From Mermis nigrescens (Eukaryota; Nematoda; Enoplea; Mermithida; Mermithidae): a stretch of 64,000 nucleotides of DNA. Under the pieces are notes generated by a model, which saw only the letters and a program-made list of their open reading frames with translations, did not search any database and was not told the origin of the DNA. This document shows positions 1 to 64,000 of the stretch, in pieces. Both the position numbers and the translations under genes were made by a program. Location: the NCBI GenBank assembly GCA_036768485.1, contig JAVLUZ010000507.1, positions 186,001 to 250,000 on the forward strand, given 5' to 3'. Each line of letters begins with the position of its first letter. The stretch's first letter is position 1.

Positions 1-1104
1 GCAGAGCGCCGGAAAAATTTAGACATTTTACCTTTTTGAAACGCAACTTCGCATTACAAAATTAGTCCGAATTCGGCGCGAAGCGTCGGAAAATTTTGAA
101 ATTCAATTTTTCGTGAAACGCAATTTTGCATTACCAAAATTGTCCAAAATTTGCCGCGGCTTGGAGCATCAATAACAAGTAATAAAATTAAATCAATTCG
201 GCGCAAAGTGCCGAAAAATTTTGCAGATTTCACCTTTTGAAACGCAATGTTGCATCGCAAAAATGGTTCGAATGCGGCGCGAAGCGCTGGAAAATTTTGA
301 AATTTAATCTTTGTGAAACGCAATTTTGCGATCACAAAAATTGTCAAAAATTCAGCGCGGCCTAAATATCAATAACAATGTTACGTCAAAGGATGAAAGA
401 CTGACGTTTACTCACATAAAACAAGGTGTGACAGACAAGTATGTATTTTTTATGCATCGATGTGTAGAAAATCACAAAAATACATCATGTGTTTTATTTT
501 GACCTGACTGAATTATTATTAATTCTAATTAGGCATTACTTACTTCTAGTATAATCTCTGAATTATGCATTACTTACGTACCGATTTTTAGAGAGCCCAG
601 TAACCGATTCGGTTGCCGGGATTTAAAATTGGCTGATCCCAGCAACAGATTTTGGACCACAGCAAACCGTATTTTGGACTCCAGCAATTACAATTTTTAG
701 AACCCCTGCAACCGGTTTTGTAGCCCATGTGGTTCGAAGACCACGGCAACTCGACGGTGTAGGGACCCCTCAACTCATTTTTAGACCTAGCAACCGATTT
801 TTAGGGACTCGAGCAACCGATTTTTGAAGCCCCAGCAACTGATTTTTGGGCCCCGGCAATCGATTTTTCAGCCTTCAGCAATCGATATTTGAGCCCAGCA
901 ACTGATTTTTGGATCTCAGCAACCAATTTTTGGACCCCAGCAACCGATTTTATCTTGCCCCGTTGGCGGCACCTCATCTTGTAAAATGCCTAAAAGTTTT
1001 TGTAGAAAACATAGGGTGCAACTGGTGGACCCACCTGCTGGTACCGAACCTCGCTCGTGTGCTGATACCCGGTTGAACCTGGTTGAACCCCTTGCCCAGG
1101 TGTG
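1..1104. mobile_element. End of a composite array-bearing DNA transposon (copy 1)
   Basis: This is the right-hand part of the same element that is complete at 54,215-57,396. Positions 1-360 hold degenerate units with GGCGCGAAGCGCC-type cores and GCAATTTTGCATTACAAAA boxes. Positions 370-590 are unique spacer matching 55,920-56,130. Positions 590-1,000 are short repeats with the core CAACCGATTTTTGGACCCC. The last 100 bp match the end of the complete copy and finish in CCTTGCCCAGGTGTG at 1,104. The element interrupts the LINE that follows. Its other end lies outside the window, so the duplication AAGTCTCA expected from 1,105 cannot be confirmed. Confidence 0.75.
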
Positions 1105-2450
1105 AAGTCTCACCCCACTTCCAGCATCGAAACTTTTGCCCATTTCTCCATAGGCACGAACCAAGCTTTTGGTGTTAGTGTACATTCTCGGAGCATAGTC
1201 TGACCAGCTTTTTTGCTGGAATTCACTAGCTGCTAAGAGTTCCCTAGATGCCACTTTCCTACGATACGCTGTCAAATGCAGAAGAAAAAACCGTAGCGCC
1301 GGCCGATGATAGTGCTGACGGAACGTGCCTTGCTCATAGTAGTCCGCCTCAATGAGCGAAACATTTGGTCTGCACAGCCTGCGTCCCAGTCCTGAATAAC
1401 CGGCCTGATTTTCTCTTTACGAGTGTCACAAATAAGGTCCCATGCGTCAAAGCATAATTTTTTCCATAATTTTGTAGACAGTGTTATGGCGCAGTTGTTC
1501 CTATCGCCTTTTGTGCATATAGGTATAAATGATTGCGGGTTTGCCAGGCTCCTTGAACTTATCCTTTCTTCGATCCATATCACGCGAAGCAATTTGAGCA
1601 AGCAGTTTGTAGCAGCGGGGTCGACTCGGCTTGTAGAACTCAGGTAGGAGCTCATCTGGTCGCCAGCTGATTTGTTGTTCCTGAGACTATACTTGACTGC
1701 TGCTAAAGATTTCTTCTATCGTAGGCGGTTCATCTGAGATTGAATGCATCACTCTGCTAGGTAAAATGCCTCATGTTGGTTGGGGCAGCTGCGACAGTGG
1801 TTGGAAGCGGCCGGTTCAGTAGGGCCAGAGAAGTAATTTGTCCAACAGCTTAAGAGTTTGTCAACTTTTGTGTAACTCAGCATCACCACAGGCATTTCTG
1901 ATCGAGCTGCTGGATAGGTGGCGAAAATTTTCGATATTGAGTTTATAAGCGGTTGACCAGCCCTAGAATCACCCCTATTTTGGGCTGTCTCCAGTTCAGC
2001 AGCACGTGCATTGCAATAATTTGCTCTGTCAGCTCTCGCAAGTGTTTTAACCCTTTTTGGCTAGCTCTCTAGCAAGCGGGAAATTGCTGTTGTTAAGCGC
2101 AGTTTGCCTGCTTTTTGATGTATCCAAGGTATTTTCAGTTATCCAGCCATGTTCGACTTTCTTTACATATCCTATAGTTGTTTTTGCCGCATTGTGCAGG
2201 GCATTTTTGAGGTGATTCCACCTGCCTTCCACAGTATTGTCAGGCGTAGATAAATTTATATTATTGTTTAGCGTTTGGCAAAAGCAGCACGATTTTCAGA
2301 CAAGATCAACTAGCGGTATTGGACCTTTTGGTGATACTTGGCTTTTTCCTGCTGACAATCTGTGTAGCCTGATCTTGGCCGTTAGCAGAGTATAATCCGT
2401 CACAACATGAATACCCCAGTAGGCCCGCGCCAAAACATAATATGAGAATA
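1105..2450 (-). pseudogene. Decayed non-LTR retrotransposon (endonuclease end to RT palm)
   Basis: Minus-strand frames give, in order: the end of an APE-type endonuclease (TLLTAKIRLHRL near 2,340), a linker of the type WNHLKNALHNAAKTTIG (2,230-2,180) followed by WITENTLD, a linker with NKSAGD (about 1,670), an RT segment with KGDRNNCA (about 1,500) and GCADQMF (about 1,370), then KSFDAGSGVR just before 1,105, which corresponds to the GVRQG block of reverse transcriptase. The order fits an RTE/CR1-like LINE. Several frameshifts and stops show it is dead. The RT palm is cut at the GVR block by the element ending at 1,104, so the catalytic YADD box is not present here. Confidence 0.7.
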
Positions 2451-3147
2451 AAACTGCTAAATCTTATTGTCAAAATGAAACAAAAAATGGATGGAGAAAA
2501 CATAACTAAAAAGTTAAAAATTATGGGCCCCAAGCATCGAAGATAATCCATCCTATAACGGTTTAAGCTCTGGAAGTGAAATAAGTTTGTAGTGTAAACT
2601 TTATACATTAACAATAAATAAATAATGCAAACTTCGCACAACTTCAACTAATTTGTGCTTTCCTTTCTCACTGAGCAAATATTCGAGCGGCATGACAACA
2701 GGATCAACAAAAACTACTTGAATAGACAGACAGAAATCAAAGATTGACCTCTTGAATCCAGAAGTTTGCAGTATCTAAAGCTAGAGCTTTTCTAATTTGT
2801 TTACAAAACACATTGAACATTACAACAAAAAATTCTCCCCTCACTGTGTCCACACAATGAAGCTGATCACGATAAATTTACTTACGATGAATTTTACCTG
2901 ACAATGAGTTATGAAACGATGAATTTTCCAAAAAATCCCAACAGTCCCGTTTCTCTGTCCATCTCAATTCTCAGACCGTCCCGACTTTTCGACCACATTA
3001 CATGTTTTTAATACCTAACATTTTGATTCATTTTTTTACATTCTTCTGCTTACTCTTCTCTTAACCCGATTCATTTTATCTTGATTTTTATACCACTGTG
3101 AATGTTACTGTGTATAATACGGATAGCTAAGAAGCTGGATATATTTA
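2451..3147. other. No gene seen
   Basis: AT-rich sequence. A 113-codon minus ORF covers 2,306-2,647, but its lower part overlaps the LINE in another frame and its upper part is a hydrophobic run without a recognisable domain. Nothing else is supported. Confidence 0.5.
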
Positions 3148-3155
3148 GTCGTGTA

Positions 3156-4240
3156 CAGTGGCGGATCTAGGATTTTCCCGGGCGGGGGGGGCGGTATCCC
3201 AACTTTTCCAAAAACAGTCAAGAATAGGTCCAAAAAATTTGATCCTAACGCGCTAAATAACATTTTTCGGTGTTTTACATAGTATATTTTTACATAAAAT
3301 CACTTTTGACGAAATTTTGTGTGAAATTTTCGACAATTTTGTGTGAGAAAATCATTAACTTTCTTTTTGACTTTGATTAAAATCTGGCGCGAAGCGCCGG
3401 AAAAATGTGTGAAATTAAGGCGGATATATGTACGTCTAGAAACAGTGTTTTTTGTACAAAGGTCACGTTTGTACATGAACAGAGATCATCCCCAAAAATC
3501 TTTGTATATTTTGTACACACAAATTTTTGGGTGCTATAATATGGTACAGTAGCGATTTTAGTGTGGTAAAAACAGGGAGTTCAACTTTTTGCAGTGTATT
3601 TTAGCTAAATTCTGGGTCTCTAAGGTCAGCAAATCACTAAGAATCGTCGTAAAACGGTGCGAAGCGCCGAAAAATTTGACATTTTACCTTTTGAAATGCA
3701 ATTTCTGCTATTATAAAGATATATAGAAGATGCAATCACTCATTCCGGCGCGAAGCGGAAAAATTTGTCGGAATTTTTAGACCTTTTTTGCAATTTTTGT
3801 CTTCCCGTAAATCTTTGTACATGTAAAAAGACGGTCCCGAAAAGTCTTTGTACATCGGAAAAAATCTCTGCCCGAATACGAAAAAAATCGTGTCTAGAAG
3901 CATGATTTGCACAAGCTTGATTTCTTGTATTTATAGCATTTCATGCGAAAACATCGAAATTTTAAATTGAAAATAGAAGAAAACTATGCAAAAATAACTC
4001 TTTCTGCTGTTAAAATTGTTTCGAAACCTACATGAACAGAATGGAGACTTCCAGGAAGGAAGTGAATAAATGTCATTAATAGATATCATCCGGCGCGCAG
4101 CGCCGGAAAGAAGTTGAGAAATTATGGTCACTGACGGCTAAAAATCATTGCGAATTGCATATCGACATTCTTTATCTCGCCAAATATTTTTGGCCAATCC
4201 GGGGACGGCGGCCGCCCCCGCCCCCTTACATCCGTCCCTG
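3156..4240. mobile_element. hAT-like non-autonomous element with perfect 8-bp TSD
   Basis: The left end is CAGTGGCGGATCTAGG and the right end is the reverse complement of CAGGGACGGATGTAAG. The element is bracketed by GTCGTGTA at 3,148-3,155 and again at 4,241-4,248, a perfect 8-bp duplication as expected for hAT-type transposition. No transposase is visible. Inside are several GGCGCGAAGCGCC-type palindromes and GTACAAAG boxes, shared with the tandem block at 18.8-19.5 kb. Related copies are at 14,662 and 18,140, and a split copy flanks the Polinton nest. Confidence 0.85.
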
Positions 4241-4248
4241 GTCGTGTA

Positions 4249-5660
4249 CCAGTCAACGAGGTCGAAGAAGCGGGGATTGACGGAGAATTGAGACGGACAG
4301 AGAAACGAAATTTTTCATTTACATTCACTCCCTTTTTACGTTAGGCTACTGCATAAAAAGCGAATAATGGCTTAAAATTGACAATTTTGACAGGGTAGCG
4401 CGTTGCCTGGCGCGTCTTGGCCACCGAGGGCACGGACACAGGCGAATAAGCAACCTAATCTTCTTCTCTTTGTGGGGCGAAAAATCACTAAAAATGCTAG
4501 AAAGTTCTATTCTGAGACGTCGATCAGATTCTCAGATGGGAACCTGTGTAACTTTCAAAACCATATGCAAGCTCAAGTGTAATTTGGCGCAAAAGCCGTT
4601 ACGAATTTTATTACAACAATTGTATTCACTGACATGTTTTCCTTACAGAATTCTGGTGTATGTACACGAGCACTTTTTTTGTTAATATGTAGACGAAGTA
4701 CGAACAAATAAATATTATGCTGTAAAAATTTAATTTTTATCTCATTTTCAATGATTTCTTTCGATTATTGCTTGCGTAGGTCCCAGCTCCTTGGCCGGAC
4801 CTGGCACAGGTCTACTTTTGAGTGAATATTGTGGAGTGCAAATTGGTTTCAGTCAGAAACTGTTTTTTAAATTATAATTAGTTTTTCGCCGTAGCGGAAA
4901 GCATAGGCATATAGCAAAGGTGAACATGGTTGAAAACAGTTAGAGATGCCAGATAACTGTGCAATCTGGGTCCGGTTTCTATAAAATGTGGCTCCAGGCT
5001 TAAAGCTAGGAAGTGTTCAATTCTGATGTCGCATTTTCCATTATTGTCATTGGTTTAAGCTTGGTTAGCCCCGGTTTACCATCATGTTTTTGCAGTCGAA
5101 GTGCACCATCATAGCAAAAACTCTTAATCCATATTGCTACACCGTCTTTACATGCTGTGACAGTTATTAAATTAATTTAGTGTAATTTTTTATGCTCTTT
5201 CTAAATATTTTTGTTATTTTCTGTGAAAATTATTCTTGAAAGAGGTACAAATAAAAAACCATTACAATGCATAAAAATTGGCGCCTGGTGGATATTCATG
5301 CAAAAACAAGGAAAAAATAGATTTCTGTTGCGTTAAACACAACCAGGAGAAAGAAATAAACACTAAATTTTTCATTAGAAGCTTATTTTCCCATTTTGAG
5401 TTTTAACATTTTGAGTTATTTTGATGTCGCTGTAAATAGGCCAACCATTAAAAACGATGTAACTGGAGCCAAAATGAGGCTGGACAAAGTTTTGAACACG
5501 TGGATAAGGAAGAACTGAAAAATGTCAATAAAGTCATTCATTATGCCTAAGGAATTGGAATATCGAATTTCTTCCTGTGTGCATGCGTTGGGGATAATTG
5601 CTGCATGACTCATTTAAAATTCATTCCTTCTGCATGCACTCATACCGAGATGATAGTATG
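4249..5660. other. Intergenic stretch with two weak terminal-exon candidates
   Basis: No clear gene. Two plus-strand spots look like 3' splice sites followed by short open frames: TTTTCCTTACAG near 4,650, with AATAAA near 4,709, and GTTTTTGCAG near 5,096, with an open frame of about 24 codons. Neither has a recognisable protein or a phase-compatible partner exon that I could find. Confidence 0.25.
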
Positions 5661-5874
5661 ACGTGGCTGCGCAGATTGTGACCCGCTTGACCCATCGTCC
5701 CGCTAGACCCACCGTCCCACTAGACCCACTTTTTCGTCCCGCTAGACCCACCGGAAGTCTCGTTAGACCCACCACGTGCATAATGAGCTGTCCCACTAGA
5801 CCCACCATTTTGCGACCGTCCCGTCCCGGCCCAACCCGTAAATCCTACTAATGAAAAAGATAGGGAGAAAGAAA

Positions 5875-6345
5875 TAGCATGATAAGCATATAGGTAACCA
5901 CACACGGAGCCTGGACCATGACAATCATAAGTAATAACACCCGGAGCCTGGGAGAAACGGCGAAACCGTGATACGCATAGGTAACCACACCCGGAGTCCG
6001 GGAGAAACGGGAGAAACGGCGAAACCATGATAAGCATAGGTAACCACACCGGAAGCCTGGGAGAAACGGGAGAAACGGCGAAACCATGATAAGTATAGGT
6101 AACCACAACGGGAGACTGGGAGAAACGGGAGAAACGGCGAAACCATGATAAGCATAGGTAACCACACCGGGAGCCTGAGAGAAACGGGAGAAACGGCGAA
6201 ACCATGATAAGTATAGGTAACCACACCCGGAGACTGGGAGAAACGGGAGAAACGGCGAAACCATGATAAGCATAGGTAACCACACCGGGAGCCTGGGAGA
6301 AACGGGAGAAACGGCGAAACCATGATAAGCATAGGTAACCATACC
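5875..6345. repeat. 59-bp tandem array, about 7 units
   Basis: The word GAAACC followed by (C)ATGATAAG recurs at 5,962, 6,021, 6,080, 6,139, 6,198, 6,257 and 6,316, exactly 59 bp apart. Each unit also contains one or two GGGAGAAAC words and TAGGTAACCACACC. Because 59 is not divisible by 3 and the unit lacks stops on the minus strand, all three minus frames stay open; the apparent long proteins are artefacts. Confidence 0.9.
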
Positions 6346-6480
6346 CGGAGAAACGTTTCTCCCGGGAGAAACGTTTCTCCCACCGGGAAAATTTTGATGG
6401 GAGAAACGTTTCTCCCGGGAGAAACGTTTCTCCCTCCGGGGAAATTTTGATGGGAGAAACGTTTCTCCCACCGGGGGAAA
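6345..6480. repeat. Five perfect 18-bp palindromes
   Basis: GGGAGAAACGTTTCTCCC, or a copy one base short, occurs five times, in two adjacent pairs and one single, separated by CCGGGGAAATTTTGAT-like spacers. The 18-mer is its own reverse complement and could extrude as a cruciform. Confidence 0.85.
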
Positions 6481-6649
6481 CACTAGTAGGATTTACGGGT
6501 TGGCCCGTCCCGCTGAGTCCCACTGTCTCGGAAGACCCACCCGAAAAGAATGAAGACATACATATTACATGTGAAGTGAAAAGTAGTTATCAAGACGCTT
6601 AAGTGAATTCTGCAAAATTTTTTGTAATCATTAATTTAAAAGCAAGCTT

Positions 6650-7900
6650 GAGGTGTGTGACAGTCAATAACAAGCGGTTAGTTTATTTTCACGAATGTGC
6701 AATTGTATATAATTACCATAGGTACTTCAATCGAATATGACAAGTCGATAGGTACATTAAAAATCAGCAACTAATTGATAAGGATCAATAATTAATAATT
6801 TATACGCATTAAAAATCAGCAACTAATTAATAAGAATCAATAATAAATAGTTTATACATTCATTAATTAGAAGTTGATGATTCAATTTGGTTTTAATTAA
6901 TTTATTATATGTGTAATTATTTAGGAGTCAATTAATTAAGATTAATTAATTAGAATTAAATTAATTAATAAAGATTTAATTAATCAACACCTAATTGATC
7001 AATCAAGAGCCAAATTATTAGTAAATTAAATTATTAATTTTTATTAAATAACTAGGAGCACTTAATTAATTTAGAGTTATTTAATTAATTAATTTTGATC
7101 ATTAATTAGTCAAGACTATTTAATTAATAAAAAAGATTAATTGGGGTTTTATTACTATAATATATAATTAATGAAAATAATTAATTAAGAGTAATTTATT
7201 ACTTAATCTAACCTAATTTATCATATGCGTGCAATCGATTCAGATTAAATTAATTAGTTATTAAAGAAATAGGTTAATTAATCACGGAATTAAACATTTA
7301 ATTAATTATTTGATTTTGATTACTTACTTAACAGTAATTGATTCATTAATCAAGAGTCAGTTAATTAAATAAATAAGAGTTTAATCGATTGATCAGTTAA
7401 TTAATCAATTTCAGTTGATTATTTTGACGGTAATTAAATGATTATGACTTAGTTAATCAATTAAGTAGGAGCTTATTTAATTGAGCAATGATTAATTAAT
7501 TTAATTTTGATTCTTTAATGAGGTATTTAATTAATTATGACTTACTTATTTAGTTAGGTTTAATAAATTAGAACTGATTAAAACTTTTAAAATCTGAAAA
7601 TGATTAAAAAATTAATGAAACGAATTTAAAAATTAATAGAAGAAAAATGAATAAAGGCATTTTAAAATAAATTAATAAGCATAAACTACATACAGCCTGA
7701 GTTTTAAAAATAATCAAGACGCTTAAGTGAAGAACATTTTGCGATGGCTGGTTACTTACCATTGCCAAACACATGCACGCACGCACGTACATATCTTCTT
7801 TGCATGTTATAATTTGTAATGTACACAATTTCATGCAATAATATACAAAATTTATTTATTTATTAATTTAATTAAATTTAGTTATTTTTTAATTAATCAT
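6650..7900. repeat. TTAATTAA-rich low-complexity block
   Basis: About 1.2 kb dominated by TTAATTAA, AATTAATT and related words, with very low GC. It forms the interior of the 5.67-8.15 kb element. No coding signal. Confidence 0.75.
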
Positions 7901-8148
7901 TTACATATTTGACTAAACATATATACATGAATGGATGCACTTTGCAAGCGTTTCTGTTTTTGCTGATAAGCGTACATAATTTTCTTCTCTGGTGGGTCTT
8001 CCGAGACAGTGGGTCTAGCGGGACGGTCGCAAAGCGGTGGGTCTAGCGGGACATCTCATTATGCACGTGGTGGGTCTAGCGAGACTTCCGGTGGGTCTAG
8101 CGGGACGAAAAGTGAGTCTAGCGAGACTGGACCGCTTCGCGCAATTCG

Positions 8149-9754
8149 TTTAAGATTACAGCTTGTGTTTCTGGTATAGTATTTCTCAGCAAAATGACCG
8201 AAACATCGCTTGAAAATATCTAAAAATATCGGGTAATGCGTAAGAAAATAGTAGTGTGCACGACTTATTTCCATTATAGTATCTGCATACGCAAGATAAC
8301 TTTTTACATGTGTGTATCATTGATACATATACATATGTGGTTACGTCTGCCATTTCCCGGCTTGAAATTTCGGGAAGATATAGAGGTTGATTTTTATGAG
8401 GCAGAAGAATAGCCTTTTCATGTTTAGCCAAAAATGACAAAAAAAACTTTTGAAATTGACTTAAAAAACGAAAGCCTTTCCGAAAGTTGGTCGAGTATGA
8501 ATAGAAATCACGGTTTCTGAAGTATGAGGGACGACTTATTTTGGCGGTCGCCTCGCCAACACCTTTTTCGAGGCAGGATATAAGTTGTCTCGAAATCAGC
8601 CTCTATTCCCTTAATTTAATGCCTTAACTACTTGAAAAATGGAAGTTCTTAAACATGATACTACCGAAAGAGCGTACACATATTCCGAACTTCCAGCTGA
8701 TATTACTGATATTTTTTAGGTTTATTTAATACAAATCAGACCCTTACTTGGTTCTACAAAATAATAAACTTTTGATCAATCTCAAATCAATAAGAGGGGG
8801 GCATTTATGATCTCAGAGGGTAGGGGTTGATCCCTTTGCAAGAAACTTTTCGCACCCTCTGACTTTCTGATTGTCCAAAAATTCTTACAACAGCATGTTT
8901 CAAATATTTTCTATGCGGTGTCATAGTTCGTAAGTATTATAGCAGTTTTCCCGAGTGCTTCTACTGCAACAGTCCTTTTTGATTATATTTTGTTCAATAT
9001 CTCTGAAATTTTTTGCAAATTTTTCAAAATTTTTCTTACAATCTATAGGAGAAAACAAAAATCGTCAAAAAGATAAAAAATTAAGCTTTAGACGCATATC
9101 CATCAGTTTTTAGTCTAAACGAAGAAAATTTCTAAAAGAAAGCAAGTTGAACCCAGACAAAAAAATCCTAACCAAATGGACGCGCGCTTATCATTTTTTT
9201 AGATTAATAACTTGTCGTTAACTAAAATCAAACCAAACCAAAAAAATCGGACCAAAACAAAATTTGGTTTGTTAAACATCAGTTCTCTTCAATCTCTTTT
9301 AAGACTTGATTTGAAAGTATTCCACCACTTTTCTCGCTTTGTAATTTCGGTATTTTCACATTTGTCGTCGAGTTGTACATGAGAAGGAAAATTCTGATTG
9401 CGATTTTAATTTTACGTAATTTTTAATTTTAATTAATTGTTTATTTTATTTAATTTTATTTAATTTTATTTTAGTTTTATTTTAATTTTAATTAAAATTC
9501 TAATTAAATTCTAATTCTAATCTGAATTCTATACTAATTCTAATTCGAAAATTCTAAGTCTTAATTCTAATTTCTGGCTGGGGGAGATGCGTGTACAACT
9601 TTTGGTGGGGAATACTTCATTCCCTTGTTACAGGCTCATTCTGCTGGTTTCATCATTGTCCTCCATTTTTATACAATTTTCTCGTTCTACCTTCATCTTC
9701 ATTATTAAATGCATCGGTTTGTTTGGCATATTAGTCTTTTGCTTTGGGTAAGCC
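8149..9754. other. No supported gene; AT-rich simple repeat at 9,405-9,570
   Basis: Mostly unique AT-rich sequence. Positions 9,405-9,570 are low-complexity TTTAATTTTA / TTCTAATTC repeats. A 26-codon ATG frame at 8,639-8,719 ends in TAG directly before GTTTAT; it is not called as an exon. Confidence 0.4.
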
Positions 9755-10425
9755 GACATTAGAGCGCGCGACATTAGAGCGCAGCGATATTAGAACGCAG
9801 CCATAATACATGTTTTTTCACGTAACTTTACAAAAGTTTTTATGCTAATAAATGAAAGAATTCGCCTGTTAACGCTTCACGGACAAAGACGAGTATGCCT
9901 TCGAAAAAGTCCCACTGTGTCTTACACTCGAGACTATTTGCAACGATTCATATACTTTCCGATTCAGAACTGGATACGCTTTCTTATTTTAACGGGGCAA
10001 AGTTAACTACCTACGCATGAATATCTCGGTATCAGGTAGTGATAAATGCATGCAGCTTCTTTTGTTTTGTAAAACAATGAACAGACTTTTGAATTTTTTC
10101 TTTACTTTCTGGTTGAGTTGTACACTGGTTGAATTAGTGGATGCATGAAAGTAGAAATTTTGTCTTTTTACTTACCTTCGGGAAAAGGACAGTAACTTTT
10201 GAAGCAGTAGTTTTTGTGTAACGCCATTATACCCTTTTCACTTATTTTCTTGACACATATTACGGTATTCATTTTCACAATTTTTTAATTGTACGCATTT
10301 ATTGTACGTTGTGCAAATAAAGCGTGAAATTTATTGCTGCAGTAAACAATCATAAAACTGCAGCAAATAAGCAAAAGGTCAAATTTGTGTAAAGTTATCC
10401 TGCATAATGTCGGTGCTCTAATGTC
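9755..10425. mobile_element. Small element with GACATTAGAGC inverted ends
   Basis: GACATTAGAGCGC is repeated at 9,755-9,800 and its inverse AATGTCGGTGCTCTAATGTC lies at 10,405-10,425. No clear target duplication. It contains a 54-codon plus ORF (9,842-10,006) with no recognised domain. It lies directly upstream of the first host exon. Confidence 0.5.
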
Positions 10426-10506
10426 TGCGTGCCTTTGCTTTGATCTCTATTTCGTAGTGTATTTTAAATGGTTATTTATTTTAATTTATATGCATGATGG
10501 CTGCAG

Positions 10507-10616
10507 GTTCCTGTTGTTTTCCCGAAAATGATTGAAGTCAAAGTCGATTTCGACAACTTTTTGACTACACGAATTGATACGTCACGCTTCGACGATGCAC
10601 TAGTTTTTAATAAAAC
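10507..10616 (+). CDS. Host gene, internal exon A (membrane protein)
   Basis: A 110-nt open stretch preceded by the acceptor GGCTGCAG and followed by the donor AAAAC/GTATGT. It reads VPVVFPKMIEVK and then KVDFDNFLTT-type acidic and polar sequence without a membrane segment. It begins in phase 0 and leaves two bases, exactly what exon B at 12,216 needs (one leading base). The upstream exon with the start codon was not found. The family is not recognised. Confidence 0.5.
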
Positions 10617-11715
10617 GTATGTCAATCTCCTCATTTCTGTATTACTCTCAATAAACACATATGGAGCTGCATTTTCGAATTAGGTAATTCGGAGAATGAA
10701 AAAAAGGGATTCATAGGTGTTCGAAATTCGGCAGAATGTGCCGAAAAAACAAAAAAGCGGCGCGTAAAGTATTTGTGCGAACAATTGCCCAATATTGATG
10801 AAGCTGCTGAGCTTTACAGTTGGGAGAATAGGCAGCTTTAAGATCTTTATTTTCTTAGGCCCCAGTTTTGTTTGAGATAAAATGAAAGTGTACTTTGCTT
10901 ACTTAACAGTTGCCTTGCTTGCATATTCAGCCTAAAAATTAAAAAAAAGCTTATTTGACGTCATCAGAGAGGGATAGCGTGAAAAACTAATTTTTTCACG
11001 GCAGGGCTAGGATGGTACAGGTGAATAATGTATAATGATTTTTAATGATACATTATTTTTAATAATGTTTAATGATTTTTAATAATATCATAATGACGCA
11101 TGATTTTTCATTACTTTTTTCATCTATTTAATTCCCCAAATAATTAATTATAAAGTGATAGTCAGCATAGATGCACCGCGTGGCCGGATTTGGGGTCATC
11201 TACAGCGTCTTTTTGGCACAAACTAACCCCAAATACTGGTGTAAATGCTAAAATTGTATGGAATTAATTTTGATTAAAAGTTAAGGATCAACTTCAGACC
11301 TGTTTTGCAGAAATTTAAATTTTTATTCTTTTTGTACCTTCGTTTTACCTTACATTTATCAGAAAATTTTCCGTCTTTTCATCTGGGGGTCCTGCCTAAA
11401 CACCACTTCCGACGTGCATGACTGGCCGCAGCTACTCTGCTACAAACCTATCACAGTCGTTTGATTATCCTTGGCCAGTCTCTAGTCTAATTATTCAAAA
11501 TTTGCCTCTGCTCATGCCGGGTTTTTGCATGACGTATGCTAAAGCGTTGACAACATTCTCACATTTGACGCAAAATTTGCTGAAATAGCAAGATTCGAAA
11601 TATGATTTTGGGCGATAGAAATGACTGTCTTCGGAAAAACGCAACTTCTCAATAAAAGCTAATTATTGGATCAATCTTTCACTGCATCTGGGAAAAGTAA
11701 GGGATCCGCCCATAC

Positions 11716-11945
11716 CATACGTGGGCAGCACCGAAATTCTGGGGGTGTATTTTTCAAAGGTCAAAAAAATGGTCTTAAAAATGATGGCATGGCAAAAAAC
11801 ACCATTTTTCAAAATTTCTCATCGAGTACTATCCATTGGCATAAAATACTGCGAAAAAACAAAAAATTTCTAAAAATTGAATTCTGGGGGATATCGGCCT
11901 TCTGGAGTGCATACCCCCCAACCCCCTTCCCCACGCCCACGTGTG
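11716..11945 (+). mobile_element. hAT-like MITE (CATACGTGGGC family) in intron A-B
   Basis: The ends are CATACGTGGGCAGC and the reverse complement of CACACGTGGGCGTGGGG. Flanks are GCCCATAC (11,708-11,715) and GCCCGTAC (11,946-11,953), an 8-bp duplication with one mismatch. The 110-codon plus ORF here is not a gene. Other copies: 15,538, 16,702, 20,474, 58,545, and a split copy around the Polinton. Confidence 0.8.
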
Positions 11946-12215
11946 GCCCGTACTCTAGTCTTGATCCGTGTCATGTGAAATGCGAAGGCTGCTAATTAAG
12001 ACGTCTGCACAATTTTTGCTGATCCTTAAGCGAACAGCAGCGCGGTTGACCTGAAAAATCTGGCCAGTGGCCTCCCGAACATTTTGAATTATTTTTTCAG
12101 CTTTTACCCTACATCATATAAACAAACGTTTTAATTTGTTACTCCAAATCAAAGTTGACTTTATTCCTCTTGAAAACTAGCCTGGTCGATGATTTCCCTT
12201 CACTTATTGTTGCAG

Positions 12216-12428
12216 GTCGGTACGCGTACTAAAGAAATTTAAACCTGATTATGAGGAGAAGCCAAGTCTATACGAAAGACCAAAATATAGCCGGACGGTT
12301 TATGCTATACTGTCTCTTGGTCAGTTTGCAGCATCCGCTTTACTTATTACTATATCCCTTATAGCTCAAAAATGTGAAGAATACGGTTATGGTGGATATT
12401 CTTATATTTTCGGCCTCAGTATTTCTTT
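12216..12428 (+). CDS. Host gene, internal exon B (first membrane segments)
   Basis: A 213-nt exon between TTATTGTTGCAG and the strong donor TTT/GTAAGT. One leading base completes the codon left by exon A; two trailing bases are completed by exon C. The encoded stretch is charged (KKFKPDYEEKPSLYERPKYS), followed by a clear transmembrane segment (TVYAILSLGQFAASALLIT) and the start of a second after YGYGGYSY. The layout, a cytoplasmic-type charged N-terminus followed by several closely spaced membrane spans, recalls four-span MARVEL-like proteins, but that is only inference. No family signature was recognised. Confidence 0.6.
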
Positions 12429-12429
12429 G

Positions 12430-14653
12430 TAAGTGTTACTTTCATTTTTATCTCAGCTCACTTATATGCGATTGCAGGGTGGCCTGCAAACAAGGGTACA
12501 AAATGTTTTGATCATAACTACGGCGCACAGCACGGCCGATCCCAGGGGGATCAGCCGGTCTGAGGGTCAAAAATGGATTTTTTTCGGCCAAAATTCCCTC
12601 GAAAACTGGTTTAACTGATAACATAGCGTTAATACTACGTTGTTCAACAGTTTCTGGTCCTCCCTTCACAGCACTTTATACGAAAATTCTTAATTTTCGT
12701 TTATTTTTGATCTTCACTTTGCCTCATTTTTCGCTGAAAATTTAACATTTTTCCAATTATGGAGGTCTAGAACCCCAAACCCCCTAAAGTGCAAGTCTTA
12801 TCGTAACTAAGGCTGCAATGAACATATCGGAAAACCACAAACGAGTTGTGAAAGAACAAACACAGAGCAACAAAATTATAAAGCTTCATTGAGTTACTTC
12901 CGCTTTAGCTTCTCTTGCTTTACACATTTGTGAAAATCGTTTTCTTGGAATCGTACAACAAAAAGGGTTGTTAATTGAGAGGTTTAATTACTAAATCTTC
13001 CCGAAGCGCCATGCTAAATTTTTGTTCTCTTATTCACAAACCCGTTTGTGCTTTATATCATATTGTTCTCTGATTGAGGATTGTCAATTTATTGCTTAAT
13101 TTCAGTTTTTAAAGAATGTATCCATAGGGATGAGACCCAGAATTCGGCGCTTAATCTCGTTTCATCTAATTTATCTTTTTATAACAACTAAAGCTCTGCG
13201 TTAAAAATCATATATTGACATTTTGCTTGAGTTTCTCTGGAGCTTTAATTCTGGAAAATTTTCATTTTCAGAACATGTTAGGTGCTTTAGGCTGTCCTGA
13301 AAAGATCGACAATCCTCCTCACCCATAATTTTAAACCATTACATATCCTGATGCTGAATTTTAAAGTTGCGGCAGCTGAAAACAGAGTGGTTTATGGAAC
13401 CGAGCCTAGCATAATAGGATAAGAGTTTTGGCGATCGCGAAATTTTTCATGGTTATTTGCTTTATTGCTTTCTTTGTTTACTATAAATGTGCTAAGCTTG
13501 TTGGTGAACGTACATGATAAATTATACATTATTATTAATATATTACGTACATTATATACAGTCATATTCTAACGAGGAAAAATTGTGAAATTCTTCTTCC
13601 GTGCAACTTTTCACCTGTTTCTTTTGGTGCATTCAAATAACACAGATTGATTTTTTTAACACTCGTCAAACACCCGGGGTCAAGCGTGCAGGAGGGAGAG
13701 ATTTGGAATAGACTCCTTCCAAAATAAAAAAGTAGAGAACTTTTCTGGAAAAATACGGCGATATGGTCAGAAATGGATGAATATTTTTCTTTTTAAATGC
13801 ATGAAATGACGCGAAAATGTTAAGCTTTTGCGTTTTCTAGCCTTTGCGCTAGTTTTTAAGGCTATGTTTTTGCTCAAGAACTCTTTAATCGACACCCCCC
13901 ACATCTGTGCCCACGACTAGACATGGAGATAGGAACGGTTTGAGGTGTTCGGAATCCCCAGAATAAAAAAATGGAAAAAAAGGCAAGAGACTAAAAATCG
14001 ATAAGAACAAGAAAAAAATTTTTTGTCATTTTGGCCCTAAAAGCTTTAACATTAGACCCCAGATTAGCTGACCTCGCAGACCGCATGCTATGCATCTATG
14101 CTAAAGACTGTCCGTGGGTTATTCGCTGGTAAATCGAAATGTAATAATGCAAGCATTGACAACCATTTATAGACTGAAATAGTTTTCCTATGCTAAAAGA
14201 GAAAGACTTTATTAATAAAAAATGACGATACTACATGTTTTATTCGCATTCATTTACGAACTGTAATGACAACTGTGATAAATAAAATGCAGCGCATTGT
14301 TTCAGGAGTTTTTACTATAGTTGGAAATAACTCTAGACTTGTCCTTTCAGTTCGATTCATTGTGGAAAAGGAAAGGACTGGACAGCTTAGTTTTTAATGT
14401 TAACATCTAGTAAAAAATAATAATCCTCTTATTCAATGGAAAACATTCAACACTCGTTTACTGATCTTGAAATTCGAGCCTAATACTAATACAACACTGA
14501 TTTCGGTAAAAATCAAGAAAAAGGCTCGAGTTTCGCCTAACACGGCTGTTGTACACTCGATTAGTCTTTTCTGTAGGATAGAATATTTCAGAAAATTATA
14601 AAAAGTAATAGGTACCTTATGTACGATAATCACTTGTTTGATTAAAATATTCA
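12430..14653. other. Intron B-C: no further gene seen
   Basis: Intronic sequence if the exon model holds. A segment starting CAGGGTGGCC near 12,475 resembles a transposon end, without a visible partner. No coding frame is supported on either strand. Confidence 0.4.
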
Positions 14654-14661
14654 TTCCTACA

Positions 14662-15210
14662 CCGGGGCGGATTCAAGGGGAAGCGGGGGAGCCGCCACCC
14701 AATGGCTCAAAATATTTAGCGAGACAAAGAATGAACATGTAATTTGCAGTGATTTTTCGGCCGTCAGTGATCATAATTTCTAATTTTTTCTAGTGCTTCG
14801 CGCGCGCCGTATAATTCCTATTAATGCCTTTATTTATCTTCTTTGCGACCTGAAAGCCATTTGTTGCTCATGATACAGCTTCCAAAACAATTTCAAGAAC
14901 AGAAACAGTTATTTCAGCATAGATCTCTTCTGTTTTCGAGCATAACTCTTAAGAAATCTTCGGCGTTCGACGTCATATGCTACAAATACAGGAAATCGAA
15001 CTGTAAATCAAGCTTCTAAATCTCCTTCAGCTTAAATAATATAATTTTTTGGCGCTTGTCGCCGGAATATTGCTACGGTCAAAGAAATTTCATTGATTTT
15101 TTTGCATGAAATTGTTTCGCACGTGAAAGACAAATTTTTTGACCTTTTTTTGACTTTTTTGAAAAATTGGGATACTGCCCCGCCTTAGTAAAATCCTAGA
15201 TACGCCACTG
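14662..15210. mobile_element. hAT-like element related to 3,156-4,240, in intron B-C
   Basis: The left end CCGGGGCGGATTCAAGG and the right end (reverse complement CAGTGGCGTATCTAGG) match the 3,156 family. Flanks TTCCTACA (14,654-14,661) and TACCTACA (15,211-15,218) form an 8-bp duplication with one mismatch. It ends 58 bp before exon C. Confidence 0.75.
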
Positions 15211-15268
15211 TACCTACATATGTGTCTCTTTGAATTAACGACATTTATTGGCTTGTTTTTCTCTCCAG

Positions 15269-15542
15269 TGCGTGCTTGGCTGATTTTATCTCACTTAATT
15301 GGATCGAAGAAAAGTTTTACGTATGGATATCACTGGCCTTAAATTTCTGTTCTTGCGCCTTGTCGTTTTGTCATGAAAGCGCTATATGGATTTGCAGTAC
15401 TGATACATCCAACTTTATGCCACACTGCCATTCGATATTCGATGCTACAAATATATGCCGGCTCGTGAACTCAAATGCTACACATGTAATAATGGACAGA
15501 TTAGATGTCTTACTTCAATTATGTATATACTTGTCATCATAG
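15269..15542 (+). CDS. Host gene, terminal exon C, cut short by a MITE
   Basis: Preceded by the acceptor TTTTTCTCTCCAG. Its first base completes the codon begun at the end of exon B, and the frame then stays open through ACLADFISLNWIEEK, a membrane segment (FYVWISLALNFCSCALSF), and a Cys-containing loop (WICSTDTSN, MPHCHS, ICRL). The current stop TAG (15,540-15,542) lies within the first five bases of the MITE at 15,538. Beyond the MITE (15,809 on) the same frame resumes with SMIYDANIRLR and a stop at 15,849, so the insertion removed about the last 12 codons. Three exons with matching phases and good splice sites make this the only convincing host gene in the window. Confidence 0.6.
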
Positions 15543-15808
15543 GTGGGCAGCACCGAAATTCTAGAGGTGGGTGCAAGATTTATCAAAGGTAAAAAATGTT
15601 TTTAAAATGGTGGTATGGCGAAAAACATTATTTTTCAACTTTTCTCATCGAGCACTATCCCTCTGGCATTAAAAAAATGGTGGAAAAAACGAAAAAAACT
15701 AAAATATAATTCTGGTGGGTATATTTTGGTTTGTGGGGGGGAGTATTCGGCCTTCTGCGGGTGCATACACCCAAGCCCCCTCTACTCCTCACCCCACGCC
15801 CACGTGTG
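15538..15808 (+). mobile_element. hAT-like MITE inserted in coding exon C
   Basis: A 271-bp copy of the CATACGTGGGC family. The flanks are CTTGTCAT (15,530-15,537) and CTTGTCCAT (from 15,809), the duplication with one extra base. Its first bases supply the in-frame TAG of the host gene. Confidence 0.85.
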
Positions 15809-15849
15809 CTTGTCCATGATATATGACGCAAATATTCGGCTGCGCTAGG

Positions 15850-16690
15850 AAAAGATGAACCTTGTTTAAATCTCGAATGTGTGTAATTGTAAAAGGATTG
15901 GCATGAAATGCATATCTTGAGCATCGTTTTTATTCTAGGAAGACCGAAGAAAAAGTTGAATAAATACTCCTTAGGTATCATAGTTCTGATAAGCATCTAA
16001 ATTTTTAAAGGCGCCAATGATTTTATATTAAAAAAATGCAGGTTTTCTTAACCATTTCTTTACTAGCTTTTACAGTGAGGAAGAAAGATTCCTTCAAAAT
16101 CGTAAAATTTTGTGTTTTTTTAACTTGGATACAAATGGTCTATTAAATGTTTGTCTGTCTGCGTGATTTTTAAGCATCTGAGGCAAGCTGGACTCCGCAT
16201 AATTTTGAAATTATCAATCTCTGTTATACTAAAATTGACAACTTTATGCGATGTGCTGACAATGCTGATCTTGTTACATGCACATTACAGAAAAGTAGAG
16301 AATCCTGACTTTACTGGCTAAATTAATATGCCGAAACTTCTTTTGACGGTCTTTTTAGCTAACTTCGTCGATTTCTCAATTTGCTTTGTAGCGTCTAGAC
16401 CTCAGAATAGGAGAATGTGAAATTTTCTGGCTAAAATTAGGCAAAATGAATACCACCGATCAAAAACGGTAGATTAACGTAATTTTCTAGCATCTGCACC
16501 AGTTTTTGAGGACATTTTGAGTTAAAATAGCTGTTTGGCTGATCCTCTGCCAAGTCCAGTTGTCCTTCTTTACCGGCCATGCTGTGCATTTCTTACTTGT
16601 ATGTGGAGAGGTATGCGGGTCTCAGAGGCGTAGCCAAATTCTGTAAAGTCCGATGGGGTAATATTGCCATGGATAGAACAAAAAATTTAA
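15850..16690. other. No gene seen
   Basis: Would be 3' untranslated or intergenic sequence behind the host gene. No open frame or repeat structure worth calling. Confidence 0.4.
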
Positions 16691-16701
16691 TCTAGGGGTT
16701 C

Positions 16702-17363
16702 CATACGTGGGTGGGCGGTGGGCACCACCATACATGCACAGCATGTGAATTCTGGGGGGGGTGAAAACCTAAAGTGCCTTTTTGGGCCCAAAAATGGCCG
16801 GAACGCGTTAAAAAACATCGTTTTTTGGCGTTTCTAAAGATACTCTATCCTTCTAGAGCATAAAATCATGAAAAAAATTTCGAAAAAAAGTCGAATAAAT
16901 TGACCAAAATATCGCTTAAAACATGAATATATGGCGCGAAGCGCCGGAAATTTGGCGATTTTGAGCAAATAGATAGCCAAATTACCCTTAAAAGACACTG
17001 CTTCTACCAATTTTCAGGTGAGTTTAGGAAACTTTTGAAAACTCGCCAATTCTGGGGTGAGGGTGAAAAATTTTCTGCGGGGGGGGTGAAAAATGATTCT
17101 GCGGGGGTGAAACCCCCCAAGATCATGTATGGGCGCCACCAAAGTTTTTTGGTGGTGGGTGCATAAGTTTTTAAAGGTTAAAAAATAGTCTTAAAAATGG
17201 TTGTGTGGCGAAAATACACCATTTTTCAATGTTTCTCATTTAGCACTATCCATTGGCATCAAAAATTGCGAAAAAACAACAAAATTTAAAAAATTGAATT
17301 CTGGGGGTATTTTGATTTTTAGGGGGGGGTGCATACCCCTAAGCCTCCCCACGCACAGATATG
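16702..17363 (+). mobile_element. CATACGTGGGC-family MITE interrupted by another element
   Basis: The outer MITE begins CATACGTGGGTGGGCGG and resumes after 17,131 with GGCGCCACC, continuing with the usual body (TTGGCATCAAAAATTGCG) and ending CACGCACAGATATG. The outer target duplication is unclear. Confidence 0.65.
16729..17131. mobile_element. Inner 403-bp element with 8-bp TSD
   Basis: The termini CATACATG and CATGTATG are inverted repeats, and the flanks GGCACCAC and GGCGCCAC form an 8-bp duplication with one mismatch. It contains one GGCGCGAAGCGCCGGAAA motif near 16,933. Confidence 0.75.
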
Positions 17364-18139
17364 GTTCCATAGACTCGAGGAGTCCGCTGATTTCTCGAGG
17401 GGTCAGTCTCCTCTCCACTCCTATGTTTTCTCTAGACCTCCAGAATAGAAAAAAGTGGGAATTCTCATATGGAAAACTGACTTTCACCGAATGCGCTTGA
17501 AAATAGCTAGAAACGTTGATTAACGTTAATGATATTTTAGCATTCATACAAGTTTTGGGGCCAATTTCGCTCTCCAAAGCTCTCGTGCTGAAATCTGTTT
17601 GAGTTTGGTGTGTCTGCTGGGTGTCCCAGAAAAGATTAAATCACATTTTGAAAATACGCGACTCAATTTCGGCTAATAAGAATTAAGAACTTAGCCACCA
17701 GCTGCACTCGGTAACATGCGGTTTTAGTACGCTCTTTGTTTTAAATAATGCGCTAATAAGCACGAATTTTTGTATTTGGCAAAGATATTCCTCGATTTAC
17801 AGAGACTTTTGAGAACCATCTTTGTACATGTGCAATAAGACCTTGTTCAAAAAACACTGCTAATAAGTTTTGGCCTGAAGATATTGTCAAATAAGAGCCT
17901 CAGTAATCTGGATACAATGCACAAGCCAGGATTAAAATGGTATATGAAGGAAACACTGCAACACAGCCAAAATATTTATACATTTGTTGAAATAATTACA
18001 ATTAAATCGATCTAGTTAATCTAGTGCGTGAATTCCGTCATAAAGTCAAAATGCTTATTACTGTAACGCAAGATTTCTTCCATGCCAATTGGTCGTCCGT
18101 CGAGCAATACGGAAATCGGAGTTACTATAATAAGGACAA
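17364..18139. other. No gene seen
   Basis: AT-rich sequence without a supported gene; the only ORFs of note are shadows of the MITE. Confidence 0.4.
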
Positions 18140-18731
18140 AATACTTGGCGAGATAAAGAATGAATAATGTAATATGCAATGATTTTTGACTGTCAGTAAT
18201 CATGATTTCTCAATTTTTTCTGGCGCTGCGCGCCGGATAATGCCTATTAATGACGTTTATTTGCATTCTTGGTGGCCTGGAAGCCATTTTTTACTAATGC
18301 AATAGGTTCAAAACATTTTTAAGAGCGAGAGAGCTATTTCAGCATAAATTTCTGTTATTTCGAGCATAAAGTTTTGAAAATTTTCGACGCTTCGCGTCAA
18401 ATGCTACAAATACAGGAAATTGAGCAGCAAATCGAGCTTTTAAACGTCCTATCGCCTAAATTTTACTAAGTTTCCGGCCCTTCCCGCCAGTTTGCGTTAA
18501 AGTCGAAAAAATTTAATGATTTGTATGCGCAACATTGTCGATGATTTCAAAATTTCCTGCAGAAGCATCACGTTAAAAGGAATTTTAATTAAAAGTAAAT
18601 AACGTAAAACGCCGAAAACCCCAACTTCACACAAAAAGGGAAAATTTTTGAACATATGTTTGACTGTTTTTTGGAAAAGTGAAAAGTTGAGGTACCGCCT
18701 GCAACTTCGGGAAAATCCTAGACCCACCATG
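18140..18731 (-). mobile_element. Truncated copy of the 3,156-family element
   Basis: Reads as the reverse complement of the 3.2-4.2 kb element: TGGCGAGATAAAGAATG, then GGCGCTGCGCGCCGG, ending GGGAAAATCCTAGACCCACCATG. The GC-rich opposite end is missing. Confidence 0.6.
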
Positions 18732-18779
18732 TTGATTTCATAGCAATTTCATTCACTAGGTTAAAATAGCCTGAGACAG

Positions 18780-19540
18780 ACTCAATGTTTTTTTTCCAAG
18801 GTCCGTTTGTACATGTACAAAGATCGTCTCTAAAAGTCTTTGTACATTTTGTACGTGCAAATTTTTGTATACTATAATATAGTAAAGTAGCGATTTTAGT
18901 GTGGTAAAACAGGGTTTTCGATCTTTGGTAGTGTATTTTAGCTAATTTCTGGGTTTCTGACTCCAAAAATAACTAAAAATTGTCTCAAAACGGCGCGAAG
19001 CGCCGAAAAATTTAACATTTTTCCATTTTAAATGCAAATTCTGCCATTTTAAGGATATATAGGACAAACAATTACTCATTTCGGAGCGAAGCACCGAAAA
19101 TTTTTGAGAATTTCACACCTTTTAACAGTTTTTGTCTTCCCAAAAATCTTTGTGCATTTTGTACACACAAATTTTTGGGTACTATAATATGGTACAGTAG
19201 CGATTTTGGTGTGGTAAAAACAGCGTTGTTCGACTTTGGGTAATGTATTTTAGCTAATTTCTGGATCTCTAAGGGCAAAAATCATTCAGAATCGGCTAAA
19301 AACGGCGCGAAGCGCCGAAAAATTTGACATTTTTTCTTTTGAAATGCAATATCTGCCATTATAAAGAACTATAGAACACACAATCACTCATTTCGGTGCG
19401 AAGCGCCGAAAATTTTCGAATTTTAGGCATTTTTTGCAATTTTCGTCTTCCCAAAAATCTTTGTACATGTACAAAAACGGTCCCAAAAAGTCTTTGTACA
19501 ACGAAAAAAATTTTTGCCGAATACAAAAAAAACAGTGAAC
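18780..19540 (+). repeat. Tandem block of about 311-bp units
   Basis: GGCGCGAAGCGCCGAAAAATTT recurs at about 18,992 and 19,303. Each unit also has TGTACAAAG / CTTTGTACA words, a TACTATAATATGGTA-like box, TAGCGATTTTGGTGTGGTAAAA and a second degenerate GCGAAGC motif. The same unit occurs singly inside 3,156-4,240. Confidence 0.75.
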
Positions 19541-20470
19541 AGACTAAATGTTAGTGTCAGCCGAAACAATGACATAAGTGCAGGCATACATGTAGCGGCT
19601 AGAAATTTTGGGGAGCGCCCTGCCAATTTGAGGGGCATTAGTGACCTCAATTTTTGGCCGTAGTATCAATACGGGTTACATGAAAGGGTGTAGCCTCTTG
19701 GAACCACCCTGTTTAAGTAAATACTTCCTGTTATACTGGCCTTTTTCTTCCATTGCTCTGATTCGTTCGATTACTGTTATATGTATGTATGTATGTTTCA
19801 AATAAATTTTATTGAGAATTTTAAATCTTTTGGTTTCTATATTTTTTGCAGTAGACTCAGTTCGGCATTGAGTATGTCCAGGATTCTCTAGGTCCTCTGA
19901 CTTTTCATTGCTTTATTCCGACAATATGATTTTTTATCGCATCATACAGAGAAAACATAAGGCCGATTCTCACATCCAGAACGAGAACACCATGGAACGT
20001 ATACATTTATTCGCCTCACCAATGGCCGTACTTTTCTTGATATGTCTCTGCTCTCTCCTGTCAAAAATCGCTTGTTTCGTCTTCTACGAAGTTTGAATAT
20101 TAATTAAGGCACTCTCTTGCTTCTGAACATTATTTACGAGCATGACGTATAACAGTACTTTTAAATTGTCGCGCTAAATCTGCATTAGTTTAAGAGGACG
20201 TCTAAAGGCTATGCGAGAAAATCCGCCTGATTTATACGCACTAAGTTTTGATCTGTTTCTGCGCCATTATGATTTCTGGTGCTTGCCAAGTTTCATCGTT
20301 TAGACTTCTTTACCTACTAAGAAAATCTGCTAAAATTCGTTGTATCGCAGAAAATCCACTTCAGCATAACTTCAAGAGATTTATCTATTTTCATGAATTC
20401 TTTATGAATATTTCAAACCTTTTAAAATATTATTGGAAGTAAACCGATAGCAGTAATTGTAAATATTTGT
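19541..20470. other. No supported gene
   Basis: A 62-codon frame at 19,908-20,096 with a hydrophobic stretch (MAVLFLICLCSLLSKIACF) starts with TTG and has no phase-compatible splice context, so it is not called. Confidence 0.35.
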
Positions 20471-20473
20471 TAA

Positions 20474-20695
20474 CACACATGGGTGTAGAGGGTTGGGGTA
20501 TGCACCCCCAGAAACTAAAATACCTCAAGAATTCGATTTTTGGACATTTTTTCGCAATTTTTTGATGCCAATGGATAGTGCTCGATGAGAAAGGTTGAAA
20601 AATTGTGTTTTTTGCCATACCACCTTTTTAGGACCATTTTTTTACCTTTGAAAATCTTGCACCCCTTCTCAGAATTTTAGATGTTTATTCTGTTT
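20474..20695 (-). mobile_element. CATACGTGGGC-family MITE, reverse orientation
   Basis: Starts CACACATGGGTGTAG and contains the conserved body (TTTTTGATGCCAATGGATAG, then GTTGAAAAATTGTGTTTTTTG). The far end is eroded near 20,695. Confidence 0.6.
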
Positions 20696-20760
20696 TAAAC
20701 AAACGATGTTACATGAACGTGCGGAGGGGTTGAACCTAATAGGAGCCAGATCTTTGTGCA

Positions 20761-21039
20761 GATCGTCAAAAGTTGACCAGCTGGTTAATCTCCGTTTATA
20801 TGATTTCTTCTGCATTTTTCATGCCGAACACTTTGCCTTTGAAATTTTCGAAGCAGTCTACAAAATTTGTGAAACAAAAATAAAGTGAACATTTCTTGTT
20901 ATGTTTAAGCCTCACGGTACGCTTCAAAACATTCAAGAAAAGTTTTCTTTTGCAATAATGGCTGTAGCAACTAATCGCAATAGAACTGCTATTTTTTCGT
21001 TGGCTGCGCAAGGTCACGCTGGCAGCAAATTTGGGACTT
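20761..21039 (+). CDS. Possible coding stretch, two adjoining frames
   Basis: After a 3' splice-like CTTTGTGCAG at 20,760 an open frame reads SSKVDQLVNLRLYDFF, then HAEHFAFEIFEAVYK, and stops at 20,888. A second frame opens with ATG near 20,902, includes FAIMAVATNRNRTAIF and stops at about 21,039. Composition is more protein-like than the surroundings, but there is no recognised domain and no convincing intron between the two frames. Confidence 0.2.
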
Positions 21040-21059
21040 GATCGCATACATTTTTATAT

Positions 21060-22300
21060 ACTCTAGGGAGCTAAAATTTGTGAAGCGCAAAAACGTCTAG
21101 TTTTTTAGATAGGGTTTTTTATAGTCTGTTCCATTCCAAACGGCTCATTTTATTTAAATGCTTATTACTGTATTTGTTTTTCACTGCACTTGTGGCGTCT
21201 TCAGTTACGCTCTCGCAGCAGCTAGCTGCTTTAAACTCTTCTCATTGATGTTTAAATTGATTTGCTTAGAATGTGATACATCTATTAATCTAATAAACTG
21301 CCGCAACAACGTATTCCGTAAGATATTCTGCTACAGTAATAAGCCTTAAAGTGGAAATCGGTCGGTAAGGCAGACTATAGTTTAGAATTTTAGCGCAAAG
21401 CAATGTCCGGAATCTTTGTTCTGAGTTGATTGTAATAGATTTTTTGTCAAATTTGCTACAAAATGAACTCTTGTCTGCAGAAGTCGATTGATTATTGGAC
21501 TTTTTATGAATGTTCCATTTTTTTGGCAACAGGTGGCTTCGATTGCGCGGGATACAAGTGTATGTTGGTTGAATTCAGGCTTTTTTGAATTTATCTGCAT
21601 CTTAGTATGTATCTTTATGGTTTTTTGTGCTTTTCTGTAACAGCAACCTTGTTGTCCTTTCATCTCAACCAAAAATAATGACATTTTCACAGAAAACAAA
21701 AATATATCTTATGATAAAAATTGCCTATCTTACTTCAAGGGTTTTAATTTTTTTCTATTTTAATTACTTTTTCCAATTTTTTGCAACCAAATTGAACGCA
21801 AGATAATCAAAAATGAGTTTACAGATGCATGGAAACCTAACTCTTGGCTAATTTACTACAATTTATAAATTCGGTGATCAAGATTGAATGTGTTGAATGT
21901 GCTGCATATTTCAGAAATTTGATGGACCGGTTTATCTTTTCAAGAAAGCTAAACTTATGAGTTTTTTCGTTGGATACCCAGACTCCATTAAAACGGCTCG
22001 CACGAACTGTACTTTTAACGAAAGCGTTACTCGACCGACTTTTACCGAAAATCAAGAATACGATAAGAAAAGATCAACCTTTGGAGGAAAGTTTTCATTG
22101 CCCATAGAGTGTATTTCGTGGGTTTGATCCACTGGGACATACAACGTCGGACCTCGTCACTCGGCGATTTTTAAGGTCTTTTCGGCTTCGTTTGTAAATT
22201 GTAATGTAGATCATTCTTTGACGCACACTATGTAGGTACGCTTTTTCTTAAAATCGAAATCGTTTGCTGTTTTTTCCATTTATTCTATTGCTGGTGTCAG
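21060..22300. other. No supported gene
   Basis: Several ORFs of 60-105 codons on both strands overlap one another; none has a recognisable domain or splice context. Confidence 0.35.
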
Positions 22301-22309
22301 AATTAGTTT

Positions 22310-22495
22310 TGCCAGGTTCGTAGTTTACTACCATTTCGGTAGTTTTTGAAGGCATTTGGTAGTTTGGTAGTTTGGGTCCCTATGCTTAACCACAGGGTGG
22401 TGGTTTTTCTGACCACCCAAAACAGTTTTTTAGCGTTTTTGAATAGTTCTGGTAGTTTTTGAAATTTTGACCTGGCGACCCTGGCCAGAATAGCG
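22310..22495. repeat. GGTAGTTT-rich short element
   Basis: GGTAGTTT words recur between CCAGGTTCGTAG and GCGACCCTGG, which may be degenerate inverted ends. Confidence 0.35.
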
Positions 22496-22959
22496 AAAAC
22501 TTGATGCAAGTTATTCTTAAGAAGCGATGGAGCCCCAAAAACTAATCCTGGGATCATTTTTTCGGTCGCACTTGTTGGATAACAAAAAACTTTAACAGTA
22601 AATGCGAACGTTTTTATACTTTTTCATACTTTTCTAAAATTTTCGTCCTAAAATGGGATACACTTTGACCATCTTGGATTTTCACGCTACTATTTTTGAA
22701 CCCCTTCTGTCCTTTCTTCACTTGAGTCGAAGATAAAACTACTAATAAGATTCAAGTTTACTAGTCGGTATTTAACAAATGCTCACTCAATTTTTGTAGT
22801 TTAATGTAATAAAATCATGTACGATTTGTTTGCGCGTGAATCCAGGTACATTTACCTACTTACACATGTCTCGGGTTACTGTACTGATCAGAAGTGATGT
22901 GGATTTTGGTGATCTAGGCAGCAGAATGGAAAAATGGTAGATTTTCTGATGTAAACGTC

Positions 22960-23070
22960 AGTGAATGAAGGACATAGAGGATGTAGAAGGAGGGGACTAG
23001 GAAAAATCTGTTAAAAATCACACTTTCTCTGAGCAACGCAAAAATCGAAGTGTATTCTGTGGCCAACAGA
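22960..23070 (+). repeat. Dispersed repeat S, partial copy
   Basis: Contains GGATGTAGAAGGAGGGGAC, then CTTTCTCTGAGCAACGCAAA and GTGTATTCTGTGG. It is the central part of the family also found at 23,250-23,640 (inverted), 28,515, 45,761 (inverted) and 48,930. Confidence 0.6.
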
Positions 23071-23249
23071 TTAAAATAAATATTTAACCATAAAATAATT
23101 GAAAAAGCAGCACAGTAGCTATGGGAAATGATGTTGAGTAAACTAAGTCTTTCTAAGCCAATTGATTGAATGGTAAACGCGTAAGTTGACTTGAAACAGA
23201 CTAAATGTATGTACACTAGCATGCCTTTAACCATTGTGTGCACTAATCA

Positions 23250-23640
23250 ATCGGCCCCTGCTTTGCTTACTTTAATGCTCAAAACAAAATAAAACAACTT
23301 TAAATACAATACCACTTAGTTTTCTATCAATCAGGATACGAAGCTAGTCAGCGTTGCTAATTGCCAGCAATTAAAAAAGTAAGCATTATAGATTTCGTTT
23401 ATACACTCTTATCTGAAACTTCGAAAATTATTAAAAAAAGACACTTTTTTAGAGGCCGCAGAATATACTTCGATTTTTTTGCGTTGCTTAAAGAAAGTGT
23501 GATTTTTTAGCAGATTTTGCGACTTTAGGTAGCTTTTTACTAGTCCCCTCCTTTAACACCCTAATAATCCACAATTCCAAGTATCTTTTTTTGTTCCATC
23601 GGAGCATTTTTCTTTGTTAGTACCCTACTTTTAATTAGCA
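23250..23640 (-). repeat. Dispersed repeat S, longer copy
   Basis: Reverse complement of 48,930-49,320: TTCCATCGGAGCATTTTTC, CTAGTCCCCTCCTTTAACA and CGCAGAATATACTTCGA are in order, and the distal part (TTGCTTACTTTAATGCTC) matches 49,270-49,330. Confidence 0.65.
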
Positions 23641-25504
23641 TAATTTGAGTACATCAGTCAGTAAACACATACAGTAACATGCCACAATATGACAGCAGTC
23701 CAAGAACGCGGAAAAAATTATTGTTCACATCAGCATTATCCTTTTTAAAGCAAGACAACCTTACATTATTTGAACAGATCAAGGTTTTTCAGCAAAAACT
23801 CAAAAACCTTACGCAAATATCAAGTGTAAAGAACACAAACGCTTAGATTTGGAAGGAAAATAAATTTGTAGTATAAACTACATATTAACAACAAATGAAT
23901 AGCCTGCATTTAGCAGCGTTATGTTTGGCAACCAAGCGATAGCATTTGGTAGCCTGCATTTAGCAAACTTTACACAACTACTAGGTGTAGAGAAAACTAA
24001 CAGTCAGATTCCCAATTCTGACTTTACGTAGAACATTTTGCAAAAAAAATTAAGCTTCCGCAAGGCTCTAGAACTAAAGTTAATATGCAGTGTAAACCAT
24101 ACACAACCACAGAGTGTAAATAAGACTTTAGTCGGATTCGTAACTCAGATATTACGATAAAGATTTATGAAAAAATTGAGTCTCCAGTCTCCACAATAAA
24201 CCGAGAACAAATAAACATCAGTTGCAAACTACTTTACACCACTGTTGAGTGTAAGCAAACGCGCTCAACTAGCGTCTCACATTTGAATCCTGGTACATTT
24301 TTAGACTTTATAAAAAGTAAAGCTTCTGCAAGGCTCTAGAACTAAAGTTAATATGCAGTGTAAACTTTACACAACCACAGAGTGTAAAAAAAATTTCAGT
24401 CGGATACGTAATTCTGATATTACTCTGATATTACGATTAACATTTATGAAAAAACTAAGTCTCCACAATGGCCCGAGGACAAATAAATATCACATGTAAA
24501 CCACTTTACACCACTGTTGTGTGCAAACAAACTGGCGTATCACATTTGGTTTCTGGTTCATTTTTAGACTTGAGATTATGTCCAGACTCATAACCCAGAA
24601 CTTGACGGAAAAAACAAGACAGAAACTCGTTTAAGTCCCCCATTTTTTTGACTTTACACCTCCCGAAAAAGCTAAATATTGATGTAAACAAACGCAATTC
24701 GCTGTGACGCGTACCCCTTAGAAAGTACTTTACTTGTATTCTATTCGACCTCGCCCGACTTCTGAACAGAGAAAGTGGCGAACAAAAAATGGACAAACAC
24801 GTATTTTCCACTTTCCATCACATTGTAAACTTTTAAAATCTGAACCTGACGCCCCATTGAATGTAAATGAATTCGGTTAGGGCCACTTTGTTGCCCTTTG
24901 ATTGTAGTACGTTTGTATGTGCCAAACTTATGTTCCGCAAAATATTTGATATGATTTACCAATCAAAATACGAAAAAACCTGTTTTTTCGCCCATTTTAC
25001 ACCTAAGATTTCGAACTTTACACCCCATGAACAACTCAATATTACGTTTTTCTGAACGCGGCTTGCTTCGACGTGTAGCCATTAGAAGTTACCTTATTTC
25101 TACTTTATTCAATTCAACCCAACTCAAAACCGAAAAAGTTGGCAGAGAAATCTTGCACAAAATCTGTTTTTTACTCATCCACTAGAGTGTAAAGTTAAAA
25201 ACCCTAGTACTATCTGCGTATTGATTGTGAAAAACTTTGCTGGTAAGCGCAAGATAGCCCTTGATCCGTAGTACATTTCTGTCAGAAAAAATTTTCTAAA
25301 ACTCATAACCGGAGTTGTTGGCAGAAGTCGAAAACTCGGCCAAAATGTGTCTATCCCCAGATTCTCGCACTCTTTACACTCCCATTCGAGAACTGGGGCG
25401 AAATTCAAAAAAACAAAAAGTGTTATCTGCAGAACCTAAATAGATGAATGAGTCAAATGAAGTGCATGGTTTTGCTGAAAGAATTTAAAAAATGAAAAAG
25501 TCAG

Positions 25505-25580
25505 CATTCAGAAGATTCGAACCCATCATTCTTTTCTTAAGACCGCATCCGAGAATGGAGTTTTCAACTACTGTGCCAAC
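25505..25580 (-). ncRNA. tRNA-like (Leu-like) sequence, probably SINE head
   Basis: The minus strand shows an A-box-like TGGCACAGTAGTTGA, a GGTCTTAAGA anticodon-region word as in tRNA-Leu, and a B box GGGTTCGAATC. The acceptor stem is not convincing, so a tRNA-derived repeat is more likely than a working tRNA gene. Confidence 0.35.
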
Positions 25581-26559
25581 TCGACATCGGCAGATTCAGC
25601 TTGATTATACTATCTTGAAAAATATTCATCATTGTACTGAACTTTAAGAAAAGTGCATTTGTGATGATAAAAATAATTATTTATCAAAGACGAGTCAAAA
25701 ACCTCTGAAATGAGAAAAATCTGATCAAAAATATGCAATACGGAGTTATCTATTGGCATTAGAAAATAGATGTGGGTATAATTCAAAGTTCACCTCTTTC
25801 CATACCTCAACAAACACTGGCTGTAGAAAAGTATAAAGGTCAGATTCGTTATTCTGATCTTACGGAGAATATTTTAAAAAAATTCATCATTCACGACGTT
25901 CTGGGCGCAAAAATGCTTCTCAGTGTAAACTTTACACTTGTGCTAATACCGCAATATTGAGTGTATAGAAACAAAATAAACTGGTATCTGTAACGCTAAG
26001 GTCAGGGCACCTTTTAAGCACAATTAACATGTTCCGCCTACTTAGCGGTGTAGTTGAAGAAATATCGTTTTTCGTCTCGAACCCTTTACACTAAAACGAT
26101 CACAGATCAAGAAATATTGCGTTATAAGAAAAAAAAATCAGTTTTGAGATTTTGCAAACTTCACATTATAAAACTGATTGGACTGCACAGAAACCAAAAT
26201 TGAGTTAGATAAGCTGAAGGACACGCAAAGAGTAAAAAACACGTATACGTTATTTTTTGTGCTACAACCAATGAGTTTAAAGAAAATTTAAGGTCAGATT
26301 TGTAATCTACAGCTTGGGGCAACATTTTAAAAAAATTAGCCCTCCGCAAATTATTTGATTTTTCGGTTAACACTTTACACGCTCATTGCTAACAAGTATT
26401 GAGTGTAAACAAAAGAAAAAAAGACGGGCATGGAATTTTTTAATTTATTCATCGATTAAAAGAAACCGCACCTCCCAGGTTGTGTGCCGTTGTTGCTGTG
26501 AGGGGGGACACAAATTTTGCACTCGCTGTGATAATCATATAAGAAAAAGGATGGCCAAG

Positions 26560-26597
26560 TATATTATAGGTAGCGCTATCGCGCTACCTATAATATA
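26560..26597. repeat. Perfect 17-bp hairpin ending the TGTAAA element
   Basis: TATATTATAGGTAGCGC and its exact reverse complement are separated by TATC. The second copy has a diverged counterpart at 48,588-48,627. Confidence 0.85.
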
Positions 26598-26600
26598 TAC

Positions 26601-26603
<3 letters not shown>

Positions 26604-26690
<87 letters not shown>
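26604..26690 (+). repeat. (TG)n microsatellite
   Basis: About 43 uninterrupted TG units directly after the hairpin; the Val-Cys and His-Thr ORFs here are artefacts. Confidence 0.95.
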
Positions 26691-26693
<3 letters not shown>

Positions 26694-26739
26694 GCAATTC
26701 ATGTGTGTGTGTGTAATGCAATTCAATAGTTTTTAAGAC

Positions 26740-27000
26740 AATTGAGCTTCAGAAATAGCTTTCAGGTTTACCAGCGACACGCTTTATAATTTGGACCTTC
26801 GAAATAGAAAGACGTACTACACTCCCGTCATCCTATTTTTTAATATTTGTAGATGTCAAACACTCGCTCGAGTGAAGTCCTTGTCAATCATTTTTTGCTC
26901 CTTTTGACTTGAAAATCTTTAAACCTCCAGTGGCAATATTTAATTTAGAACTAAGATAGAACTAAAGTATAACTACTATAGTGCGTTCCATTCCAAACGG
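26740..27000. other. No gene seen
   Basis: Short AT-rich spacer between the microsatellite and the GGACGG-rich element. Confidence 0.4.
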
Positions 27001-28045
27001 TCCATTTTTCGCTGAAGTCTTATTACTTAATCCTACGTTTCCGAGATCCGGTACTGTCTAGGAAGACCGTCCGTTCATGGTGGCCGTCCGTCTAGGATGG
27101 CCGTCTACATTTTTTCAGGGTGACCGTCCGTCCTACAAAGCCTCTTGTCCAGCCTGACCGCCTGTCCAGGGTGGCCGCCTTAATCAGCTAAATGGCCTGA
27201 TCGTCCTGCTGTCACGTTTTCTCGACCGTCCCAATTCACCGGCTGTCCGATTCTACCAAGAATAAAATATTTCATTTTTAGATTGTCCAAAATCCTTTTT
27301 CTCTGACCGTCTTGATTTTCTGGCTTGTATGACAATCGCCTTTGTAAAAGATAGCTTAAGGGTAGTTTCTAAATTTATTCTAGTGATTAGCATAAAGGAA
27401 TAAGACTTATTTAATGTATGAATTATTACGCTACTAATCTGGCTTTCCCAAAATTGTTTTTGCTCAGTCGTTTAAGTAAGTTATGAGTGATATTTTCTAG
27501 CTACTAAACTACTCTCACACAGTAAGATTTATTGTGAATATTTCTGACAAATTTTGCCTTCCCAAAATCATTCATAGTTTCAGACAACCACCTTAGAACA
27601 AAATACTTGAATAAAACTGAAAATATGATTTTGCTGACAGGAACACATTTCGCACACATTTCGCTTGACAAGAGCAAGACAAAATAAAAAAGACGTTCAC
27701 AAACGAGGTACCTACTTTTCTCATTGTGCGAGATGCATAGCAATGAAGTGCATTTTGTACAACAGAGAATGCCAGTATATCATACTCGTTTGGGTAATAT
27801 TCAAATAAATATTATCGCGGTATTATGTAACATTTAAAATGGAAACTAAATATTGCACAGACGGCCACTCTGGACGGTATAATAAAGCCTTATTTGACTG
27901 TGAACGGCCATCCTGGATGGGCAGCCGGGCCCGGATGGACGGCCAGGCTCGATGGGCGGCCACCCTAGAAAATTCACGCCGTAATTTTTCACTCATACAG
28001 CATGGGACGGTCACCCTGGACGGACGGCCACACTGGACACAATCC
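27000..28045. mobile_element. Element with inverted GGACGGCC-rich ends
   Basis: The left block (27,060-27,260) repeats GGTGGCCGTCCGTC-like words; the right block (27,855-28,040) repeats their reverse complement GGACGGACGGCCAC. The interior is AT-rich without a recognisable gene. Exact ends were not fixed. Confidence 0.45.
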
Positions 28046-28514
28046 CAAGATCCTGACGGCACTTCGCTTGACTCGCAAATTGTTTCTGCAAATTTTTCGG
28101 ATAGCATTATTTCTTGCGATCGTCCGTTTTAGCCAATTACAAAATTTATTATCAATGGGAATAAAGCTGATAGGTGTAATAATTTTTGTACGGTAGGATT
28201 TAATATTCAAACTATTCAATCGCGTCTAAAACGCACTAAATCGTAATAAAGCTGTCATGTTATTTACGTATAAACAAACCAGTTTATTTTTATAAGCCTT
28301 GTTAACAACGATTGAATATTAATGCAATAGATTGAATTCAAAAGTTTTCCGAGCGCCCGATAGCCAAAAATGGATCGCGAATAATACGTCAAATTACTAA
28401 TTGCACGAATATTTATATAAAGTAACTTACGTGGTGAGCTCATTGCATGCACCTAACTTTTTATAAAACCTAGATTTTCGGGTCGGGCTCGGAGATCTTA
28501 TGACTAGCAAAGAA

Positions 28515-28986
28515 AAATGCTCCGATGGAACATAAAAAGGGAATATACTTGGGATTGTGAATTATCGAGGATGTAAAAGGAGGGGACTAGGAAAAATCTC
28601 CTGATATGTTATATGCCAAGAATCGCAAAATATGTAAATAGACTTTCTCTAAACAATGCAAAAAATCTAAGTATATTCTGCGGTCTCTGTAAAAACGTAT
28701 TATTTTAAAATAATTTTGCTTATTGACATAATATCTTGAAAGCATATTACGTAATGCAACTTTTTGCAGACTTCATTCAACTTTGAGTCGCTTAATACTG
28801 TGACTGAAAGTGAAATGTTGTTAACAAATCATAATTAAGTTGTTCGTATTTCATTATTACTAAGCATGTCACTTAGCAGATGCAGCCATTCTAAGTGTCA
28901 AAGTGCAAGCAATATTCAAATTCCCAAAAAATTGATTGAAAAAGCAGCGAATTAGCAATGCAGTAGCTAAGCGAATTGAATGAAAT
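28515..28986 (+). repeat. Dispersed repeat S, left of the nest
   Basis: Contains ATGCTCCGATGGAAC, GGATGTAAAAGGAGGGGACT and CTTTCTCTAAACAATGCAAA. It is cut at 28,986 by the outer hAT-like element. Confidence 0.6.
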
Positions 28987-31007
28987 CATAGGCGTAGCCA
29001 GGGGGGCATTGGGGGCACATGCCCCCCCGAAATTTTTCAGAAATTTTGTTGATTTTTCTAGTGTAATAATTGTGTCCAGAAAATTGAGTTCAAAAAGGCA
29101 AAAACGTCACAAATTTTCCGGCGCTTCGCGCCGAGTCTTTATTATATTTATTGTTAAATAGATCTAATGAGTTTAAAAGCTTGAATTAGCTAAAATAATT
29201 GATCATTTCACATCACTTTAGTGATTTTTTTGCTCTATTTGTTCGTTGAATGAACCTGGGCATGCTTGTTGAGCATAATAGTAAAAGTGCGAAAATGATT
29301 GGGTACCAGTTTGTCGATTCTTTGCAATGCTTGTCTTTCTTTACAGGGACACATAATCCTATTTTAAATGAAAGGAATGGCCAAATTTTCTTGTTTTCTG
29401 CATATTTCCTTTTTTCTGAACTACATCTTGTTAGTAAGAAGGCCACAAATGGGCCTGAAAACGATAAGAACAAAATTATCATCGATACATCTTTTTTATA
29501 TCTAATTGGCAGCGACCCGTTTCTGCGCTTTATACTTGGCATAGGTCGAAAAACGTATTTAGCTCGGAAATTTTGTACAATGTAGGAGTTCATCAATTTT
29601 AAGTGTCTCGAGATTTGGCCGATTTTGCGAAAATTTTAGCAATAGTATTTAACATTAAAGTGTTTTTTTTACAAAATTTCTTAGGCACTGCCCCGGATCT
29701 TGCTGGGGGGTGCTTAAGCGCGCCACCGCAGACCCTCAGTCGTAAAATCTCGGTGTACATGTGCAACGAGCAGGTCCGGTCTCAGCCATGTGCAGAGTGT
29801 GCGACTGCACAGAGCCCCGGGGCACCGAAGGACCCCAAGGGGCCCCGCCACATGCACTACACAAGTGCTTCTAACATTCTTTTAACGCGGGATTTTGACT
29901 GTGATTATGAAAAATAAGCTTATTGGCTTGCTTAAATTATTAAAAATTGTAGTCAGCTTCTATGCGATATTCATATCAAAGGTAAAGAACCGAGAAGTGT
30001 TCTTTAAGTACATAGGTACCTTTACCTCATACATAACTCGTACTTTTGTACATTATAATTTGAATACCTACACGTATCGTTTTATGTTTCAAACTATATT
30101 TACGAATATGTGCTTTGCTGAAGTACAATGTACACTTGAAATATCAGTGAGTATTTCCCATTTTTGCCTCATTCATATGCGACTTTGTTCAAAATGGAAT
30201 ATATCCACATTTTTCATTATTATTTTTCGTTTTGTCTTTCTGCATATTACTCTGTTGATAATGGACAGAGCATTTAATTAATATTCCGATCTTAGCGTTA
30301 CTCGCGTTAAAGGGGCCTGCCCTATCAGGGGATCAGTTCAAGATAAAACTATTTGTTTCAACCTGAGACATATATACGTGGGCACAGTGACGGATCTGGG
30401 ATTTTGGTAAAGGGGATGTTCCACACGTGGGCGCGTGTGGGGGGTTGAGGGTATACACCCCCCAGCAGGCCAAATACTTCAGAAATCGAAATACCCATCA
30501 GAATTCGATTTTAAAAATTTTTTCGCGATTTTTTGATGCCAAGTGATAGAGCAGTAGTAAAGCTGGACCTTGGGGCGCTACAATGATTAACTATACTACA
30601 TGTTGAAGCATAGGCGCAAAGCGCCGAGCTCAGTACACTTGTACTTGAAGGCACAAGTGCACTGTACCCCTTGAAATACCAGGGCAAGCTGGGGCGAGCC
30701 AGCCCTGGGGGAGGGGGTTCGGGCCATACCCCTTGAAGTCCCAGAGCTAGCTGGGGCGAGCTAGCTCGGGGGCCCAGGCTGTTCAGCCTGAGCATATTCT
30801 CTGCTATTCCGTCGAATGTAAAGGAGACTTGAAACATCATTTTCACGGGTTTAACTAGGAAGTATGATTCATCATAAGTACACTCGTATTAAACTAAGCA
30901 ACTTCACAACCTCTTCAGAATTTGGTTCACATAATTTTAATAAACATTCACTGATAAAAGACAGTTTTAATCATTTCAGAACATTTTTCTTTGATAAAAT
31001 TTGATGC

Positions 31008-31083
31008 CTTCAAGAATCCGAACCTCAGGTTCTGAAATCGTAAGTTCCACCTTCTACCACTAGACTAGACAAAGTGTCGCTAC
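31008..31083 (-). ncRNA. tRNA-like sequence in the left inverted repeat
   Basis: On the minus strand the A box TAGTCTAGTGG fits the TRGYNNANNGG consensus, and the B box GGTTCGGATTC is close to GGTTCGANTCC. The anticodon arm TGGAA/TTTCA closes a 7-base loop CTTACGA (T at 33, anticodon TAC, Val-like), and a T-arm with loop TTCGGAT can pair with wobbles. The acceptor stem is poor. It faces out of the element. Confidence 0.5.
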
Positions 31084-31135
31084 AAAATTTATTCTCTATA
31101 CATTCCAAGGGCTTTTACACTGAATAGACATTTCT

Positions 31136-31142
31136 TTTTATA
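31136..31142 (-). promoter_or_regulatory. TATA box in left inverted repeat, outward
   Basis: Minus-strand GTCTATAAAAAG, about 55 bp before the tRNA-like sequence. The right repeat carries the same signal at 43,977-43,986 as GTCTATAAAAGG on the plus strand. Confidence 0.5.
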
Positions 31143-31268
31143 GACTACATGCATAATTTTTATCCATTAATTTGAAAATGCTGTGATCAGGTCACAACAA
31201 GTGCTGTATAGGTAGTATGATTAATCACATATTGCTCAGATACATATAACCTATATGTACACATAACC

Positions 31269-31795
31269 TCATATGTGGAAAGGGCTTATGAGAAAAATAA
31301 CGTTTTTATAAAATCGGTGTACTTGCAGCTCAGTTTTCAGACCTGTGATTACGATCTTGCCAGAACTGAAAATGAGCGCCGTAAACACTATCTGGGAATG
31401 TAAGTTTTGCGGCGCAAAACAACTCGAGTTCATACTCAACAATTTTGCGATAAGCTCTAGCGAAGATAGCACGTTTATTCGCCTATGGATATTGCCAGAG
31501 CCAACAGCGTTATGGTTTTATGAGTGGTAAAGTTAGCTTATATTCACTAGTTTGTAATAATTTGCAAATTTTCTCGTTTGCAACGTTATTTTTCTTGTAC
31601 GCTCCTTGCACCTACACAAACTAATTTTCCCGAATTGAATAACAAACCTGTTGCTTTAGGTTCTTTTAATCTAATAATCGCGTTGAAACGCTTATGATCG
31701 AACTCTACCCCATCGCAACTTTTCTTAATTTTGTATAAATTTAGGGGTTTTGTGGAAAGCCGAGCTGTTGAAACGACGTTCACAATCGTAGCCAT
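31269..31795 (-). pseudogene. TATA-binding protein (TBP) homologue of the Polinton
   Basis: TBP is the saddle-shaped protein that binds TATA boxes and nucleates transcription complexes; its core is two repeats of about 90 residues. Here repeat 1 is intact in one frame: NVVSTARLSTKP, then HKRFNAIIRLKEPKATGLLF and NSGKLVCVGARS. After a frameshift the second repeat is recognisable: NAVGSG, then SSLELIAKL, and TALIFSSGKIVITGLKTE. The F in KRF and in GLLF of repeat 1, and the F in CFAP and ALIF of repeat 2, sit where TBP has its four DNA-intercalating phenylalanines. The length of about 175 codons is a full TBP core without an N-terminal tail. The start ATG is at 31,795. Two frameshifts make this copy inactive. 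It is the last gene of the element, stopping 25 bp from the left inverted repeat, so it is inside the element rather than flanking host DNA. Confidence 0.85.
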
Positions 31796-31865
31796 TTTGA
31801 TTAATAATGATAATTAATTGAAAAACACGAGTATTCATATCCTTAAAAGTAGGACGGTTTAATTT

Positions 31866-32582
31866 TTAGAATGTACATTTGACAATCACTTTCCCAAAAT
31901 AAATGGAACAAATTCATCTAAATCGTCTTTAATATTAATTTCAATACTTGAAATATCTTTAACTAGGACAGGTACGTAGTGAGGAAAGTCGAAGGTTTTA
32001 TCGATAATATTGGGGTAGGACCCTTCTACATTTAACAATTCGTAATAAGGGAGCCGCCACATCTCCAATATTTGTGGTTCCAATATTTGCGTAAATGTAC
32101 AATACTTCAATGCCCCCAACGTGCATATTTGGTTCATTAACGCCCCATACTGATTTCGTTATTTTGTTATCTTGAAACCTAAAATTTTGGTTATTCCTGG
32201 TGGTAATGTTACTGATTTTACAAATTCACTGTACACTATTGTTTGTACTCGCTTTATCGTACTAAAGTATTTAAAAAATATTCCCTTTTTCACAATTTCG
32301 CCCCATTTAGAAGGCAGTGCATCGTCTCAACAAATTCATGTATTGAGTCGTAACACCCTAGCGGTATCTTAATTACATGATCAATCGTCATCAGCGTCTG
32401 TTATATGAATATCAGTTTTCAGTCTTTAGCGTTTCCCAATTGTGTGGGTAGATTAGCTGACATAGACCATTCCCAATCTCAGTCAATTTAATTTTTGTGA
32501 CAAATGTACGAGCAAATTCAGATGGGGTATTTTGTTTATCGCTAACAGTGTTACTGGGTAATGTTACATAAAATTGATCCAT
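31866..32582 (-). pseudogene. Polinton minor capsid (penton-like) protein
   Basis: Begins MDQFYVTLPSNTVSDKQNT, with FARTFVTKIKLTEIGNGL and IYPHNW, the typical opening of Polinton minor capsid proteins. The C-terminal part has FDFPHYVPVLVKDISSIEIN and then KDDLDEFVPFILGK. Frameshifts occur after about codon 55 and again near 32,140. The start is 55 bp after the protease stop. It would form the vertex (penton-like) capsomer. Confidence 0.8.
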
Positions 32583-32636
32583 TGATTAGCAATTTGATTA
32601 ACTAGAAATTCTTCATTTACTACTGTTGTGCTGAGC

Positions 32637-33073
32637 TTAAAATAGACTATTTACAAAACCGGTAACGAATTCATCAGAAAATCTTTTTCTAAACTTTGTA
32701 AAATCAATTCCATAGGCACTTCTCTGCAGCGCCATGCCTAAAAAATATACGCACAATTGTCCGCACGTAGATGTTAGAGTTTCTGCACACATTTTTTATT
32801 ATATTTTAAGTGTGATGCATATTTTAGTACGTACTCGCGTTTTTTTCACTGGGCGATAGTCCGTAGCTATCGAAATATTCGCATTTATCATTTGCATCGA
32901 AAAACAAGCATACCCAGTGGGAGCCGGGCAGATTACTAGGGTCTGTATTCATAACTAATGCAGATGGTTTTACTAAAAATTGGCGGTAGTTTATCGCTCG
33001 GAAAAACTCCACAAAAAACTCGACCAACCGCCTGGTCGCTGTTTAAAACGTTAATTAGCTGAATAGTATTCAT
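32637..33073 (-). pseudogene. Adenain-like cysteine protease of the Polinton
   Basis: The capsid maturation protease of Polintons, related to adenovirus protease. The N-terminal part has VGRVFCGVFPSDKLPP, the middle frame has NLPGSHWVCLFFDA with the catalytic-type His and EYFDSYG with the acidic residue, and the C-terminal frame has STCGQLCVYFLGMALQ, which carries the Gln and Cys of the active site. All catalytic positions are still readable, but two frameshifts split the gene. The ATG lies 3 bases after the major capsid stop, leaving no room for a separate promoter. Confidence 0.88.
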
Positions 33074-33076
33074 CTT

Positions 33077-34382
33077 TTAAGCAGTATAATCAAATATTAC
33101 ATTTCTATGCTTATCTAACATTACTAAATTATCAAATTCGGCGTAAACTACTACTTCGATACCTGTATCTGGAATTTTCTGCAAAAGGAAATTTCAATGC
33201 TAGTCGTACCTTCCCTAATTAAGTCCCAATGGGCACCGTCATCTTCGTCGGGAGTGAGATCAATTACAAAAGCACTGACCATCGTTGAACCCTTCTCGAG
33301 TTATATTGTTTCCTTTATTGTCCCTAGCAATATCAGCACTTCAAATAATTGATCAAACGCTCTAATATACTTCCCTTTCTTAAAATCTAGCTTCAGAGGA
33401 TGGGAAGGAAAAGTCGCGCCACCAGAAATGCTTTAACTTCATTTATGCTATATGATTTGAAATTAAATGGCGATTTTTTAACGTTACCTCGATACGCGTC
33501 TGCATCGATGCATCCAAAAAATTATGCGTCTAGGAGCTGTCCGGAAAATAATGTGTTAAGTGGGGTTGACTGAGATGTACTGGGAATGTGTAAATTCATC
33601 ATCATTACTCTACGAATAGGATACTTTGCAGTATTTTTAGTCAGCACTTGCTCAACAGCCAAATGCACACTGTCTAAAATTTCGGTTTTCTTACTAAAAA
33701 TTTCATTTGTTGTACACTCCAGACGAGCATTTATTGCTCCACCTGGGCTTTCTAAAACAAATGCATCCGGATTTCTATTTAATTCCGGAGTCTTAAATCG
33801 GTATAGTTTAATAAAACTCTGTCTTGCAAAAATAAATCAATATGAAGCGGAGCTGTTACTTCGATTATTGTTTTATCTTTAAAGTAAACGCGCTGTTTAA
33901 AGCCATAATTATCTTCAGAATCCCGTTTATTATCTTGAGTATACAATGCGGATTGTAAATGCGAATTTTGCATCCCAATTATAGCTAAAGTTCGGTCTCT
34001 AAGAAAGCTCTGTATGCATATTTATCGCCACTGTCATGTACGAGTTTACCATTTAAAAATAACTTGACTTGTTTAAAAAAATGTTTTACACCAATTAAAT
34101 TTATAGGCGCTACAGCTGGCGTGGCAGGAATTTTTCCATCTGCTCCTGCTAGCATAACACCTGGAGATAAAGAAAGCTGCATGTAAATGTAATTTTTATT
34201 TAGTTGCAAAAAATGAGGATCAGGAGGTATGTGAAATTCGTAAGGACCTTCATCTGTTACCGGGTTAGTCAAATTGATTTCATCCCAATATCCTCTTTTC
34301 ACAGTAACCTGGGTAGGAGGAACAGTGAAAAATCTAACTCGCTTTTTGTACTAGCGAGTGAGAGTGAATCGATTAATGACAT
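33077..34382 (-). pseudogene. Polinton major capsid protein
   Basis: A double jelly-roll capsid protein (family of C. elegans F54H12.2). The start MSLIDSLSLASTKSELDF is followed in another frame by VKRGYWDEINLTNPVTDEG, then INLIGVKHFFKQVKLFLNG and GDKYAYRAFLETEL. Further on come APLHIDLFLQDRVLLNYTDL, near the end SAFVIDLTPDEDDGAHWDLI and, in a shifted frame, EVVVYAEFDNLVML. About 435 codons, the usual size. At least three frameshifts. A TATA box is 45 bp upstream; the ATG overlaps the end of the preceding gene by 10 bp. Confidence 0.9.
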
Positions 34383-34796
34383 TTTCGTTTTTGTTTTTTA
34401 CTTGAAAATATATCCTGCTTAGGTTCTTTTATAGACTTTGGACGCACCCCAAGACCACGTCCCCACAACCAATGCTTCATTTGCCTGTTTTAATAAATTT
34501 GATGCGCCTTCTTTTCACATACTGTTCGAATGATTGTATTATAGGTCGACCGTGTAGAACTCAGCTGCTACGTGAGCGCCGGATGTACGGCGCCTGCTTA
34601 CCAATGCTAGTCGCCGCTGATTTCATTAATGGTATAGCCATTCGAAAAAGTGAGCGAAAAAGTTACCCAAACCCGCGCCCCGTTGGTAAGGTGTTCCCCT
34701 AAATCCTATCATATTACCATAGCCGACCTGTGAAGCCTGGTCGCTATAGTAGTCGAAGCCAAATGTTAAAATTTCGGGATTAAATTGTTGTCTCAT
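34373..34796 (-). pseudogene. Small basic pX-like Polinton protein
   Basis: MRQQFNPEILTFGFDYYSD opens the frame, followed by TPYQRGAGLGNFFAHFF, a glycine/hydrophobic motif typical of a small conserved Polinton protein thought to correspond to adenovirus core or minor capsid proteins. After a frameshift it continues with MAIPLMKSAATSIGKQA and ends in a basic tail (SSKKQKRKCH). The tail codons contain the TATA box of the major capsid gene. Its own TATA box is 35 bp before the ATG. The function is inferred from family resemblance. Confidence 0.65.
34427..34433 (-). promoter_or_regulatory. TATA box of major capsid gene
   Basis: Minus-strand AAAGTCTATAAAAGAACC, 45 bp before the ATG and inside the coding tail of the preceding gene. 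Confidence 0.6.
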
Positions 34797-34830
34797 TTTA
34801 GAATTTGTTATTTTTTATACGCGCATTTTC

Positions 34831-34837
34831 TTTTATA
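34831..34837 (-). promoter_or_regulatory. TATA box of pX-like gene, overlapping previous stop
   Basis: Minus-strand AAGTCTATAAAAGAAAA; the TAA within it ends the SNIVDL gene. ATG 35 bp downstream. Confidence 0.6.
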
Positions 34838-35484
34838 GACTTATTTTTGTCCAATTTTTCAACAAACTGCGCGTACGTGGTCTTTTTTTAAGCGCTGGCG
34901 GCGTTAGCGCCTCATAATTGTCTGATGGTGTGCTTTGCGTACGAGCTCTTTTGTCCATTGTAGAGGGAGTAGACATATCGGGCGATACATACAACTCTTT
35001 TTCTTGCAGTAAGCTTAAACGTTTTTATTTACAATAGATATTTTGGCACATTATCGTCCATTAATTTTGCAGAAAAATGGCGGCTCCTATAAGCGACAGA
35101 CTTATATTCGGGAAAAATCGGTAATTAAATCTACAATATTTGAACCAACAATTTTATTCCCAGCAATAATCATTTCACCTTTGTCAGACCATCTAATGTG
35201 TGGACTTGTGCGCGCATATTGTAATAATGAGCATGGCATTTTTTGCCATTTTATTGGTACTATGTTAAACACTGCCTCCTTTACGGAATCAATCACTTTA
35301 TTTTCCTGTGAGTCACGTGAAACCTGATTATTCAATTCCTTAATTTCTTATTGAAGCGGTTTTCAGAATCTTGCTTAGCAATTTGATACCTATGCAAAAT
35401 TTGATTATATTTTACTACTTTAGCATCAATGGGCAATGTCTTATCTTGCAAAATGCTTAACATTTCATTATCTAAATCTGACAT
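34833..35484 (-). pseudogene. Conserved Polinton protein with SNIVDL motif
   Basis: The start MSDLDNEMLSILQDKTLPID is followed by VVKYNQILHRYQIAKQD; after a frameshift come IRWSDKGEMIIAGNKIVGSN and IVDLITDF, then a Ser/Thr-rich and basic tail (TPPALKK). This is a recurrent Polinton protein of unknown role, probably virion-associated. Its TAA stop lies inside the TATA box of the next gene. The start overlaps the previous gene by about 17 bp. Confidence 0.65.
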
Positions 35485-35899
35485 ATATTTTTACATTGCT
35501 TTTGTTTTCTCCCGCAGCTAACTCGTGCGGTACTAAAATCATCTTGTTTGCGTGCATCATCGTTTTATTATTGCATCCGCTAATAATTGACCCGCAATTC
35601 CTAATATAGGCGCAAGGAGAATGGGTAGAAAACCGCCTTTTTGCACGAGCAAGTTCTTTTTTCGTTAATCGTTGCATTGCTATCAATTATACGCCTAAGC
35701 AGCGTTGTACTTAATCAATTTTTCAACTTCATTAGATTTTAAAGGAATATTGCCATTAAGAACATTGAGAATGCATTCGCATAAGAATATGATTAGATCA
35801 TTATCAGCAGTTTGTAATATTGCTCTACGCTGTTTAGGTCTAGCCTTGGCAGGCTTCGTCAATGTGACTAAAATTTTTGCGTAAACGTTTTGGAGCCAT
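35468..35899 (-). pseudogene. pVI/pX-like minor virion protein
   Basis: MAPKRLRKNF opens the frame, then KARPKQRRAILQTADNDLI and CECILNVLNGNIPLKSNEVE, and in a shifted frame the hydrophobic motif QKGGFLPILLAPILGIAGQL, which resembles membrane-active minor virion proteins of adenoviruses and adintoviruses. The end (MILVPHELA) is in yet another frame. A TATA box lies 36 bp upstream. Role by family resemblance only. Confidence 0.7.
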
Positions 35900-35934
35900 A
35901 TTTTAGAATGAATAAAAATTGCAATATACATTTC

Positions 35935-35941
35935 TTTTATA
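35935..35941 (-). promoter_or_regulatory. TATA box of pVI/pX gene, overlapping ATPase stop
   Basis: Minus-strand AAAAAGTATAAAAGAAATG; the TAA within it is the ATPase stop codon. ATG 36 bp downstream. Confidence 0.6.
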
Positions 35942-36542
35942 CTTTTTCAGTATAAACTACAGAACGATTTGAAAAGATTTTAGCTCTAAGACGTAAGTTT
36001 TCCGATATAGACGAGTCAAGTCGACTAAAGAAAATTGAAATGGTTCTTTTGTAGCATCATTAAGGCTTCTAGAAAAATTTAGGATTATGAGGGTAAAGCT
36101 GACGGGCCTAATGTTTGCACTTGAAGCCGATCTGAGGGGTTTTCATTAAAACTAAATATTCTGTGTTAATGCGACATGTTCTTAAACCCTTAAAAAATAT
36201 ATTTTGTACTATATGTACAACAGAAATGTTCCAGTGATGACACCCTCGTGTAAATAATATTTCATTTTCATTTCATGCATTAAGTCATCGATAATTACAA
36301 GCTGAGTTCATACGAATATTCTTTAACTAAACTTAAATCAGGAGGGCCTTTAATAAATTTTACAAAATTTTCAAATTCTTTATGTAAAGTTTGCTCTTCA
36401 GTGTAAAACCACCAAATATATTTAGGAGAGGGAAAAATCAACTCACCAATTTTTTTCACGAGTTGCCTAACAAAAGTCGTTTTCCCAGCTTTGTTGGTCC
36501 AGCTATGATGCACGTGAATGGGTGTTTAAAGCGTAGATCCAT
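35937..36542 (-). pseudogene. Polinton packaging ATPase (FtsK/HerA-type)
   Basis: The ATPase that would drive DNA into capsids. Near the start is the Walker A region CIIAGPTKLGK followed, after a 1-base shift, by KTTFVRQLVKKIG. Next come FPSPKYIWWFYTEEQ and the Walker B segment LVIIDDLMHEMK; further on HHWNISVVHIVQNIFF and the sensor-like LVLMKTP, then a C-terminus in a shifted frame. About 200 codons, usual for the family. The TAA stop falls inside the TATA box of the pVI/pX gene. The ATG is MDLRFKHPF at 36,542. Confidence 0.88.
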
Positions 36543-36706
36543 ATTAATTGCTAAAAGTTTGCTGCACCAATTGCTAATATAAAGGCTCACTCTGCCAACT
36601 CTAAAGAGTTGCCAGCCTGCGGACGTGGACCCGGAGCTTCTTTGCAGCGAGCCATTTTTTGTTTTTTTTTTCGTTTTTTTCTTTTTTTTCAATTCTACAA
36701 ATAATA

Positions 36707-37135
36707 TTACAAGTGTAAATTGTCAATAAGTCCCTTGATGCGATCAATTTGCGTTTCTACGGTATCTTCATTGCTTGTCTCCAAATCATCGGCATTCAGG
36801 GCGGAAGTGCTGCCACATTTTGTAGAAAATTTTCCGCTTGAAACTGTGCACATTACGTTCTAACGCAATTGCAAAAACCAAAACCTCGTATTTTTCTTTT
36901 CCACTGAGTCTATTTGTTTGATTCATAGTTTTCTGCTTTGAATTTCCATTGCTGTTTGTAGTGATCCGTAAAACGATTCCAGAAATACGAAGCAACGCGT
37001 GCCAAGTCACGGTTTTCATACAGATTATATGCAAATGAGGAGAGTAACTGATCACAGAGAAAATTACAAAAAGAGCTTCGCCACGAGCCAGTCTATGAAA
37101 CCGACTGAACAGTGCTGCGAAAATGAAACAGAATG
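36707..37135 (-). pseudogene. Unidentified Polinton ORF
   Basis: Open in pieces: one frame has YENRDLARVASYFWNRF, another an acidic C-terminus (NADDLETSNEDTVETQIDR, then GLIDNLHL) with a stop at 36,707. A TATA box (GTATAAAAG) at 37,159-37,165 shares extended sequence with the PolB promoter. No homologue recognised; its place between the integrase region and ATPase suggests an accessory or core protein. Confidence 0.4.
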
Positions 37136-37158
37136 AATAGTTTAAAGAGTAACTCTCC

Positions 37159-37165
37159 TTTTATA
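37159..37165 (-). promoter_or_regulatory. TATA box with AP-1-like site
   Basis: Minus-strand AAAAGTATAAAAGGAGAG, preceded by GATGACTCACC, a perfect TGACTCA word. Confidence 0.5.
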
Positions 37166-37270
37166 CTTTTGAGCAGGTGAGTCATCAAAAACCGGAATAA
37201 ACCGGAAAATGATTAATTAATCATGAAGGGAGGGGCTTTTTCAGGTTCAGCTGCAAAGATTTTTGTTCAG

Positions 37271-37582
37271 CTAACTATGCCTATGCAAAACCACAGACCC
37301 TGCCTCCTGCCCCGCCCTGTTGTACTCTACGCATTTTGGACACATTTGTATTGAGAAATAAACGCGACCCGAGTCTGTTACAAAACAGTCCCTTTCACAA
37401 CTACTTTTGACAAAGTAGCACAATTTAATCATAAGAGGGTACATAGGGCGAGGCAGATTGCGGGCACACAGTTCAATAGGAGGTTTAATACTCCTACCGA
37501 ATGGGCACCTGTCCTCAATAGTGGTTTTAGGCTTAACTTCGGAAGGTTTTTCCATTTTTGTTGCTTCGGATGATGTATCCAT
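37271..37582 (-). CDS. Cys-rich ORF of the Polinton, intact
   Basis: A 103-codon frame that is still fully open in an otherwise shattered element, with ATG at 37,582 and a TATA-like TATATAA box 32 bp upstream. It is hydrophilic at the N-terminus (MDTSSEATKMEKPSEVKPKT) and then has Cys at CPFG, ELCARN, KLCYF, SSCERDC and MCPKCVEYN, including one CxxC. The spacing suggests a zinc- or disulphide-stabilised fold. No family recognised. It lies just downstream of the integrase. Confidence 0.5.
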   Translation of the reverse strand: MDTSSEATKMEKPSEVKPKTTIEDRCPFGRSIKPPIELCARNLPRPMYPLMIKLCYFVKSSCERDCFVTDSGRVYFSIQMCPKCVEYNRAGQEAGSVVLHRHS

Positions 37583-37613
37583 TTTCGTTTTACATTTTTA
37601 GATCTCAAAGTTC

Positions 37614-37620
37614 TTATATA
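37614..37620 (-). promoter_or_regulatory. TATA-like box of the Cys-rich ORF
   Basis: Minus-strand AAGTCTATATAAGAAC, 32 bp before the ATG at 37,582. Confidence 0.5.
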
Positions 37621-37928
37621 GACTTAGATTTTTCACGATATGATTCAGCCAGCTATCGAATTTATCAGGATAGCACGCCATTTGACGAAATACTCAGTCT
37701 TTCCACGCCTTTTGCGCGTTTTTATTATTTTTCTATAATGTATACATTGTCAGTGCTTCGACTTTTTTGCATTTCTGGCTCATAAAATACGCCTTCTAGT
37801 TTTTCGCCCATTGTATCTTTCAGGACGTAAACGGGCGGTTTCTCTTTAACCGTTTATCAACTATAAGCGTTCTTCTCCGAGAGAAAGTTCAGCCTTTCCG
37901 TAGCCCCCCCCCTTTGCTTGTCTTTGTG

Positions 37929-38640
37929 CTATCCAGATGTCTTAAATAATATTTCACTTGTATCGGTACGGTTCTGCTTTTTTGCAAAATTTTTCGTTCT
38001 TTTCCCAGATGGTCTTGTTTCTATACCAATAGTGCGATGCTTTGTGTTATTATAGCCAATTAATAAATTTTTCAATACGTCTATGTATTTATACGTGTTG
38101 TGTTTCTGAAATAGCGCCACAGCCGTTCTTTTATTAATACGATTAAACCTTTCAACAACCGATGCCTTGAGCTCGCTGTTTATAGTAAAACTCAATATCG
38201 TTTTGTTGTAGAAAGTTTGGCTTTTTATTTGTAAATTCAGTGCCAGCGTCGCTTTACTTTCTGGCTTTTCGGCCGCCTTCTAAAATTGATCTAAATGCAT
38301 TTACTATGGCATCCGCGCTTTGTTTTTTATAGGTACGCTCATGCATATTTACTAAAGACATCGATACAGTTTAGTAGAAATGTGTAACCGTTGTTTTGTT
38401 TTTTAAGCGATTGCAAATCAGCTAAATCAATCGCCCATTGCTCGTCAATTCTTGATACTATAACTTTATTGCGGGCGTATTTTTCTTTGATGGTTTATGC
38501 ACCGTGTAAGCAGGCTGTGTTTCTAACCATTTTACTACCGTGTGTCTAGGCAGTTTAACTCGGGTACACAAAATATTTGCGCCAAAGTCTTAATGGTTTG
38601 TAATATACTTTTTTCCATGTAAATAGAAATATAATGCGTT
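37929..38640 (-). pseudogene. Polinton integrase (retroviral-type, DDE)
   Basis: It would insert the element. N-terminal part: VKLPRHTVVKWLETQPAYTV, then HKPSKK. The core begins with IDEQWAIDLADLQSL (first Asp) and LNCIDVFSKYA, then SDAGTEFTN (second Asp) and the ELKASVVERFNR segment with the catalytic Glu, followed by NTYKYIDVLKNLLIGYNNTK. The chromodomain sometimes found in this family was not seen. Frameshifts near 38,480, 38,330 and 38,220 break it. The N-terminal boundary is uncertain. Confidence 0.87.
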
Positions 38641-39790
38641 TTTTACCTTTTGCGATCATTACCGACAGTTAGAACACTTTTGCGAATTTTTGCAAAATTT
38701 TCCAGGTAAGTATTTTTCGAGTAACTTTTAAAATGCAATGTTTGCATTCGACTGCAAAGCTTATATCGTTTGATTTAGATCGAGGTCCGTCTACATCTTC
38801 AGAAAAAATACAACATATATTTATTTTTCTTGACAACATTCACCTCGGCAGAACATTTTAGGCACAATCTAAATGCCAAAACGTAATTTATTTTATCACT
38901 AACGATATCTAAAATGCAGTGCTTGCATCCTGGCTTAAAAATCTACACCATCGTCGCAAAAAATGGGGTTCTTTACGGAGGAAGCTGCATATTTCGTAAT
39001 GGTATGTTGATTTTGGCACTAGGAAACACAGAGGACACTGTGGGAGACTCATTTCTGCTAGAACCTAAACTACGCACTCTCTTATATACCTTTTCCAGCA
39101 GTTTTTCCAAAGCACATAAATTAGGATAGATAATATTATTGATGTAATGCAACCCATTATTTCATTATAAATGGGCTGCAGATGATTCTATCTATGCATT
39201 ATCGTTGATCATTTTAAAAATTAATGCTTCAAAAGCTTTTATAGACTATGTAGTACGCCTCTTTGCCGCATAATGCGTTGCCCCAGTGCCACCACTTGGA
39301 GGTGGGCGTACTTCGGCACCTTTTTTGTTTTTTTCTTTTTTTTTGATTTTTTTTTTCAACAAAATTAGACCACCCGTGTTTCGACTACCCACCGGCACTT
39401 GCTCTTTTCAGGGAGATCCGGCAGGCAGGCGAGAACAAAACTAAAATAGTAAACATAACCATCATACGAACAAAACAAAATGACGTCTTGTCCAGTCACG
39501 CTGTTTGGGTGAGTACTGGCTCAGTGGAACGAAATAAACAAAAAGATTGACCAAGCAAAGTGACGTCTTGTCAGTCACGCCTGTGTTTTCAAGACAGGTG
39601 CCCCAATACATAGGAACAGAAATAAACAAAAAATGATGGTCAGAGGTTAAATAATAAAATAAAGGCTTCAGGGTAAACAAAAAATATGCAGAAAAAGACT
39701 AAAAGCCATACGGCACAGTAGAGAAATCGGGCTTTACAACACGTTTATTATAAACAATTTTGTACTTTTGACGCATCTTCTGTCACAATA
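38641..39790. other. Polinton segment between integrase and polymerase
   Basis: Minus frames contain CLKCSAEVNVVKKNKY and CKHCILK (38,700-38,890), possible zinc ligands of an N-terminal integrase module or a separate small gene. A TATA box (GTCTATAAAAG) is at 39,237-39,243. Around 39,480-39,650 TGACGTCTTGTC and AATAAACAAAAA recur as a direct repeat. A 71-codon plus ORF at 38,914-39,129 is probably noise. Confidence 0.4.
39237..39243 (-). promoter_or_regulatory. TATA box upstream of integrase region
   Basis: Minus-strand TAGTCTATAAAAGC. The gene it serves is unclear because the integrase N-terminus is not defined. Confidence 0.45.
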
Positions 39791-39794
39791 GTAT

Positions 39795-42700
39795 GATCAG
39801 GCAAGCGTCGAATTTTGCGAAAATAACTTTTCCAACAATATTGTTTTCCTGTACAAACATTTTTTACCATTTTTTAATAATGATTGAAAATTAATTTTTG
39901 TGGCAGTCACTGACGACAATGTGAATCCACGGACCTTTATATGGTAATACATTTTACCATCCCTTGCTGAACATACTTTATACGCATAATTTTTAGGTCC
40001 GCCACTAACAAATTCGTCAATGTAGCTGCCTTCACCGTAATCTTTCAATTCATTTGTCATATTTCCTAAATATGATCCTATAGGCACTCGATATTCATCA
40101 TTGCCAAGTGTGCTTTAAAATATGACACTATCTGTGTCAGTATAGACACGATCGCCAGGATTTTTCGATATTCGTATAATCTGAGTCGCGCTTGAGATGT
40201 TGTAAGCTGCGAGCACGAGTTTGTATTTCCCATCATATCGGCAATTCATCTTCTTTCGCATGTGTAACGGCCATCAGATTTTTCATTAATCGCGTTAATT
40301 GAGTAAATTATATTTGAAGGGTCAAAAATTAAGTCGAAATAGTGGGGCCGGATCGGTAAAAAATGAAACTTTTGACATGTTATTTCACTGTCAAATTTCC
40401 CAAGTGCGCAAATTCAACATTAGTTTTGCGAGCGCGCATACCGCCGTTTTTCGTAATTTTTGTGGCATCTAGTTCGATTCCTTCGTTATCTTTGTGATTT
40501 TGCACGTATTTAGCTCTGTCGTCATCCGATTTTACTAGCTTGGTAACCGTCCGATTCTTGCTTTAGTTTCATGAATTTGTTAATATATGATGTAAATAGA
40601 CCACCGTCTGGGTTATTTATTTTATCATGACGCTCAGTCTTTTCATAGTGCCAGATTTCATATATTTCCATTATTTTTGTACCCCAATTCTAGCGCTGTC
40701 ACTTCGAGCGCGTTACCCAGGTGCCCACTATTGCACGTTCTTCGTCACTATGCTCGCATCTTGTTGTTTGATGCGTTTCAGTGCATGTTCTTATAGTGGA
40801 AAATACAATTTTCGCCAAATCTATAGGGCAATAAAGTGTTTGTTATACATTCCTGGGTGGAAGAATTTTGCTTTAATTAAACCTTCATACGGTCTGCTGT
40901 TGACTGTGATTTCAGAAAAATTTTCAGTCAAAATTTGTGGGTGGCCAATAGGGTACAGGCCGTATTTATTTACGGTCAGGTATAAGCTGCAGATATCTGT
41001 GTGTACATGATATGTTCTAAAGGATCGCCATTTTCACTGCGTTCAATTTTCTCATATAACTTTATTGCATTTGTGCGCCCACCATAAAACGCTTCTCTGG
41101 GGTCAAGCGGGTCAACAATCTTTATTGAATCGAAAAATTGTTTCATTACAAGATTTGCTTTTTAATTCCCGTCGTAATTCACACTCCCCAGAGTTCTATT
41201 ACATTATACCCCATTTTTCAATTGTTTTGCGCCGTCATTGTATTTTTGTAACGCTTTTTCGGCTGATGTTATTTGGTCTGCCGTCATTTGTGTTCGTTTT
41301 CATGCATTTCGGACACCCATGCCAGAGGCATCCATTGAATTCGTACACTGTCTTTTCATAAATTCCGTCTACGCGATAATTTACCCACTTTTGCTCGCCC
41401 GTGTTGCGTGCGTGTCTAATGTTGATTTTATTCATTTCGCTGATCCACTTTAACCATTTTATAGCTGTTATCAGATGCTTTTTCCATTTCGCCTATATCC
41501 TCTGCGGTACTATACCCCTGTGTTTTGGCTGTAAGTAAGTCGACCGGAAAACTTTGTTACACGCGCTCGCTATTGTTAAGGAACACTCAAAAGGATCCAT
41601 GCCGTCTCGGCCATAAATAATCCTTGAAATTTAAGGCAGCATCGCCTTAAAATGTCGACGTCAGACTCACAAATAAACCCAAAAGTTCCGACTTGAAATT
41701 AAAATTTTGCCCTTTTGTTCAGCGTACCATTTTTGAAAACTTTCTTTGTTTTTTGGGCTCATGGTGGCTGGGGAGTAGTACCACGCATCTGGCCACTCGC
41801 CTGCATAATTTTCATTTGCGTGTATTGAAAGATGCGGAAAAAGCCTTTTTTTAACTCAGGCTCATCGAACGTTTTTGGCAATAGCTAGGGCCATAGGCAG
41901 AAAATTGAATGAATCAATTAATTTATCGATCCTGCACTAGGCTCATGATTTCTAAACCCTTTGTGACTATAGTGGGCGCGACAGCTTGTTTAAACAGGTA
42001 TTTTAAAATAAAGTGTGCGTCAAAACCTTTAGCGTTATGAGCGATTGCTATAGCATTTTCAGGCCAAAAGAAAATCACCATCTGTGCAATTTTCGCCATA
42101 AAATATGCGCTTGTTTTCGCCGCATTTATCGCATAGTCAATCGGTTTGCTAGGCAGTCTGTACATACGTATGCGCTATACATAAATTTGGTTCATGCTCC
42201 ATCCTTGAACAACACGCCTTTTTCACCTGGACTTGAAATTCAAAAAGTTTGTCTTGCTTTTCTTTCATCTTTCACTAAACTATGACCACCAATGTTGCAC
42301 AATTCAAACATCATGTACATCAAGCACGTTTTACAACAGAAACGATACATTTATGTTTCGTATTTATCAATTCCTTTTTGTACAAGACCACAATTTTTAC
42401 GAGCATCTTTTGTTGACAAATCGACTTTTCATTTTTTCCGACTTTTTTATGATTTTCAAAACACTTCCGACCTCTAAATAGGCGATTACAGTCTGTACAT
42501 TCCACGAGAGCAACATTTGGGCATGCTGAACCGTAGCAACATGGGCAAAGTTTAGAACAACAGTGACCAATCTTATCGTTATAACCCTTGTTACAAACTT
42601 CGCAAAATAACCGCGATTCATAAAGCCGGTCATACTACCAATAACGTCAAAATGATTATTATTATGATACAAGTGTACTACTTTTCTGCGGACGGTCAGC

Positions 42701-43545
42701 AAAAATTATGGCATTACAGAAATCAGCGCTGAAAACTTTAATTTGAAAATTAGGCATTGCAGCCTGTAATGCTTGCAGCTCTCCACCTATACTGCAAGGG
42801 AGCCTATATGATCTGTTAAACTAGCGAGATTCATCAATTCTAGCGCTCTTGTTCGCTGCATAGTGTATCGACGTGCATCACCTCTGCACATGTGTTTACT
42901 TATTTTGCTTTAAGAGTTTTATCGTCAGGCTTTTCCATGTGCAACGCACGCGCTTTTGCTACTACTAATGCTCGGGGCAAACATAAATCATCATTGTTTT
43001 TAATTTTTTACAAAACAGTTTTTCATTATCATTTCCTTTTCCAAATTTATAAATCTACGTTTATGCTGTCCTGAACCATTTGGAGGGCTAACCTGTACAA
43101 TTTTTATCCGCGTTTCCGGCTGTTCGAGCTTTACTTCTTCATTAGACTGCAAAATGCGTTCGATAGTATGTACGATTTGCTCGCCGTTTATTTGTTCGCC
43201 TTTTCGGAAAGGTACAATCGCCGGTTTCTTCAGCGTCGGATGCGTGACCTGCACGCCCACCATCTCCGTACACTTGTCCCATCCATGATTTTCATGATCG
43301 CCCTATCAAAAATTTCGGCCAAATTTTTTTCCAAATCGAGATGATCGAGGTTCTTGAAATTCAACATGTACGCGCGTCCTTCTGTGTTGAATCGTTTTAT
43401 CTTTTGGATTTCTGGTTCCCCCAGTTCGTGAAATTCTTCTGAAACCACTCATCTACAACTTCAAGGTCTTCCTCCGCATTTCTTCGTCCGATTCGTACCA
43501 TGCATCTTGCGTTAATAATTCTTCCATTTCAATATTGGAGCCCAT
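39795..43545 (-). pseudogene. Protein-primed DNA polymerase B of the Polinton
   Basis: It would replicate the element. In order from ATG at 43,545: GRAYMLNFKNLDHLDLEKNL; VGVQVTHPTLKKPAIVPFRK; LCLPRALVVAKARALHMEK; a Cys/His-rich region (HLYHNNNHFDVIG, CTDCNRLFRGRKCFENHKK); the exonuclease motif AIAHNAKGFDAHFILKYLF; VDGIYEKTVYEFNGCLWHGC; palm motif A as DICSLY (about 41,000) with YPIGHPQILTENF; a degraded motif B region; motif C YTDTDS (about 40,140); and a C-terminus MTNELKDYGEGSYIDEF. About 1,250 codons, a full-length size. Many frameshifts. The proline usual in DxxSLYP is Leu here. A TATA box is 76 bp upstream. Confidence 0.92.
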
Positions 43546-43620
43546 TTTTAAAGTCACCTTCTTCTGGAGCAAAGATTTTGGAGAATGATTTTGCTGAGAA
43601 AGCGGTAGTTCGCTCTCTCC

Positions 43621-43627
43621 TTTTATA
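43621..43627 (-). promoter_or_regulatory. TATA box of PolB
   Basis: Minus-strand AAAAGTATAAAAGGAGAG, 76 bp before the ATG. The stretch around it resembles the promoter at 37,159, including a CCGGTTTTT word upstream. Confidence 0.6.
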
Positions 43628-43976
43628 CTTTTGAGATGACTAATCGAAAAAAAACCGGAAAAAAACTGAAAAATTGTAGCTTTTGTTGGACTTTGGACTC
43701 AGTCATATGACTAACGATGACTCATAGTTATTTTTAAAGTGAAACGATTTTTTTTTTGTATTTTTAGTATTTAAAAATGTTAAAAATGCTTAGTATGTGT
43801 CGGCAATTTTTTATAATGAGCATAAAGAATATTTTTAGCCAACAAACTAAATAATACACGATTTAAAGAGCATGTATCTGAGCAATATGTGATTAATCAT
43901 ACTACCTATACAGCACTTGTTGTGACCTGATCACAGCATTTTTAAATTAATGGATAAAAATTATGCATGTAGTCTA

Positions 43977-43986
43977 TAAAAGGAAT
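43977..43986 (+). promoter_or_regulatory. TATA box in right inverted repeat, outward
   Basis: GTCTATAAAAGG, mirror of the left copy and the same word found before several Polinton genes. Confidence 0.5.
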
Positions 43987-44034
43987 GTCTATTCAGTGTA
44001 AGCCTTGTGGAATGTATAGAGAATAAAATTTTTG

Positions 44035-44112
44035 TAGCGACGCTTTGTCTAGTCTAGTGGTAGAAGGTGGAACTTACGATTTCAGAACCTGGGGATTGAT
44101 TCTTGAAGGCAT
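44035..44112 (+). ncRNA. tRNA-like sequence in the right inverted repeat
   Basis: Mirror copy of the left one: the same A box and anticodon arm, with the B box decayed to GGGATTGATTC. Outward facing. Confidence 0.45.
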
Positions 44113-45103
44113 CAAATTTTATCAAAAAAGAAAATGTTCTGAAATGATTAAAACTGTTCCTTTTTATCCAGTGAATGGTTTATTAAAAATTATGTGAACC
44201 AAATTCTGAAGGTTGTGAAGTTGCTTAGTTTAGTACGAGTGTATGATGAATCATACTTCCTAGTTAAACCCGTGAAAATGATGTTTCAAATGTTACATTC
44301 GACGGAATTGCAAATATGCTCAGGCTGAACAGCCTGGGCCCCCGAGCTAGCTCGCCCCAGCTAGCTCTGGGACTTCAAGAGGGAGTATGGCCCGAACCCC
44401 TCCCCAGGAGCTAGCTCGCCCCAGCTTGCCCTGGTATTTCTCAGGGGTACAGTGCACTTGTGCCCTCAAGTACAAGTGTGCGAAATCGCTTTTGCGCCTA
44501 GCTGTGTAAGTGATTAATCATTCTTAGCGCCAGGATCAGCTGTTTTGCCGAGCTCAATGAGAAACGTCAAAAAATGCTTTTCGCCCTACTATCACTTGAA
44601 TTTCTGTGCTGCCCGCCTATGGGCGATTCCCCAACTTTTCCAAAAACAGTCGAAAATAGGTCCAAAAATTCGCTGCTCACGCGCAAAATGGTGTTTTTTC
44701 GACGTTTCGTATAGTCGACTTTCATTCAAAATGAGAATTTTTGACATTTCATGCAAAATTTGGTTAATTTCTTTCAGGCCAGCTAGAAAATGAATAAAAG
44801 TCATTAATATGTGTAATCCGGCGCGAAGTGCCCGAAAAATTTTGACATTATCAGTGCTTTTGCCTTGCCGTCAAAAATGATACAAAAAAATGGTTCCATC
44901 AAGTCAAAATCGCTGGATAGTACCTGGCTGGCTGACTCTTCAGTGGGAGCAATACTTCCTCGGCCCTCACACCCGCCCCCCATGTGCATGTGTGGTAGGT
45001 ACGTACATATATACTCGTACCTTAAATTTAAAGGTTTTACACTGTTAAATACTCGGGGGCAGGTACCTCGCACAGGGCCCCCAAATGCCTAAGACCGGGT
45101 CTG

Positions 45104-45752
45104 GCAACGAGATTTTTGGCGAGGACTAAAAGGAAATACGGTTAGGAATTTCTGAAACTTTCCGGCGCTTCGCACCGGAATTAATTTGTCTGTTCTGTAT
45201 AATTTATGCGGTAATAATTGATTTTGAAAAGCTAAAACGTCAAAATTTTCCGGCGCATAGCGGCGCTGGTTATTATTCTTTCTTTTTTAACGCTGCTGCA
45301 TTGCGTTTAATAGCCTAAATCAGGAAAATATCTTTATACTAAGTTAGTAATTCGCAGCTTAGAGGCTAAAATTGTCAAAATCGTTTCTGTATAAAATTGA
45401 TAATTTTCTGCTCTGACAGAATATTAGTATTCACAGGCTACAAAATGTTAAGGGCGGTAAAAGATTACTAAATTCCTTGATGCTTTGCGTCACTTATGAT
45501 TTCCGAAATGTGTGTCAATCAAAAGACCGTAAATTCTACATGAAAACAGTAAAAATTTCAAAAATTTTCGGCCTTTCGCGCTGATTAACATTTTTGTATT
45601 TTTGATTGCCAGAAACTAATAAATTAGCTAGGCTACATTACTAAAGGTCGAAAAACTCAGGTACATTACGTTACTGGCATTCAATGCTAAAGTAGTCTTA
45701 AAAAATTTTTGTGTATGCCCCCCCCCGAACCAAAATCCTGGCTACGCCTCTG
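45104..45752. other. Right arm of the outermost element
   Basis: Non-coding. Contains CCGGCGCTTCGCACCGG and related hairpin motifs and ends with the GGCTACGCCTCTG inverted end. Confidence 0.5.
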
Positions 45753-45760
45753 AATGAAAT

Positions 45761-46095
45761 AGTACATATCGATGCATTCAAGACAATCGATGATATTGTT
45801 GGTTCAAAGCAGTAGGAAACACAGAAGCTGACGTGCAACAGACCTTATGTAGATACTCTTTTACACATGTCTACAGCAATTGTTTACTAAACTTTTACAT
45901 TTTTCAAAGGCTGCAGAATATACTTCGATTTTTTGCATTGTTTAGAGAAAGTCTGATTTTTTACATATTTTGCGATTCTTGGCATATAACATAAAGAGAT
46001 TTTTCCTAGTCCCCTCCTTTTGCATCCTCGATAATTCACAATCCCAAGTATATTCCCCTTTTTGTTCCATCGGAGCATTTTTCTTTGCTAGTACC
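45761..46095 (-). repeat. Dispersed repeat S, right of the nest
   Basis: Reverse orientation: CTAGTCCCCTCCTTTTGCA and TTCCATCGGAGCATTTTTC at 46,008-46,085. It runs straight into TGTAAA element copy 2, as at 23,640. Confidence 0.6.
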
Positions 46096-46169
46096 CCACT
46101 TTTAATTAGCAAGATTTGGAAATATAGTACTAGATTTCATTTACTGTGCGGTTCTTCTAATAATTGAAT

Positions 46170-48627
46170 GGTTTAAACTTTACAAAGCTACTAGTTGTAG
46201 AAGAAACAAACATTCTGATTAGTAATTTTTATGTTACGTAGAACATCCTGTAAAGAAATATGCTTCCAAAACTTTCTAGAGCTCAACTTAATTTACATTT
46301 TAAACTTTACACAAGAGTGTAAAGAATTTTAGTGGGATTAATAATTTCGATATTACTCTGATATAACGATCAGCATTTATTAAGAAATGAAACCTCTATA
46401 ATGTTCTAAGAACAAATTAACATTAGGTGTTAATCACTTTACACTACTCTTCATGCGCCCCTAGAAGACGTTTCACATCTGTTTCCATATATATTTTACG
46501 ACTTTAGAGAAAAAATAAGTTACCGTGAGGCTCTAGAAGGAAGCTTATTATATAGTGTAAACTTTACACTAGCAACGAGTGTAAAAAGATTTTAGTCGGA
46601 TTTGTAAATTCGATATTACTCGGATATTACGATCAACATTCATGAAAAAATTACGTCTCCATAACGGTTTAATGACAAATAGACACAGATGTAAATCACT
46701 TTACATCACTGTTGAGTGTAAACAAACGCGCCCAGCTGACGTCCCTTATTTGATTCCATGTAAATTTTCAGATTTCGGCAAAAAATTTAGGTTTTTGCAA
46801 AGCTCTAGAACGAAGATAAACCACTTTACATCACTGTTGAGTGTAAACAAACGCGCCCAGCTGACGTCCCTTATTTGATTCCATGTAAATTTTCAGATTT
46901 CGGCAAAAAATTCAGGTTTTCGCAAAGCTCTAGAACGAAGATTAATTAGCAGTATAAACTTTACACAACCGCCTAGTGTAAAGAAGATTTTATTCCGATT
47001 TGTAAATCTGATATTACTCGGATATTATTATCAACATTTATGAAAAAATTGCATGTCTACAATGGTCTGAGGACAAATAAACAATGAGTGTAAACTACTT
47101 TACATCACTGTTGGATGTAAACAAACGCGCCTACGTGACGTCTCACATTTGATTCCTTGAAAATTTCTAGACTCCAGGAAAAATTAGGTTTCTGGAATGC
47201 TCAAAAACGAATACATATGTAGTGTAAACTTCATGTAAACACCTAGTGTAAAGAAGATTTTGGTCAGATTCGTAATTTTGATATTGTTCCGATATTACGA
47301 TTAATATTTATGAAAAAATTAAGTCTCCATAATGTTCTACAGGCAAACTAACAATAGGTGTAAACCACTTTACAACACTGTAGAGTGTAAACATATGCGC
47401 CAGACTGGCATATCAAATTTGATTCCTGGTCCATTTCTAGACTTGATAATCGTGTCCCTGACTCATAACCGGAGAAGCAGGCAGAAAAAACAAGGCAGAA
47501 ACGTATTTTAAACACCAAATTTTTGACTTTACACTCGCTAAATATTAATGTATAGACAATTTGCTTTGACATGCACCCGATATAAAGCACTTTATTTCTA
47601 TTCTATTGGACTTATTCCGACTTCTGGACGGAGAAAGTGGCGAACAAAAAACGCAACGAAAACGTATTTTCCATCATTTAGAACACTGTAAACTTTAAAA
47701 TTCCGTACCGAACTCCCCATTAAGTTTAAAGAAATTCGGTTTGATACAATTTGTAGCTTTTAGATCGTAGTTCATTCCTGTGTGCCAAAATTCTCTTGCA
47801 AAAATTATTTGGTATGATTTATTAATCCAAATTCGGAAAAAAAACGTGTTTTTTCGCCCATTTTTTACCTCTGATTTCGAACTTTACACCCCCATAAATA
47901 ACTCAATATTGCGTTTTTTTAAATGCAATTTGCTGCGATGTGAAGCCCCTGAGAGGCACTTTATTACTGCTGTATTCAATTTACCCTGTCAAATAAGCTA
48001 AAAAATTTGGCAGAGAAATCTTACTTAAAATCAGTTTTTTACACCATCCACTAGAGTGTAAACTTTAAACCCCAGGATCTAACTCACCATAGAGCGTAGA
48101 AGACTTTGCTTATATGCAGAATGTAGCCCTTGATCAGCTCTACATTTCTGTCAGAAAACATTTCAAAAAACTCATAACCGGAGTTAGTATCAGACATAAG
48201 CAGGTTGAAAACTCGACCAAAAAGTGCTTTTTCACCCCCAGATTTTCGCACTCTTTACACTGCCATTCGATAACTAATGCGAATTTCAAAAACAAAAAAG
48301 TGCCATCTGTAGAATTCATCCCTCTATTATCCTATGCTGTTCAATTCTTAGAGTCATAAATACTCAGTTGTCCACATGCCGCATTATAAATGTCCCAAAA
48401 TTTGTCCCATGTTATAACGTTACACAAAAACTTTACACCTTCTTTACACAGTCAGTTTTGAGTTTCAAGAAAAACAAAAAAACACGGGCAGCGAATTTTT
48501 TTATTATCTTTCTTTTAAAAAAACCGCACCTTCCAGAAGTGTCCCGTTATAGCTGTAGGGGGTGCACAGGTGTTAGGGGTACCCAAGTATATTATAGGTA
48601 CGCGCTAACGCGCTACCTATGATTATA
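46170..48627 (+). mobile_element. TGTAAA-rich element, copy 2
   Basis: Same content and order as 23,790-26,598, including an internal near-exact tandem duplication of about 130 bp (CACTTTACATCACTGTTGAG at 46,696 and 46,822). It ends in a diverged hairpin at 48,588-48,627 (TATTATAGGTACGCGC with GCGCTACCTATGATTATA). Confidence 0.55.
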
Positions 48628-48847
48628 GTCTGTTTCATTTATCTTAGAGCTTTTTCAGCAAATGTTTTCGGAGGTTACAGTAACCCCTTCTTTCTTATTT
48701 ACTGTAGGTCGCTGGATCTCACTATAGCTATGTAGTAGAGACGGGTTTTTCAACAACATTTTTGCGGCATAATTTAATCGCGCATTCATCATATCGAGTC
48801 GATACTTTAAACACAATCGACTAAGATGTTAAGAAACGCCGCGAACT

Positions 48848-48921
48848 CCCGCATAGCTCAGTGGTAAAACCTCTTGCTTGTAGTCGAAGCAACCCGTTTT
48901 CGATTCCAACCGAAGGGTACT
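48848..48921 (+). ncRNA. tRNA-like head of a SINE-like copy
   Basis: TAGCTCAGTGGTAAAAC resembles a D arm and A box; TGCTT/AAGCA closes a 7-base loop GTAGTCG (T at 33, AGT at the anticodon position, Thr-like); TTCGATTCC resembles a B box. The D and T stems do not pair well. Repeat S follows directly, so this may be a tRNA-derived SINE with S as its body. Confidence 0.4.
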
Positions 48922-48929
48922 TATAGAGA

Positions 48930-49320
48930 AAAATGCTCCAATAGAACAGAAAAGACGAATATACTTGGTATTGTGGATTATCAAGGATGTAAAAGGAGGG
49001 GACTAGGAAAAAACTACCTCTGTATATGCCTAGAGTCGAAAAATCTGTTGAAAAGCAGACTTTCTCTAAGCAATGCAAAAAATTGAAGTATATTTTACGG
49101 TCTCTGAAAAACGGTAACCTTCTTTAAAAAATTTTCATTGCTTCACATGTGAGTGTATAAACATAATCTAAAATGTTTACTTTTTGTAAATTGCTTGCAA
49201 GTTGCAACGCTGACTTGCTCCGTATCGTGATTAATAGGAAACCAACTACAATTGTATTTAAAGGTTTTTATTTTGTTCATATGAGCATTATAGCAAGCAA
49301 ACCTGGCTTCGGTTGTACCT
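48930..49320 (+). repeat. Dispersed repeat S, full copy
   Basis: ATGCTCCAATAGAACAG, then GGATGTAAAAGGAGGGGACT and CTTTCTCTAAGCAATGCAAA, continuing to AGCATTATAGCAAGC. This is the longest copy and matches 23,250-23,640 in reverse. Confidence 0.65.
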
Positions 49321-49564
49321 AGTGCACAGCAGTAGTAAGGCGGGGTACCCTAGGGCGCGTGTTGAGAGATAGACTGTCTCTTAACGTGCGTCCTACTTCC
49401 GTTATTACAGCATATGTATAGTAAGTGTAATATTACTTGTACGTAGCGGTTATTGAACTCTTGGCCGGCCTGCCCGCCTGGCTACAGTCCACCGGCGTAT
49501 GCATTCCGTTGGTAGAGTAGAGCCCATGTGTTAAATGTAGCCCGCCACGGTATAATGGGTCCGC

Positions 49565-49690
49565 CCATTAAAATAGAGCCCGCCATGTTAAATGTTAAAT
49601 GTTAAATGTTAAATGTGTTGAATGTGTTAAATGTTAAATTAAATTAAATTAAAATGTTAAATTAAATTAAACGTGTTAAATGCGCCCGCC
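49565..49690 (+). repeat. GTTAAAT tandem repeat
   Basis: Irregular runs of TGTTAAAT and TTAAATTAAA. Confidence 0.75.
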
Positions 49691-49699
49691 CGGTCCTTA

Positions 49700-50390
49700 A
49701 ATGAAAAATATAGGTTTGGTCACTGAAAGGTCATGTTACGAAATAATATGCAGCTAGCCTACATGTGACCTTGAGTTTCGTTATTGAATCAATTCAGTGC
49801 ATTACGAAAACTTGTTGGAATTTTTAAAAACTGCCAAGTTAAATGCGCATAAACAGACTATAGACCATTACAACAACTAGTAATTTTATTGAAAGAATAC
49901 GTGCAAGAACCATCATTGTGTTTTACGTGTGATATAGCGATTGAATAACTTTAAAAACAATGAACGCCTGGCGGTGCATTATATGAATAAAACCATTTAA
50001 AAGAAGACAGTGTGGCGATAAAACAAAAATTAAATATACGTTAGGCACAGCTGAGAATATTGAAAAATAGGTGCAACGCAGCGATCAGATAATTAGAAAA
50101 ATTTTAAAAAAGTGTGATAATAAGGCGGTTCATTATTGTAAAAACCATCTTAAAAAGACAGTTTTACGCGGCAATAGAGTGAATATAATTGTGCTATATG
50201 TAGTTATGATCAATAATAAATAGATGTGCAATTTTGCGATCGGATAATAATTTTAGAAACGCGGTACAATAATACGGTACATTAAATTAGATAAAAAATT
50301 AATCAAGAGTAGTATTATTTATTATAAAAAATTTCCCAAAAATTTTGATGAAAAATGATTTTAGCATTTTAGAAAACTTCATATTTTCAA
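49700..50390. other. No gene seen
   Basis: AT-rich unique sequence without coding signal. Confidence 0.4.
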
Positions 50391-50392
50391 AC

Positions 50393-50577
50393 TTACAGTT
50401 TAAGCAAATAATTTTTCAAGTCTTCATCGTCGTAATCCAGTGTTTGGCTGAACTGAAAGAATTCGCCCTCGTCGTTATCGTCGTCGTTTTTGCGTTTCTT
50501 AGTGGCTCGAATTGTAGAAATAGCGGCTGATGTACCTGCAGTCGTGCTAGTCTCAGGCAAATCGGGCGATTCGGCTA
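50393..50577 (-). CDS. Possible terminal exon, acidic protein with basic patch
   Basis: On the minus strand a 3' splice-like TTTTGTAG at 50,578 is followed by ESPDLPETSTTAGTSAA, a basic patch ATKKRKNDDDNDEGE, and SQTLDYDDEDLKNYLLKL before a stop. Composition looks protein-coding: acidic, low-hydrophobic, with a possible nuclear signal KKRK. A donor-like TTGG/GTGAGT at 51,017 has matching phase but its exon has no clear start. Family not recognised. Confidence 0.3.
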
Positions 50578-50679
50578 CAAAACAATTTTTGCAATTAATG
50601 CAAAATTCTTTATTGAAGCTGATTTCAAAACCATAAAAAATTTGCATATAAAATATTTGAAAATACATAAAGTTTTTCT

Positions 50680-51290
50680 TATTAAGGAATAAATGTTAAA
50701 TTGAAACGAACAATGTGGCAACAATGGCACTATTGTTAAGCAAAATAATTATTGCGTAATCTTTCTGCTAAACATATACCTCTATTATTTATTCATTTTT
50801 TCTAGCCTACAAATTTAACAAATCCAGAAGACATTATTTGTATATAACAATTTAAAAAATCAATAACATTAAAATTTTTAAGTAATTTCGATGACACTAA
50901 CTTTATTTTGTACACTTTAAATAGGCATTTCGTGCATCTAAAATTCTAAAAAATATGTTTATAAATTCTAAAAATTTTTAAAGCAACACAAACAAGTATT
51001 CTAAATATAACTCACCCAAGTTGTTTAAGTCTTGAGTTTCCACCGCTACTTTAAGTTGGCGCTTTTTTTGCAAACGACATTAAAGCGTTCTCTTCTTCCG
51101 ATTCGAGATATTCTTTAAATAAATTAAATATGCAATCCAAAGAAACGTATTTATAAGTACATAAAACACAGGTATTACTTATTAGTACATTAATGATATA
51201 AAAGTGCTCTTGAAAAAAAGCAAAGTGTCATAAAGTTGATTTGTGCGCTTGTTTCACTTTCAAAGTATTATTTTTGACTCAGTTATTACT
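50680..51290. other. No further gene seen
   Basis: AT-rich; one minus frame near 51,100 (FKEYLESEEENALMSFAKK) is short and stops at once. Confidence 0.3.
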
Positions 51291-51295
51291 TTGTT

Positions 51296-51297
<2 letters not shown>

Positions 51298-51388
<91 letters not shown>
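51298..51388 (+). repeat. (ATT)n microsatellite running into a gap
   Basis: About 30 ATT units up to the first N. Confidence 0.95.
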
Positions 51389-51488
51389 NNNNNNNNNNNN
51401 NNNNNNNNNNNNNNNNNNNNNNNNNNNNNNNNNNNNNNNNNNNNNNNNNNNNNNNNNNNNNNNNNNNNNNNNNNNNNNNNNNNNNNNN
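51389..51488. other. Assembly gap of 100 N
   Basis: Exactly 100 N; probably a placeholder of unknown true length. Confidence 0.99.
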
Positions 51489-51897
51489 TCCGTACTGGGG
51501 CCAATTCATTTCCACTTGGAATTCCAAGTCCCAAGTTCCAAAGTCTTGAAAAACGTGAAATTTTCCAAGTCCTAGTTTGTTTGCTCCGTCATTTTCCAAG
51601 TCCCAACGGAAATTCCAAGTTCCAAGTTCTAGATGCTCGGAGAACCGGCGTTTTTCCAAGTTGTGATTTATTTGCAGCTAGGTTTTCAAGTTCCAAGACT
51701 TGGAATTTCCAAGCGTTTTTCCCAAGTAAAAGTGCATTTTCCCAAGAGTCAATTCATTTGCTTCTGAATTTTTTGACTTGGATTCCAAGTCTTGGAAAAT
51801 TTACTTGGAAGATAGCATTATTTTTCCCCAGTCGATTTTCAGTTGGAAAAATTTTTCCAAGCGCGTTAAGTTGATCTTATACATATTATTTGGCGTT

Positions 51898-52840
51898 AGT
51901 GAATAGTCAAGAAATCAATAATAATAATAATAATAACAATAATAAATAATAATAATAGTGATAATAATAATTATTATAATATATTTATAAATAAATCTTA
52001 TGTTTTTCAAATTTATCGGAAAAAACCTGTGACATTTAAAAATCCAAATAAATTATTATGCGAGTGTAATTATTTTTTCAATAAGTAAAAAGGATAAATT
52101 TGAGACTAACGGCCAAAAATCATCGCAAATTACATAAACTGCCTAACATTTTTGCCCCCTCCCCTTAAACCCGCCCCTGCTTTTTTAAATATACGTACAA
52201 AAAATCTTATAAAACAGTCTGAACATTTAGGGTTATTTCATTTCCGATTTAACTGAATAGCTTTTCACATCTCAAGATCGTGTTAGATGCCGCTTGCCAA
52301 AGCAAATTCGTCCTCTCTTGCATGTTGCAGAAAATTGACAAGATCAGCATAAGTTGCTCTTTGAAAAGTTCATCAGCAATTTCTAAATAGAGACTAATTT
52401 TCTAAAAATCTATAGTACAAATATTGCAAAGTCAAGAAATTTAAATTCTTTTGAACCGCATTAATTAGATTTCATAATTTCAATATTAATAATGATAAAA
52501 ATAATAATAATAATCACGACAATAATAATCACGACAATCATAATGAAAAAATTGTTCTACGAGTCCAAGCAAGACTGTTCCGTTATTTTAAAGAATGCTA
52601 CTCAGAAAAAGTAAAAAATATACGATTCTGTCAAATATGCAGCCTTATAATGCTAAGTTGCAGTACATACGCGCAATACTTTGAATAATCGTGCATAAAT
52701 AGGCATTCAACAATGACTTGCAGGTGTCGCGCAAGATTTAATGTAGGTACATAAATGTAATGTTTCTGCTACATAGTAACAATTGGATGGAGTTCTCCTT
52801 TGTTCTCATTTATTGTGATGAATATCTGAAAACAACTTTT
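51898..52840. other. AT-rich interior with AATAAT runs
   Basis: Short ATA/AAT microsatellite runs at 51,900-51,975 and 52,490-52,545; no gene seen. Confidence 0.5.
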
Positions 52841-52846
52841 AAATCC

Positions 52847-53190
52847 TCATGCAATTTCCAACAAATCAAGGAGGCTAAATAGTAGAGTATTTTGTGTTTC
52901 AACACTTCTACGTACTTCTGAGTGCGACACTACACCAGATCCACTTTGATGATTCTTGTCGAACTTCCGTAATGTAGCTTTCCGCAGATCTTGCCAGCAT
53001 TCATCACGAGGTTTACTCCACGATTTTTCTGAATATTCCGTTAATCCTCGCGATAGCGTTTCTCTTTGCACTTCTTTGCACGCCGCTTATTTGTCGTTAT
53101 TTGTTAATTTTTACAGAAAATGCCCAAAAATTACGTCCCTGCTTTCCTCAATTGCCTTAAACGCTACTTTTTTCGCGCGTTTTATCGTTC
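52847..53190 (-). CDS. Possible MADF/Myb-SANT-like DNA-binding fragment
   Basis: The minus frame has EVQRETLSRGLTEYSEKSW, then ECWQDLRKATLRKFDKNHQ and SGSGVV, an arrangement (regular Trp/Leu, basic helix, SGSG turn) seen in MADF and Myb/SANT-like domains of transposon and host regulators. Upstream (KRAKKVAFKAIEESRD) it is interrupted by stops. Similarity is by eye only. Its position inside an element with repeated TTCCAAGT words would suit a protein binding those ends. Confidence 0.3.
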
Positions 53191-53610
53191 GGTGGTTTTT
53201 GGCACATTTTTAGCGCAGTGTTTGCAAACACAATGACATTCCACCAAAAACAGCGTTTTCACGAGAGACGCGCGTGTGACACCTCCTTATTGCTTTTATC
53301 GTACCATAACTCACGTGCAGCGCATTGTGAACAGATTTATGTTAATTGGACTTGGAAATTTTTATCCGAGCCCGACTTGGAAATTCCAAGTGCTTGGAAA
53401 GAGCAAAAAGACAGATACTTGGAAACTTGGAAAATTTACTTGGAGACTTGGAGAAAAAACGACATTTTTCCAAGTTGAAAAATGCTAATAGACTTGGAAA
53501 TTTTATTTGAGCAAATGAACTGACACTTGGAAACTTGGAAATTCCAAGTCTTGAAACTTGGAACTTGGGACTTGGATTTCCAAGTGGAAATGAATTAGCC
53601 CCTGGGGGGA

Positions 53611-54040
53611 CGGCCCATATCCGAGATTTTATTTCTGAGGGAGTGAAAATTTTGAAGTTGGATACATATAAAGGCATTTTTGAGAGTTTCTTGGTGAGCT
53701 CTCCCATGCAATGAAAACGAAAATGTTGAGGAAAAAGTTCAAAACTTTTCTGTTTACTTTAAATTCATATCACGCAAATCAGTCGGTTAAACTATCTAAA
53801 CAGTGTGAGGATTTAATCTTAGTGCTTTACAGAGAAAAACAATACAGAAAATGATTTACTCAGAGCAAAGTAGGTACCGGAAAATTTTGACATTTTATTC
53901 CCTCATAGCTCAAATTTGAACAGTTTTGAGCGGGCTAGTAGACAAAAGATGTAGATAAAGAGTAGGTAATTTGCATGCCGGAAAAATTTCATGTTCTCTG
54001 TCATATTACTCAAATTTCAGCTGTTTTAAATGGACTAGAA
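53611..54040. other. No gene seen
   Basis: Non-coding AT-rich sequence upstream of the LINE fragment. Confidence 0.4.
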
Positions 54041-54044
54041 GACT

Positions 54045-54214
54045 AGAAGAGATAATCTCATAAGATGGATTCATGATTTGTTGACTAATCGTACTCAGAG
54101 TGTTAAGCTTGATAATTCAGTCTCACTACCGGGAAATGTACTTAGTGGTGTTCCACAGGGGGAGTGTCCTGGGACCTGTTTTATTCTTACTTTACATTAA
54201 TGTTATTACAAACC
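54045..54214 (+). pseudogene. LINE 1, reverse transcriptase palm (5' part)
   Basis: Reads RWIHDLLTNRTQSVKLDNS, then LPGNVLSGVPQGECPG, the GVPQG block of non-LTR reverse transcriptase. The element at 54,215 interrupts it; the rest follows at 57,397. Confidence 0.75.
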
Positions 54215-54659
54215 CATCGCTGGGCAAGCCTTAAAGTCTGGGCTGGTACCGGAGCCCAATTTTTTGGTTGGTCGCCTAAGTCAGAAAATTGGTTGAATTT
54301 TTGACATGTTAGTCTTGCTTCCACGCTAAGTCCATTCATAATTTCTTGTGAAGTCGCACTATTTCTCGCGACATAATTTTTTAATTAAAAATGGTGTGTC
54401 AAAATTAGTAGGGTGTAAAACATAGTGCAATCGATAATTTGCATGGCAATTATGTTTAAAAACTCATTACTTTAGTAACAATTGACCCTTAAATCTTGAA
54501 GAGACATTCACCGCATTTAATATGCTTATTTTTTATGCAATTCGTTGCGTAAAAATAAGACTCCCACTGACTTCCTCATTTTCATCGTCGTCAAATAGTA
54601 TATATGCTTTCATTTCTAATATAAATCCTGCTTGAAATGCATGAAAATTGTCACAATTC

Positions 54660-55920
54660 AAGCGCAACCTCTAAACATCAATAACGAATAATAAAATTAA
54701 ATCAATTCGGCGCGAAGCGCGGAAAAATGTTGAATTTAACCTTTGTGAAACGCAATTTTGCATTACAAAAATCGTCCGAATTTGGCGCGGCTTAAGCATC
54801 AAGAACAAGTAATAAAATTAAATCAATTCGGCGCGAAGCTGGAGAAAAATTTTCAGATTCTGACACCTTTTAAAACGCGATTTTGTATTACAAAAATTGT
54901 CCAAATTTGGCGCGAAGCTCAAACGTCAATAACAAAGTAATAAGATTGAATCAATTCGGCGCAAAGTGCCGGAAAATTTTGAAATTCACCTTTTTGAAAC
55001 ACAATTCTGCATCACAAAAATTATCCGAATTCGGCGGAAGCGCCGGGAAAATTTTGAAATTTAACCTTTTTGTGAAGACGTACAATTTTGCATTACAAAA
55101 AATTATTGTCCAAATTTGGCGCGGCTTAAGCATCAAGAACAAGTAATAAAATTAAATCAATTCGGCGCAAAGCGCCCGGGAATATTTTTTAGATTCTACC
55201 TTTTTGAAACGCAATTTTGCATTACAAAAATTGTCCAAATTTGGAGCGACTTAAGCATCAATAACAAGTACTAAAAAATTAAATCTATTCAGCGCCGAAG
55301 CCTTGCAAAAATTTTTGAGATTTCACCTTTTTGAAACGCAACTTGTTGCATCACACAAATTATCCGAATTCGGCGCGAAGCGCTGAAAAATTTTGAAATT
55401 CGGCCTTTGTGAAACGCAATTTTGCGGCACGGAAATTGTCCAAAATTTGGCGCGACTCAAGCATCAAGAACAAGTAACAAAATTAAAATCAATTCGGCGC
55501 GAAGCTGCAGAATATTGCACAGGTCCTACCTTTTTGAAACGCAATTTTTGCGTTACAAAAATTGTCCAAATTTGGCGCGACTTAAGCATCAATAACAAGT
55601 ACTAAAAATAAATCTATTCAGCGTGAAGCGAAAATTTTGAGATTTCACCTTTTGAAACGCAATTTTGCATCACAAAAATTATCCGAATTCGGCGCGAAGC
55701 GCTGAAAAGAGATTTGAAATTTAACCTTTGTGAAACGCAATTTTGCATTACAAAAATTGTCCAAATTTGACGCGGTTTAAGCATCAATAACAAGTAATAA
55801 AATTAAATCTATTTGGCGTGAAGCGCTGGAAAATTTTGAGTTACACCTTTTTTGAAGCCCAATTTTGCATTACTAAAATTGTCCAAATTCAGCGCGGCCT
55901 AAACATCAATAACAAGTAAT
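54660..55920 (+). repeat. Array A: GGCGCGAAGCGC units
   Basis: About a dozen degenerate units of 80-130 bp, each with AATCAATTCGGCGCGAAGCG, TTTTTGAAACGCAATTTTGC and ATTACAAAAATTGTCC; alternate units add AAGCATCAATAACAAGTAAT. Confidence 0.9.
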
Positions 55921-56159
55921 AAAAGACTAGCCGTTTTGTTTGCCCTTGAAACAGGTGGACAGAACAAGTATGTATGTATTTTTAATACATCGATGTGTAG
56001 GAAGATCACAAAAATACATCATTAGTTTTATTTTGATCTGACCGAATTATTAATTACACTACTCTTAATTAGGCATTACTTACTTAAGTAAAATCTCTGA
56101 ATTATGCATTACTTACGTACCGATTTTTAGAGAGCCCAGTAACCGATTTGGTTGCCGGG

Positions 56160-57290
56160 ATTTAAAAATCCGGATGTTGAGATCTAAAAAATGATTGCTG
56201 AGCTCAAAAATCGGTTGCTGGACTACAAAAGTCGGTTGCTGAGGTCTCAAAATCGGTGCTGGGGTCAAAAAATCAGTTGGTGGGATCCGGAAATCGGTTG
56301 CTGGAGGTCTCAAAATCAGTTCCTGGCTCCGAAAATCCGGTCGCACGGGGTCTTAAAATCAGTTTGCTTGGCTCCGAAACTCGGTTGCTGGGGTCCCTAA
56401 ATCAGTTGCTGGGCTCCCAAAATCAGTTAGTGGGCTTAAAAATCGGTTGCTAGAATCTAAAAACCAGCTGGTGGGCTCAAAATCGGTTGCTGAGGTCTGA
56501 AAATCGATTGCTATGGTCAAAAAATCAAGTTGTTGGTGTCCAAAAATCGGTTGCTGTGGTCTGAAAACCGGTTGGTTGGCTCCAAAAATCGGTTGCTGAG
56601 GTCTATAAATCGGTTGGTGAGCTCCAAAAATCGGCTGCGGGGTCTACAAATCGGTTTGTGAGCTCGAAAAAATTGATTGATGGGTCCTAAATCGCTTATT
56701 AGGCTTAAAAATCGCCTGTTGGGTTCCCTAAATCCGTTGTTGGGGTCTGAAAATCAGTTGCTAGGGTCTAAAAGTTGATTGGTTGGCTACTATAAAAAAT
56801 CGGTTGCTTGGGGTCTGAAAACTGGTTGGTTGGCTCCGAAAATCGGTTGCTGAGGCCTAGAAATCGGTTGGTGAGCTCCAAAAATTGATTGATGGGTCCT
56901 AAATCGCTTATTGGGCTTATAAATCGCTTACTGGGAGTCATAAATCCGTTACTGATGTCCGAAAATCAGTTGCTGGGGTCTGAAAATTGGTTGGTTGGCT
57001 ACTTAAAAATCGGTTGCTGGGGGGTCTGTGGCAGACCGGTTGGTCGGCTCCAAAAATCGGTTGCCGGGTCAAGGAATCGGTTAATGAGCTCCAAAAAATC
57101 GGTTGCTGGGGTCTAAAAATCAGTTGATGGGCTCAAAATTAGTTGAACCCAGGAGCAATTGATTTTTAGAGCCATCCAACCGATTTTTAAACCCCAGCAA
57201 CCGATTTTTAGAGGCCACATCAACCGGCTCTTAGACCCCCAGCAACCAATTTTTTGGAGCCAACTTAATCGATTTTTACACCAAAAAAAG
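56160..57290 (+). repeat. Array B: AAAATCGGTTGCTGGGGTC units
   Basis: About 45 short units of 20-35 bp around AAAATCGGTTGCTGGGGTCT; the direction flips near 57,130, after which units read CAACCGATTTTTA. Confidence 0.9.
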
Positions 57291-57396
57291 TTCATGTACG
57301 AAACATAGGGTGCAACTGGTGGACCATCCGGCTGGTTCCGAACTTGCTCCGGCTGGTACCCGGTTGAACCTGGTTAGAACCCCTTGCCCAGGTATG

Positions 57397-58250
57397 TACA
57401 AACCTTTGCATTATAGTGAAAAAACAGAAATTATGCTTTTCGCGGATGATATGCAAATATGTGCTAAATCATTGGATTTTTTTCTTTTACAAAAACTGCA
57501 TACTGATATTTATCAAATGGTCTAAGTTACTGGCAATTACCCCTATCAGTATCTATATGTCAAGTCCTTTACTTTGGTCATAATAATCCTCGCTTTGATT
57601 ATTTTATGAATGATAAAAAACTTCTTCCTACTGATATTGGGGTTCAGGATTCAGGTATTACTTTAAATGAAACTTCAGATTTTTCTCCTCATATAAAAAA
57701 ATATAGTCAAAAAGGCTTACTTTCGATTATCACTTATTTTTTCAATCATTCCAGATTAAGAATACAGAAGCATTATTTTAGCTTTCAAGCCTTAATTTAT
57801 TCGCCCCCTTTTAGAATTTAATACAATTATTCGGAATCCATATAAGAAATGTGATACAAAAAATTTAGAAAAAGTTCAAGAATATTTTACCAAAACGTAT
57901 TCTTAAATTTAGTGATATACCATATGAACGTCGGCTGCAGATTTTAGAATCAGACTCTCTGGAATTTCGTAGAGTTGTTTTTGATTTATCCGCGATATAT
58001 AAAATTTTCAATGGATATATACAAATTGATCCTGATGATTTTTTCACACTTACACAGTCATCTAAAACTCGAGCTGTTAATAGTATAAAACTTAAAGGTG
58101 AAAAAATTTCGTTTAGATGTTAAAAAATACTCTTTCTCAAATGGAGTCCTATATCTATGGAATTCTCTCCCAGATGCGATTATTTGTTCTTCTTCGGCAA
58201 ATATCTTTCAGACCAGGAGTTAAAGATTACCTCAAGTCAAAATTGTGGCT
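57397..58250 (+). pseudogene. LINE 1, remainder to C-terminus
   Basis: Starts with the catalytic box IMLFADDMQICAKS, continues through DIGVQDSGITLNETSDFSPH, and ends with the characteristic C-terminal block ERRLQILESDSLEFRRVVFD, KIFNGYIQIDPDDFF and LYLWNSLPDAIICS. Stops and frameshifts throughout. CR1/jockey-like. Confidence 0.75.
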
Positions 58251-58274
58251 CCAACCAGTATGCTTTAATGTATC

Positions 58275-58544
58275 ATGGAGCTAATGCAGCCAGTGAAACT
58301 GTCTCAGTCAATCTCCTTATGTTGTGTTTCTTGTAAGTTGATGGAATCTATAATGAACAAGTCCTTGATTTCTTATCTAGAGAAGCAAAATCTGCTAAGT
58401 GAAAAACAGTTTGGTTTTAGAAAAAATAGATCATGTGCGTTACAACTTGTTGAGTGCAAAAATCAGTGGACAAATTTCTAGGCGAGGGAATTCCTGTTGA
58501 CATTGTCTACATTGACTTTTGTAAGGCTTTAATACCCGTGTCAC
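58275..58544 (+). pseudogene. LINE 2, reverse transcriptase fingers
   Basis: SISLCCVSCKLMESIMNKSL, then YLEKQNLLSEKQFGFRKNRS and, in the next frame, GIPVDIVYIDFCKA. 5'-truncated, starting directly after LINE 1. Interrupted by a MITE at 58,545. Confidence 0.8.
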
Positions 58545-58813
58545 CACACCTGGGCGTGGGGGGGGTTTGGGGGGTATGCGCACCCCCAGAAACCAAATCC
58601 ACCCCCCCCGAAATCAAAAATACCCCCCGAATTCAATTTTTGAATATTTTTTTCGTTTTTTTCGCAATTTTTTTGATGCCAATGAATAGTGCAGCGATGA
58701 GAAACGTCGAAAAATGGTGTTCTTGTTGCCATACCACCATTTTTAAGGCCATTTTTCGACCTTCAAAAAAATCTTGCACCCCCCCGCAAATTTTCTTGCT
58801 GCCTTACGTATCG
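58545..58813 (-). mobile_element. CATACGTGGGC-family MITE in LINE 2, perfect TSD
   Basis: A 269-bp copy in reverse orientation, flanked by CGTGTCAC at 58,537-58,544 and at 58,814-58,821. It breaks the reverse transcriptase between DFCKA and LLIKLASYG. Confidence 0.9.
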
Positions 58814-58821
58814 CGTGTCAC

Positions 58822-59900
58822 ACAAAAACTGCTAATTAAGTTGGCATCTTATGGACTGAACAAACTTTCACCCCAATTGGATCGAAAATTTCTTGACTAA
58901 TAGATCCCAAGTCGTTAAAATTAAAAATTCTTTATCTGATTCTATTCCTGTTACCAGTGGCGTGCCCCAGGGTAGTATACTAGGTCCCACACTTTTTTAA
59001 TCTTCATTAACGACTATATGAAATGCGCCAAAACAGTAATTTTACTTTGTTTGCTGTACGATATCAAACTTTGGAATCTATCATCCAATTTCATGACACT
59101 TCAAGCTGACATAAATTATGTGCATAGTGGGCCAATACATGGCAATTAAAAATATCAGTTAATAAATGTTTAGTTCTATATCTGGGTAGTTCAAACCCTA
59201 GGCATTCTTATCCATCAAATGATTTCTATCTTTCTACTGACACACTTTGTGTAAAAGATCTGGGTGTTTTCTGAATTCTAATTTATCGTCCAGATCTCAT
59301 TGTGAGTATATTGTGAAAAAAGGCATGCAGTTAAGCAATCTGATCTTGCATGGTTTTATTTCTAATGACAGATTATTACTTGTAAAGGCCTTCATTACTT
59401 ACGTTCAACCAGTGCTTGAATATTGCTGTTTCGTGGAGTCCTTACCTGCTGTGTGATATCACCTCCATCGAACGGGTTCAAAGAAGGTTTACGAAACGAA
59501 TTTTTAGTGATAAAAGAGGTGACATATGCTGCAAGATTCACGAACTTGGTCTGGACACTCTTGAACTAAGACGCCTCCATAACGACCTAACATTAGCCTT
59601 TTCTATTATCAAATGTCAAGCTCTTCCTTTCAAGGATTTCTTCACAATTAATTTAAATTCTAATCGAGCAGCAAAATTCATATTGTAAACTTCTCGTCAA
59701 TCATGTAAATAAAATTGCAGAAAATTTGATTTTTGCAATCGAATAATTCCTATCTGGAACTCTCTACCTGAACAGATTATAAATGCTCCAAATAGACACG
59801 TTTTTCTGACTAAACTTAAAAGATTAAACCTTTCTAAATTTCTTAAAGGGACGTAAGTAAGAACAGTTTCCTATTGCCTTTACGTTTACCTACTTCGTCA
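58822..59900 (+). pseudogene. LINE 2, remainder to C-terminus
   Basis: [42 protein letters not shown], then HCEYIVKKGMQLSNLILHGF, AFITYVQPVLEY, SIERVQRRFTKRIF and LGLDTLELRRLHNDL. The YADD box is degraded. A (TTG)n tract at 59,994-60,018 follows. Confidence 0.78.
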
Positions 59901-60149
59901 TACTTAATTTGTTTTGTCTTTCATGTATTTTCATTTCGTTCATTTGTCTTATCCATGTATGTTAATTTTTTCTTTCAACATAGCGAATAAATTGTTGTTG
60001 TTGTTGTTGTTGTTGTTGTGTTTATGTGTATTTTACCTGTTTCATTGACTTTGCAGTAAAATTCGTATTTGTATTGTATTGTATGAAAACTATATCAAAA
60101 CGATGAATCTCAAATTGACACGCTTTTTCAAGTCTAACTCAGGAGGTGA

Positions 60150-60520
60150 GCGACTTTGGAGCGGTTTTGAAGATAAAAATCCTTCTACGATTAGATTTCT
60201 TAAATTGAGACTCACTTCCAGTTCACGCCCGAGTCCGTCATGATCTATCGATGGCCTATAAAATTTACCATGGTCTTATATCCTGGGCATCAATTTTAAC
60301 GAAGTTGTTCACGGTGTGTAATGGCATCACTCTTTCAGTCAACTCGGTAAAAGCTAAAAATACCTAAATCTCGCTTAAATTTTGAAAATGTATTGTTTTG
60401 CAAATAGACTCCCTCCTCTTTGGAAAAATTTGCCAAGAAGAAGTTGTAAATGCCCCGAACTTTTTCCCTCCTTCAGCAGTCGTTTAGAGAAAATTAGTTT
60501 TACCTTAGACTATAAGTAAG
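60150..60520 (+). pseudogene. LINE 3, C-terminal fragment
   Basis: Frames show KLRLTSSSRP-like sequence, MIYRWPIKFTMVL, PKSRLNFENVLFC and LLQQSFRENXFTLDYK-like ends, the usual closing block of the same LINE group. Confidence 0.5.
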
Positions 60521-60764
60521 TGCAAATCGCCTCTATAGTCCTTGCGCAGGTTTTTGAAAATATATTTCATTAAATTGCATTTCATTGACGTCATTTTATT
60601 GTTATTTACTTTGATTTTTTTTCAAACCTTTTGACCATATTTGTATTGTTTTTAATTCCGTCTCTGTCGCGATAAGCTCATTCTTTCTTTCTTTTTAATT
60701 ACTCAGATTAAATCAATAAGATCTACAGTAAAAAGGAGCATAAGTAATGGTACAAAACATATTT

Positions 60765-60905
60765 TTGAATGCACTAAAATTTTTGATGCACTAAAAAACT
60801 CTAAATTGCACTAAAAATTGCACTAAAAGCCTGATGCACTAAATTATGCACCAAATATTTCAAAATGCACTAAATCTGGTGCAAATGCACTGCACCTGGC
60901 AACCC
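60765..60905 (+). repeat. TGCACTAAA repeats
   Basis: TGCACTAAA occurs repeatedly, ending at GCACTGCACCTGGCAACCCTG, which looks like a transposon end. Confidence 0.6.
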
Positions 60906-61606
60906 TGTTCTCATTTGATCCCGAAAGCCTGTGCACAGTGTTGCCAGGTCCCAAAATTCAGATTCTCCTGCACAGAGGTAAAATTGGGGAAAAATTCTCC
61001 TGCAATTCTCCTGAAAATATTTTGATTCTCCTGAAAATTCTCCTGGCTCATATTTTGCAGGAAAGGTTGTACAGCAGATCTACAATTGTATGTACACATG
61101 CATATCAAGCATGCTCAGGCCAATTTACCTTGGTTCACCCAACTATTTTATTCTGATCTCTTGCCTGTTAATCCTAAGGACACTCAAAGGCTAAATAATG
61201 AACATTAATTCTCCTCACAAAAAGCTCATGGAGCATATCTGCATTATACAGGCAGATGCAAAAATAATGGAAGACTAATGCTGCACCACAAAGTATAACA
61301 TTTTATTCAACATCAACAGCTGACAAACATTCAATAACAGATTCCTGATCTTCATCAGGATATACTGCTCAATGGGCCTAAGCTAAAGAGGTCGCATTGT
61401 TTACAATACACATTATTCGAAAAAAACAGTTTCTGTGCTTAAAACAGTGACCGCCAATTTTCAGTTGCACTTACATCATCAAAAATTTCTGAAAAGAGCC
61501 CTGTTTGCAATGTCTTTTGAAAAAATAAATAATACTTTATTACTAATTGTATGTACTTCAGTAGCAAGCAAATCCTTACGTTTTGAAATATATCAAAAAA
61601 ATGTTT

Positions 61607-62698
61607 ATAGGCGCTTTGCAAACACCGTTTTTTCCCAGCGATTTGGTTGACATTATAGACCGAACCCAAAATTTTTTTCCACTTTTTCCGACTTTTTTCC
61701 ACATTTTTTGGGAGGTCTAAAAACGTTCAAAATAGAGCGCCTGTGTTGAAAAATCAGTGTTTTTAAGTGGAAAATTTTATGTACACATGCAATAGCAGTG
61801 TTTGATGCACTTTTTGTATAAAAATTTCGCGCTCTACAAGAATATCACAATCAGTAACGTTATTTATGTTGAAACTTGAATTTCCTTCCTTCAGTAAAGC
61901 ATTTTAGCCAATTCTGAAGTCGTTTTTGACAATTAAAACTATAATTTATCAAATGGCGCGAAGCGCTAGAAAATTTTGAAATTTTAGCTCTCTAAATCAT
62001 TTTTGCATTTCAAAAACTGTGCAGAAGGTAAGGACTTTCAATCGTAGTGGACTTCTAGGACCAGATTATCGATTAAAAAAATGCTGCCATTGGCGTCGCG
62101 CAGCTTAAACATCAATAACAAGTAAGAATTAAATCAATTCGGCGCGAAGCGCTGAAAAATTTTGTAGTTTCACCTCTCTGAAACGCATTTTTGCATTACA
62201 AAAACTAACTCGAATCCGTGCAGAAGATAAGGGTTTTCAATCGTAGTAAAGTTCTAGATCAAATTTTTGATAAAAATGCTGCAGTTGACGGCGGCGCGGC
62301 TCAAATACTAATAACAAAAAAGAATTAAATCAATTCGGCGCGAAGCGCCGAAAAATTTTGTAGTTTCACTTCTCTAAAACGCATTTTTGCATTACAAAAA
62401 CTAACTGAATCCGTGCATAAGATAAGGATTTTCAATCGTAGTGAAGTTCTAGACCAGATTGTCGATAAAAATGCTGCGATTGGCGCGACGCGGCAAGGAT
62501 TACTAATAAGTAAGAATTCAATCAAGTCGGCGCGAAAGCGCAAAAAATTTTCGAAGTTTTAACTCTCTAAAACGCATTTTTAACATTACAAAAAGTTTCC
62601 ACAAATGCCAACCAAGCCCAAAAATTTTTCCATTTCCCAAAATTTTGGTTGACAAATAGACCAAAAAGTGGAAAAAAACGGTGTTTGCAAACGTCTAT
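61607..62698. mobile_element. Nested element with GCAAACACCGTTTTTT inverted ends
   Basis: GCGCTTTGCAAACACCGTTT at the left and its inverse at 62,670-62,698. It carries four array units of about 190 bp with GGCGCGAAGCGC cores near 61,955, 62,141, 62,337 and 62,528. A third, partial end of this family starts at about 63,700. Confidence 0.65.
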
Positions 62699-63500
62699 GA
62701 AACTGATAAAAACAATTAGACGGTGTGTAAAGCTATGTATTTCTGCACTTCGTGATATTAAGTGAATAAATAAATGAATGAATGAATGATTTACTACGGA
62801 AGCACAAAACTTATTTGGATATAGTTATAACTTAACACTGTAGGTCTTAACTATGAACGAAATAAATTCTTAATGTGAAAGATCTCTGAGTTTAAAATTA
62901 TATACAACTAACTAACTACAGTATGAATGAATGAATGAATGAATGAAATAATTTATTACTGAAACGCGACAATTACGAAAGATGTAAAAGAGTAATAAAA
63001 CGTACGGTCAATAGAATAAAAGCGTACAGCAAAAGGCGATGAGCGAGTCATGAAAATGACGATTTAAGCCCGCCCTATAATAAATCTGGATAAGTCGACA
63101 TTAATTAATCTAGATTTGAATATATTTAAGTTAGGGGAAGAGACCTACAAAATCAGGTAAGGTGATTCCAAACAGAGATATACTTATAGGAAAAGTCAAA
63201 TTTTTGCAAATTAGAACGGACAAGAGGAACAACTAGCTTGAAACGATTTGTGCAGCGAGTAGTATTTTTGATTAAGCACAAAAAAATCTGTCGTGGAAAG
63301 ACGAGATTTTTGGGCGACGTAATTCTAATTGACACAAGTTAAGTTGGTTAAGGCGTTCCGTTGTAAGAAAGAGGGCTATGATATCCAACTATGTATTTAG
63401 TAAATTTACGCTGAAGAGCCTCCAGCCTGTTGATATCACTAATATAAGAAGTAAGAAGTAAGAAGGTTAATGTATGATAATCATTATAACTTGCTGTTCA
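62699..63500. other. Non-coding, with GAAT microsatellites
   Basis: (GAAT)n tracts at 62,772-62,790 and 62,925-62,946; nothing else supported. Confidence 0.5.
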
Positions 63501-63702
63501 AGTTTTGAAAATTCTCCCGAATTCCCCTAGATTTTCGAGGATTCTCCTGAATTCTCTGACATTTTAAAATTCTCCTGCATTCTCCTGCATGTTTACAACT
63601 TCTCCTGAAATTTCTCCTGAAAAGCCCATTCTCCTGCTCCCGCTCCTGAAAATTTTAGATTCTCCTGAATTCAGGAGAATTCTCCTGCACCTAGCAGCAC
63701 CG

Positions 63703-64000
63703 TTTTTTTCCTAGCGATTTGGTTCACAATGTGAACCATGCCTAAACTATTTTTCAACATTTCAAATTTTGGTTCACATTTTTTGGGGTCTAGAAACGTT
63801 CAAGAAACGGGTTGCTCATGATAAAAAAGCCATTTTTTCTTAGAAAGTTCATCTTACATATAATTGTGGCACCTAAGACGAATCTTTGATATATTTCGAT
63901 CAACAACAGAAAATGAGTAAATGTAGCTAAACCTTACAACAAAGAATAAATCAAAAAGAGCAAAGATTTTATCCAAATAAGCAAAAAATTATCAACGAAT
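63703..64000. other. Partial copy of the 61,607-type end, no gene
   Basis: CCGTTTTTTTCCTAGCGATT and GGTTCACATTTTTTGGGGTC resemble the left arm of the 61,607 element; the window ends within it. Confidence 0.5.

Follow-up and report, generated by a model that had tools for sequence, protein, structure and literature searches.

Polintons of the nematode Mermis nigrescens carry a gene for a TATA-binding protein (TBP), and this finding is both real and general in the genome. One such element lies in the 64,000-nucleotide stretch of contig JAVLUZ010000507.1 analysed here (the window). As the reading that best fits the sequence data, we propose, with a probability of roughly 75%, that the self-encoded TBP serves to bring host RNA polymerase II to the element's own promoters.

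The element around the window TBP gene is, judged by its sequence, a decayed Polinton of about 14 kb, because it has terminal inverted repeats (TIRs) of ~630 bp and pieces of a protein-primed polymerase, and because a relative with the same gene order encodes an integrase with rve and chromodomain regions. Its parts are listed below in window coordinates; L050 belongs to the better-preserved relative (L049/L050, C47 near 6.015 Mb), and L079 and L080 are two loci of the window's own family.

30607-31245: left TIR; 597 of 655 columns identical to the reverse complement of 43872-44503
31269-31517, minus strand: TBP repeat 2, open piece of a broken gene; PF00352 E=5.1e-7; 65-66% identity to the TBP part of L080/L079
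31586-31813, minus strand: TBP start and repeat 1, open piece of a broken gene; PF00352 E=3.1e-15; 98.7% identity to the open L079/L080 genes
31886-32585, minus strand: penton / minor capsid pieces, directly upstream of TBP; 74-90% identity to the open 251-aa frame of L050
32637-33042, minus strand: adenain-like cysteine protease pieces; 54-58% identity to the open 174-aa frame of L050
33522-34350, minus strand: major capsid protein pieces; 63-88% identity to the open 453-aa frame of L050
36108-36525, minus strand: packaging ATPase pieces; 57-93% identity to the open 208-aa frame of L050
37271-37597, minus strand: x37271, a conserved protein with CxxC pairs in relatives (alignment A5, 7 copies)
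37929-38494, minus strand: integrase pieces; 51-86% identity to the open 344-aa frame of L050
39866-43007, minus strand: protein-primed polymerase pieces; tblastn with the PF03175 proteins P0004/P0005, best E=9e-33
43872-44503: right TIR, pairing with the left TIR at 30607-31245

Read along the minus strand, the gene order is polymerase, integrase, x37271, ATPase, three small genes, capsid, protease, penton, TBP and TIR, and the order in L049/L050, where the polymerase occupies two frames, is the same. The penton frame of L050 immediately precedes its TBP gene; this frame has no Pfam match, and the name penton is based on sequence motifs. Several of the other assignments come from weak profile matches. 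The window protease matches Peptidase_C5 at E=0.016, below the cut-off, and the S273R protease of the PDB at E=0.0017, both weak; the capsid frame of L050 has a weak DJR-like domain (E=4e-4, below the Pfam cut-off), and a double jelly-roll capsid profile gave no convincing match to the window capsid piece; the ATPase frame of L050 matches Pox_A32 weakly (E=5e-4, below the cut-off). The L050 integrase frame matches rve at E=1e-13 and the chromodomain at E=8e-9, and the window integrase pieces by themselves gave no rve match. The polymerases P0004 and P0005, both PF03175 proteins, were the two hits among six candidates in a database search with an open 85-residue window piece. No Pfam or PDB match was found for x37271, and ten other window frames match no Pfam family above its cut-off. 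Rfam and tRNA searches of the window gave no match, and inspection of the decayed ends by eye showed no clean 6-bp target site duplication.

The TIR arms (30635-31245 against 43872-44479) differ by 20 mismatches and 17 gap events over 626 aligned columns, such that gap events nearly equal mismatches, contrary to several other repeats in the window. One 468-bp repeat, for example, has 53 mismatches and just two gaps, unlike the TIR arms, and a satellite-like pair (55017/54693) has 37 gap events against 111 mismatches. Uniform long-read sequencing error was considered as the source of the broken frames and rejected, because the indel excess is present in the TIR arms but not in some of these other repeats.

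The window TBP gene lies at 31269-31813 on the minus strand, with its two repeats in the correct order and on a common strand. Repeat 1 is a 75-residue open piece (56.2 bits) and repeat 2 an 82-residue open piece (29.9 bits), and the profile search that the earlier note had called for places both above the Pfam gathering score; both also match solved TBPs in a PDB comparison. A chance match is ruled out by two same-strand repeats in the right order at E-values of 3e-15 and 5e-7. Because the repeats occupy different frames, with a neighbouring frame reading part of repeat 2 better, the window copy is a broken gene, although the whole TBP is present as sequence. The full-length TBP core described in the earlier note thus holds for the sequence, with both repeats present, and fails for an open gene. 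Similarly, of the four DNA-intercalating phenylalanines that it reported, the third depends on the frame that is read, and all four are seen by eye in two open copies of the same family. Its placement of TBP as the last gene of a Polinton, inside the TIRs, is borne out by the TBP repeats, the TIRs, the polymerase pieces and the gene order of relatives.

To find the nearest copies of the window element we used capsid genes 94% identical to that of the window, among the best 150 of 1462 candidates scored, and picked two same-family loci (L079 and L080) by coordinates as 1.2-kb stretches, beyond which the outer TIR lies. Both contain an open TBP frame of 183 codons from stop to stop, with the penton frame directly before it and the TIR after it. 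Repeat 1 of both is 98.7% identical to the window piece, and window positions 30962-31300, which cover the inner TIR and the last part of the TBP gene, match the two loci at 97% and 93% over 337-344 bp. The earlier note named absence of the gene from this position in other copies as a refutation; both same-family loci instead have an open TBP in the interval between penton and TIR. At 15 further loci TBP is on the strand of the capsid gene, at 2.5-2.7 kb from the capsid in 14 and at 6.6 kb in one. The best explanation is that TBP is probably a regular gene of the window Polinton's lineage. The capsid piece itself has 1462 first-look candidates in the genome, and many of the best 150 scored are open at 436-453 aa, indicating a heavy Polinton load.

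A genome search with PF00352, in which the best 150 of 2553 candidates were scored, placed all 150 above the Pfam cut-off, 142 of them stop-free in the matched frame and eight with a stop. Two of these 150 are exons of the host TBP (C73:2488114-2491278), and the TBPs of the window and its nearest copies are not among them. When repeats of one gene are merged the 150 matches represent 139 places, 137 of them non-host. Counting the best 150 of each list, at least 26 of the 137 have a window-like capsid match no more than 10 kb away, where 0.8 is expected by chance. In 25 of these 26 pairs the distance is 2.3-2.9 kb, with 15 pairs on the same strand and 11 on opposite strands. Ten non-host loci were read, one over 10 kb and nine over ~20 kb; core Polinton genes were found at seven, a lone marginal polymerase hit (E=3e-5) at one, and at the other two, which belong to TBP family A, x37271 was all that was found beside TBP. 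At these family A loci (L041/L042 and L043/L044) no core Polinton gene was found within ~10 kb on either side of the open TBP, and the family A element is perhaps non-autonomous or of a different kind.

Several further arrangements were seen. About 9 kb to the left of the window is a second, different Polinton (L039, G000:C452:172001-182000). Its open 172-aa TBP is antisense and flanked by integrase and ATPase, the TBP-ATPase interval contains TATA-like sites facing both ways, and its capsid is seen in two frames. Relatives of x37271 (L050:5829-6218, L039:2616-2963 and L041:8967-9338) are ~110-130 aa long with two CxxC pairs, and lie close to the integrase in certain elements and next to TBP in others. 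Family C elements have an F-box gene near TBP (L054:823-1707 and L045:8045-8893; PF12937/PF00646, E 1e-11 to 7e-10). One family B TBP has an open fragment of another, different TBP 1.7 kb away (L047:8004-8318 / L047:9691-9999), and at L052:3695-5080 the protease piece matches at two places separated by 1.3 kb, which would fit a partial duplication of the element.

Sixteen element TBPs were compared; family A copies that were nearly identical were omitted, as were frames that were cut or shortened. They fall into at least eight families (A-G and W), with identities of 33-57% between families when one member of each is used, and the host TBP is 31-43% identical to all sixteen. Each of the eight family representatives has two PF00352 repeats in one open intronless frame (E 5e-40 to 4e-50). 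The position and strand of the gene vary by lineage: the window family has it at the end of the gene series, adjoining the TIR, and family D has it antisense in the integrase-ATPase interval. In the tree of element and host TBPs suggested in the earlier note, the sixteen element proteins group against the host, P0003 and two archaeal-type proteins with support of 82/77, and this grouping weakens to 62/7 when two more rows are added, with long branches meeting; by our impression P0001 and P0002 are archaeal and P0003 is eukaryotic.

Repeat 1 of the window is identical to human TBP at 22 of 46 positions and differs at 24, compared with 43 identical and four differing of 47 between human and Arabidopsis in the same region. 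The TIR arms, by comparison, have 20 mismatches in 626 columns, so that, if the arms were equal at insertion, little substitution has followed the last insertion, and the divergence of this TBP long predates the insertion of the window copy. A protein database search with repeat 1 gave three hits at no more than 48% identity, and a profile of both repeats gave seven at E<=10, all of them records without genomic context. Scans of viral contigs with TBP, the capsid piece and polymerase P0004 found no relatives. The polymerase alignment A2 matched 18 viral contigs, which we presume from their gene sizes to be giant viruses, and no tblastn hit to TBP was found in these 18 at E 0.5.

Purifying selection acts on the element TBP protein in the diverged lineages. 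Using the Nei-Gojobori method on pairs within families, dN/dS is 0.19 for the family C pair, 0.14 for D (dS 1.2), 0.22 for E, 0.14 for W1-W2 and 0.19 for W1-W3. The family B pair gives 0.06 at a dS of 4.4, which is saturated, as are comparisons of W0 with W1 or W2. The young pairs A1-A2, F1-F2, W2-W3 and W0a-W0b have few changes and dN/dS values of 0.71-0.94, which would follow either from decay of the copies once inserted or from the small number of changes.

The DNA-contact residues are largely conserved. Taking one sequence per family, the eighteen positions that contact DNA in TBP structures match the host in 113 of 144 cells, compared with 368 of 1131 cells at the other positions. Of the 32 cells for the four DNA-kinking phenylalanines in the eight families, 31 retain phenylalanine and one has tyrosine. 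Some contact positions drift, with residues equal to those of the host in four of 16 rows at R196, four of 16 at V213 and six of 16 at T124. Both glutamates of the YEPELFP-type loop, which we presume from TBP structures to face TFIIB, are kept in all eight families in the alignment.

TATA boxes are enriched before element genes. We chose 39 upstream regions from labelled genes, extending for up to 120 bases (less in a few cases; two of the start codons are uncertain), and 21 of them contain TATA[AT]A[AT][AG] compared with a shuffled mean of 4.4; none of 200 shuffles reached this count. In three TBP-carrying elements, W1 and two family D copies (which are related and not independent), such a site precedes 17 of 26 genes and is absent before nine, and the density is 5.8 sites per kb upstream compared with 0.8 within genes (Fisher p=6e-7). 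The distance from the site to the first ATG in these 17 genes is 31-47 bases in 12, 75 bases in two (both protease), and 11-20 bases in three (all capsid), the last being closer than usual for a TATA box. The boxes differ between elements: W1 has TATAAAAGA or TATATAAGA at all five sites, and the two D elements have TATAAATA at nine of 13, with CT next in six.

The enrichment of TATA boxes and the conserved DNA-contact residues lend indirect support to recruitment of polymerase to the element's own TATA promoters, as the earlier note had envisaged. We infer that the protein is produced, binds the element boxes and cooperates with host TFIIB and polymerase II. The element TBP would bind TATA boxes ahead of the element's own genes and bend them with its conserved phenylalanine wedges, and its TFIIB-facing loop would lead to assembly of the host RNA polymerase II pre-initiation complex, the element thus supplying its own promoter-recognition factor for replication and capsid genes. 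Since no RNA polymerase subunit gene was found among those Polinton frames that could be labelled, the element would depend on the host polymerase II. Host TBP could also use the element boxes, so that the boxes are no proof of use by the element TBP.

A more specific version is that the TBP of each lineage is matched to a TATA context particular to that lineage, which would separate element from host promoters within one nucleus while still acting via host RNA polymerase II; the TFIIB side would be kept and the rest would have drifted, perhaps with the CxxC protein as a partner. We regard this version as possible but rather unlikely. Strict pairing is made less probable by the box before TBP in both open copies of the window family, TATAAATACT, which is of the D type and not of the W1 type. 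Box variants therefore do not simply follow the capsid lineage.

It is less likely that the element TBP works against the host, competing for TFIIB and TFIIA or for host TATA boxes and so dampening or redirecting host transcription. The retention of the DNA contacts and of the YEPELFP-type loop while most positions diverged would also be required of such a competitor, but a pure decoy has no need of the TATA enrichment at element genes.

We consider it improbable that the protein serves replication or packaging by bending element DNA, for example near the ends, with promoter use secondary. TBP is a strong DNA bender, and the window-family gene adjoins the TIR, both of which suit such a role; however, the family D gene is interior, antisense between integrase and ATPase, and TATA-like sites cluster before start codons. 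It is similarly improbable that TBP is a passenger, spread by elements that have no need of it: the dN/dS of the young pairs is what would be seen in that case, but the diverged pairs at 0.14-0.22 and the retention of TBP by several diverged Polinton lineages argue against it. Last, a recent insertion of a host exon or retrocopy at the window locus alone has a negligible chance of being correct, for although the window sequence is a TBP and is broken like a pseudogene, this origin is refuted by the open genes at the same place in L079 and L080, and it further conflicts with the low identity of repeat 1 to human TBP given the human-Arabidopsis conservation, with the location of the host exons elsewhere and the 31-43% identity of the host TBP to element TBPs (the earlier note had considered identity to a host exon), and with the intronless state of both repeats in relatives and the lack, by eye, of an A or T run after the gene end.

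Carriage of a TBP gene points to a way in which integrated Polintons might regulate their own genes. Together with their linked TATA boxes, the strongly diverged element TBPs also form a natural collection for the study of TBP-DNA co-evolution, and they show that transposons can multiply TBP genes across a genome. A basal transcription factor on an element of ~14 kb is unexpected, since the virus TBPs described in the papers covered are in large DNA viruses.

The Mermis elements resemble described Polintons and Mavericks in their TIRs, protein-primed DNA polymerase, rve and chromodomain integrase, and probable capsid, protease and ATPase genes, and differ in carrying a two-repeat TBP gene. Accessory regions flank the core genes in vertebrate Mavericks, according to one study (PMC8097293), and the openly licensed literature searched yielded no report of a Polinton or Maverick TBP. 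With large DNA viruses and mirusviruses the elements share a virus-type genome with its own TBP: 59% of mirusvirus genomes, one of which is named at 431.5 kb, are reported to have TBP as a core gene cluster (PMC10132985), three plus four families of large dsDNA viruses are reported to encode it (PMC11410667), and a megavirus encodes both TBP and its own RNA polymerase subunits (PMC11464507). Those genomes are large, whereas the Polinton is ~14 kb. Compared with the cellular host TBP, the element proteins have the same two PF00352 repeats, four DNA-kinking phenylalanines and TFIIB-facing loop, but they are 31-43% identical to it, are encoded in a single intronless frame, and are present in multiple copies on mobile elements.
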